Positions 1-49,176 of a stretch of DNA of 49,176 nucleotides are shown here, piece after piece. Both the position numbers and the translations under genes were made by a program. The first letter of the stretch is position 1; the number at the start of each line of letters is the position of its first letter. Below the pieces are notes generated by a model, which saw nothing but the letters and a program-made list of their open reading frames with translations, had not been told where the DNA came from and ran no database searches. The stretch is from the NCBI GenBank assembly GCA_026415495.1, contig JAOAGZ010000010.1, positions 1 through 49,176 on the forward strand. The letters run 5' to 3'. Origin of the DNA: Eximiradius proteiniborus (GTDB lineage: Bacteria > Bacteroidota > Ignavibacteria > Kapaibacteriales > UBA2268).

Positions 1-2118
1 GTATGGAGCTTTACAACTCGGCAGGCACCGCCGGCAACACCAGTATTGAGCACACCTTCGAGCAACTCGACGGGCGTATCGCTGTCGCCAGTGTTGGTAT
101 GGCAGAGTGCGGTGAATGCGACGAGCTACCGTGTTCAGTTATCGACAAGTAGTTCATTTAATACATTAACAGTAGATGAAACGACAACACAAACAAGCAG
201 ATCGTTGAGCAATTTATCATACAGCACGACGTATTACTGGCGAGTGAAATCGTACAATGCGATTGATTCATCAGATTGGTCGGCAGTATGGAGCTTTACA
301 ACACGGCTTGCACCGCCGGCAGCACCTGTGTTGATTTCACCTTCAAACGGAGCAACAGCGTTGGATACATTTACTACGTTAGTATGGCAATCAGTTGCTA
401 ATGCAATAGGTTATCGTGTTCAGTTATCAACGAGCAGCACATTTAATACATTAATAATTAATGAAGCTACAACACAAACAAGCAGATCGTTGAGCAATTT
501 ATCATACAGCACGATGTATTACTGGCGTGTGAAATCTTATACATTAAGCGATTCATCGGATTGGGCAACGGCAACTTTCACTACTCTATCAAGGTCTCTT
601 CCGGCTAATTGGAGTTTTAACAGTAACACCGGCAACTTTGCAGTTATTGGATTAAACCCGAATGGAACTTATCGTATTGGTGATAGGTACATATCAAATG
701 GTGATGCTATTGGTGTGTTTTATCTCGATTCTATTTACGAAAAATGTGCCGGATATATGATATGGAATGGTCAGAATTACGGTATTGTTGTCTGGGGCGA
801 CGATGATTTTACGCAAAACATAAAAGAAGGCTATTCGCTTGGAGAAACATATATTATTAAAGTATGGAATGCCCAAACTTTAACCGAACATTATTCAGAT
901 TACCGGATTCAGTCTGGTCCGAATGCATACCAACCAAACGGAATAACAATCATTGATTCAATTGGTGCAATAGTCAAAATAACGCACACGATACCTCTAA
1001 ATAATGGATGGAATATGATTTCCAGCTATGTTTTACCTGATTCATCCAATATTTCGTACTTACTCGCTCCATTAAATCAAAATTTACAGATAATGAGAAA
1101 TATGTTTGGACTTGTTTATTCACCGCAAGTTGTTAATACACTTAACCAGTGGAGTAGATTCCACTCTTATCAGATTCGCGTTGCAGGTCAGACTTCGTTG
1201 CCAATATATGGCGTAAGGCTCTACCCGCAGGCTCTTCCGCTTTTCCTAACAACAAACTGGTACTGGATGCCCTATCCAAGAACTTCTTCTATGCAACTTA
1301 CAACGGCAATGTCAAGTGTTTTAAACAAAATCTTGCAAGTGAAAACTATCACCGGACAAGTCTATCATCCTCCGTTTTTCAATACTTTGCAAACTTTGGA
1401 GCCTGGAAAAGGCTATATGATAAAAATGACACAAGGTGCAAGATTTGTGTTTCCACCAAATTCGGCAATAAAATCATCTGCTCTAAGCAACAGTTTTGCT
1501 GAACCTTCTGTGTTCGTTCGTGAAAATCATATTTCCGGAAAAACTGCAGTGCTCCCGATGGAAATTGCTGATATTCAGGATGGCGACGAAGTGGGCGTCT
1601 TCACACGCGATGGATTGCTTGTGGGGTCAAGCGTTTGGCAGGAAGGATTGCGTGGAGTAGTCGTTTGGGGCGACGATGAATTTACTCCAGAGAAAGACGG
1701 TGCCTACGAAGGCGAAGAACTTGTTGTAAAGGTTTGGAGCCAAAAAAATAATACGATTGGCAGTGTTCGGATTGCTGAAACTCGCAATTATTCAGATGGA
1801 GAATCAACGCAAACTCTTAAATACGAAACAGACGCAATTCTTTTGCTAAAAGGTGCCGTTGAGTATAAAACTACTTCGCTTGCAATTACTCCACAGCCAG
1901 CGTCGGAAGAACTGTTTATTACATACAGCAATTTTTCGGGCGAAGCAGTTGAAATTGAAATCTTCAACCAGAACGGAAGCCTGATGTTGCATAAGAGCCA
2001 AAATCCAACCGGTGGTGCTGTGAAACTTGATATTAGCCGATTACCAAACGGTGTGTATTTTGTTACACTTCGCAACGGTGCATTCTTTGCCAAAGAAAGG
2101 TTTGTTATTGTCAGATGA
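1..2118 (+). CDS. Secreted/cell-surface protein, 5' partial: tandem fibronectin type III repeats, a duplicated 'GDxxGVF...VVWGDDxFT...KVW' module, and a C-terminal T9SS-type sorting domain
   Basis: Open frame from base 1 (VWSFTTRQAPPATPVL...), so the gene starts upstream of the window; FN3-like 'YRVQLSTSSxFNTL...YYWRVKSY' repeats; C-terminus 'LPNGVYFVTLRNGAFFAKERFVIVR' typical of T9SS type A domains. Confidence 0.85.
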   Translation, partial: VWSFTTRQAPPATPVLSTPSSNSTGVSLSPVLVWQSAVNATSYRVQLSTSSSFNTLTVDETTTQTSRSLSNLSYSTTYYWRVKSYNAIDSSDWSAVWSFTTRLAPPAAPVLISPSNGATALDTFTTLVWQSVANAIGYRVQLSTSSTFNTLIINEATTQTSRSLSNLSYSTMYYWRVKSYTLSDSSDWATATFTTLSRSLPANWSFNSNTGNFAVIGLNPNGTYRIGDRYISNGDAIGVFYLDSIYEKCAGYMIWNGQNYGIVVWGDDDFTQNIKEGYSLGETYIIKVWNAQTLTEHYSDYRIQSGPNAYQPNGITIIDSIGAIVKITHTIPLNNGWNMISSYVLPDSSNISYLLAPLNQNLQIMRNMFGLVYSPQVVNTLNQWSRFHSYQIRVAGQTSLPIYGVRLYPQALPLFLTTNWYWMPYPRTSSMQLTTAMSSVLNKILQVKTITGQVYHPPFFNTLQTLEPGKGYMIKMTQGARFVFPPNSAIKSSALSNSFAEPSVFVRENHISGKTAVLPMEIADIQDGDEVGVFTRDGLLVGSSVWQEGLRGVVVWGDDEFTPEKDGAYEGEELVVKVWSQKNNTIGSVRIAETRNYSDGESTQTLKYETDAILLLKGAVEYKTTSLAITPQPASEELFITYSNFSGEAVEIEIFNQNGSLMLHKSQNPTGGAVKLDISRLPNGVYFVTLRNGAFFAKERFVIVR

Positions 2119-2466
2119 TTTATAGATGTTATGATTTGGAAGTCTGCACAATTACTGGTGCAGCCTTTTTTGTGCTTGGCATAAAAATGTTGTACATATT
2201 TCAATTGGTGTTTCTGAAAATAATTTATAATTACATTTGGATTTTTTGAAAATAGATTACAATAAGCATTATAATCATCTGAAAAGAAGTTAAATTGATT
2301 TCGTTTTTCTTTGATTAGAACTAAACGAAAATGGTAATCGGAATGAAATATCTATTATTAAGGTGTTTCTTATATAATTTTCTTTACTTATTTCAATTTG
2401 TTAATCTATTAATTTTCGGTAACTTTGTAATTGTTCTTTTGTTAATTTTATTTGATTTGGTGATTT

Positions 2467-3663
2467 ATGAAAGATGTAAAAATTAAACCTGCGAGTAAAA
2501 CACATAATGTAACTTATGCAATTCGTGATATTATTGTTCTGGCAGAAGAAGTAAAGAAAAGCGGAAAAGAATTGCTTTACCTGAATATTGGCGACCCAAA
2601 CGTATACGACTTTGTTACTCCAAATCACGTTATCGAAGCCACCTACAAAGCTATGCTCGAAAACAAAAATGGTTATGCTCCATCGAGCGGTATCAAACCC
2701 GCAATTGATGCAATTGTCCGCGACGCTGAACGCAAAGGAATAAAAAACATTTTAGATGTATTCATTACAACTGGTGCAAGCGAAGCAATCGAAATTTGTT
2801 TGACTGCATTGCTCAATCCAGGTGAAAATTTCCTTATGCCTACACCCGGCTATCCGCTCTATACAGCAGTGCAAAGCAAGCTCGAACTTGTTCCCAATCC
2901 TTACTATCTCGACGAAGCTAATGGCTGGCAGCCCGATATTGAAGATATTAAATCAAAAATTAACGACAAAACTCGCGCTATTGTTCTGATAAATCCAAAC
3001 AATCCAACTGGTTCGATTTGCAAGAAAGAAATATTACTTCAAATTATCGATCTGGCACTGGAACACAATTTGGTTATCATTGCCGATGAAATTTATGACA
3101 AATTAATATTTGGCGAGAAAGAATTCATCTCGATTGCATCTCTTAATCAAGAGGTTGCTTGTATCACATTCTCGGGATTATCCAAAAATTACGTTGCTCC
3201 TGGTTTCCGTCTCGGATGGGGAGTTGTGAGTGGCAACCGAGCTGTTCTGAGCGATTATATTGATGCTATCAACAAGCTTTTGCGGGCACGTGTTTCTGCT
3301 AATCATCCTGAGCAATATTCCATTATAGCAGCTTTGGACGGCGACCAATCACATCTCACTGATATCAACAACCGATTGAAAAACAGGCTCGCTATTACAA
3401 TGAACAAACTTGCAACAATTCCGGGTATCTCTCTTGTTCGTCCTGATGGTGCTTTCTATGCATTCCCATCAATCGATGTCGAAGACGATGCTCATTTTTG
3501 CAAAGAACTGCTCAAAGAAACAGGTGTTGTAGTTGTTCCGGGAAGTGGATTCGGACAAAAACCCGGTTCGCACCACTTCCGAATTGTTATTCTGCCGCCC
3601 GAAGAAGTGCTAAACAAAGCATTTGATCGTATTGCAGAATTTTACTCAAAATATAAATCATAA
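2467..3663 (+). CDS. Aminotransferase class I/II (alanine/aspartate aminotransferase-like, PLP-dependent)
   Basis: 398 aa; 'NPNNPTGSICKK', 'IIADEIYDKLIF', 'FSGLSKNYVAPGFRLGW' PLP-lysine motif. Confidence 0.93.
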   Translation: MKDVKIKPASKTHNVTYAIRDIIVLAEEVKKSGKELLYLNIGDPNVYDFVTPNHVIEATYKAMLENKNGYAPSSGIKPAIDAIVRDAERKGIKNILDVFITTGASEAIEICLTALLNPGENFLMPTPGYPLYTAVQSKLELVPNPYYLDEANGWQPDIEDIKSKINDKTRAIVLINPNNPTGSICKKEILLQIIDLALEHNLVIIADEIYDKLIFGEKEFISIASLNQEVACITFSGLSKNYVAPGFRLGWGVVSGNRAVLSDYIDAINKLLRARVSANHPEQYSIIAALDGDQSHLTDINNRLKNRLAITMNKLATIPGISLVRPDGAFYAFPSIDVEDDAHFCKELLKETGVVVVPGSGFGQKPGSHHFRIVILPPEEVLNKAFDRIAEFYSKYKS

Positions 3664-3689
3664 TTAATTTGATTTAGATTGAGGCTTGT

Positions 3690-4907
3690 TTGAAGATTTT
3701 GCAACTTGCACCTCGTTTCCCGTTCCCTTTAGATGACGGTGGAAAAATTGGTATAGCTAATATTTTTATCAATTTTAGCCGTTCAGGAAACGAGGTGCAT
3801 TTGTTTTCTTTCGAAGATGCAACAATTAGCGACGATGCTCTGGAGCAGGCAAAACAATACGGCAAAGTGTTTGTTTATCCGCATATTCCCAAGAATTCTT
3901 TGTTCGGTGCTTTCCTTGCATTTATCACCAACTCTTCTTTGTATATAAATAAACATTATTCGGCAAAGGTGCTGGAATATTTATCTGCTCTTTGCGAAGC
4001 AGAACGCTACGACATTATCCATTGCGACCATACCGCAATGGCGAGCCTTGGCATTGCACTCGGTCGCAAATTTGGCCTCCCCGTTGCCCTTCGTTTGCAT
4101 AACATTGAATTTATGATATGGCAACGTTACGCAGAAAATTTAAGCGACACCAACCCTAAAAAGTTGTTCGTTAGCCAGCAGGCAAAAGCACTAAAAAAAG
4201 CCGAAATCGAAATAATGTCTGCTGTGGATGTGTGCTTTGCTATTACCGAAGAAGAAACAGCATTAGCCCGCCGTCTTGCACCAGAGGCAAAGATTGTGTG
4301 CGTGCCCGTGGGTGTCGATACCGAAAAATTTAAATACGTTGATATGAGCAATCGCGAAAGCAAAACTCTTGCTATCGCAACCACCTACAAATGGCAGCCA
4401 AACGTTGAGGGTCTGACTTGGTTCATCGAAAATGTGATGCCTATCCTCAAAAATGAATTATCCGGCGTAAAACTAAATCTCTACGGCAAAGGTTTGCCCG
4501 AAAAATTCAGAAACTACTCACATTTGGGGGTTTGTCCTATTGGATATGTTCAGGATATTGTTCCTTGCTTGCAGAAAGCTACCTTGTATATTGCACCGTT
4601 GTTTGTGGGAGCAGGTGTTCGTGTCAAAATTCTGGAAGCAATGGCAACCGGCTTGCCTGTTGTTGCAACAGATATTGCAGCACAAGGTATTTCTGCCGGA
4701 AAATCACAGGGGCTTGTGCGTGCAAATTCTCCGGAGGAAACTGCCAAAAGTATTTTAGCTTTGCTCAAGAATAAGCAAATGCTTTCTATTCTTGGCAAAT
4801 CAGCTTCGGAATATGTCCACGCAAATTACAACTGGAAAACTAACGTCAAAATTATGCTTGATGAATACCAAAAATTTATTTCATTAAAGCGTCCAAATCT
4901 GTCATAA
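3690..4907 (+). CDS. Glycosyltransferase family 4/group 1
   Basis: TTG start; 'LQLAPRFPFPLDDGGKIG' N-terminus, 'APLFVGAGVRVKILEAMATGLPVVATDIAAQGI' C-terminal GT-B signature. Confidence 0.9.
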   Translation: MKILQLAPRFPFPLDDGGKIGIANIFINFSRSGNEVHLFSFEDATISDDALEQAKQYGKVFVYPHIPKNSLFGAFLAFITNSSLYINKHYSAKVLEYLSALCEAERYDIIHCDHTAMASLGIALGRKFGLPVALRLHNIEFMIWQRYAENLSDTNPKKLFVSQQAKALKKAEIEIMSAVDVCFAITEEETALARRLAPEAKIVCVPVGVDTEKFKYVDMSNRESKTLAIATTYKWQPNVEGLTWFIENVMPILKNELSGVKLNLYGKGLPEKFRNYSHLGVCPIGYVQDIVPCLQKATLYIAPLFVGAGVRVKILEAMATGLPVVATDIAAQGISAGKSQGLVRANSPEETAKSILALLKNKQMLSILGKSASEYVHANYNWKTNVKIMLDEYQKFISLKRPNLS

Positions 4908-5076
4908 ATATTTATTTTTCACTTATTTTCTGATACTGATTAAAGTTATTTTCTCACAAAATATAAATTGTTATCAAATCTCTGCGTAGCTAACAAAAAT
5001 ATTATTCAGCATTATTTGATTTTTTCACAATATTTAGTTATTTTGACATAGTTTTTATTATTTTGCGAGCATAAAG

Positions 5077-5508
5077 ATGGAAACAATTCAACTTATTGGC
5101 TATCAAACAAGTTCAGGTGAATATAAGAAACTTCCCTTATTTTTGATGAGTGTTTCGGCAGGTATCCCGACACCAGCTGACCAAACAATTGAAAGCGAGA
5201 TAGACCTCAATGAATTTCTTGTTCAGCATCCTGCCGCAACATTTTTTGCACGTGTAAATGGGGACGCACTTCGTCATTTTGGTATTTGCGACGGTGATAT
5301 ACTAATTGTGGATACAGTAATTGAACCAACCGACGGGAAATTAGTTCTATCCTCCATCAGCGGCGAGCTCACAATTAAAATATACCGCAAATTTGGAGAT
5401 GTGCCTTATTTGCAATCTGCCGATAATCAATTTCTGCCACTCAAAATCGACGGATATGTTGAATTTATTTTGCTCGGTGTAGTAACAAAAATCATTCATT
5501 CTCTGTAA
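5077..5508 (+). CDS. UmuD/LexA-like S24 family protein, predicted catalytically inactive (Ser->Ala)
   Basis: 143 aa; aligns by eye with UmuD: 'SAG-IPTPADQ' cleavage-like site, 'IDLNEFLVQHPAATFFARVNGDA64LRHFGICDGDILIVD', Lys101 at the correct 37-residue spacing. Confidence 0.85.
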   Translation: METIQLIGYQTSSGEYKKLPLFLMSVSAGIPTPADQTIESEIDLNEFLVQHPAATFFARVNGDALRHFGICDGDILIVDTVIEPTDGKLVLSSISGELTIKIYRKFGDVPYLQSADNQFLPLKIDGYVEFILLGVVTKIIHSL

Positions 5509-5571
5509 TTCGGCATAATAATTGATTATTCAAATTAGTTTTTGTTTTATTAATTGGATTGACGAATTATT

Positions 5572-5994
5572 ATGCGAGCAAAAAAATTACCCGGAATAAA
5601 AGAAAAATTTTATTACGAAGCACCTGTTCTCCCGGCTCAATTCAAAGCTGGCAAGCCGGTTGTTGCCGAAAAAATAAATTCAATAGATTTGGTTCGTCTG
5701 CTACTTCCGAGCAAAGAAAATTATTATATGGTGCAGGTTTCTGGCGAAAGTATGATTGAAGAAAATATTTACGATGGTGATATTCTGATTGTTGAGAAAA
5801 ACAACCGGCCAAAAGATGGCGATATTGTTATTGCCTCGCTGAATGGCGAAATGTTGGTAAAAATTTTTCGCTTGATAAACGGGAAAGTGTATCTCTTTTC
5901 AGCAAACAAAAGATTTATCCCGATAGAAATTTTTCCTGATTGGCAGTTCGAAATTCTTGGTGTTGTGCGGCATTGCATTCATAATATGGTGTAG
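5572..5994 (+). CDS. umuD: UmuD/LexA-like S24 family autoprotease
   Basis: 140 aa; 'VSGES60MIEENIYDGDILIVEK' and 'GEMLVK97' reproduce the UmuD Ser60/Lys97 dyad; 'FKAG-KPVVAEK' cleavage-like site. Confidence 0.87.
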   Translation: MRAKKLPGIKEKFYYEAPVLPAQFKAGKPVVAEKINSIDLVRLLLPSKENYYMVQVSGESMIEENIYDGDILIVEKNNRPKDGDIVIASLNGEMLVKIFRLINGKVYLFSANKRFIPIEIFPDWQFEILGVVRHCIHNMV

Positions 5995-5996
5995 CA

Positions 5997-6434
5997 ATGA
6001 AAATTTCCGAAGACACCCGGCGTGTTGTTGATTTTTTAGAGGCATACTCAGAAGAGGGTCTTCGAAAAAGAAATGATTTGGAAGTGATTTTAGAAATTTC
6101 TGCAAGCCGCGGTGATTTCGCTTTTGCTAATAAGCTCATTTTTACCGGCAAAAGCGTTTTCAAACTATTCAAAACATTCAAAAAATCTGTGAGCAATAAT
6201 GCCGATACATTAAAAACTCAGCTCAACTCTTCAATCGAGGAATTGCGAAGTTTGTTGCATTCTGCTGTTGAGAATGCAGATGAACAAATCAAAAAACGCT
6301 TCGAAGAAACCTACTTTGTTAATTCAAACGGGGCGGTGGCTAATTTGATAGACTTATCTCACGATTTATCTGTTCTCAAAGACCTTCAATCGGATAGAAA
6401 TCAATCAATTAAGCAGCAAAGCGATGACTTGTAG
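5997..6434 (+). CDS. Hypothetical protein, helical/coiled-coil-like
   Basis: 145-aa ORF starting directly after the umuD-like stop; same strand and spacing as an operon. Confidence 0.65.
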   Translation: MKISEDTRRVVDFLEAYSEEGLRKRNDLEVILEISASRGDFAFANKLIFTGKSVFKLFKTFKKSVSNNADTLKTQLNSSIEELRSLLHSAVENADEQIKKRFEETYFVNSNGAVANLIDLSHDLSVLKDLQSDRNQSIKQQSDDL

Positions 6435-6795
6435 CGAATTCAAAATGCAGTTTGCCGGACGCGTTATTTTAGCCTTTGTTACAGACGAAGCCACCCACCT
6501 TTTTAAATTCGAAGCCCGCTACATCACTTTTTTTATGAAACGTTTCATCGACGAAAAGCTTCCTATGTGGCGTCATATGTATTTTTACGAAGTTGATAAT
6601 CTGAACGTGGAAATAACAGAGAACGGCAAAATTTGCAAATTCGAAGATAAAGCCAAATTCCTGTATCTTTGGGCAAAGCGTTTAGACCAGTCGGGTGGCG
6701 TTTGCGTAATTCGAAGCACATTTCTGCCCCCGGATATGTCGCTTCTGGAAGGAAAACGTGCTAAAATGTTCACCTTAAGGTTCAACGAAGATTAA
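6424..6795 (+). CDS. Hypothetical protein
   Basis: 123-aa ORF overlapping the previous gene by 11 nt (translational-coupling layout). Confidence 0.6.
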   Translation: MTCSEFKMQFAGRVILAFVTDEATHLFKFEARYITFFMKRFIDEKLPMWRHMYFYEVDNLNVEITENGKICKFEDKAKFLYLWAKRLDQSGGVCVIRSTFLPPDMSLLEGKRAKMFTLRFNED

Positions 6796-7529
6796 TCTTT
6801 CAATACAGAAGTTTTTTTCTTCAAAAATTGTAATATAGCATAAATAATGATTGCTGAAATTGACAAAAAGAACCATATATCAAAATGAACGATTGAATTG
6901 ATTTTTCCGTAATCCTGTATAAAGTTGAAAATAAATACAATCAGAACAACTGCAACAAAGCCGTCCTTTTCTTTTCTCAACACTTTTTTTATTCTGAATT
7001 TATTATCGGGAGGTATCCAATTCCGGAAATTCGGAACAAACGCCGGCACTTTCGATGCCCAATTAATGTATTCATCTCCAAACTTTGTTCGCAAAAACAT
7101 TTCTTCGGCGAACATTATTCTTTCGTAATACAGCCAGAAACCCAAAATAAATACAACAACAAACCAAACAGAATTGCTAAGCATAGCAAGCCCGAGCCAC
7201 ATAAAGAAATTGCCCAAATAAAGAGGGTGCCGAACAAGCGAGTATGTTCCGGTTGTGTTTAGTCGGTCGGCTATCTGCTCTTTTGTGTTTCGTCCAGAGG
7301 TGCGGTCTGGTGTGTGTCCTACAGTATATATGCGGATAGCAAAGCCAATCATACTTACAGCGAAGCAGGACAAGATATACCAATCGTCCAACCCCGTAAT
7401 ATTAGGTCTTGCGTGCAATTTGTTGAAAATGAAAATACCCAAAGCGACTAAAAAAGCAACTATCGGGAGAGTGCTTCTGTATCGGAACAGGAAATTCCCG
7501 TGGCGATCAAATTCTTCAATTAATGGCAT
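6792..7529 (-). CDS. Isoprenylcysteine carboxyl methyltransferase/phospholipid methyltransferase-like membrane protein
   Basis: 245 aa; 'TGTYSLVRHPLYLGNFFMWLGLAML' and 'YYERIMFAEEMFLRTKFGDEYINWASKVPAFVP' are signature ICMT/PEMT-like motifs. Confidence 0.85.
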   Translation of the reverse strand: MPLIEEFDRHGNFLFRYRSTLPIVAFLVALGIFIFNKLHARPNITGLDDWYILSCFAVSMIGFAIRIYTVGHTPDRTSGRNTKEQIADRLNTTGTYSLVRHPLYLGNFFMWLGLAMLSNSVWFVVVFILGFWLYYERIMFAEEMFLRTKFGDEYINWASKVPAFVPNFRNWIPPDNKFRIKKVLRKEKDGFVAVVLIVFIFNFIQDYGKINSIVHFDIWFFLSISAIIIYAILQFLKKKTSVLKD

Positions 7530-7593
7530 AGAGACTTTTGAAAAAATTTACATTTACTAATATATGAAAAATAGTAAATATAAAAAATCAAAA

Positions 7594-8766
7594 TTATAAT
7601 ACTTCTATAATCATAGCCACTGCTTCTCCTCCGCCGATGCAAAGCGAAGCCGCTCCAAGCTTTTTGTTCATTCGACGAAGTGCATAAATAAGCGTTGTAA
7701 GAATTCTGGCACCCGATGCACCAATTGGGTGACCAAGCGATACCGCTCCACCATTTATGTTAATTTTTTCTATCGGAATGTTCAAAGTTTTCATTGCATA
7801 AATTGGCACAACAGCAAATGCTTCGTTTATTTCGAACAAATCAATATCATTTATTTCAAGATTTGCCTTTTTCAGAACTTTATTAATTGCAGAGACCGGA
7901 GCAGTGGTGAACCATTCGGGGGCACCTGAAAACGACGCTTGGGCAATAATTTTTGCTAACGGCTTCAAATTGTTTTGCTGAACATAAGTTTCTGATGCGA
8001 CAACCAAAGCAGCTGCCCCGTCATCGATTGAAGAAGCATTTGCAGCGGTGATAGTTCCGTCTTGCTTGAATACTGACTTAAGATGTGGAATTTTTTCGAA
8101 TTTTACTTTTTCTGGTTCTTCATCTTTTTCGATAGAGAACGATTCTTTGCCGATGGTTGCTTTGATAGGAACAATTTCATCTGCAAAATAACCATTTGCT
8201 TGTGCTTCCAATGCCCGCCTGTAACTTGTTACTGCATATTCATCCTGCTCTTGACGTGAAATATTGTATTCAGAGGCACATTTCTCAGCCAGCAATCCCA
8301 TATGCGATTGACTGTAAATGTCCCAAAGCCCGTCGTAAATCATCATATCAATAAGCTCGGAATTGCCCATTTTATATCCCGAACGTGCCTTTTGCAAAAA
8401 GTAAGGTGCATTGGACATTGATTCTTGCCCACCAGCCACAATAACTTCAGCGTCTCCACAACGTATTGCCTGTTCGGCAAGCATTACAGATTTAAGCCCG
8501 CTTCCGCATACTTTATTTATAGTGGCGCATTCCACAGAATACGGTAAATTTGCATAAATTGCTGCTTGCCGGGCTGGTGCCTGACCCACTCCGCCGGTAA
8601 GCACATTTCCCATAATCACTTCGTTTATATCCTCTTTTCTGATATTTGATTGCATAACTGCTGCTTTGATTGCCTCTGCACCAAGCTTGGAAGCCGAAAA
8701 ATCAGATAATCCACCCATAAAGGCACCGATTGGGGTTCTTTTTGCCGAAAGAATATATGCATTCAT
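7594..8766 (-). CDS. Acetyl-CoA acetyltransferase (thiolase)
   Basis: 390 aa; 'INKVCGSGLKSVMLAEQAI' active Cys, 'NINGGAVSLGHPIGASGARI', 'CIGGGEAVAMIIE'. Confidence 0.96.
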   Translation of the reverse strand: MNAYILSAKRTPIGAFMGGLSDFSASKLGAEAIKAAVMQSNIRKEDINEVIMGNVLTGGVGQAPARQAAIYANLPYSVECATINKVCGSGLKSVMLAEQAIRCGDAEVIVAGGQESMSNAPYFLQKARSGYKMGNSELIDMMIYDGLWDIYSQSHMGLLAEKCASEYNISRQEQDEYAVTSYRRALEAQANGYFADEIVPIKATIGKESFSIEKDEEPEKVKFEKIPHLKSVFKQDGTITAANASSIDDGAAALVVASETYVQQNNLKPLAKIIAQASFSGAPEWFTTAPVSAINKVLKKANLEINDIDLFEINEAFAVVPIYAMKTLNIPIEKININGGAVSLGHPIGASGARILTTLIYALRRMNKKLGAASLCIGGGEAVAMIIEVL

Positions 8767-8975
8767 ATAGACCTCAAATTTGATAAATAATTAACTAAAA
8801 CGAAGAATAATAATAATTATTAGTTTATTGATGCTAATTGTTTAATAATAATTAAAAAATTAAAATAAAATTATTATTAATTAATTTTCAGATTTTTTGA
8901 CATAAATCGCTTATTTTAGTGAAAATCTTATTGATAATTTTTGCATAATTTATTAATTTTGATAAACTTATATTT

Positions 8976-10715
8976 GTGGCAAAGAAGATGGAAAATGTTG
9001 TTGAAAAAATCATTAAAGAGGATTTTTTAGATATCCTTCCCTTTCAAATTGCTTTAATGGACAAAAACTACAAGGTAGTCTGGGCAAATAATCTCTTCAA
9101 AAAATTTTACGGAGACGACAACACAAATAAAACTTGCTACTCTATCTGCAAGAAAAACCAGTTCCCTTGTCCATATTGCAAAGTGCCGGAAGTAGTTCGT
9201 GGTGGCGAACCGATGGTTGCCTACGAAGTCCTGACTGATTCGCTGGGAAGGAAATTTAACTATTCTGTCTTCTTTGTGCCTGTAAAAGATGAAAACGGAG
9301 AAATATCCCATATTCTTGAAATTTCTACTGAGCAGAAAGATTTAGGATGGCAGAAAGAATATAATTTGCTTTTCGATTTAGTCCCTTGCTATATTACAAT
9401 TATCGATAGAGATTTTTTCATCATCAGAGCAAACGATAAGTTCCGTGAAACTTTTGGCGACAGCAGAAGCAAAACCTGCTACGAAGCATACAAAAAACGT
9501 CGCACCGAATGTCAGAGTTGCCCGGCAGTGATGACATTCGAAGACGGGCAGTCCCACACTTCTACTCAAGTTGGTTTCAGCTCTAATGGTGATAAAACTT
9601 ATTATCTTGTAACCACTGCTCCGATTGCTTCCGACGAGAAAGGCGTTTCGCTTGTGATGGAAATTGCATTAGATATTACTGAAATCAATAATTTGCAGGA
9701 ACAACTAAGAACTGCTCACGATTTCTATACTTCTATTATTCAACACTCCTCCGAAGGAATAATTGCATTCGATGCAAAAGGAAAGATTCAAATCATTAAC
9801 AATGCATTCCGCAGAATTCTGAACTGGCGCGAAACTAAGAAACCAAGCGTTAATTTTATCAACAAAATTCTTCCTGAAGAATTTTTCCGCAGCACCGAAG
9901 GCGAAGAAATGCTGATGAAACCTCGTGAAATTGAAATCCTGAATATTGATGGTGCAAAAGTGCCTGTGAATTTCTGGGCAATTGAACTACACGACAAGAA
10001 AAATTCGCTTGGAAGAGTTGCTTTTATGCAGGATTTGCGTCCTATAAAAGAAGCCGCTTACGAAAAAGATATTGTCAAGCAAGATATTAAAGATAATATT
10101 TTTGGTTCACTTGGCAAAGCTCTGGATATTTTGCAGGACGTTGTTGAATTAGAATTCAAAAGGCTTGAAGAAAAAATTGCAAACAAAGACGAAAATGGGA
10201 TTAACGAATGTCTGGCTCTGCTAAAATTCAAGTTCGAACATACCCGCAAAGTGAAAAATGCTTTTGTCGAGTTTTCAAAGCGTCATAGAATTAATAAAGA
10301 AAAAATTAATGTGAATAATCTGTTAGACGAAGTATATCAGGATTTCAACGAGGCTGCTGTGCTTCATCATCTTGATTTCTTCGTTGAAAAACCGAAAGAA
10401 AATCTGCTAATTGAGTGCAACCCGAAAGGAGTGAAAGCCTGTATTGATATTATGATTCTCAATTCGTTGAATGCTCTTTCCAAAGTGGACAACGAAGGGT
10501 ATATTAAGCTGAAAGCATATCAGGATTTAGGCACTGTGGTTATCGAAGTGCAACACAACGCCTGCCGCAAAGGAATTGCTCCTCCGGCAAGTGTTATCAG
10601 AGAAGATTGCTTTGGGGTAAGCACTGCCGAAGCTATATTAAAAGAAAACTATGGGGTTATTGATATTATTTCGAGAAGTGGGGTTTGCACTTTTAAGATT
10701 AAGCTCCCGAAATAG
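8976..10715 (+). CDS. Multi-PAS sensor protein with degenerate histidine-kinase-like C-terminus
   Basis: GTG start; three PAS-like segments, two with Cys motifs (CYSICKKNQFPCPYC; CYEAYKKRRTECQSC); C-terminal HATPase-like 'MILNSLNAL' but no clear H-box or DxGxG. Confidence 0.75.
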   Translation: MAKKMENVVEKIIKEDFLDILPFQIALMDKNYKVVWANNLFKKFYGDDNTNKTCYSICKKNQFPCPYCKVPEVVRGGEPMVAYEVLTDSLGRKFNYSVFFVPVKDENGEISHILEISTEQKDLGWQKEYNLLFDLVPCYITIIDRDFFIIRANDKFRETFGDSRSKTCYEAYKKRRTECQSCPAVMTFEDGQSHTSTQVGFSSNGDKTYYLVTTAPIASDEKGVSLVMEIALDITEINNLQEQLRTAHDFYTSIIQHSSEGIIAFDAKGKIQIINNAFRRILNWRETKKPSVNFINKILPEEFFRSTEGEEMLMKPREIEILNIDGAKVPVNFWAIELHDKKNSLGRVAFMQDLRPIKEAAYEKDIVKQDIKDNIFGSLGKALDILQDVVELEFKRLEEKIANKDENGINECLALLKFKFEHTRKVKNAFVEFSKRHRINKEKINVNNLLDEVYQDFNEAAVLHHLDFFVEKPKENLLIECNPKGVKACIDIMILNSLNALSKVDNEGYIKLKAYQDLGTVVIEVQHNACRKGIAPPASVIREDCFGVSTAEAILKENYGVIDIISRSGVCTFKIKLPK

Positions 10716-10716
10716 T

Positions 10717-11838
10717 TCAAAGCCATCTGTATAACTCTGCGTATAGCGAATATCCGTATTTCGAAAAACTATCGAAATATGCCGTAAACCACTGAAAGAG
10801 TTTCACTCCGTTCTGCTGCGATTGTATTATATCCATTGCAGAACTTACTCCACCTGTGCGAACAACGTAGAACTCTTTGCTTATATTTTTTCTGCTTATA
10901 TATTCCGCTGCGTATTTGCTTTTTTCGAAAGAATTCTCTTTGAGCAGTTTTCCACTTAATCCACCACCAAAGGTGGTAGTAAAGTAATCGTAATTTTTTA
11001 TATCATCACTACTGACATTCTTTTTGTAGTATTCATATCTTGTAGATGTGTTGCCAATATTTATTCCATCATATCCAAGTTCAATAAGCAAATCAATCAA
11101 AGCCGGAATTGCTTCTATTTCAATATCGTTAGAAAATTTCACAATTACAGGCAAGTTGCGTTTACGTTTTTTCAGATATTTCTCTGAAATAAACACTAAT
11201 CTACTTGAAATATCGGTGTCAATAATATTATGAGTTGAGCTATGATGTTTAACATTTGGGCAACTTTCGTTGAGTTCTATAAAATCTACTCCAGCTCTGT
11301 CGTATAGCTCAAATCCTTCGAGAATTCCGCTGAGAATTTCATTTGGATTCTTTCCCGCGTCTGCTGCAATCGATGCACCAACAGGACAACCTTTTTGCTT
11401 CTGAATTTGAGATAACCTTTTCGCAACTGCCGGGTGTCCTTCGTTTGGTAGTCCCATCCAGTTAGAGGCGCTCTCAGTTTCTGCATATGGAACAAATGGA
11501 TGTAGTATCCCATTTTTTATGTTTCCCGAACGTGGCTTGCTTGTTGTTGTGCCTGCAAGAAAAGCACCAGCTCCCTGTTTATAGACTGTATCATAGCCCA
11601 GCCCTTTTTTGAACATACCTGCTGCATTAAAAATTGGAGAGCGAAATTCAATGTCCCATAAAGTCTGCTTTAATTCTTCTGGCGGCAGAGTTTGTTCAAA
11701 ATTCAGATTTGTTTCAAATGCTTTAAGGAATAATTTGCGAGAATACGAATATAGAAAAACCGGCACTACCGAAGGAAGCTTCAATATTTGCTTTCTTATA
11801 ATGCTATCGAAACGAGCGGCAAATTCAATGAAATTCAA
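10717..11838 (-). CDS. pyrD: Dihydroorotate dehydrogenase-like protein
   Basis: 373 aa; 'FRSPIFNAAGMFKKGLGYDT', 'FIELNESCPNV', 'IVKFSNDIE', 'VVRTGGVSSAMDI' FMN-barrel motifs. Confidence 0.82.
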   Translation of the reverse strand: MNFIEFAARFDSIIRKQILKLPSVVPVFLYSYSRKLFLKAFETNLNFEQTLPPEELKQTLWDIEFRSPIFNAAGMFKKGLGYDTVYKQGAGAFLAGTTTSKPRSGNIKNGILHPFVPYAETESASNWMGLPNEGHPAVAKRLSQIQKQKGCPVGASIAADAGKNPNEILSGILEGFELYDRAGVDFIELNESCPNVKHHSSTHNIIDTDISSRLVFISEKYLKKRKRNLPVIVKFSNDIEIEAIPALIDLLIELGYDGINIGNTSTRYEYYKKNVSSDDIKNYDYFTTTFGGGLSGKLLKENSFEKSKYAAEYISRKNISKEFYVVRTGGVSSAMDIIQSQQNGVKLFQWFTAYFDSFSKYGYSLYAELYRWL

Positions 11839-11850
11839 TTCTTTGCTCCA

Positions 11851-13617
11851 TTATAGTTCTTTGCGAAGTCGGGCAACAGGGATTTTAAGTTGTTCGCGAT
11901 ATTTTGCTACGGTGCGGCGAGCAACGTTATAGCCGCGTTCTTTGAGCAAATCGCTTATTTTATCGTCGCTGTAAGGTTTATCTTTGGGTTCTTGCTCAAT
12001 AATATTTTTGATTTCTTCTTTGATTACAGTAGTTGAAACCTCTTCGCCTTCGTCATTTGGCAAGGACTCCGAAAAGAAGAACTTCAGTTCAAAAGTGCCA
12101 AACTGTGTTTGAACGTACTTGCCGTTTACTATCCGGCAAACAGTGGAAATATCCAGACCAGTGGCTTCGGCAACATCTTTGTAAATTAAAGGTTTCAAAG
12201 CAGAAATTCCGTAATCGAAAAATTCCCGCTGATGGTGAGCAATTGCTGTCATTACTTTTAGCATAGTTGCTTTTCTCTGACGAATTGCCTGAATTAAAAA
12301 CTTTGCGTCTTCATACTTTGAGCGTATCCACTCACGCGTTTCTTTATTTACTTTCTGGGATTTGATTTCTCTGCGCAGTCTCTCATAAGCAGACGAAAGC
12401 CTGATTTGTGGCATATTACCATCATTTACGATTATAGTAAGCTCGCCGTTGTCGTCTTTGACTACAATGAAATCAGGAATAACAGTGTTCATCTCTACAA
12501 TATTGTCGCCACCACCGGGTTTTGGATTCAGTCGCTTAATGATGTCGAGCACGGCTTTTAGTTGCTCTTCTGTGATTTCGAATTGCTTAAGGAGAACGTG
12601 ATAGTGTTTCTTTGCAAAAGCGTCGTACCCATCTCGCAAAATATCTATTGCAAGTTTTTGAGTATCGTTTGGATTTTGGATATGCTCTAACTGCGATAGC
12701 AAACACTCCTGAATTGTCCGGGAGCCTATTCCCGGCGGGTCGAGCGATTGAATAAGCTTCAAAATTCTTTCAGCTTGTTCAATATTTACCTGTTTTAGAA
12801 TTCTTTCGCCATTATTTTCGTTTTTTTTCTGTAAGAACTTTTTGTAAAGTTCCATTTTGGGTATATTCTGAGCAATTTCCGGGTGCTCGTTTATAACATT
12901 TGAGAGCAACTGAGCGGCTTCTTCGCCAAGTGCATACATTCGGGCAGGGTTTTCCTTGTAGTAATCTATCGGTTTATTGTTCTTTTTCTCGAATTCACGT
13001 TTTTGTATTTCAAAATTATGATTAGCGATAAATGAATTTGTTTCATCAACAATTTCCTGAAGCTCGCGCCGCAGGTATCCATCGTCGTCTATGTTTCCTA
13101 ATATATGCGAACCTAATAATAACTCTTCTTCTGTTAAATTCAGAACACGCAATTGCTGAAACAAATCTTCAATAACAGATGTAGGCGCATTAATTTGGTA
13201 TGGCTCATAATCTTCGTATTCATCGTAATCGTCGCTTGATTTTCTGGACACTTCGCTTTCGTCCTGCCAAATCGCCTCGTAGTATTCAAACGGGTCCCGC
13301 TCGTCAATAATTAACTCTTTTTCTTCTCCTTCAAATTCACCATCGCCATCACTACTTCCCAACTCTTCGCCGGAAATAGTTTCATTAATAATTGGCTCTG
13401 CGTAGTTTATCTCTTCGCTGGGGAATAAATCAATTTCTTCGCCATCTAATAAATCGTCTAATTCCGATATTTCTTCGAGCATTGGGTTCGATTCAATTTC
13501 CTGACGTATCTGTTGCTCAAATTGCAAAACGGGCAACTGCAACAATTTCAGATATTGAATTTGCTGAGGTGTGAGAGTCTGCGTTAAAGTAGTTTTTAAA
13601 TCAATCGATAATTTCAT
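11851..13617 (-). CDS. rpoN: RNA polymerase sigma-54 factor
   Basis: 588 aa; N-terminal 'LTQTLTPQQIQYLKLLQLPVLQFEQQIRQEIESNPMLEE', C-terminal RpoN box region 'NVARRTVAKYREQLKIPVARLRKEL'. Confidence 0.97.
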   Translation of the reverse strand: MKLSIDLKTTLTQTLTPQQIQYLKLLQLPVLQFEQQIRQEIESNPMLEEISELDDLLDGEEIDLFPSEEINYAEPIINETISGEELGSSDGDGEFEGEEKELIIDERDPFEYYEAIWQDESEVSRKSSDDYDEYEDYEPYQINAPTSVIEDLFQQLRVLNLTEEELLLGSHILGNIDDDGYLRRELQEIVDETNSFIANHNFEIQKREFEKKNNKPIDYYKENPARMYALGEEAAQLLSNVINEHPEIAQNIPKMELYKKFLQKKNENNGERILKQVNIEQAERILKLIQSLDPPGIGSRTIQECLLSQLEHIQNPNDTQKLAIDILRDGYDAFAKKHYHVLLKQFEITEEQLKAVLDIIKRLNPKPGGGDNIVEMNTVIPDFIVVKDDNGELTIIVNDGNMPQIRLSSAYERLRREIKSQKVNKETREWIRSKYEDAKFLIQAIRQRKATMLKVMTAIAHHQREFFDYGISALKPLIYKDVAEATGLDISTVCRIVNGKYVQTQFGTFELKFFFSESLPNDEGEEVSTTVIKEEIKNIIEQEPKDKPYSDDKISDLLKERGYNVARRTVAKYREQLKIPVARLRKEL

Positions 13618-13667
13618 ACAAGTATATGTTTATGATACATCAGTTATAAATAATTAACGAATTTAGT

Positions 13668-14237
13668 TTAAATATTATTTTTGCAATTGTTGCAAAAATC
13701 CACAAAATGGCATAATTTTTCCTTGCCGAGAAGTCTTTCGAGTGGCTCAGCCAAAAAATCAATCATAGAAATTCTGCTGCTTTTTCCGTTTTCAAGTGCC
13801 GGGTCGCATTCTTCGATTTTTTCGTAATACATATATTTTCCGCCAAAATTGCCGACACGAATAGGGAAGAGGTGGCACGAAAGCGGTTTTTTGAAATTCG
13901 TTTTGCCTTCGTTATATGCTTTTTCGAGTGCACAGAGAGCAATATCACCATCGTAATAGACGAAGACGCAATCTCGTTTGTCTATGCAAACAGTTGTGTA
14001 TTTACCGGGCTTTCCTGTGTAGAAGCCATCTCTTTCGAGCACTTTCAGCGAGCGTTTGGATAAGTGCTTTTTTGTTTCTTCCAGGCAATTTTCGATTGCT
14101 TCAATTTCTTCGTTCAAAAGCGGTGCCCCATATTCTCCGGGAAAAGTGCAACAAGCACCTTTGCATTTTTTCAAATTGCAGGCAAAGTAGGAAGAAACAA
14201 TATTTTCATCAATTAATAAGTTGTCAAATTGATACAT
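13668..14237 (-). CDS. DUF3109-like Cys-rich (YkgJ-type) protein
   Basis: Preferred start at internal ATG (MYQFDNLLIDENIVSSYFACNLKKCKGACCTFPGEYGAPL...); conserved Cys cluster and 'PLSCHLFPIRV'. The ORF-track upstream extension looks like non-coding AT-rich leader. Confidence 0.82.
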   Translation of the reverse strand: MYQFDNLLIDENIVSSYFACNLKKCKGACCTFPGEYGAPLLNEEIEAIENCLEETKKHLSKRSLKVLERDGFYTGKPGKYTTVCIDKRDCVFVYYDGDIALCALEKAYNEGKTNFKKPLSCHLFPIRVGNFGGKYMYYEKIEECDPALENGKSSRISMIDFLAEPLERLLGKEKLCHFVDFCNNCKNNI

Positions 14238-14650
14238 AAGCAACCTATATAAAAATAATATAAACAAAGTAAAAATAATTAAAATAAACGCTAATAACAA
14301 ATTACAAGTTTTTAATGAACTTATTCTCATAATTGATATATTTATGAATTTTTGTTAATATTGTTTCAAAAAATGAAAGACAAAATTAGGACAACTATTG
14401 AACTATATAAAAAAGACATCAAAACTAATTATATTAAAAATATATTAATTATGAAAAATATTGTGTGTGTTTTAAATTATTAATTATTATGAATTATTAA
14501 AATAAAATTAAGAATACTTTTGCTGTATTTTCGGTGAATAGTTATATTAACAAAAAATAATTATGAATACACAATTAACATATTATGTATTAAAATTAGG
14601 AGTTGAATATTGAATGTTTTTTACTCAATTATCAGAAATAAGGAGGTAAA

Positions 14651-15334
14651 ATGAGAATTTTAGTTGTTGAAGACGAACGTAAGGTTGCAAATTTTATCAA
14701 GCACGGATTGGAAGAAGACCGCTATGTCGTAGAAGTAGCCGGCGATGGTGTGGCTGCTATCGAAATGGCGATGAACAATCATTTCGACGCTATTCTGCTC
14801 GATGTGATGCTTCCGGGCAAAGACGGATTTACTGTTCTGAAAGAATTGCGCGATAGCGGAGTTTCGACCCCAATCCTTATGCTTACTGCCCGCGGAACAA
14901 CCGAAGACAGAGTTACCGGACTTGATTTAGGTGCAGACGATTATCTGCCAAAACCTTTTAGCTTTGAGGAACTTGCTGCACGCCTACGCTCGATTTTGCG
15001 TCGTAGTAGTCCCGAGAAATCAACTAAATTGCGTTGTGGCGACCTTGTTCTCGATACTGTGTCGCACCTTGCTTATCGGAATGGGCGCGAAATTGAGCTT
15101 ACTACAAAAGAATACTCTTTGCTCGAATATCTTATGCGTAACAAAAACCGTATTCTTAGTCGCTCTACTATTACTCAGCACGTCTGGAAACACAATTTCG
15201 ACCCGGAATCTAACATTATCGATGTTTACATAAAACGCTTACGTCAAAAAATTGAAAAAGACGACGGCAAGCCATTCCTCCAAAGTATTCGTGGGGTTGG
15301 CTACCGTATGAGAGAAACAAACCCCGATGATTAA
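14651..15334 (+). CDS. OmpR/PhoB-family response regulator
   Basis: 227 aa; receiver 'VEDE...LLDVMLPGKDG...MLTARG...KPF' and winged-helix 'IDVYIKRLRQKIEKD...LQSIRGVGYRM'; AGGAGG-like RBS. Confidence 0.95.
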   Translation: MRILVVEDERKVANFIKHGLEEDRYVVEVAGDGVAAIEMAMNNHFDAILLDVMLPGKDGFTVLKELRDSGVSTPILMLTARGTTEDRVTGLDLGADDYLPKPFSFEELAARLRSILRRSSPEKSTKLRCGDLVLDTVSHLAYRNGREIELTTKEYSLLEYLMRNKNRILSRSTITQHVWKHNFDPESNIIDVYIKRLRQKIEKDDGKPFLQSIRGVGYRMRETNPDD

Positions 15335-15353
15335 TCATTATTTTCCTTTGAAC

Positions 15354-15388
15354 AAAAGGCGTTTGATACAATCAAACGCCTTTTTTTT
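15354..15388 (+). terminator. Rho-independent terminator
   Basis: 10-bp perfect stem GGCGTTTGAT-aca-ATCAAACGCC followed by T8. Confidence 0.92.
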
Positions 15389-15416
15389 ATAAAGTTATGA
15401 TTATTTATTTAATCAA

Positions 15417-16031
15417 TTATTCTATTGCCTTGCCCCATTCTGACATATAAAAATTTTCGCCCAGCGGACGACGGCTACGTTCAGCCTTTTCTGTATTTTG
15501 ATATTGCTCGGACAAACTATCGGGAGAGCCCTGATAACCAACTGCAATCACTGCCATTGGTGTGTGGTTTTCCGGAACCGAAAACTCTTTCATTAATTTT
15601 TCGGTATCGAAACCTCCCATCTGGTGAGTAACAAGTCCCTGACGAACGGCTTCGTACGCGATTGTTGCTGCCGCTGCACCGCAATCATACCCAGACCAAC
15701 GGTTTTCCTCTCCGTTAAAGGATAATTTATTAGCTGCAATAACTGCAATCAAAACTGGTGCGTTTACTGCCCAGCCTTGATTGAACTCTACAAGGCAATT
15801 GAAAAGTTTATCGTATGCCTCTTTGTTGGTGAATTTATCGCAAATGATAAATTTCCACGGCTGATCGTTGTAGCAAGATGGTGCCCATCTTGCCGCTTCG
15901 CACAAAGCAATTATCTGCTGGCGGCTTACCGGGCGATTAGCATCAAATGAACGCGGGCTCCACCGCTTTCTGCTTAATTCATTGATTTCTACGCTTGTTT
16001 GCGCTGGTTTTTCTATCATTTTTCTCCTCAA
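15417..16031 (-). CDS. Nitroreductase family protein
   Basis: 204 aa; 'RKRWSPRSFDANRPVSRQQIIALCEAARWAPSCYNDQPWKFI'. Confidence 0.92.
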   Translation of the reverse strand: MRRKMIEKPAQTSVEINELSRKRWSPRSFDANRPVSRQQIIALCEAARWAPSCYNDQPWKFIICDKFTNKEAYDKLFNCLVEFNQGWAVNAPVLIAVIAANKLSFNGEENRWSGYDCGAAAATIAYEAVRQGLVTHQMGGFDTEKLMKEFSVPENHTPMAVIAVGYQGSPDSLSEQYQNTEKAERSRRPLGENFYMSEWGKAIE

Positions 16032-16045
16032 ATCTTAAAAATTAA

Positions 16046-16426
16046 TTAATGACTGCATCCGCAAGTCTTTTCGTGATAAGGATTATCGAACACAAAGCCT
16101 TTTCCTCGTTCGTCTTCGATATAGTCAAGAGTTACGCCCATCAAATAAAAAATACTTTTTTTATCGACAATGAAAATATGGTTACGAACTTTGTAAGTTA
16201 AATCATTGTCGTTTTGCAAAGTGTCGAAGCCGATAATATAGTTCATACCACTGCAGCCACCGCTTTTGGTAGCAATACGTATAAACAAATCGTCGGGTAT
16301 GTTATTTTCAGCTTTAATTTGCGATATTGCTTCGATGGCACGCTCCGAAACAAATATATGATCAGATGTGTCTATTCCCTCAATATCAGGGATAATTCTT
16401 TCGCAGTCTGTGCGAATTTCTTCCAT
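16046..16426 (-). CDS. sufA: HesB/IscA/SufA-type Fe-S assembly protein
   Basis: Start chosen at MEEIRTD (RBS aaaggtg upstream); 'ATKSGGCSGMNYIIGFD' and C-terminal 'EKTCGCSH' cysteines. Confidence 0.87.
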   Translation of the reverse strand: MEEIRTDCERIIPDIEGIDTSDHIFVSERAIEAISQIKAENNIPDDLFIRIATKSGGCSGMNYIIGFDTLQNDNDLTYKVRNHIFIVDKKSIFYLMGVTLDYIEDERGKGFVFDNPYHEKTCGCSH

Positions 16427-16436
16427 ATTTTCACCT

Positions 16437-17504
16437 TTAATCATAATCAAGAAAACAATTATCTTCAAGTGGATGTGCACGGCAGGTAAGAATATAGCCG
16501 TTTTTTCTTTCTTCATCGGTAAGTGCTTCGCTTATGTCCATATAGAAACTACCGCTTACTGCCTTTGCCCGGCAGGTCGAGCAAGCACCAATCTGGCAGC
16601 TGTATGGTGGCATATAGCCTTCTTTTTGCAATGCACTTACAATCGTATCTTCCGGCTCGACATTTACCTCAAATGTTTCGCCATATAGTTTAATTTTTAC
16701 ACGCCTTGGTAATATTTCTACATCAGGCTTTTTCTGTTCATTAAAATGAGTTGTTTCCTCAGCAGTAAATGATTCTTTATGTATTTGGGTTTTGTTTACT
16801 GCAAGTATTTCAAGTGCATCGAGCACTTGTTTCATCATTCCCAAAGGACCGCACAGAAAATGCTCACGTTCGCGAAAATCCGGGGCATTCTTTTGCAACA
16901 ATGCTGTCAGATTTAACGCTGTAAAACGTCCTTTATGCCCTTGCCAGGTGTTGTCGTATTGCGTTAGTCCAAAGATTATTTTCAACCTGCTGTTATATTG
17001 CTTTTCGAGTTCCAATAATTGCGTGCGAAAAATTATTGATTCAATTGTTCTACTTGAATATAGCAAAAGTATTCTCGATTTATCTTCAACCTTTAGAATT
17101 GATTTTAATATTGAAAAAATCGGGGTAATTCCGCTTCCAGCTGCATAAAAAACGTAATTTACGTTCGGTTTTGCGTCGAAATTTGGCACAAACGCACCAA
17201 TAGGTGGCATAACATCTAAAAAATCACCAACTTCCAATTTCTCGTTTAGATAAACTGAGAGATTTCCTTCGGGCATTTTCTTAACTGTAACCATTAATGG
17301 TTCGTCCCAGTTGGGCGAACTCGAGATTGAGTATGCACGGCGGTCTGCCGGATTGCCATCAGGCAGTTTGATAGTAAGATATTGTCCGGGCAAATATGCG
17401 AAAACAGATTTTAATTCCTCGGGCAGTTCAAAAACAATTGAAACTGCTTCGGGTGTCTCCCGGATTATTTCACTTACTCTTAATCTATGAAAATCAATAG
17501 CCAT
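16437..17504 (-). CDS. PaaE-like FAD/NAD(P)H oxidoreductase with C-terminal 2Fe-2S ferredoxin domain
   Basis: Start at MAIDFHRLRV; 'DRRAYSISSSP', 'AAGSGITPIFSILKSIL', 'FLCGPLGMM', C-terminal 'PYSCQIGACSTCRAKAVSG...TCRAHP'. Confidence 0.9.
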   Translation of the reverse strand: MAIDFHRLRVSEIIRETPEAVSIVFELPEELKSVFAYLPGQYLTIKLPDGNPADRRAYSISSSPNWDEPLMVTVKKMPEGNLSVYLNEKLEVGDFLDVMPPIGAFVPNFDAKPNVNYVFYAAGSGITPIFSILKSILKVEDKSRILLLYSSRTIESIIFRTQLLELEKQYNSRLKIIFGLTQYDNTWQGHKGRFTALNLTALLQKNAPDFREREHFLCGPLGMMKQVLDALEILAVNKTQIHKESFTAEETTHFNEQKKPDVEILPRRVKIKLYGETFEVNVEPEDTIVSALQKEGYMPPYSCQIGACSTCRAKAVSGSFYMDISEALTDEERKNGYILTCRAHPLEDNCFLDYD

Positions 17505-17521
17505 ATTAATCACTTGAAATG

Positions 17522-17845
17522 TTAAAAACCAAGTTCGAAACGAGCTATTTCGCTCATCATTGATTTGTCCCAAGGTGGGTCAAACGTGAGCAGAACTTTT
17601 GCGTTTTTAACGCCTTCAATTTGCTTAATTCGTTCCTGCACTTCTGCTGGTAGCGACATTGCTTCGGGGCAACTCGGGGATGTAAGAGTCATTAGCACCA
17701 CAACTTCGTTTTCTTCTGTTATCGCAATATCATAAATCAGCCCCAAATCATAAATATTCACAGGAATTTCCGGGTCGAAAACTCCTTTAATCTCGTTTAT
17801 TACTTTTTCTTCTAATTCCTGCGGTGAGATATAATTATCGCTCAT
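17522..17845 (-). CDS. sufT: MIP18/DUF59 family metal-sulfur cluster protein (SufT-like)
   Basis: 107 aa; 'FDPEIPVNIYDLGLIYDI', 'MTLTSPSCPEAMSLPAEV', 'TFDPPWDKSMMSEIARFELGF'. Confidence 0.92.
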   Translation of the reverse strand: MSDNYISPQELEEKVINEIKGVFDPEIPVNIYDLGLIYDIAITEENEVVVLMTLTSPSCPEAMSLPAEVQERIKQIEGVKNAKVLLTFDPPWDKSMMSEIARFELGF

Positions 17846-18312
17846 ACTTGCTCCGTGCTAACTTTTGTTGTTGTGTGATTGTCCAACGCATTGAGCATTG
17901 TGTGCCAGGCAAGGCTTGCACATTTTACGCGTGCCGGAAACTCACGCACTCCACAAAAAACAGCAAGTTTTCCTAAGTTGATTACATCTGCGTTCGACGA
18001 GGGATCCGAAGTAACAACCTTATGAAATTGCTCAAATAGTTCCTTTGCTTCCTCAATTGTCTTGCCTTTCAGCAGTGTCGTCATTATCGAAGCAGATGCT
18101 TTCGAAATAGCACATCCTGCACCTTTAAACCTTACGTCTTCAATTTTGCCGGTATCTTCATCAACAAGAATGAAAACTTCTATCTGGTCGCCGCAAAGTG
18201 GATTGTGGCCTTCGGCGTGGCGATTGCAGGTAGGCAATTCACCAAAATTACGTGGATTTTTGTTGTGGTCTAATATAACCTGCTGATATAATTCTTTTAG
18301 TTCTTCCATCAC
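17842..18312 (-). CDS. sufU: SUF system Fe-S scaffold/sulfur-transfer protein SufU
   Basis: 156 aa; 'ILDHNKNPRNFGEL', 'NPLCGDQIEVF', 'FKGAGCAISKASASIM', 'VKCASLAWHTMLNAL'. Confidence 0.95.
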   Translation of the reverse strand: MMEELKELYQQVILDHNKNPRNFGELPTCNRHAEGHNPLCGDQIEVFILVDEDTGKIEDVRFKGAGCAISKASASIMTTLLKGKTIEEAKELFEQFHKVVTSDPSSNADVINLGKLAVFCGVREFPARVKCASLAWHTMLNALDNHTTTKVSTEQV

Positions 18313-18317
18313 AAATC

Positions 18318-19547
18318 CTAACTAAACATTTTTATTACTTTTTGAATAGATTGTGCTAAAACATCAATTTCTTGCTTTGTGTTGTAGAAAGCAAATGAAG
18401 CACGTGTCGTTGCCGGTACTTCGAACCGTCGCATAATTGGTTCTGTGCAGTGGTGTCCCGTCCGAACAGCAATTCCATCGACGTCAAGCATTGTTCCGAC
18501 ATCGTGCGGATGCACATTATCCAATACAAACGACACAACACTTGCTTTCCGCGCAGCATTGCCAATTATCTTTAATCCATCTATTTCAGATAATTTATCT
18601 TGTGCGTATTTAAGCAACTGAGTTTCGTGTTCTATTATAAAATCAAAGCCAATTTGACTAACATATTCAATTGCTTTCCCAAGCCCTATTGCACCTTCGA
18701 TATTGGGTGTGCCGGCTTCGAATTTGTAAGGCAGATCGTTGTAAATAGTTCGCTCGAACGAAACCGATTTTATCATATCTCCGCCACCCTGATAAGGGCT
18801 CATCTTTTCAAGGTATATTTGCTTTCCGTAAAGAACCCCGATGCCAGTCGGACCATAAATTTTATGTCCCGAAAATACTAAGAAATCGCATCCGAGCTTG
18901 CGAACATCAATTTTTATATGCTGAATTGATTGTGCAGCATCAACAAGCACGGGGATTCCTTTCGAATGAGCTTTTTTGATAATTTCCTCTATCGGATTAA
19001 TTGTCCCAAGCGAATTCGACACATACACAACCGATACAAATTTAACTTTGTCGGTGAGCATTTTTTCATACTCTTCGAAAATTAATTCTCCCGCATCGTT
19101 GATTGGCACTACACGTAATTGCGCACCAGTTTCTTCGCATACTATTTGCCAGGGAACTATGTTAGAGTGGTGCTCCATATGAGTAATCAATATTTCGTCG
19201 CCTTCTTTTAATCGAGGACGCACAAAACTATGAGCAACCAAGTTTATGCCTTCGGTTGTGCCACGCGTGAAAATTATTTCGCTTGCAGTATTTGCATTAA
19301 TAAATTCTTTTATGAATTTACGCGATTTTTCGTATTCATCAGTTGCTTCCTGGCTTAGCCGATGCACACCACGATGAATATTACTATTATAATTTAAATA
19401 ATAATCAGAAATCGCAGAAATCACACACTTAGGTTTCTGAGTTGTTGCTGCATTATCAAGATATACCAATGGTTTCCCATACACCAGCCGATTAAGCACA
19501 GGGAAATCCTGACGAATTTCTAATAATTTTACATCAATTTCGCTCAT
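18318..19547 (-). CDS. sufS: Cysteine desulfurase SufS
   Basis: 409 aa; 'LVYLDNAATTQKPKCVI', 'THMEHHSNIVPWQ', 'FSGHKIYGPTGIGVLYG', 'VRTGHHCTEPIM'. Confidence 0.97.
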   Translation of the reverse strand: MSEIDVKLLEIRQDFPVLNRLVYGKPLVYLDNAATTQKPKCVISAISDYYLNYNSNIHRGVHRLSQEATDEYEKSRKFIKEFINANTASEIIFTRGTTEGINLVAHSFVRPRLKEGDEILITHMEHHSNIVPWQIVCEETGAQLRVVPINDAGELIFEEYEKMLTDKVKFVSVVYVSNSLGTINPIEEIIKKAHSKGIPVLVDAAQSIQHIKIDVRKLGCDFLVFSGHKIYGPTGIGVLYGKQIYLEKMSPYQGGGDMIKSVSFERTIYNDLPYKFEAGTPNIEGAIGLGKAIEYVSQIGFDFIIEHETQLLKYAQDKLSEIDGLKIIGNAARKASVVSFVLDNVHPHDVGTMLDVDGIAVRTGHHCTEPIMRRFEVPATTRASFAFYNTKQEIDVLAQSIQKVIKMFS

Positions 19548-20842
19548 CTTAACTTTCCTGCAAGTTTGCTTTCAAACAGTTCTGACAGCATATTTTGCAC
19601 CTGCGGAATTTCAATTTTTTCAATAATTTCTTCGCCAAAAGCCGCAAGTAGCAAATTCCGTGCGTTTTCGTAACTTATTCCGCGAGCGCGCAGATAGAAC
19701 AACTGCTCTTCATCGAGTGTGCCCGAAGTTGCACCGTGCGAGCATTTTACGTCATCGGCGTAAATTTCAAGCTCCGGTTTTGTATTAATTGTTGCTTCAT
19801 CCGATAGCAAAATATTTTTGTTTGATTGGTATGCATTTGTTTTTTGGGCATCTGGTCTGACTAATATTTTGCCATTGAATACAGCGGTTGCATTATCGCC
19901 GACTATGCCTTTATATACCTCATTGCTAAAGCAGTTCGGCAGAGCGTGGTCCATAAATGTGTGATTATCAATGTAATTGTTCTTATCGGCAAAATAAAAG
20001 CCATAGTAATGTGTTTCGGTATATTCTCCAACTAATTTTGTATTTAAATTGTTTCGAACAAATTTTCCATCGAGAGTGAAATTAATATCGTTGAATACCG
20101 AATTTCGGTCCTGCTCGACGTTTGTTCGGGCAATGAGAATATGGGTGTCGGGCAGAATTTGCGTTCTCACAAAGTCAAATCGGGCAGATTGTGCTATCTT
20201 TATTTCAGTCAAAGCAACGGAAATTGTATCGAATTCCCCGATTTTCTGATAAGTTTCAATGAATTTTGCCTGTGCATTCTCTTCTACCGTGATGAAAGCC
20301 CTTGGGAAAATCGAAGTTTGCGACAAATTCCCGTCAAAAATTTGCAGCAGATGCACCGGATGCTCTATTACCGAATTTCTCTTAATTCTTATAAAAGTAA
20401 CGTCTTCAAAAAATGCTGAATTCAGATTTGAAAATACATCACTTGCAAGCTCAAATTTTATATTATTCCAGTCAAATCCATTCGAAATAGCTTGCGAAAG
20501 TGTTATTATTTCTAAATCTTTGTCGATAATTATCGAAAATTCCTTGCAAAATTTCCCATTATTAAAAACAAGCACATTTGCTTTTAAGTCCTGAAAAATA
20601 AATTTATCAACTGTTTTGCAGTCCAGAGTTGGAAGGGCAGCCAATTCAAAATTGTATTTATTCAAAAATGCAAAATTTGTGTACTTCCATTCTTCCATTT
20701 TTGGTGTGGGAAGCTGGTCCGAGAGAACACGCCCGAAAGCCTTCGCCTTGAATTGAGCAATTTCATCAGGTAAATTGGAAGCCTTCAAATACGTGTCGAA
20801 CTTGTTGGCAAAGTTTTCTATGAATTTACTTTTAATTTCCAT
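19544..20842 (-). CDS. sufD: Fe-S cluster assembly protein SufD
   Basis: Start chosen at MEIKSKF; 'PDAQKTNAYQSNKNILLSDEATINTKPELEIYADDVKCSHGATSGTLDEEQLFYLRARGI'. Confidence 0.96.
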   Translation of the reverse strand: MEIKSKFIENFANKFDTYLKASNLPDEIAQFKAKAFGRVLSDQLPTPKMEEWKYTNFAFLNKYNFELAALPTLDCKTVDKFIFQDLKANVLVFNNGKFCKEFSIIIDKDLEIITLSQAISNGFDWNNIKFELASDVFSNLNSAFFEDVTFIRIKRNSVIEHPVHLLQIFDGNLSQTSIFPRAFITVEENAQAKFIETYQKIGEFDTISVALTEIKIAQSARFDFVRTQILPDTHILIARTNVEQDRNSVFNDINFTLDGKFVRNNLNTKLVGEYTETHYYGFYFADKNNYIDNHTFMDHALPNCFSNEVYKGIVGDNATAVFNGKILVRPDAQKTNAYQSNKNILLSDEATINTKPELEIYADDVKCSHGATSGTLDEEQLFYLRARGISYENARNLLLAAFGEEIIEKIEIPQVQNMLSELFESKLAGKLR

Positions 20843-20855
20843 TGCTACACCTGTG

Positions 20856-21602
20856 TTAGTCTTTAATCCAGTCATAGCCTTTCTCTTCGAGTTCGAGTGC
20901 AAGTTCTTTCCCGCCGGATTTCACAATACGTCCTTTGTAGAGAACGTGAACGTAATCAGGAACAATGTAGTTAAGCAAACGCTGGTAGTGCGTAATCACA
21001 AGGAAAGAGTTATCCTTGCGACGAAGCTTATTCACACCGTTTGCTACAATTCGAAGTGCATCAATATCAAGCCCCGAGTCGGTTTCGTCGAGCACTGCAA
21101 GCACAGGGTCGAGCATAGCCATCTGAAATACTTCGTTGCGTTTCTTTTCGCCACCAGAGAATCCTTCATTAACTGAACGATTAAGAAACGATTGCTCAAT
21201 CTCGACCATTGCTGCTTTTTCCTTTATCATCGAAATAAAATCAAATGCATCGAGTGGCTCCAGATTTCTGTATTTTCTGATTTCATTTACTGCCGATTTT
21301 ATCAGATTTGTATTCGATACACCCGGTATTTCCACAGGATACTGAAATGCTAAGAACATTCCTTCGCGAGCGCGCACTTCCGGCGGCATTTCAAGTAAGT
21401 TTTTCCCGTTGAAGAGCACTTCGCCTTCTGTTACTTCGTATCCGGGTTTGCCTGCAAGCACAGACGCAAGAGTGCTCTTGCCTGAACCGTTCGGACCCAT
21501 TATAGCGTGAGTTTCGCCCGGATTTATTTCTAAATTAATACCGTGCAAAATTTCCGTTTCGTTAATTTTTGCTTTCAGATTCTTTATTGATAACAATGCC
21601 AT
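20856..21602 (-). CDS. sufC: Fe-S cluster assembly ATPase SufC
   Basis: 248 aa ABC ATPase; 'GPNGSGKSTLASVLAG', 'FSGGEKKRNEVFQMAMLDPVLAVLDETDSGLDIDAL'. Confidence 0.97.
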   Translation of the reverse strand: MALLSIKNLKAKINETEILHGINLEINPGETHAIMGPNGSGKSTLASVLAGKPGYEVTEGEVLFNGKNLLEMPPEVRAREGMFLAFQYPVEIPGVSNTNLIKSAVNEIRKYRNLEPLDAFDFISMIKEKAAMVEIEQSFLNRSVNEGFSGGEKKRNEVFQMAMLDPVLAVLDETDSGLDIDALRIVANGVNKLRRKDNSFLVITHYQRLLNYIVPDYVHVLYKGRIVKSGGKELALELEEKGYDWIKD

Positions 21603-21634
21603 TTTTTTATCCTTTATACTTATTATTAAATTTA

Positions 21635-23083
21635 TTATCCAACCGAACCTTCCAAACTAACTGATAGTAGTTTCTTTGCTTCAACAGCAAATTCCATTGG
21701 AAGATTATTCAGCACTTCTTTTGCATAACCGTGAACAATCAGTGCAACAGCGTCTTCTGTCGATATTCCGCGTTGGTTGAGGTAAAATATTATATCTTCG
21801 GAAATTTTGGAAGTTGTTGCTTCGTGTTCTACTATTGCTGTTTGATTTGCAACTTCAAGATATGGGAAAGTATGAGCCCCGCACTTATCGCCCAACAGCA
21901 ACGAATCGCATTGCGAAAAGTTGCGGGCACCATCTGCCTTTTTGCTGATTTTTACAAGTCCACGGTAGCTATTATCACTACGTCCCGCCGAAATACCTTT
22001 CGAAACTATACGGCTTTTGGTGTTTTTGCCTAAATGTATCATCTTTGTGCCTGTATCTGCCTGCTGAAAATTATTTGTCAGAGCAACCGAATAGAATTCT
22101 CCCACTGAATTATCGCCTTTAAGAACGCAACTCGGATATTTCCACGTAATTGCGGAACCTGTCTCCACTTGCGTCCAGCTTATTTTTGAATTTTCGCCTT
22201 CGCATAATCCACGTTTGGTAACAAAGTTGTAAATTCCGCCTTTGCCTTCCTTATCGCCAGGATACCAGTTCTGAACAGTTGAGTATTTTATTTCTGCATT
22301 TTTATGAGCAACAAGTTCGACCACCGCAGCGTGTAGTTGGTTTTCGTCGCGCATTGGGGCAGTGCAACCTTCGAGATAACTTACGTAACTTCCCTCGTCT
22401 GCAATAATCAAAGTCCGTTCAAATTGACCAGTAGAAGAAGCATTTATTCGGAAATAAGTTGATAGTTCCATTGGGCAACGCACACCTTTCGGCACATACA
22501 CAAATGAACCATCGCTAAACACAGCTGAATTAAGCGCCGCAAAGTAGTTGTCTGTGTATGGAACAACACTGCCTAAATATTTTTCTACAAGTTCGGGATG
22601 AGTGTGCACTGCTTCGGAAATTGGACAAAAAATTATTCCCAGTTCTTCTAACTTTTCTTTGAATGTAGTTGCAACAGAAACGCTATCGAGCACAGCATCG
22701 ACTGCCACTCCGGCAAGCCGTTTTTGCTCTTCGAGCGGAATACCCAACTTTTCATATGTCTTCAGAATTTCCGGATCAACTTCGTCCAAACTCTTGTATT
22801 TATTGAAGTTCTTTGGTGCAGCATAATAATGAATGTCCTGATAATCAATCGGTGGATATTTCACTTTTGCCCAGTTCGGCTCTTTCATTTTTTGCCAATG
22901 ACGAAAAGCACGCAACCGCCATTCGAGCAAGAAATTCGGTTCGTTTTTCTTTGCAGAAATAAAGCGAATTACGTCCTCGTTCAAACCTTTTGGGGCAAGT
23001 TCCTGTTCGATATTCGACACAAAGCCGTATTTATATTCACTTTCTGCAAAATCGTCCAAAATTTTATTATTATCCTGTTCCAT
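21635..23083 (-). CDS. sufB: Fe-S cluster assembly protein SufB
   Basis: 482 aa; '[18 protein letters not shown]', '[47 protein letters not shown]'. Confidence 0.97.
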
Positions 23084-23092
23084 TATTCTATC

Positions 23093-23500
23093 CTATATAT
23101 TGTTTTTCAAATTTGCTATTGTTGTATTTTTAAATATGTTGTTTATTTGCTCCTGCAGGTTCATTATCGGACTGCGAATATCGCAGATTTCAGTACGCGA
23201 GCAGCAGCTTCCGTCATTATCGGCACATTCTACAATGCTTGAACGTTCATCGAGAGCGTTCATCAATTCTTCTACTGTAATTTCATTAATTTGCTTAACT
23301 AACTTATATCCGCCTTTAACTCCTAATTGAGACACCAGCAAACCCTTTTTCATCAACGTTTGCAATAGCTTGGACAAAAAGTCGTACGGCAGCGATAATT
23401 TTTCGGCAATTTCTTTTGCTGTATTTGTTCTCGAGCTGTTTTCAGCAATATATTGCAATGCCATTATTGCATATTCAACTTTTTTTGATAATTTTATCAT
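23093..23500 (-). CDS. Rrf2 family transcriptional regulator, likely Fe-S sensing SUF regulator
   Basis: 'MIKLSKKVEYAIMALQYIAENSS...AKEIAEKLSLPYDFLSKLLQTLMKKGLL' wHTH plus 'VECADNDGSCCSRTEIC' cysteines; first gene of the suf operon. Start chosen at MIKLSKK. Confidence 0.93.
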   Translation of the reverse strand: MIKLSKKVEYAIMALQYIAENSSRTNTAKEIAEKLSLPYDFLSKLLQTLMKKGLLVSQLGVKGGYKLVKQINEITVEELMNALDERSSIVECADNDGSCCSRTEICDIRSPIMNLQEQINNIFKNTTIANLKNNI

Positions 23501-23646
23501 CTTGCAAAAATAATTTATCAATTAATCAAAAATAATGACGTTACAAAAATACGATTATTTTTATCCGAATTTAAAAAAATATACTATTTCAATGAAAAAA
23601 TCGTTTAAAATTTAAATAAACCTAATCTTACTTATGAGGAGAATTT

Positions 23647-24402
23647 ATGGACGCTAAACTTCCCAGATTAGCAATTATTGGTTACGGAACTATGGGGCAC
23701 GAAATCGAAAAAGCTGCACTTAGCAATGGATTCGAGGTTGTCTCTAAATACGATATCGATAGTCCTATTGTTGAAGAAACAAAATTTGATTTTGATGTTG
23801 CTATCGATTTTTCTATCGGGCGTGCTGTTTATGATAATGCTTGCATTCTTGCCAGGAACGGGAAAAATTTCGTTATTGGTGCAACCGGCTGGTACGATAG
23901 CTTGGAACTGGTTACAAATATTGTGAAAAAGTATGATGTCGGAATGCTTTGGAGCCCGAATTTTTCTATCGGAATGAACATTTTTATGAAAATTGTGCAG
24001 GTTGCGTCCAAACTGATTAATTTAGCACCGGGATATGATATTTTCATTGTGGAAACTCACCACAAACGCAAAAAGGATGCTCCATCAGGCACTGCAATAT
24101 CGCTTGGCGAAATAATTTTACGCGAATTTAAGCACAAAGACCAGCTTCTCTTTGGAAATCCAGATGGTGCGATTTTGCCCGAGATGCTTCAGATTTCGAG
24201 CATTCGCGCCGGCGATTATCTGGGCAAGCACACAGTTACAATTGATTCCCCTGTTGATACAATAGAACTTACACACAATGCCAAAAACCGTGAAGCATTT
24301 GCCGCGGGCGCCTTGCTTGCCGCTTCCTGGATACAAGGCAAAAAAGGTGTGTTCAAATTCGATGATATTCTTGACCAAATCTGGTTCGCCGAACGCGAGT
24401 AG
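23647..24402 (+). CDS. dapB: 4-hydroxy-tetrahydrodipicolinate reductase
   Basis: 251 aa; 'IGYGTMGHEIEKA', 'ETHHKRKKDAPSGTAISLGE' DapB signature. Confidence 0.92.
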   Translation: MDAKLPRLAIIGYGTMGHEIEKAALSNGFEVVSKYDIDSPIVEETKFDFDVAIDFSIGRAVYDNACILARNGKNFVIGATGWYDSLELVTNIVKKYDVGMLWSPNFSIGMNIFMKIVQVASKLINLAPGYDIFIVETHHKRKKDAPSGTAISLGEIILREFKHKDQLLFGNPDGAILPEMLQISSIRAGDYLGKHTVTIDSPVDTIELTHNAKNREAFAAGALLAASWIQGKKGVFKFDDILDQIWFAERE

Positions 24403-24437
24403 TCTTTTTTCGATAGTGCAGTTGATTTATAAATCAT

Positions 24438-24474
24438 AGACAGCAGAGAGCAAAAGTCTCTGCTGTCTTATTTT
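24438..24474. terminator. Bidirectional hairpin terminator between convergent dapB and cas6-like gene
   Basis: 12-bp perfect stem AGACAGCAGAGA-gcaaaag-TCTCTGCTGTCT followed by TTATTTT. Confidence 0.85.
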
Positions 24475-24477
24475 GAG

Positions 24478-25353
24478 TTAAACTGGTATGCATTCCATTT
24501 TTTCTTTTCTTCTAACAGAATGATTTTCATAAATTTCAATTTTCTTCTTTGGTTTTTCAAGAACAGTTTCGAGCATTCCAAGCCCCAAGCAGTTGAATTC
24601 TCCGATGCCGCACTGGTAAGCAATTCGCAATATTTCGGGTTCGCTTCGGATTGTAACGGGTGCAATAAATCCTTTGAGTTTATATTCTTCGAGCGAGCCC
24701 TCGCGAATAGTTACGAGTTTGCTTACTCCTTCGCTGCCACCTTTGATTTCCACATATTCACTGTCGAATTCAATATCAATTCTACCTTTAAATTGAGCTT
24801 TGTGTATTATTTCATACTTCCTGCGTAAATTATAAGCAATTGCTCCTGCTGTTTCGCTTTCGTTTATTCTGTAAAAATGCAGTATTTTGTTCCCATTGCT
24901 GAACATTACTTTTGAAATTACTGTTGGAGAAAGCATTACAAACTTTCTTTCGTAATCAAATTCGGGTTCAGGCAGTTGCTTGATGCTTTTAAAATAAAAT
25001 TCCGAATATCCGTTGTAATTCTCGATTTTCAATACTTCGCGGGATTTCAGCGTTGAGATAATAATTGGTGCTAAATCATCTTCTATTGGAGCCGAGAATA
25101 GTAATTTTACATCTCCAAATCCGGAGTATGAAGATTGTGTTACTTTTGAATTAGGACACAGCAATTTGGAGAAAGTGAAAAGCTTATTGTTTGGCAATAT
25201 CCGAATGCTTTTTTGATTATCGGAAATCCAGGAGTGAAATTTTACAGGTGAATAATAAAGAATACTTGCAATCGAACTAAACAGCAGGTAGTTGTAGTTG
25301 ATGGGGATGGAAAACCGAAGCTCTTTTGGACTGAGTAATAATTCTAATCTCAT
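24478..25353 (-). CDS. cas6: Cas6-like CRISPR RNA endoribonuclease (solitary)
   Basis: 291 aa; N-terminal 'RLELLLSPKELRFSIPINYNYLLFSSIASILYYS' and C-terminal glycine-rich 'CGIGEFNCLGLGMLE' loop typical of Cas6. Confidence 0.78.
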   Translation of the reverse strand: MRLELLLSPKELRFSIPINYNYLLFSSIASILYYSPVKFHSWISDNQKSIRILPNNKLFTFSKLLCPNSKVTQSSYSGFGDVKLLFSAPIEDDLAPIIISTLKSREVLKIENYNGYSEFYFKSIKQLPEPEFDYERKFVMLSPTVISKVMFSNGNKILHFYRINESETAGAIAYNLRRKYEIIHKAQFKGRIDIEFDSEYVEIKGGSEGVSKLVTIREGSLEEYKLKGFIAPVTIRSEPEILRIAYQCGIGEFNCLGLGMLETVLEKPKKKIEIYENHSVRRKEKMECIPV

Positions 25354-25445
25354 ACCGTATCACGAAAAATTCTACAAATCAATTAAATTTTGAGGCTAAA
25401 AAGTCGGTCGCCGACTTGGAGTGAAAATAGTGAGGAAAGAAGTTC

Positions 25446-25526
25446 TGACAATAAATTAATAAAAAATAATCATATATGCAAGTATATTTTAATGATTTTT
25501 TCATATTTTTTTATAATTTATTGTCA
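25446..25526. repeat. 13-bp perfect inverted repeat, 55-bp spacing
   Basis: TGACAATAAATTA (25446-25458) and TAATTTATTGTCA (25514-25526) in the cas6/purS divergent intergenic region. Confidence 0.85.
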
Positions 25527-25591
25527 ATTAGGATAATTTTATTTTTTTTCTTAATTTGTAAAGACTTATTGTAATTAATTGAGCAAGAATA

Positions 25592-25846
25592 ATGAAAAAA
25601 TTCAAATCCGAAATTAAAATTACTTTACGCGAAGGTATTCTTGATGTTCAAGGCAAAACTGTCGAAAACGCTTTGCATTCTATGGGCATTCCCGAAATCG
25701 CTCACGTTCGAATCGGACGGTTTGTAACAACTGAAATTTCTGCCGAAACACAGGAGCAAGCCTTCGAAATTATTGATAAAGCTTGCAGGCAACTAATTGC
25801 CAACCCAATTATTGAAGATTATTTCATTGAATTGAAGGAAATTTAA
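25592..25846 (+). CDS. purS: Phosphoribosylformylglycinamidine synthase subunit PurS
   Basis: 84 aa; 'ITLREGILDVQGKTVENALHSMGI...VRIGRFVTTEI', immediately upstream of purQ. Confidence 0.94.
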   Translation: MKKFKSEIKITLREGILDVQGKTVENALHSMGIPEIAHVRIGRFVTTEISAETQEQAFEIIDKACRQLIANPIIEDYFIELKEI

Positions 25847-25849
25847 GTA

Positions 25850-26548
25850 ATGAAATTTGGCGTAATTACTTTTCCCGGTTCTAATTGCGACCACGATGCA
25901 ATTTTTGCAACTCAAAGCTGTCTCGGCGAAGATGTTGTTAATCTTTGGCACAAAGACACACAAATTCCGAATGATATAGATTGTGTTGTAATTCCCGGCG
26001 GATTTTCCTACGGCGATTACCTGCGATGCGGAGCTATTGCTCGTTTCTCACCAATTATGAAGTCTGTCGTTGATTTTGCTAATCGTGGCGGGCTTGTGAT
26101 TGGTATTTGCAATGGATTCCAAATCCTTACAGAGGCGCAACTGCTGCCCGGTGTGCTTCTTCGCAATATAAATATGCAATTTATATGCAAAGACGTTTGG
26201 CTCACCGTCGAAAACACAAATACACCATTTACTAATCTAATCGAAAAAAACACTGTGCTGCGCATTCCAATCGCTCACGGCGAAGGCAACTATTTTGCCG
26301 ATGCTAATACTATAAAACGACTTGAAGACAATAATCAGGTTGTCTTCCGCTATGCAAACCCACAAGGCAAAGTTACAGACGAGGCTAATCCAAATGGCTC
26401 GATAAATAATATTGCCGGAATAATTAACGAAAAAGGAAATGTGTTAGGTATGATGCCTCATCCCGAACGCTATTCCGACAAAATTCTTGGTTGCGACGAT
26501 GGACTTATTATTTTTAAATCTATTGTTAATTACATTCATTCTAAATAA
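25850..26548 (+). CDS. purQ: Phosphoribosylformylglycinamidine synthase subunit PurQ
   Basis: 232 aa; '[15 protein letters not shown]', '[18 protein letters not shown]', '[17 protein letters not shown]', 'MMPHPER'. Confidence 0.97.
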
Positions 26549-26556
26549 AGGTTGCT

Positions 26557-26751
26557 ATGGAAACATTGGCTTTTATAGGCACTCTCGGGCTTCCTGAAAT
26601 TCTCATCATTTTGCTCATTATTGTCGTGCTTTTTGGAGCAAAAAAAATTCCGGAACTTATGCGCGGACTTGGCACCGGAATTAAAGAATTTAAAAAGGCT
26701 TCGACCTTAGATGAAGACGAGCACAAAGATAACAAAAAAATTGAACCATAG
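26557..26751 (+). CDS. tatA: Sec-independent translocase TatA/E family protein
   Basis: 64 aa; TM helix then '[24 protein letters not shown]'. Confidence 0.93.
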
Positions 26752-26762
26752 GGAGCAATGCT

Positions 26763-27098
26763 GTGTTTGATGTTGGCGGAGGTGAACTTCTTCTGATTTT
26801 GCTCGCTATTGTTATTCTTTTCGGTCCGAAGAAAATACCGGAAGTTGCTCAGTTTCTGGGTAAAGGTCTTCGTCAGTTCCGTCAGGCTCAATCCGAAATT
26901 CAAACTCAGATAAGTAAAATTCAACAGGAAGTTTCCGACGAAATCAACGTTATTAACAAAGAAATTGATATTAACAATAGTGAAACTGCTGTAAAACCTG
27001 AAAATTTAATTCGTCAGGAATTACCCAAAAATCAAGAAAATCAAGAAACACAGATAAATAATAATCAAGGAAATGAAGAAAATGATAAACTACGGTGA
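26763..27098 (+). CDS. TatA/B family twin-arginine translocase protein
   Basis: GTG start; 'ILLAIVILFGPKKIPEVAQFLGKGLRQFRQAQSEIQTQ' with longer amphipathic tail (TatB-like). Confidence 0.88.
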   Translation: MFDVGGGELLLILLAIVILFGPKKIPEVAQFLGKGLRQFRQAQSEIQTQISKIQQEVSDEINVINKEIDINNSETAVKPENLIRQELPKNQENQETQINNNQGNEENDKLR

Positions 27099-28482
27099 TT
27101 TCTTAAAGAAAATCCAAAATAAAGAGACAACTTGTGTAGATTTTACAAATGAAATTCTCGATAAAATTGAAAAAAATAAACATTTAAATATTTTCATTTC
27201 TGTTTGCAAAGAGAAAGCTCTTGCCCAAGCTTCGGAAAGCGATAAACGTTTCTCTGACGGCAACCCTCGCAAGCTCGAAGGTATGATAGTCGCTATAAAA
27301 GACAATATTTCTACAAAAGGCATTCGCACAACCTGTGCTTCGCGTATGCTTGAAAATTTCGAGCCAATCTATGATGCAACTGCTGTGGAACGTTTGATTG
27401 CCGAAGGAGCCGTCATCATCGGCAAAACTAACTTAGACGAATTTGCTATGGGAAGCTCCAACGAAACTTCCTATTTCGGAAATGTGCTAAATCCATTAAA
27501 TACTGAATACACTCCGGGTGGTTCGTCTGGTGGTTCAGCGGCTGCTGTTGCAGCTGGACTTTGCCACGTTGCACTGGGTTCGGACACAGGCGGTTCTGTT
27601 CGCCAACCTGCTGCATTTTGCGGAACAATTGGGCTTAAACCAACCTATGGACGTATTTCCCGTTGGGGGCTTGTCGCTTTTGCTTCTTCTTTAGACCAAA
27701 TTGGTATTCTTGCTTCGGATACTGCCGACACTGCTCGTGTGCTCGATGTTATCTCGGGTGCAGATACAAAAGATAGCACTTGTGCAAACGTTCCACCTTC
27801 GCATACTTTCGATAATTTGCACAAATTGCGCGAAAAATTTGCATTCGGAGTTGTAAGCGACGAACTATTAAATAATTGTTCAGAAGATATTGTGCGTGCT
27901 TACTCTTATTATGTAGATAAATTGAAATCCATCGGTGGCGAACCCAAAGAAATTTCATTTACTAACCCGAGTATCTGGATACCAACGTATTATATATTAG
28001 CAACAGCCGAAGCGTCGTCTAACCTGTCGCGTTATGATGGAGTTCGGTATGGTTTTCGTGCCGAAGGCGAAGGCGATTTTGTTGCCCGCACTCGTTCCGA
28101 AGGCTTTGGTATGGAGGTGAAACGTCGGATAATGCTTGGGACTTTTGTGCTATCGTCTGGCTACTACGATGCTTACTACACTAAGGCACAAAAAGCCCGC
28201 CGTTTGATATATAACGACTATAACAGAATATTTAAGGAAGTTGATGTTTTGCTAATGCCGACAACCCCCACTCCTCCGTTCAAAATCGGAGAAAAAATAA
28301 ATGACCCTATTGCAATGTATTATTCCGACTTTTTTACAATATCAGCCAATCTTGCTGCAATACCTGCGCTATCGTTCCCCGCAGGGACTGCTGCCAATGG
28401 TTTGCCGATTGGCTTGCAATTGCAATCCAAACATTTCGACGAACATTTGCTATTGCAACTGACAAATGCATTATCAAAATAA
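27073..28482 (+). CDS. gatA: Asp-tRNA(Asn)/Glu-tRNA(Gln) amidotransferase subunit A
   Basis: 469 aa amidase; '[22 protein letters not shown]', '[14 protein letters not shown]', '[16 protein letters not shown]'. Start may be MINYGDF at 27082. Confidence 0.96.
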
Positions 28483-28531
28483 AATTATTTTGATTGCAAA
28501 CAGTCTAATTGTTTTTTATCAGTAGTGATTT

Positions 28532-29185
28532 ATGCGGAAGAAACTATTTTTTACAAACGGCAATGCTTTGCAGGCGGGTGTTGCATATTGCGTAGGGCAA
28601 AACTATGCGGCTCACGCTCGTGAAATGGGGTCGGCTGTGCCCACTTCTCCGATAATTTTCATCAAGCCACCTTCTTCGATAATTTATGATGGCGAAAATA
28701 TTATTCTGCCAAAAATTTCTAAAAATGTTCATTACGAGTGCGAGCTTGTTGCCGTTATTGGCAAAGATTGCCACAATATTACAAAAGAACAGGCAACTGA
28801 TTTTATTGCCGGCTATGGCGTGGGAATAGACGTAACTATGCGCGACCTTCAAGCTGAGGCAAAAAGCAAGGGGCATCCTTGGGCTATTGCAAAAGGGTTT
28901 GCAACGAGTGCACCTATCTCGAAAATTATTCCTGCCAGCGAAATTTCATCGAACTATTTCGATATTGAACTCTACCAGAACGGCTCTCTTCGCCAAAAAA
29001 CTAACACTTCGCAAATGGAACGTAGCATTGAAGAACTTGTTGCTTTTCTTTCGACTGTATATTATCTCGAAGAAGGTGATATTATCTTTACCGGCACTCC
29101 CGAAGGAGTCGGACCAATTGCCCGCGGCGACAAACTTAAAGCAGTTTTGCGTGGATATGTGGAATTAAACGTTGGCGTCGAATAA
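28532..29185 (+). CDS. Fumarylacetoacetate hydrolase family protein
   Basis: 217 aa; 'YCVGQNYAAHAREM', 'IIFIKPPSSI', 'YECELVAVIGK', 'GDIIFTGTPEGVGPI'. Confidence 0.93.
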   Translation: MRKKLFFTNGNALQAGVAYCVGQNYAAHAREMGSAVPTSPIIFIKPPSSIIYDGENIILPKISKNVHYECELVAVIGKDCHNITKEQATDFIAGYGVGIDVTMRDLQAEAKSKGHPWAIAKGFATSAPISKIIPASEISSNYFDIELYQNGSLRQKTNTSQMERSIEELVAFLSTVYYLEEGDIIFTGTPEGVGPIARGDKLKAVLRGYVELNVGVE

Positions 29186-29188
29186 AAA

Positions 29189-30082
29189 ATGAATGATTAT
29201 CGCAAGTATTTGGACCCGAAAACTGTTGCAAAAGTTGGCAATTTGGAACTTGTTGCCCGATTGGTTGTCGAAGGCTTCATCACAGGGCTTCACCGTTCGC
29301 CTTATCACGGGTTCAGCGTCGAATTTGCAGAACACCGTGCTTACCGTCCGGGAGATGAAATAAAATATCTTGATTGGAAAGTTTTTGCCCGAACCGGGAA
29401 ATATTACGTTAAAGAATTTCAGGAAGAAACAAATTTACGTTGCACAATTGCTATTGATGCAAGTCGTTCGATGGCTTATGCTTCGAACGGAAACATTTCG
29501 AAATACGAATATTCTGCCTATCTTGCGGCGGCGTTGTCTTTGCTTATGATACAGCAAAGAGATGCTATCGGGCTTACTCTTTTCGACAACGGCATCCGCA
29601 CTTTTCTTCCGCCTAATTCCAAGCCTTCGTATATGCGTCAAATTCTAAAAACATTAGAACAAAACTCACCGGCGAATGATACCGGGACTGCTTCTGCTTT
29701 GAACCTGCTCGCCGAAAAAATCCGTCGACGTGGGCTTGTTATTGTTTTCAGTGATTTCTTTGATAATCCTGACGATATTTTAACTGCTCTCAAACACTTC
29801 CGCCATAAAAAACACGAAGTGATTGTCTTTCACGTTCTCGACCCCCGGGAAATTGATTTTAAGGTCGGTGCTCCTGCTAATTTTGTCGATATGGAATCGG
29901 GCGAAACTATGCTAACCAATCCCTACCAAATTCAACTTGCTTACAAAAATGCTGTCAATGATTATATTAATTTTCTGAAAAAAGAATGCCTGAATCACCA
30001 GATTGACTACAACCTTCTCGATACCTCTGCAAGCTACGACCACGCCCTCTCGAGCTACCTTGTGAAACGCAAAAAAATGTAA
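29189..30082 (+). CDS. DUF58 domain-containing protein (vWA-like)
   Basis: 297 aa; 'GLHRSPYHGFSVEFAEHRAYRPGDEIKYLDWKVFARTGKYYVKEFQEETNL'. Confidence 0.93.
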   Translation: MNDYRKYLDPKTVAKVGNLELVARLVVEGFITGLHRSPYHGFSVEFAEHRAYRPGDEIKYLDWKVFARTGKYYVKEFQEETNLRCTIAIDASRSMAYASNGNISKYEYSAYLAAALSLLMIQQRDAIGLTLFDNGIRTFLPPNSKPSYMRQILKTLEQNSPANDTGTASALNLLAEKIRRRGLVIVFSDFFDNPDDILTALKHFRHKKHEVIVFHVLDPREIDFKVGAPANFVDMESGETMLTNPYQIQLAYKNAVNDYINFLKKECLNHQIDYNLLDTSASYDHALSSYLVKRKKM

Positions 30083-30131
30083 TTTGTCGAATTAATTTTC
30101 AAAGCAATACAATTGAATATTTGAGATGAAA

Positions 30132-30169
30132 AAAAGGAAGTTATTGCATTTTGCCAATAACTTCCTTTT
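30132..30169. terminator. Bidirectional hairpin terminator between DUF58 gene and fumC
   Basis: AAAAGGAAGTTATTG-cattttgc-CAATAACTTCCTTTT, 15-bp perfect stem. Confidence 0.9.
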
Positions 30170-30197
30170 GCAAGCGGAAAAAACAGAAATTTATGGC

Positions 30198-31589
30198 TTA
30201 TAAATTAGGTCCGAGCATTTTTTCCGGGCGAACGTATTTGTCGAATTCTTCTTCAGTAAGAATTCCAAGCTCGACAGCTGCCTGTTTCAAAGTTAGCTTG
30301 TTCTTATGCGCGTGTTTTGCAATTTTTGCGGCATTGTCATAACCGATATATGGATTAAGAGCAGTAACAAGCATTAATGTATTTTGAACGTAATAGTCGA
30401 TTTTTTCTTTGATTGGTTCTATTCCGGCGGCGCAATGTTCTTCGAACATCAGGCAAGTATCCGAAAGCAGACGGACGCTTTGCAGGAAATTATAGATAAT
30501 CACCGGCTTAAACACATTCAATTCAAAATTGCCCGAAGCACCACCGAAATTAATTGCCGTATCATTGCCAAATACCTGAACGCATACCATAGTCATTGCT
30601 TCTGACTGAGTTGGATTTACTTTTCCGGGCATAATCGATGAGCCGGGCTCATTTTCTGGTATGCTGATTTCACCTAAGCCACAACGCGGACCGGATGCAA
30701 GCCAGCGAATGTCGTTAGCTATTTTCATAAGTGAGGCTGCAAGTGTTTTTAGTGCACCGTGTGCAAAAACAAGTGCGTCGTGTGCTGCAAGTGCCTCGAA
30801 CTTGTTTGGTGCCGAAACAAATGGCAATCCTGTTAGTTCTGCAATCTTTTTGGCAGTTCGTTCAGCAAATTCCGGATGAGCATTTAATCCTGTTCCAACC
30901 GCAGTCCCACCAATTGCAAGTTCGTATAAATCCGGCAATACTTTGTTTATTCTCTGCAATGCCTTGTCTAATTGATGAACATAAGCAGAGAATTCCTGCC
31001 CAAGCGTTAGCGGAACAGCATCCTGCAAGTGAGTTCGTCCCACTTTTATAATGTCTTTGAACTCTTCTGATTTCTTAGCTAATGTATCACGCAATTTCGT
31101 AACGGCTGGAATTAATTTCCGTACGATTTCCTCTGCTGCTGCAATGTGCATTGCAGTTGGAAATGTATCGTTTGAGCTTTGCGACTTGTTTACATCATCG
31201 TTTGGATGAACAGGTTTTTTGCTTCCAAGTTCGCCACCGGCAATTTCAATTGCACGGTTGGAGATTACTTCGTTTGTGTTCATATTAGTTTGAGTGCCAG
31301 AACCTGTTTGCCAGATAGAAAGCGGAAAATGAGCGTCTAATTTGCCCTCGATTACTTCGTCGGCTGCTTTCACAATTAGTTCTGCCTTTTCTTTTGGCAG
31401 AATTCCCAAGTCAGAATTAACCAATGCTGCTGCTTTTTTCAATATGCCCATTGCGCGAATAATTGGGCGGGGCATCTTTTCAGTCCCGATTGCAAAATGA
31501 ATTAATGAACGGGCTGATTGGGCTCCATAGTAAAATTCATTAGGGACTTCAATTTCGCCCATTGTGTCTTTTTCAATACGTGTTGCCAT
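30198..31589 (-). CDS. fumC: Class II fumarate hydratase
   Basis: 463 aa; '[23 protein letters not shown]', '[17 protein letters not shown]'. Confidence 0.96.
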
Positions 31590-31728
31590 TTTTCTCCCAA
31601 AAGTTTTTTAAAAGTAAAAAAACGTATTTTTTCGAACTATATTATTATATAATCGAGAAGTTCAAGTTTAATTAAACTTTTGATTTATCCTATTTTTTCT
31701 TAAATTTAAAAGTTTATATGGAGTTGCT

Positions 31729-32652
31729 ATGCGTAAATTATTGTTTTTGGGATTTTTATTAATTCTGTTTTCCACTGAATTGTTTTCGCAACCTTTGAAG
31801 GTGCAGCGACCAAAACAAAAGGAATTGCCCAAATTTGAATTATCTTTCGATTACCAGATGAGCAATGCTTCCACTTATTTTAGTAGCAAAGGTAATATTG
31901 TCTCCCGGGCAGTCGATACAGTGCCAATTATCAAGGACGATTCGATTATTGGATACAAAAAATACACATTCCAGCTTGCAAGGTATTACTTTATTCCAAA
32001 TTTCAAATGGAGAGCAACAAAGAACTTTACCATAAATGCAAATTTATCTTTTGTTTATTCAAATCACAACGAAAAATATACTTACGACTCCAACTACAGG
32101 CAAGCCACAAAAGCCGATTTCCATATGTTTCAGGTAGAAAATCTGAAACTAACGGGCGAGTATTCGATTTTAGATGGCAATACAGGATTGTCTTTGATTG
32201 GGGGTGTCTATGTGCCGTTTGGATACTATCGCGGACAGGACGACCCACATTATGATTTCCTTTGCGACGGGGCTTTCGAACTTCTTGCCGGAGCTAATTT
32301 TAAGCAGACTATTGATAATGTCAATATCGAACTTGGCAGTATTTACAACTGGCGCGACGAAGATTTGAAACCAAGATTTATTTTTAATTCGAAGCTTGGT
32401 ATTGTATCAGTTCCGGGAACACAGCTTTTGTTCTTTGGGCGTTATTTCCTTCCGCTTGGAGATAATGCAAAACTGCCAAAATTCGATTTACGTCGTCGTC
32501 CGCTGAACGAAGAAACTTTACAGGTTGGCGCCGGATTTAATATTTTGTTCGATAATGATGTTTTCATCAATACCGGCTACAATCTGAATATAGCCGGCAA
32601 AAACGCTCTTGGAAATGGTGTTTTCAACGTAATGATTGGATACCGCTTTTAG
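31729..32652 (+). CDS. Secreted/outer-membrane beta-barrel-like protein
   Basis: 307 aa; N-terminal signal peptide 'MRKLLFLGFLLILFSTELFSQ', alternating-strand C-terminal pattern ending 'VFNVMIGYRF'. Confidence 0.7.
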   Translation: MRKLLFLGFLLILFSTELFSQPLKVQRPKQKELPKFELSFDYQMSNASTYFSSKGNIVSRAVDTVPIIKDDSIIGYKKYTFQLARYYFIPNFKWRATKNFTINANLSFVYSNHNEKYTYDSNYRQATKADFHMFQVENLKLTGEYSILDGNTGLSLIGGVYVPFGYYRGQDDPHYDFLCDGAFELLAGANFKQTIDNVNIELGSIYNWRDEDLKPRFIFNSKLGIVSVPGTQLLFFGRYFLPLGDNAKLPKFDLRRRPLNEETLQVGAGFNILFDNDVFINTGYNLNIAGKNALGNGVFNVMIGYRF

Positions 32653-32654
32653 TT

Positions 32655-33119
32655 ATGAAGTCCGATGAATACTATATCAAAGAAGCAATTAAACAGGCAA
32701 GAAAATGCTCATCATCGGAAGATGTTCCCGTTGGTGCAGTAATTGTCAGGGAAGGGAAAATCATTGCCCGTGGATACAATCAAGTGGAAAAAAAGAATAA
32801 TGCTACTTCCCACGCAGAAATTATTGCAATAGAACGTGCTATAAAAAAAGTGGGCTACAAGCATCTGCTCGATTGTGATATTTACGTTACGCTCGAACCT
32901 TGTCCGATGTGTAGCGGTGCGATTGTCCTTGCTCGTTTGCGTCGGCTTGTTTTCGGTGCGTTCGACCCAAAAACTGGTGCAGCTACAAGTCTCTATAATA
33001 TTACTTCGGACGAAAGACTTAACCACAGGCTTGAAGTGCTTGGCGGCGTATGCGAAAAAGAATGTTCGCTAATGCTTAAAGACTTTTTTAAAAAATTGCG
33101 GGAACGAAAAAATGGATAA
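32655..33119 (+). CDS. tadA: tRNA-specific adenosine deaminase
   Basis: 154 aa; 'DVPVGAVIV', 'SHAEIIAIERA', 'TLEPCPMCSGAIVLARLRRLVFGAFDPKTGA'. Confidence 0.95.
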   Translation: MKSDEYYIKEAIKQARKCSSSEDVPVGAVIVREGKIIARGYNQVEKKNNATSHAEIIAIERAIKKVGYKHLLDCDIYVTLEPCPMCSGAIVLARLRRLVFGAFDPKTGAATSLYNITSDERLNHRLEVLGGVCEKECSLMLKDFFKKLRERKNG

Positions 33120-33804
33120 TTCGCTTGCACCGGCTTTATATATTGTTCCTACTCCAATCGGAAACCTCGAAGATATTACTTTTCGGGCTGTGCGAATACT
33201 CAAACAATGCGACATTATTGCCTGCGAAGATACCCGAACAGCCTCGAAATTATTGAAATTGCTTAATATTGAGCCTAAATTGCTCGTTAGCTACTTCGAA
33301 CATAATGAACGTGCTCGCGCAAGCGAATTAATCGACAAAATCAAAAGTGGAAAAAGCGTGGCTCTTATCAGCGAAGCTGGCACTCCGGTTATTTCCGACC
33401 CAGGCTGGGCTGTTGTGCAGGAAGCTATTGCAAACAATATTGAAATCGTATCGCTTCCGGGTGCCTCTGCATTTCTAACAGCTGTTGTTGCAAGTGGAAT
33501 TGCCGCGGATAAATTTGCTTTTTTTGGTTTTCCGCCCCATAAAAAGGGAAGAAAAACGTTTCTTCAAAAAATTGCTGAATTGGATATTACGGCTGTAATG
33601 TATGAATCGCCGTACAGAATTCACAAATTGCTCGGTGAATTATGCGAAATAGCAGCGCCAGAAAGGAAAATTTGCCTTGCTCGTGAACTTACAAAAATTT
33701 ACGAAGAGTATATTCGCGGCTCTATTGCGGAAGTCAAAGAAATAATTCAAAATAAAAGTAACCTTAAAGGTGAATTTGTTGTCATTTTAGAAGGGAAAAA
33801 ATAG
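33112..33804 (+). CDS. rsmI: 16S rRNA (cytidine1402-2'-O)-methyltransferase
   Basis: 230 aa; 'LYIVPTPIGNLEDITFRAVRIL', 'CEDTRTASKLL', 'SEAGTPVISDPG'. Confidence 0.96.
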   Translation: MDNSLAPALYIVPTPIGNLEDITFRAVRILKQCDIIACEDTRTASKLLKLLNIEPKLLVSYFEHNERARASELIDKIKSGKSVALISEAGTPVISDPGWAVVQEAIANNIEIVSLPGASAFLTAVVASGIAADKFAFFGFPPHKKGRKTFLQKIAELDITAVMYESPYRIHKLLGELCEIAAPERKICLARELTKIYEEYIRGSIAEVKEIIQNKSNLKGEFVVILEGKK

Positions 33805-33812
33805 GTTTCTAT

Positions 33813-34424
33813 ATGCTTATTACATTCGAAGGAATAGATGGTTGCGGAAAAACAACCCAGATAAAGTTGCTCAAAGAATATATTGAAAGCAAGGGATTGT
33901 CTGTTGTTACTGTGCGCGAACCCGGTGGAAGCGATTTTTCTGAACAACTGCGTAAAATTCTGCTTTCTTCAAAAAATAAAGTCGGGGCTCGCTCCGAACT
34001 GATGCTTTTCGAAGCAGCCCGTGCCAATCTTGTTGATAATATCATTAAGCCAGAACTGCGTCGGGGGAAAATTGTAATTTGCGATAGATTTTTTGATTCC
34101 ACTACTGCTTATCAGGCGTTCGGTCGAGGTTTGCCACTTGATTTTGTGCAAAAGCTCAATCTGTTCGCAACCGATGGGCTCACTCCGAACCTTACTGTTT
34201 ATTTGTCCATTTCTCTCGAAGAATCGAAACGCAGAACATCGCGTCAGGAATTCGACAGAATTGAAAAAGCAGGCGATGAATTCTTTCTGAAAGTTATCGA
34301 AGGATACAACTATATTGCCCGTCAGGAGCCTGATCGTTTTGTTGTGATTGATGCGAGCGGCTCACGTCAGGAAACTGCCCTGAAAGTGCGCGAAGTATTC
34401 GAAAAACGTTATTCTGCTTTGTAG
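33813..34424 (+). CDS. tmk: Thymidylate kinase
   Basis: 203 aa; 'LITFEGIDGCGKTTQIKLL', 'VREPGGSDFSEQLR', 'ICDRFFDSTTAYQAFGRG'. Confidence 0.97.
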   Translation: MLITFEGIDGCGKTTQIKLLKEYIESKGLSVVTVREPGGSDFSEQLRKILLSSKNKVGARSELMLFEAARANLVDNIIKPELRRGKIVICDRFFDSTTAYQAFGRGLPLDFVQKLNLFATDGLTPNLTVYLSISLEESKRRTSRQEFDRIEKAGDEFFLKVIEGYNYIARQEPDRFVVIDASGSRQETALKVREVFEKRYSAL

Positions 34425-34446
34425 CTGCGAGAATATTTTTCAGCAG

Positions 34447-35319
34447 TTATTGTATTTCTTTCAATATTTCCAACATTTTGTTGTATGCTTCCTCGCTGAT
34501 TTTGTCTTGCTTGTGCAGAATTGACGCTAAAAATAGCGTCAGTTGTCTGTATTCATCGGCATACTGACTGTGATTTTTCAAATTTTCGAGATGTATTTTT
34601 ATTCGTTCGGCGTCTGCACGAGCTACCGGTCCTGTGATTGGCACCTGTTTGCCTTGTTCAATTGCCGAAAAAGCATTCTCGAAAGAGGTTCGAAGTATTG
34701 GCAGAAGCACCTCCGATGGCGAAAGCGAAAGATTTTCGCACTGCAAGCGCGCAAATTCGACAACTCCTTGCAAAAAGTTCGACACCGAAACACCGATAGC
34801 GTGATAAAGAGGCTTGTTCCGCAATATTTTTTCATCGAGCAGGTGTGCCACTCCTCCAATGTCAGAAATAATCCGGCGTGCAATTTCAAAATCGTCCGCT
34901 GTGCAGTCGCAACCCCAGAAAATCCCATCGAAAATATTCTCGCGATACTCTCCAAATGTCTGCATTGGATGAAGCGATAATGTCTTTATTCCAAATTCGG
35001 ATAATGGACGAAGCACTTCTCGCGACGTTGCACCGCTCAAATGAAACGCTATTTCGCATATCTTTCTTTCTGTGGAAATTCCGCAAATGTCATTTACTAT
35101 TTTTTCGAATACTCCGTCGCTTGTAGCAATTGCAACAACCGACACAGGTTCTTTTGTCTGTTCAATTGCTGAATATATTTGAACGTTGCCCGGAAAATCA
35201 ATTTCTTTTGCCTGTTTTCTTGTAACGACCCATTTGAGTTGTCCACTCTGAATTAGTTTCCGGCAAATTGCATAACCAACTTTTCCTAATCCTACAATTC
35301 CATAAGTGAACTTACTCAT
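34447..35319 (-). CDS. Rossmann-like/DUF2520 domain protein
   Basis: Start at MSKFTYGIVGLGKVGYAIC; Rossmann GxGxxG-like motif, 'HPMQTF' and DUF2520-like helical C-terminus. Confidence 0.82.
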   Translation of the reverse strand: MSKFTYGIVGLGKVGYAICRKLIQSGQLKWVVTRKQAKEIDFPGNVQIYSAIEQTKEPVSVVAIATSDGVFEKIVNDICGISTERKICEIAFHLSGATSREVLRPLSEFGIKTLSLHPMQTFGEYRENIFDGIFWGCDCTADDFEIARRIISDIGGVAHLLDEKILRNKPLYHAIGVSVSNFLQGVVEFARLQCENLSLSPSEVLLPILRTSFENAFSAIEQGKQVPITGPVARADAERIKIHLENLKNHSQYADEYRQLTLFLASILHKQDKISEEAYNKMLEILKEIQ

Positions 35320-35797
35320 TTTCAACTCCGAATAGTTTTTTATATTCTTCGATTTCACGTTTGCTCGGAGCATAAGGTTTTTCTTTGATAGTTTCGCGTG
35401 ATTTTCTGTTCTGCTGTGGTGAATGTTCTACGAATTTCAGAAAATTTTCCGCAGTCAGCACCGAACACATCTGAGCCTTTGCATATGCATACACTTCAAG
35501 ATCTGAGCTTACAACAACAAGGTTAGTTCTGACGGGTTCTTTATCAATTATTTGCTTGATTATTATGTCTGCACTCTGATTGCCTGAATTAACAAGTTGA
35601 ATTTTCCCTACAAGATTTATAGGTTCGTCAATCCGACCATCGCAAACTAATGTAAAACGATAAGAAGGATATTTGCTCTGATAATTCTTGATTAACTCAA
35701 TTAACACTGAAACAGAAGTTTGAGCATCTTTTTTGTGTGATTTGCTCAAATTGATTTTATTGATTACATTGAATGTATCTAAAATGTAATGTTTCAT
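35312..35797 (-). CDS. NYN (YacP-like PIN-fold) domain protein
   Basis: 161 aa; 'YILDTFNVINKI...', 'VCDGRIDEP', 'SADIIIKQIIDKEPVRTNLVVVSSDLEVYAYAKAQ'. Confidence 0.82.
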   Translation of the reverse strand: MKHYILDTFNVINKINLSKSHKKDAQTSVSVLIELIKNYQSKYPSYRFTLVCDGRIDEPINLVGKIQLVNSGNQSADIIIKQIIDKEPVRTNLVVVSSDLEVYAYAKAQMCSVLTAENFLKFVEHSPQQNRKSRETIKEKPYAPSKREIEEYKKLFGVENE

Positions 35798-35812
35798 ATT
35801 ATTGCTTGAAAA

Positions 35813-36601
35813 ATGAAAATAATGGGAATAATAAACGCAACTCCCGATAGTTTTTCCGATGGTGGAGATAACGAAAATCTGTCGGTTGTATTGGAAAAAG
35901 TTGGACGTTGGCTCGACCTTGGAGTTGATATTCTCGATATTGGTGGCGAAAGCACGCGTCCCGGCTCCGACCCGGTTCCGGCCGGAATTGAAATTCAGCG
36001 GACTATTCCTTTAATTCAGGCGATTAAAGAGTGTTATCCGCAAGCCTGTATTTCTATCGACACAACCAAGTTTGAAGTTGCCGAGCAGGCTATTGCAAAC
36101 GGTGCAGATATGATAAACGATATTAGTGGGCTTACCTTCGAACCTCGGCTTGCAGAACTTGCCGCCAGGCACAACAAGTCGCTTTGCATTATGCATCTGC
36201 CTGCTCCACCGAAAACTATGCAGCAAAACATACATTACGATAATTTGCTTGACGATGTCTATAAATTTCTCGAACGACAAATAGACTTTGCCCGAAGCAA
36301 AGGTGTTCAGGAAATTTATGCAGACGTTGGAATTGGCTTTGGCAAAACATTCGAGCAAAATTGGGAATTGCTGAGAAATATTGATTATTTTCGTCGTCTT
36401 GGTGTGCCGCTATTGTTGGGCATATCAAGAAAACGCTTTATAGGTGAATTTCTCCAAATAACTGAACCAAAGGAAAGAGATTTTGCAACCATCTTAATAC
36501 ACGCTTTGCTATGGCAACATCAAATAGAAATAATCCGCGTTCATAATGTAGAAATGGCAATGCAGATGAAGCGGATAGCTGAAAAATTAATTGAATTCTA
36601 A
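35813..36601 (+). CDS. folP: Dihydropteroate synthase
   Basis: 262 aa; 'MGIINATPDSFSDGG', 'DILDIGGESTRPGS', 'DVGIGFGKTFEQN'. Confidence 0.97.
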   Translation: MKIMGIINATPDSFSDGGDNENLSVVLEKVGRWLDLGVDILDIGGESTRPGSDPVPAGIEIQRTIPLIQAIKECYPQACISIDTTKFEVAEQAIANGADMINDISGLTFEPRLAELAARHNKSLCIMHLPAPPKTMQQNIHYDNLLDDVYKFLERQIDFARSKGVQEIYADVGIGFGKTFEQNWELLRNIDYFRRLGVPLLLGISRKRFIGEFLQITEPKERDFATILIHALLWQHQIEIIRVHNVEMAMQMKRIAEKLIEF

Positions 36602-36681
36602 AAGAAAAATATCTCTTCGCTTTTTTTGCTTTTTTTACGAAATTTGCAAGTTGTTTTTATTTACTTTATTGTTATTTAGTT

Positions 36682-37656
36682 ATGAAAAAAGAAATTAAGA
36701 AAATTTTAGTTACTGGGGCTTTAGGGCAAATCGGTAGCGAACTTGTGATGGAACTTCGCCGTCGCTACGGCAATAATAATGTTGTTGCTTCAGACATTCG
36801 TCCAAATCCTCCGAAACACATTGCCGAAAGCGGTCCATACGAAGTAGTCGATGTTACAAAAGCCGACAATATCCGTCAAGTTATTATCAAATATGATATT
36901 GACACTATTTTCCATATGGCTGCAATTCTCTCGGGTGTTGGCGAAAAAGACCCTCAGCTCTGCTGGAACGTTAATATGAACGGCACTATGAATGTGCTCG
37001 ACCTTGGTGTTAAATTCGAATTAGCTCGAATTATCGTTCCTAGCTCAATGGCAGTATGGGGAACTGGCATTCCGAAAGAAAATGTTCCGCAAGATAGCGT
37101 TCTTCGCCCAACTTCGATGTACGGCGTTACAAAAGTTGCTGGCGAACGTCTCTGCGACTACTACGTCTATCGCTATGGGCTCGATTGCCGCGGGCTTCGT
37201 TATCCCGGTATTATTTCTCACGAAACTTTGCCCGGTGGCGGAACTACCGACTATGCTGTGGAAATTTTCTACGAAGCTGTTAAAAATAAAAAATACACTT
37301 GCTTTTTGAAAGAAGACACTATGCTTCCGATGATGTATATGCCAGATTGCATCAAAGCTACTATAAATCTTGCCGAAGCTGATTTCAACAATTTAGTTCA
37401 TCACAGCGATTTCAATGTTGCCGCTTTTAGCTTTACTCCCGGACAACTGGCAGACGAAATTCGTAAATTTATCCCTGATTTCGAAATTACTTATAAACCA
37501 GATTTCCGTCAAGCTATAGCAGATTCCTGGCCCTACTCGATCGATGATAGCTGCGCTCGTCGCGAATGGGGTTGGCAACCAAGCTTCGATATTTATTCAA
37601 TGACTAAAGATATGATTGAAAAACTTACCGAAAAACACAAGAAAGGATTAATCTAA
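36682..37656 (+). CDS. NAD-dependent epimerase/dehydratase, SDR-type L-threonine 3-dehydrogenase-like
   Basis: 324 aa; 'ILVTGALGQIGSELVMELRRRYG', 'MAAILSGVGE', 'PTSMYGVTKVAGE', 'RYPGIIS...PGGGTTDYAVEIFYEA'. Confidence 0.88.
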   Translation: MKKEIKKILVTGALGQIGSELVMELRRRYGNNNVVASDIRPNPPKHIAESGPYEVVDVTKADNIRQVIIKYDIDTIFHMAAILSGVGEKDPQLCWNVNMNGTMNVLDLGVKFELARIIVPSSMAVWGTGIPKENVPQDSVLRPTSMYGVTKVAGERLCDYYVYRYGLDCRGLRYPGIISHETLPGGGTTDYAVEIFYEAVKNKKYTCFLKEDTMLPMMYMPDCIKATINLAEADFNNLVHHSDFNVAAFSFTPGQLADEIRKFIPDFEITYKPDFRQAIADSWPYSIDDSCARREWGWQPSFDIYSMTKDMIEKLTEKHKKGLI

Positions 37657-38625
37657 ATGAATAAATTGGATGTTCTTGCCATTGCCCGTGAAGTGTTTGA
37701 TAACGAAATTGCTGAATTGCAAAATGTGTGCCGTAATCTTGACGATGATTTTATTCGTGCCGTCGAATATATCTCAAAAGCTAACAAAATTGTTTGCTCA
37801 GGTGTTGGCAAAAGTGGTATCATAGCAAAGAAAATTGCTGCAACTTTTTCCAGTTTTGGCGTTTCGGCAATGTTTCTTCATCCGGTCGAAGCTTTGCACG
37901 GTGATATTGGTGCTGTGCAAAAAGGCGATGTAGCTATTCTTCTTTCCAAAAGTGGCAATACAGAAGAACTTATCCGCCTCATTCCATACCTGAAAATATC
38001 TTCGGCTTATATAATTTCCATTACAGGCAATTTAAATTCCTATCTGGCAAGACATTCAGACGCTGTGCTTAATGGACAGGTTTCACGCGAAGCCTGTCCG
38101 TTCAATTTAGCTCCAACTTCAAGCACAACAGCCGCTCTGCTGCTCGGCGATGCTTTGGCTGTTGCTACTATGAAGGTGAAAGGTGTTACTATTGAAGACT
38201 TTTCCCGCTTGCACCCTCTCGGGCAAATTGGTCGTTCCGTTACTTTGCGTGTAAAAGATGTAATGCATACAGGCGACTCTCTCCCAATAATTCAAATAAA
38301 CTCAACTTTCAAAGAAGCTTTGATTGAAATGTCCCGCAAACCTCTCGGTTGCGTTTGTATTTGCGATAGCCAGCAAAATCTGCTCGGAATTATTACAGAC
38401 GGCGATGTCCGTCGATTGCTCAATAGATTTGACAACCTGAAAGATATTGTTGTTAGCGAAGTAATGACACCCAACCCGATTGTTATTGATGAAAACTCAC
38501 TTCTGCTGAACGCTCTTGCTTTGATGGAAAACCGCCAAAGTCAAATCAATGTGCTTCCCGTTGTCGAAAACGGAAAGCTGCTCGGACTTATCCGCTTGCA
38601 CGATATTGTTCGGAGCGGGCAATAA
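37657..38625 (+). CDS. kdsD: KpsF/GutQ arabinose-5-phosphate isomerase (SIS + tandem CBS)
   Basis: 322 aa; 'VCSGVGKSGIIAKKIAATFSSFG', 'HPVEALHGDIGAV', 'LHPLGQIGRSVTLRVKDVM', C-terminal CBS pair ending 'LPVVENGKLLGLIRLHDIVRSGQ'. Confidence 0.96.
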   Translation: MNKLDVLAIAREVFDNEIAELQNVCRNLDDDFIRAVEYISKANKIVCSGVGKSGIIAKKIAATFSSFGVSAMFLHPVEALHGDIGAVQKGDVAILLSKSGNTEELIRLIPYLKISSAYIISITGNLNSYLARHSDAVLNGQVSREACPFNLAPTSSTTAALLLGDALAVATMKVKGVTIEDFSRLHPLGQIGRSVTLRVKDVMHTGDSLPIIQINSTFKEALIEMSRKPLGCVCICDSQQNLLGIITDGDVRRLLNRFDNLKDIVVSEVMTPNPIVIDENSLLLNALALMENRQSQINVLPVVENGKLLGLIRLHDIVRSGQ

Positions 38626-38627
38626 AA
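38534..38627 (+). repeat. Direct repeat copy 1: 3' end of intact kdsD
   Basis: GCCAAAGTCAAATCAATGTGCTTCCCGTTGTCGAAAACGGAAAGCTGCTCGGACTTATCC...GGGCAATAAAA; matches 41370-41465 apart from 3 substitutions and a 2-nt insertion. Confidence 0.95.
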
Positions 38628-38673
38628 TCTAAATAATAATTATTTTCAATATTTTTTTGTTTATTTTGTTGAT

Positions 38674-38695
38674 AATGTATATTTGTATATACATT
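38674..38695. promoter_or_regulatory. Putative mazE autoregulatory operator palindrome overlapping a TATATTTG -7-like element
   Basis: Perfect 9-bp arms AATGTATAT-TTGT-ATATACATT, 18 bp upstream of the mazE ATG; TATATTTG at 38678-38685 and TTTG at 38656-38659. Confidence 0.6.
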
Positions 38696-38713
38696 GTTTA
38701 TACATATAAGAAA

Positions 38714-38956
38714 ATGGAATTACATGTAATAAAATGGGGTGATAGTCTGGGAATTAGGATCCCTCAGTCTATTGCTAATCAAATAAATATTCAGGATGGC
38801 TCCAGAATTAACCTTGTTATCAAAAAAAATAAAATCGAACTTATTCCGGTAGATACAGATGTTATCGAATTGGATAATTTAATCAGTTTGATTTCAGAAG
38901 AAAATCTTCACGATGAAGCAGAGACAGGCTACAAACAAGGTAAAGAAAAATGGTAG
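38714..38956 (+). CDS. mazE: AbrB/MazE-family antitoxin
   Basis: 'MELHVIKWGDSLGIRIPQSIANQINIQDGSRINLVIKKNKIELIPV...YKQGKEKW*'; upstream ORF-track extension rejected. The stranded mazF ATG is at 38950-38952. Confidence 0.92.
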   Translation: MELHVIKWGDSLGIRIPQSIANQINIQDGSRINLVIKKNKIELIPVDTDVIELDNLISLISEENLHDEAETGYKQGKEKW

Positions 38957-38970
38957 TTAGCGGTAATGGC
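38956..38970. repeat. Cassette-left terminal inverted repeat (R'-like, GTTAGCGGTAATGGC)
   Basis: 14/15 complementary to 40963-40977 (GCCACTACCGCTAAC). Confidence 0.88.
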
Positions 38971-39035
38971 ATAAAAATACCGAATTAACAGAATTTGAAA
39001 AGATTTTTGTGTTTTTGCTAAGAGGAATTCAAAAA

Positions 39036-40331
39036 ATGAGCACACATCATAAAGTAATTCTTGGTGATAGTAGACAAATGGTTGAAGTGCCAGACAATTC
39101 AGTACATTTAATAATTACTTCGCCACCTTACTGGCAATTAAAAGATTATGGTTCAGAAAAGCAAATTGGATTTCATGAAAATTATGAAAACTACATCAAT
39201 AACTTAAATTTGGTGTGGAAAGAATGCTATCGAGTTCTTTGTAATGGATGTAGACTGTGCGTAAATATTGGTGACCAATTTGCCCGTTCAGTTTATTATG
39301 GCCGCTATAAAGTTATTCCTATTCGTGAAGAAATAATCAAATTCTGTGAAACAATAGGATTTGATTATATGGGTGCTATTATCTGGCAAAAAGTTACGAC
39401 TTCAAATACAACAGGTGGTGGAGTTCAAATGGGTTCCTATCCTTACCCTAGAAATGGCATTTTAAAATTAGATTACGAATTCATTCTCATTTTTAAAAAA
39501 TTAGGCGATAGTCCTAAACCAACGAAAGAACAAAAGGAACTTTCTAAAATGTCCGCAGAAGAATGGAATACATTTTTTGCAGGCCATTGGAATTTCCCTG
39601 GCGAAAGACAAACTAATCACATAGCAATGTTTCCTGAAGAATTACCACGCAGGTTAATTAAGATGTTTTCTTTTGTTGGAGAAACAGTTCTTGATCCCTT
39701 TGCTGGTAGTGGTACAACCTTACTTGCTTCCAAAAAGCTTAATAGAAATTCTATAGGTTATGAAATCAATCCTGAATTTATTCCAATTATTAAAGACAAA
39801 TTAGAGGCTGATCAACCAGATATACTCGGCACAAAATATGAATTTATAGAACAAAGACAACTTAATTGTAATTTTGAAAACGAAATCCAAAAGTTGCCCT
39901 ATATCTTTAGAGACCCTCACTCTCTTGACAAAAAAATAGATATAAAAAAACTACAATTTGGTTCGAAAATTGATAAAAACAGTTCTGTTAAAAGAGAAGA
40001 ATTATTCACAGTAAAGGAAATTATTAGCCCAGAAAAACTCCGATTGAGTAATGATTTAATAATAAAACTTTTGGGAATAAAACAAGACCTATTAAGTAAC
40101 GGTAAGGCAGTTTCTTTTTTAATTGAAAAAACAAAAGGGAAACGCGTATTCATAAAATATGATAATATAAAATATGATAATGAAAGCAATATTCTTTGCT
40201 ATTTGTATCTTGAAAATAAAACTTTTATTAACGCACACTTGATTAAAAGCGGTTTAGTAAAAGTAGATACTTCATTGGAATACAAATACAAACAAAAATT
40301 TTTAAAATATTTAGGACAAAACAATGGCTAA
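39036..40331 (+). CDS. Beta-class DNA methyltransferase (SPPYW motif; N4-cytosine type, MjaI-like) with C-terminal SNase-like domain
   Basis: 'NSVHLIITSPPYWQLKDYGSEKQIGF' then 'DPFAGSGTTLLASKKLNRNSIGYEINPEF'; C-terminal ~100 aa 'LIIKLLGIKQ..NGKAVSFLIEKTKGKRVFIKYD..KYDNESNILCYLYLENKTFINAHLIKSGLVKVDTSLEYKYKQKFLKYL' resembles thermonuclease folds. Confidence 0.88.
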   Translation: MSTHHKVILGDSRQMVEVPDNSVHLIITSPPYWQLKDYGSEKQIGFHENYENYINNLNLVWKECYRVLCNGCRLCVNIGDQFARSVYYGRYKVIPIREEIIKFCETIGFDYMGAIIWQKVTTSNTTGGGVQMGSYPYPRNGILKLDYEFILIFKKLGDSPKPTKEQKELSKMSAEEWNTFFAGHWNFPGERQTNHIAMFPEELPRRLIKMFSFVGETVLDPFAGSGTTLLASKKLNRNSIGYEINPEFIPIIKDKLEADQPDILGTKYEFIEQRQLNCNFENEIQKLPYIFRDPHSLDKKIDIKKLQFGSKIDKNSSVKREELFTVKEIISPEKLRLSNDLIIKLLGIKQDLLSNGKAVSFLIEKTKGKRVFIKYDNIKYDNESNILCYLYLENKTFINAHLIKSGLVKVDTSLEYKYKQKFLKYLGQNNG

Positions 40332-40962
40332 AGAATGGATATTAAATTCAGCGATGAATCGTTTCCAACTCAATTTCAAAAGAAATGTTGGCCCGACTTC
40401 AGAATCCATAAGAAAATGTGCTCCTAAAAATATTGATGAATGGAGAGAATATTATTTCAAAAATGTAAAACCAAAGGAACATATTATTGAACTTGGTAAA
40501 AAACTTTATATCAAAATAACTGAAGTAATTCAAGCAGAAGTAGCTGAAATTACCGAGCAAGATTGTATTGATTATATGATGCAATTAGTAATTGACCGTA
40601 CCTATGAAGGATATATTACAGAAATTTAAACTATATATGGTCAATTACAAAAAATATTAGGAGTTAAAATAGAACCAGCTCCTGACGAGTGGGATAGATT
40701 GTTTAATGTTGATTTCTATATAAAAATCAATGAAAAATACATAGGCTTACAGATAAAACCCGTCAATGCCGGTATTCAATTACCTGAAATATTTAAGGAA
40801 TATAATTTACAGTTTGAATCTCATCAGAAATTTACAGAAGTTTTTGGTGGTAAGGTGTTTTATTTATTCTCAGAAAAAGTAGGAGAACGAAAAGAAATAA
40901 AAAATAAGGAAGTAATTGAGGAGATAAAAGCAGAAATAAAACGACTTGAAAAAATATGGTAA
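40324..40962 (+). pseudogene. MjaI-like type II restriction endonuclease, interrupted by one in-frame TAA
   Basis: Frame 40324-40626 '...IDRTYEGYITEI', stop TAA at 40627-40629, then same frame continues 'TIYGQLQKILGVKIEPAPDEWDRLFNVDFYIKINEKYIGLQIKPV...IKRLEKIW*'; overlaps the MTase stop by 8 nt. Confidence 0.82.
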
Positions 40963-41017
40963 GCCACTACCGCTAACAGCGGCTATACGCCATTAAAACG
41001 TCGCATAGCCGCAAACG
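40963..41017 (+). repeat. Cassette-right attC-like half site (R''-L''-loop-L'-AAAC-G)
   Basis: R'' GCCACTACCGCTAAC 40963-40977; L'' GCGGCTATACG 40979-40989; loop 40990-41001; L' CGCATAGCCGC 41002-41012 (10/11 complementary to L''). Confidence 0.75.
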
Positions 41018-41353
41018 ATAATCAATATTGTCCGGAACGGCGATATTGTGTGGCTTGATTTCAATCCTCAAAGCGGACACGAACAAAAAGGCAGACGACC
41101 TGCAATTGTTATCTCACCTCAAATTTATAATTCTAAGACTGGTCTTGCTTTGTTCTGTCCAATTACAAATCAAATCAAAGTTTATCCTTTCGAAGTGATT
41201 TTGCCAGAAAATCTTCCTGTTACTGGCGTTATTATCTCCGACCAGATTAAAAGTCTTGATTGGAAAGTTAGAAATGCTGAATTCATTGCAAAGGCACCTG
41301 CGGCTGTTCTTATAGAGACTATAAAGAAAGTATCAGCCCTTATTAAAATATAA
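41018..41353 (+). pseudogene. mazF: MazF/PemK-type toxin, separated from its start codon and frameshifted
   Basis: 'GDIVWLDFNPQSGHEQKGRRPAIVISPQIYN...ITNQIKVYPFEV...VTGVIISDQIKSLDWKVRNAEFI' in the 41039-41353 frame; no ATG/GTG start upstream of GDIVW. Frame of 41018-41037 joined to ATG 38950 reads MVDNQYCPE, then 2 nt missing before GDIVW. Confidence 0.82.
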
Positions 41354-41369
41354 TTTTCAATTATATCTT

Positions 41370-41465
41370 GCCAAAGTCAAATCAATGTGCTTCCAGTTGT
41401 CGAAAACGGAAAACTGCTCGGGGACTTATCCGCTTGCACGATATTGTTCGGAGTGGGCAATAAAA
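41370..41465 (+). repeat. Direct repeat copy 2: duplicated kdsD 3'-end fragment
   Basis: GCCAAAGTCAAATCAATGTGCTTCCAGTTGTCGAAAACGGAAAACTGCTCGGGGACTTATCC...GTGGGCAATAAAA; near copy of 38534-38627. Confidence 0.95.
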
Positions 41466-41499
41466 AAAGCCCGCGAAACAATTGCATTTCCGGGCTTTT
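41465..41499. terminator. Hairpin terminator (probable original kdsD terminator, now downstream of the island)
   Basis: AAAGCCCG...CGGGCTTT with U-rich tail on either side of a partly paired loop (CGAAACAATTGCATTTC). Confidence 0.85.
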
Positions 41500-41520
41500 C
41501 TAAAAATTGATAATTCAAAA

Positions 41521-42021
41521 TTATCTGTATCTACGTAAAAATTCTAATCTATCCTGTAATTGAGCAACTGGAACAAGCAGTTGTTCCTTGTCCATTATTG
41601 CTGATTCCTGGCTTGCGAACACAAGTTCATAATCTTTGCTCATAACAATTGCTTCTTCCGGGCACACTTCTTCGCAAAAGCCACAGTAAATACAACGAAG
41701 CATATTAATTTCAAATTTTGCCGGGAAACGCTCTTTGTCGTCTGGTGTTTCTGCGGCTTGCACTTCGATAGCCAAAGCAGGACACACCCGCGAGCAAAGC
41801 CCGCAAGCAACGCATCTTTCTTTGCCGTCTTCTTCGACCAGAACAGGTCGCCCACGATACGAACCCAACGGCTCCCATCTCTCTTCGGGGTATTGGCGTG
41901 TCATCTTCGGTCGGAACATACGTTTCAGAGTAAGCCCCAGCCCTCGGGCAATTTCCGGCAGATAAATCTTCTCCCAGAAATTCATCCTGTTTTTTTCTAT
42001 GTTTTCTGAGTTTATATTCAT
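41521..42021 (-). CDS. nuoI: NADH-quinone oxidoreductase subunit I
   Basis: 166 aa; two 4Fe-4S motifs 'CVACGLCSRVCPALAI' and 'CIYCGFCEEVCPEEAI'. Confidence 0.95.
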   Translation of the reverse strand: MNINSENIEKNRMNFWEKIYLPEIARGLGLTLKRMFRPKMTRQYPEERWEPLGSYRGRPVLVEEDGKERCVACGLCSRVCPALAIEVQAAETPDDKERFPAKFEINMLRCIYCGFCEEVCPEEAIVMSKDYELVFASQESAIMDKEQLLVPVAQLQDRLEFLRRYR

Positions 42022-42033
42022 TTTGATAACTCC

Positions 42034-43077
42034 TTATTTGAAAATAAGTACGCCGATTGAAGTCAAAATTACGTTTAGTATAGATAATGGAAGCAGAACT
42101 TTCCAGCCTAAATTCATCAACTGGTCGTAACGAAAACGTGGAATTGACCAACGCACCCAGATAAAGAACAATACAAATATACCCACTTTTATCATAAATG
42201 TTAAAAATTGTGCTAATGCAAGCCCAACCGAACCTTCCTGCAATCCTAACCATTCGGCAGGGAAAGGAAGTTGCCAGCCGCCAAAATACAGCAATGTGAT
42301 GAATGCAGAAGAAGTTGCCATATTTGCATATTCAGCAAGGAAAAACATTCCGAACTTCATTCCTGAATATTCAGTGTTGTATCCACCTACAAGTTCAGGC
42401 TCGGCTTCGGGCAAATCAAACGGAGCACGGTTTGTTTCGGCAAAAGCTGAAACAAGGAAAATGATAAAACCTAATGGTTGCAGAAATACATTCCATTTCC
42501 ATCCTGCCTGCTGCAAAACAATATCGTTAAGCGAAAATGAACTGCTGATGAGAACTACTCCAATTAGCGACAGCCCCATCGAAAGCTCGTATGAAATCAT
42601 CTGAGCCGATGAACGCAATCCGCCCATTAATGAATATTTGTTGTTGCTCGACCAGCCTGCAAGCGTAATTCCATACACTCCAACAGAAGTCATTGCAAGT
42701 ATGAACAAAAAGCCAATATTTACATCAGGTGCTATTCCTAAATAATACTTGACACCATCGATTTCTACGTAATGGGCAAATGGAATAACTGCATAAACGG
42801 CAATCGCTACCCCAAGCGAAATAACAGGGGCAAGCGCGTGAAAAAATTTATCTGCGGCTCGTGGAACAATGTCTTCTTTGAAAAAGAGCTTAAATACATC
42901 CGCAAATGGTTGCAATAACCCGAAGGGTCCCACCCGATTCGGACCAATTCTATCTTGTATTGCTGCAGAGACTTTGCGTTCTAAATATACTGATGCAGCA
43001 GCTCCAAGCAAAACAATATTTAATATTACAAATGCCTTTATCGAAGCTTCTAACAAAATCCAACCTATATTTTCCAT
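42034..43077 (-). CDS. nuoH: NADH-quinone oxidoreductase subunit H
   Basis: 347 aa; 'YLERKVSAAIQDRIGPNRVGPFGLLQPFADVFKLFFKEDI', 'NRAPFDLPEAEPELVGGYNTEYSGMKF'. Confidence 0.97.
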   Translation of the reverse strand: MENIGWILLEASIKAFVILNIVLLGAAASVYLERKVSAAIQDRIGPNRVGPFGLLQPFADVFKLFFKEDIVPRAADKFFHALAPVISLGVAIAVYAVIPFAHYVEIDGVKYYLGIAPDVNIGFLFILAMTSVGVYGITLAGWSSNNKYSLMGGLRSSAQMISYELSMGLSLIGVVLISSSFSLNDIVLQQAGWKWNVFLQPLGFIIFLVSAFAETNRAPFDLPEAEPELVGGYNTEYSGMKFGMFFLAEYANMATSSAFITLLYFGGWQLPFPAEWLGLQEGSVGLALAQFLTFMIKVGIFVLFFIWVRWSIPRFRYDQLMNLGWKVLLPLSILNVILTSIGVLIFK

Positions 43078-43102
43078 AATTATCCAGAAATTAATTCATA
43101 AA

Positions 43103-44887
43103 TCAATTTGGTTTCATATAATGTGATTCATAATTATGAAGCACAGGGTCAGGATTGCTTGATTTTCCAAGTATTATTCCTTGATGCCTTTTGAGTAACC
43201 GGTAGCTCATACCATTGAATGAACCGACATTGTGTGCTATATCGTTAAAAACATCTTCTGATTTGTTGTAGTTGAAATTGACTGAAAAATGCGACGCTAA
43301 TAAACTCAACACTTTCCATGCAGGCCGGCAGTTTCGCAGTTCTTTTTGAGTCCAGCGGTCGTTGGCAGCACCGAATTTGTCCAATCTGCTCATTTTCATC
43401 CCCATACGATGAAGATTTTCCGTTGTTACAAGTGCTGGTTCGAAATACTGAACCCGGTTGTCTATATTGATAAATGTTCCTTCGCTTTCAGCAAAATAAG
43501 AAGATGCAAACACAACATCTGCGATTTCAGTCAGCTTCGAATGGTTGGTGGAATGAATAATTATTGCTTCTGCTTTTTGCAATGCCTGGATATATTTGTC
43601 CTCTAAATCAAAGTCATCGTCCATAATATAAACAAGCTTAATCGAGCCGTTTGTAATATTTTCCGATAATTTTTTCAGAGAAAACTTATCTGATGCCGGC
43701 GATACACCAACACTGCGACATCCGGCAGAATTCGGATTTAAATCATTTGTTCTTAAAAAATCATCCGCAAAAGATTGCTCTATTCTTTCATAAAAATCTA
43801 AATTAACAGATTTTGCTACATTTTTAGCAAATCGGGCAAGCGCATAATTGTTCTCAGTCGAAGAGCGTCCCGAACCGATAAACATCATTTCGGAAGGCTT
43901 ATATTTACGCAATATTGACGCAGCAGTGGAAATTGCTTCGTCCCAGGATACTTCTGTTTGAGTGCCATTTTTCTTTACTGTTGGGCTCACTACTCTATTT
44001 TCATTGATTTTTTTGTAGTACGACAAACGACCGTAGTCGCACATCCAGTATTTATTCACATACATATTTGTCTTTGGCTCAATTCGCAGAATCTCGTTGT
44101 TCCGCACACCAATCTGAATATTGCATCCACGCGAGCAACCCATACAAATTGAGTCGTTAAAGCTCATATCCCACACACGGGATTTAAAGCGGAAGTCGGG
44201 GCTGGTGAGTGCTCCAACCGGACATATATCAATCACATTCATTGAATAATTATTGTCGAATTTTGCCCCGTCCTGCACTTTTATTGTTACGTGGTCTCCG
44301 CGTTGAACGAACGAAAGCACATCTTGTTTGGCAATTTCTTTTGCAAAACGAATACATCTCGAACACGAAATGCACCGTTCAGCATCGAAAAGCACATTAG
44401 GTCCCCACGAGACGCGTTTGTCTTTATGGTTCTTTGTTTCTTCGAACCGACTTTCGCCTCGTGAGTGATTAAAAGCATATTCCTGCAATTTGCATTGCCC
44501 GGCTTCATCGCAAATAGGGCAATCGAGCGGATGATTTATGAGTAAAAATTCCATTACTGCTTCTTGTGCTTTGATTACTTTATTGTGATTGATGCGAACG
44601 TGCATTCCATCTGCAACCTGAGTAGCACAAGCAATTTGAAGCTTCGGCATATAAGAAACGATGATATTGCCGTTGCTATCTGTTTCAAATTCTCCGTTTG
44701 GCAGCCTTTTGGGCAAACCCACTTCGACCAGACACATACGGCAGTTTCCTGCAACTGATAGTTCCGGGTGCCAGCAGAAATGTGGCACATATAATCCGTT
44801 ATCGTATGCTGCTTCAATTATTGTTTTACCGCTTTGCGTTTCTATGCGTTTCCCATCTATATATATATGCGGCATTAAATACTCCAA
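43103..44887 (-). CDS. nuoG: NADH-quinone oxidoreductase subunit G
   Basis: 594 aa; N-terminal 2Fe-2S 'GLYVPHFCWHPELSVAGNCRMCLVEV', 'LINHPLDCPICDEAGQCKLQEYA', 'ERCISCSRCIRFAKEI', 'CMGCSRGCNIQIGVRNNEILRIEP'. Alternative start MPHIYID at 44875. Confidence 0.94.
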   Translation of the reverse strand: MEYLMPHIYIDGKRIETQSGKTIIEAAYDNGLYVPHFCWHPELSVAGNCRMCLVEVGLPKRLPNGEFETDSNGNIIVSYMPKLQIACATQVADGMHVRINHNKVIKAQEAVMEFLLINHPLDCPICDEAGQCKLQEYAFNHSRGESRFEETKNHKDKRVSWGPNVLFDAERCISCSRCIRFAKEIAKQDVLSFVQRGDHVTIKVQDGAKFDNNYSMNVIDICPVGALTSPDFRFKSRVWDMSFNDSICMGCSRGCNIQIGVRNNEILRIEPKTNMYVNKYWMCDYGRLSYYKKINENRVVSPTVKKNGTQTEVSWDEAISTAASILRKYKPSEMMFIGSGRSSTENNYALARFAKNVAKSVNLDFYERIEQSFADDFLRTNDLNPNSAGCRSVGVSPASDKFSLKKLSENITNGSIKLVYIMDDDFDLEDKYIQALQKAEAIIIHSTNHSKLTEIADVVFASSYFAESEGTFINIDNRVQYFEPALVTTENLHRMGMKMSRLDKFGAANDRWTQKELRNCRPAWKVLSLLASHFSVNFNYNKSEDVFNDIAHNVGSFNGMSYRLLKRHQGIILGKSSNPDPVLHNYESHYMKPN

Positions 44888-45006
44888 ATATTAATTATTT
44901 GAAAAACAATAAAAAATATGACGAAAAAACTTTTATATATTTTAGATAAAGCTTGTTTCTTTCTTGCAAATCATTAATTATTTAGGTGAATTCCAATAAT
45001 TGAACT

Positions 45007-46113
45007 CTATCCTTTGAAAATTTGTCCTTTCCAGTGAACTTTTTTGGAAAATAATGTGAAAGGAATTATTAGCTCTATTATTAAGAAAAACAGAATTGAC
45101 GGAATTATATATTTAAGCAATTTGTTTTGTTTGAGCTTAATCGCACTCGGAAAAATTATCGAGAAATCACCCATAAATCTTAACAATAATAGTAATATTG
45201 CAAATATGTAATTTGCTGTGAATAATGACGCTACAATGCCAATCCACATAAGCAAACTCGATAGGACGAAAACAACAGCCTTCCACCCCAGAGTTAGTCC
45301 ACCCATTGCCCAGCGGCGATGCTGACTGATGTATTCTGTGAAAGTTTTGCAAGGTCTTGTAGTTACTGTCCCGTTGATGTCAGTTACATAGTGAAGTGAA
45401 TGTCCGCAATTATGAACAGTTTTCAGCAATGATAGGTCTTCTGTTACCGAAAAAGGAATTTTCTTGTAGCCACCAATTTCTTCATATACTTTTCTTCTGA
45501 CGGAAAGGTTATTGCCGTAACATCCAAGTGGTATATTTAACGCAACTCCTGCCGAAGCCATCGTGTTCATATAAATCCATTCGACAGACTGGATAATATC
45601 AAACAAGCGTTTTCCATCGACCAAAGTAAATGAAGCAACCAAGCCAATATGCTCGTCTTCATAGTTCTTAGCTATAGTTCTGATCCATTCAGGATGCACT
45701 ATGCAATCGGCGTCTGTCATAAGCAAAATTTCACCTTTTGCAACTTCTGCACCGAAATGCAAGGCTCCGGCTTTGCCACGTAAATTTTGCTTTTGTTGTT
45801 CGTCTTTTATGCTCAATACTTTGATATTATCAAATTTTGCAGCAACTTTCTGCATAATCGATAGTGTATTGTCGCTTGAACGGTCGTCGATGGCAATAAT
45901 TTCAAATTTTTCCTTCGGGTAATTGCTCGAGGCAAGCGAAATTAGACATTGCTCAATTGTTTCTTCTTCATTTCGGGCTGGAACAAGCACGCATACGCTT
46001 GGCTCAAATTCACCTTGTCCTATGCTCTTCCTTCTGATTTTGCCTGCTCCTACGAACATAAACAATGTTCGGGCAAGATAGACTACAACGGCTGCAATAA
46101 ATATATATATCAT
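45007..46113 (-). CDS. Glycosyltransferase family 2, membrane-associated
   Basis: 368 aa; 'VCVLVPARNEEETIEQCLISLASSNYPKEKFEIIAIDDRSSDNT', 'MTDADCIVHPEW', 'QHRRWAMGG' (QxxRW-type), TM helices at both ends. Confidence 0.93.
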   Translation of the reverse strand: MIYIFIAAVVVYLARTLFMFVGAGKIRRKSIGQGEFEPSVCVLVPARNEEETIEQCLISLASSNYPKEKFEIIAIDDRSSDNTLSIMQKVAAKFDNIKVLSIKDEQQKQNLRGKAGALHFGAEVAKGEILLMTDADCIVHPEWIRTIAKNYEDEHIGLVASFTLVDGKRLFDIIQSVEWIYMNTMASAGVALNIPLGCYGNNLSVRRKVYEEIGGYKKIPFSVTEDLSLLKTVHNCGHSLHYVTDINGTVTTRPCKTFTEYISQHRRWAMGGLTLGWKAVVFVLSSLLMWIGIVASLFTANYIFAILLLLLRFMGDFSIIFPSAIKLKQNKLLKYIIPSILFFLIIELIIPFTLFSKKVHWKGQIFKG

Positions 46114-46419
46114 ATTTCTTTCTGTTTTTTAACAAAATTAACAATTAAAGGATAATTTTTTGTTAAGATTGAAAGAAAAATAAAAAAATAATTGTAATTA
46201 TTAAATTATTGGAGTGTTAATAATATAATGGGTAAATATTGTTTAATTTTTTAGGTATCAACATTAAATGATTTTTAAATATTCTATGCATTAGAAAAAA
46301 TATTAAGCAAAATATAAAAATTTGTTAATTTTATTTGGGATAGGTTTCTATTTTTATTAAATTAATATAATGAATAGAACTAATTAACCAAATAATTTAT
46401 TAACAAAATTGGACTAGTT

Positions 46420-48111
46420 ATGGAAATAAAAGGCTCAAAAGTATTGGTGTTAGGTGGCTGGGGGCTTGTAGGTTCCGCAATATGCCGCAAATTAATGGAA
46501 CACGAACCTGCTCAATTAGTTATTTTGTCTTTAAATCAGTGGGAAGCAGAAGATGCAGTTGCTCAACTTAGACGCGAATTCCCATCTGCCGATCCAAATA
46601 TGTTTGTTCCTAAATGGGGCAATATTTTTGCTCGCACAGAGTGGAAAGATATGAATTGGGGCGATGTTATTGCTAATGACGATATGCGAAGCGAATTTTT
46701 GAAGGATATATTTTTTGATTTGGACGAGAAAATTCTTACCCATTCTTCCTTGTATAATCTAATAGTCGAAACAAAACCAGATTTAGTAATAGATTGTATA
46801 AATACTGCAACAGCAATTGCTTATCTTGATATTTATAATACTGCAATAAATGCTATTAAGAAAATTGACAAAGGCGAATTAGACAGAGCTCTTATCGAAA
46901 GAGTGATTGCAAGCGCCTATGTTCCTCAACTAATCAGACATATCCAGATTCTTTATCGCGGCTTGCTCGATGGCAAAGCAAAGATGTATTTTAAAGTTGG
47001 CACAAGCGGAACAGGCGGTATGGGTGTGAATATTCCTTACACACACAGCGAAGAACGTCCGTCGCGCGTATTGCTTTCGAAAACAGCTGTTGCCGGTGCT
47101 CAGACTTTGTTGCTTTTCTTGCTTGCCCGCACTCCAAATGGACCAATTGTCAAAGAAATAAAGCCAACCGCTGCGATCGCCTGGAAAAAAATTGCTTACG
47201 GAGAAGTAAAACGCCGCGGTCGTGCAATTCCGCTTGTAAAGATGAATTTTGATGATGCTCGTCCTGCCGAAGGTAAATTTGTGTTTGATGATGCTACTGG
47301 TGTTGTTGATACTGGCGATGTGTATAAATCAGTATTTATCGACACCGGCGAAAACGGCATTTTCTCCAAAGGCGAATTTGAAGCAATTAGTGCACTCGGG
47401 CAAATGGAAATTGTTACACCCGAAGAAATCGCAGAATATTTAGTTTTCGAAATTCGTGGTGGCAATACTGGTCGTGATGTTATCCAAGGGCTTGATGCCT
47501 GCACATTAGGTCCAACATATCGTGGTGGTATGTTAAGAAATATTGCACTCGAAAAAATTAAGAAATTAGAAAAAGAATACGGTGTTGATTCTGTTGCTTT
47601 CGAATTACTTGGACCACCAAGACTTTCCAAACTTCTCTATGAAGGATTTATTTTGAGAAAAATTGTAGGGGCAATGAAAGATATTTCCAAATTCTCACCC
47701 GAAGAGCTTTCTCAAAAAGCACTCGAACTTGTGAAAAACGATGAGAAACTACTCGCCGAAATGCTTTCTATCGGACTGGTTGTTCTCTTGCCAGATGGTA
47801 AGAAATACCTGCGTGGAAAAGATGTGAAAATCCCGGTTCGCCGCGGTGAAACTCAGCTCGATATGACACCGGAGAATATTGAACAGTGGTGCTACGAAGG
47901 ATGGGTAGATCTTCGTCCGAAGAGCTTCCGCGATTGGCAGGAACGTTGCGAAAAAATTATGGCTCACGCTCGTCAGGTGCCAGAGGACGAAACTGGTTCG
48001 AGATATTCCTATACTTTGGATTACTGGAATCATTTCGAAACTTTCGAAGAAGGCAAAATTGCTGGCTGGCTATTCGAATTCGAAGATAAAGGTTGGAGAT
48101 TTAAACGTTAA
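46420..48111 (+). CDS. NAD(P)-binding Rossmann-fold protein (SDR-like N-terminus, ~560 aa) of unknown function
   Basis: 563 aa; N-terminal 'GSKVLVLGGWGLVGSAICRKL', 'VETKPDLVIDCINTATAIAY', long C-terminal region without a motif I recognise. Confidence 0.72.
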   Translation: MEIKGSKVLVLGGWGLVGSAICRKLMEHEPAQLVILSLNQWEAEDAVAQLRREFPSADPNMFVPKWGNIFARTEWKDMNWGDVIANDDMRSEFLKDIFFDLDEKILTHSSLYNLIVETKPDLVIDCINTATAIAYLDIYNTAINAIKKIDKGELDRALIERVIASAYVPQLIRHIQILYRGLLDGKAKMYFKVGTSGTGGMGVNIPYTHSEERPSRVLLSKTAVAGAQTLLLFLLARTPNGPIVKEIKPTAAIAWKKIAYGEVKRRGRAIPLVKMNFDDARPAEGKFVFDDATGVVDTGDVYKSVFIDTGENGIFSKGEFEAISALGQMEIVTPEEIAEYLVFEIRGGNTGRDVIQGLDACTLGPTYRGGMLRNIALEKIKKLEKEYGVDSVAFELLGPPRLSKLLYEGFILRKIVGAMKDISKFSPEELSQKALELVKNDEKLLAEMLSIGLVVLLPDGKKYLRGKDVKIPVRRGETQLDMTPENIEQWCYEGWVDLRPKSFRDWQERCEKIMAHARQVPEDETGSRYSYTLDYWNHFETFEEGKIAGWLFEFEDKGWRFKR

Positions 48112-48177
48112 TTATAGATTGTTATGAGTGTTAATTCAATAAATTGATTGTTTTTAAATACACATTTGGAGTTTACA

Positions 48178-49176
48178 ATGAAGAAATTTATTCTTATTAT
48201 CGCACTTTTTATTGGACTGCTTGCCAATGATGTGCTTGCAAACAATGATAAGAGCGATGAAATCCTTCGCAAAAGCGGGCTGAATATTCCTGCCGGTCCT
48301 GCGCCAAATAGTGCGGGGACTACGTACCCTATTCAGTTCAACGAAACTAATATTGACAGGCAGGGAGTAAACCGCGCAGTATCGACCGGTTATTACTTCG
48401 TCGATAGCGACGACCGTTCTATCCAGTGGGGACCTCAGGACGGTTTTGTTGATACTACTTTTCAACCAACTACGTGGAGAAGAATTCTTCCCGGACCAAG
48501 ACTGGTAGACTCTACATACTGGCAGACAAACAAGGAAGAAGGTTTGAGATTCTTCCGTAATCCTGCTCAGGTGAATTTCTTCCGTCATCGTGATGCAAAC
48601 AATAATCCTATTGTTGTGGATTCAACTGATAATGCAATTGCTGGTCCGATCCCAATTGGTTTCGGTTTCTATTTTAACGGTATTCGTTACGACTCATTCT
48701 ATGTTTCTACTAATGGTGTAATCGCTCTTACTAACCGCCGTTATTATTATAACTCTGCTGGGCAAAGAACAATTCCTCCTGGTGCTACTACTGCCTACGA
48801 CCCAATGAGTATGGACTGGTTTGTCCGCACAACCAGAGTAGGAAATGGATTGACCGACCCTGAACCAGATGATTTCGGATATAGAGTGTCTGTTCTAAAC
48901 AACCAAATTACAACTGCTACAGCTGGTATTCGTGCCAACGGTGGCAACCAGTTGCAGAATTTATCTACTACTACAAACCGTGGTGCATATATTGCTCCGT
49001 TCTGGGGACCAATGCATCTTTCGCAATGGAGCGTCAGAGACAATCGTCCGGACGACCACGGGCGCGTTTACTATAAACGCGAAATTGATGGAAGTAAGTT
49101 AACAATTTATTTTGTTAATATTGCTCCGCAAGCCGGTACATATCAATTCCCACAAGGAACATATACTGCTCAAAGC
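48178..49176 (+). CDS. Secreted surface protein, 3' partial
   Basis: ATG at 48178 after an AT-rich leader; signal peptide 'MKKFILIIALFIGLLANDVLA'; open to window end ('...GTYQFPQGTYTAQS'). Not in the ORF track because the stop is outside the window. Confidence 0.85.
   Translation, partial: MKKFILIIALFIGLLANDVLANNDKSDEILRKSGLNIPAGPAPNSAGTTYPIQFNETNIDRQGVNRAVSTGYYFVDSDDRSIQWGPQDGFVDTTFQPTTWRRILPGPRLVDSTYWQTNKEEGLRFFRNPAQVNFFRHRDANNNPIVVDSTDNAIAGPIPIGFGFYFNGIRYDSFYVSTNGVIALTNRRYYYNSAGQRTIPPGATTAYDPMSMDWFVRTTRVGNGLTDPEPDDFGYRVSVLNNQITTATAGIRANGGNQLQNLSTTTNRGAYIAPFWGPMHLSQWSVRDNRPDDHGRVYYKREIDGSKLTIYFVNIAPQAGTYQFPQGTYTAQS

Follow-up and report, generated by a model that had tools for sequence, protein, structure and literature searches.

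The two UmuD-like genes

The window, by which is meant the whole stretch of 49,176 nucleotides analysed, carries between positions 5,077 and 5,994 two adjacent forward-strand genes, ORF A and ORF B, each of which codes for a small UmuD-like protein, and two further reading frames, ORF3 and ORF4, follow them on the same strand. The relevant features are as follows.

5077..5508, + strand: ORF A, UmuD-like, proposed substrate subunit, 143 aa (Pfam Peptidase_S24, 8.8e-22; 38-copy alignment and tree)
5158..5163, + strand: codons GCA GGT of ORF A, Ala28-Gly29, proposed cleaved bond (Ala-Gly in 38/38 A copies, zero entropy)
5266..5268, + strand: codon GCA of ORF A, Ala64, at the position of catalytic Ser60 of E. 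coli UmuD (read and aligned)
5377..5379, + strand: codon AAA of ORF A, Lys101, aligned with Lys97 of E. coli UmuD (37 residues from Ala64)
5572..5994, + strand: ORF B, UmuD-like, proposed protease subunit with intact Ser-Lys dyad, 140 aa (Pfam Peptidase_S24, 4.6e-24)
5647..5652, + strand: codons of ORF B for Ala26-Gly27, a cleavage-like dipeptide (kept in the window's genus, absent from most B copies)
5749..5751, + strand: codon AGT of ORF B, catalytic Ser60 (Ser in 38/38 B copies)
5860..5862, + strand: codon AAA of ORF B, catalytic Lys97 (Lys in 37/37 complete B copies)
5997..6434, + strand: ORF3, no assigned family, 145 aa (homologues adjoin the pair in the window's genus and a B fragment in genome G014)
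6424..6795, + strand: ORF4, no assigned family, 123 aa (9/54 family genomes)

Both UmuD-like proteins scored far above the cut-off of Pfam PF00717 (Peptidase_S24) and slightly below the 110-bit cut-off of the NCBIfam UmuD model (A, 106.1 bits; B, 91.5 bits). Judged by sequence, UmuD and UmuD' are their nearest relatives of solved structure, and a fold search conducted with moderately confident structure models (mean pLDDT 66.9 and 79.5 for A and B, respectively) returned UmuD' (1umu/1ay9) as the best match, the target-normalised TM-score being 0.76 with A and 0.85 with B. The resemblance to UmuD' resides in the catalytic domains; most of each N-terminal arm was modelled at a pLDDT near or below 50, and the arms are too uncertain to place. 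Searches of Pfam and NCBIfam gave no match to an HTH or other N-terminal DNA-binding domain in either protein.

Textbooks present UmuD and LexA as switches that cleave themselves. The corresponding combination of a Ser-Lys dyad and a cleavage site in the same chain is absent from A by virtue of Ala64; B of the window's genus, alone among close kin, has both elements, whereas most B copies are without the site. An earlier note, drawn up by reading this DNA alone, had reported Ser60, Lys97 and Ala26-Gly27 in B, and in A the residue Ala64 (GCA, 5266-5268), Lys101 at the same 37-residue spacing and Ala28-Gly29, and every one of these residues is indeed present. It had likewise remarked that no umuC lies nearby and that the next two frames are of no assigned family: searches of Pfam, NCBIfam and PHROG bore this out, and a search of the whole genome for a Y-family polymerase was also negative.

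Distribution and gene order

Sorting by profile score located both A and B in 38 genomes, namely 37 of the 54 sampled from the window's family together with G062, a member of another family of the same order. A search extended to 123 genomes of the order recovered B-type matches at E <= 1e-40 outside the window's family only in G062, and B was found in all 38 genomes that have A. The two genes are linked in 36 of the 38, with A always upstream and on the same strand, at intervals of between -4 and 149 bp save for one of 328 bp, found in G033, whose B is read from a late start; in the remaining two (G006 and G030) A and B are situated on different contigs, both having been kept. Because the flanking genes vary between genera, the A-B pair is regarded as a unit of its own.

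Two other genomes, G014 and G015, yielded B fragments on short contigs, and no full A was found in either. A Fisher test of the co-occurrence of A and B had counted both among 17 genomes without either gene, and its p-value is for that reason disregarded. The G015 fragments of B overlap, one being on each strand of a single short contig (L243 1-314 (-) and 394-651 (+)), possibly an assembly artefact. In G014 the B-type fragment is followed by homologues of ORF3 and ORF4 (L108 1-1032, at a contig edge).

ORF3 and ORF4, neither of which reached the cut-off of any Pfam, NCBIfam or PHROG family, are probably co-transcribed with the pair in the window. They had been supposed to form a four-gene cluster with A and B, a unit that did not survive the wider comparison: they accompany the pair only in the window's genus and in one other, the latter at a contig edge, and homologues of ORF4 stand alone at a distance from the pair in G018, G049 and G053 (L109-L111). 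On this sequence comparison, which places the four-gene cluster in two genera only, they are not a core part of the system.

Reciprocal conservation and the proposed division of labour

Alignment of the 38 copies of each protein revealed opposite patterns of conservation. All 38 copies of A have Ala-Gly where the scissile bond of UmuD aligns, and just 8 have the catalytic Ser, the other 30 having Ala (10), Asn (8), Met (4), Glu (3), Asp (3) or Phe (2) in its place, while the Lys position is occupied by Lys in 26 copies and Arg in 12. In B the Ser and the adjoining Met61 are present in 38/38 copies and the Lys in all 37 that cover it, and Ala-Gly is found in 8/38; the B copies also share a conserved arm motif of their own (38/38, on a permissive pattern). 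A third clade from the same lineages, canonical UmuD, retains site, Ser and Lys alike in 28/28 copies, and nearly all UmuD relatives from other phyla carry the motif G-x-S-[ML].

The same reciprocity was apparent by genus, a genus being scored positive if any member has the feature and relatedness above that rank being ignored: Ala-Gly occurs in 17/17 genera for A versus 3/17 for B (Fisher p = 1e-6), and the Ser in 5/17 for A versus 17/17 for B (Fisher p = 2e-5). In genus-weighted columns, P3, P1 and P1' of A have zero entropy and its Ser column exceeds 83% of columns in variability; conversely, Ser, Met and Lys of B have zero entropy and its P1 is more variable than 94%.

These data are best accommodated by the proposal, to which we assign a probability of roughly 0.6, that the two copies of a duplicated UmuD have been subfunctionalised, A as the cleavable subunit and B as the protease that acts on it in trans. 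According to this proposal A would have kept its N-terminal arm and Ala-Gly site, its own active site being no longer needed, and B would have kept an intact Ser-Lys protease, its arm in most lineages having no canonical site. We infer that A and B would associate as a dimer, probably on a RecA filament, and that cleavage of A by B in trans, at Ala28-Gly29, would then take the complex from an uncut form to a cut one. There is precedent for such chemistry, in that the arm of one UmuD monomer can be cut by the active site of the other, and UmuD S60A is efficiently cleaved in vitro in heterodimers with an active, truncated and non-cleavable UmuD (PMC5342242).

The notion of a dead but cleavable partner, cut in trans within an asymmetric dimer, had been put forward in the earlier note, and by the reciprocal losses of A and B and the UmuD precedent in vitro (PMC5342242) it is the best-supported reading of the sequences; the fixity of the Ala, the site in B and the four-gene core that went with it did not hold. 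Ala64, expected to be conserved among relatives, is not fixed: the codon is GCA in G000, G001 and G002 of the window's genus and TCG (Ser) in the fourth congener, G003, and Ser is also retained in genera g17, g21, g26 and g36. A may self-cleave in these lineages, in which the Ser-retaining copies from within the window's family have the altered motifs GDSL, GNSL, GESL, NESM and GDSY. Similarly, the Ala-Gly of B is no general feature, given that the window's genus is one of only three that have it; its presence there makes self-cleavage of B a possibility suggested by the sequence in that genus.

A conserved site could, on the other hand, serve docking rather than cleavage. A would then be a pseudosubstrate, the arm of which occupies the active site of B in an inhibited or checkpoint form and is not normally cut, the dipeptide having been kept for binding. 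An inhibitor-like arm also predicts a conserved scissile dipeptide next to a degenerate active site, exactly as observed, but the Gly at P1' is as invariant in A as in the self-cleaving canonical clade, a position at which some variation might be expected in a pure inhibitor, and we consider this explanation unlikely.

Polymerases, RecA, LexA and other S24 proteins

A different role for the pair would be as a divergent UmuD'-like dimer serving UmuC as in Pol V, with any cleavage incidental. UmuD is the closest relative of both A and B, and most genomes of the family that have the pair also encode a Y-family polymerase, both of which are in keeping with such a role. Against it, the pair is kept in seven genomes without a PF00817 match (G000-G003, G020, G030 and G053), and in the four of these that represent the window's genus searches with PF00817 and PF11799, run with positive controls and including a genome 99% complete (G003), detected no Y-family polymerase; umuC was found neither near the pair in the window nor in the window's genome, nor beside any of the pairs examined, and many genomes that have the pair possess a separate canonical UmuD. 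A Pol V accessory function is on balance quite improbable, and since no Y-family polymerase was detected, the target of the A-B complex in the window's genus is probably not UmuC. Replicase, clamp or RecA might be proposed in its stead as a guess.

Of the four genomes that represent the window's genus, three gave a RecA match, the window's own among them. The classical LexA DNA-binding domain was recognised in 5/54 family genomes and in none of the window's genus, so that the genome search for a Y-family polymerase and LexA suggested at the outset detected neither in that genus (PF00817, PF11799 and the classical LexA DNA-binding domain). SOS regulation of A was considered and set aside, there being no CTAA-N5-TTAG sequence (the Bacteroidetes SOS box) in the upstream region, which is itself poorly conserved; the upstream dyads that equalled or exceeded the shuffle maximum were all AT-rich, the top one being present in five genera against a shuffle maximum of four. 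A phage origin was also rejected, the matches listed being distant UmuD-like or LexA-like proteins (for B, below 60% identity in phages and 29-41% in viral contigs), as was a plasmid origin, for which the matches were likewise distant and, among those listed for A, of at most 48% identity.

The window's genome encodes two further S24 proteins besides A and B, and it might be argued that A is cut by such a protease, whether a canonical UmuD or an HTH-linked S24 protein, B having a separate role; however, no canonical UmuD was found in that genome and B accompanies A in 38/38 genomes, which together render the suggestion very improbable. The fourth S24 protein of the genome (G000:C163; L001 1477-1947 (-)) is of 156 aa and has GDSM and VKK motifs but no Ala-Gly in its N-terminal arm. 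Elsewhere, the canonical UmuD genes of G022 and G008 (L240 2019-2498 (+) and L241 2081-2554 (+), respectively) have an aminotransferase-like gene after them rather than umuC, whereas that of G062 (L239) has a UmuC-like gene directly after it.

History and selection

In a quick maximum-likelihood tree, constructed from 131 columns with the motif columns excluded, a single branch sets off each of A, B and canonical UmuD from the rest (SH-aLRT 84, 99 and 97, respectively). G062 forms the first branch in both A and B; its A is fully intact (GESM and Lys), and its B is without Ala-Gly. This suggests an order of loss in which the site of B would have gone first and the active site of A later, a polarity carried by that one genome. 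Within A the tree requires that the Ser state changed at least five times, the residue type at least fourteen times and Lys/Arg at least three times, counts in which loss and regain are indistinguishable.

Pairwise dN/dS values (NG86) of the two genes were mostly 0.01-0.1; within the window's genus they were 0.02-0.05, with A at about 0.02-0.03. These ratios are approximate, many dS values being near or above 1. Both genes are under strong purifying selection, and the low ratio identifies A as a functional gene. That A might be a decaying pseudogene, or its Ala a sequencing error, can be rejected on these ratios and on the congeners, for in spite of the seven different residues found at the Ser position across A copies, Ala-Gly is invariant, GCA recurs in three of the four congeneric genomes, and the error that the earlier note had named as a possible refutation is contradicted by replacement of the Ser in 30/38 copies.

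Relation to known systems

As members of the S24 fold composed of an arm and a catalytic domain, A and B share with UmuD, the regulatory subunit of E. coli Pol V (NF007621/PRK10276, PHROG 811), an Ala/Cys-Gly site and, in the case of B, the Ser-Lys dyad. UmuD is nevertheless one self-cleaving protein encoded beside umuC, whereas A and B would be two specialised copies with no umuC adjacent and none detected in the genus. The nearest parallel is the laboratory combination of UmuD S60A with active non-cleavable UmuD (PMC5342242), likewise a dead cleavable subunit joined to an active one; but there cleavage was seen and the pair had been engineered from one protein, whereas A and B, known from sequence, are two natural genes conserved across a family.

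The non-canonical LexA repressors of Bacteroidetes (PMC8565304) likewise belong to the S24 proteins and to the DNA-damage response of bacteria that have no classical LexA, but they are single proteins equipped with an N-terminal HTH and an Ala-Gly of their own, whereas A and B lack a DNA-binding domain. A UmuD-type protein with a role beyond Pol V accessory function is exemplified by UmuDAb of Acinetobacter (cited in PMC8565304); it is self-cleaving and DNA-binding, neither of which is predicted for A.

Intermolecular cleavage of UmuD is known in vitro, but no description was found of a natural lineage that depends on cleavage in trans, nor, in the open-licence PMC literature, of a natural substrate/protease UmuD pair, an absence there that is not proof of novelty. 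If the proposed division of labour is correct, a fixed substrate/protease pair would imply that trans-cleavage can be a physiological route, and A-B would offer a two-component system for studying RecA-stimulated proteolysis. Retention of the pair where no Y-family polymerase is detectable would also make UmuD-like roles apart from Pol V directly testable.

A second apparently split S24 pair

An HTH protein of 130-165 aa was found in 48/54 genomes of the family; close to its C-terminus, an Ala-Gly motif resembling that of LexA, most often VAAG or AAAG, was seen in 29 of the 30 loci examined. Roughly two thirds of the loci also encode a separate S24 protein beside the HTH protein, and the S24 partners that were aligned keep Ser-Lys. 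The arrangement is exemplified by L003 1477-2476 (-) (G000:C87) and L326-L355, in which the HTH protein is often followed directly by a separate S24 protein of ~215 aa that has Ser-Lys and usually no matching Ala-Gly. By its sequence features the pair is a candidate split LexA/CI-type repressor, and it points to the same split principle as A-B.

A wider and more tentative proposal, the odds of which appear somewhat unfavourable, is that the SOS-type self-cleaving switches of the family have turned into two-protein, trans-proteolytic ones: A-B would be an obligate couple of substrate and protease needing no Y-family polymerase, and the HTH-VAAG protein with its S24 neighbour would be a split LexA/CI-type repressor working on the same principle.

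Near the HTH/S24 pair a small DNA-binding-like protein is encoded in several genera (L003 2494-2829 (-); L227 3766-4032 (+)), and a weak match of the L227 copy to late transcriptional activators of phages (PHROG 836 and 532) hints at a domesticated phage regulatory module.
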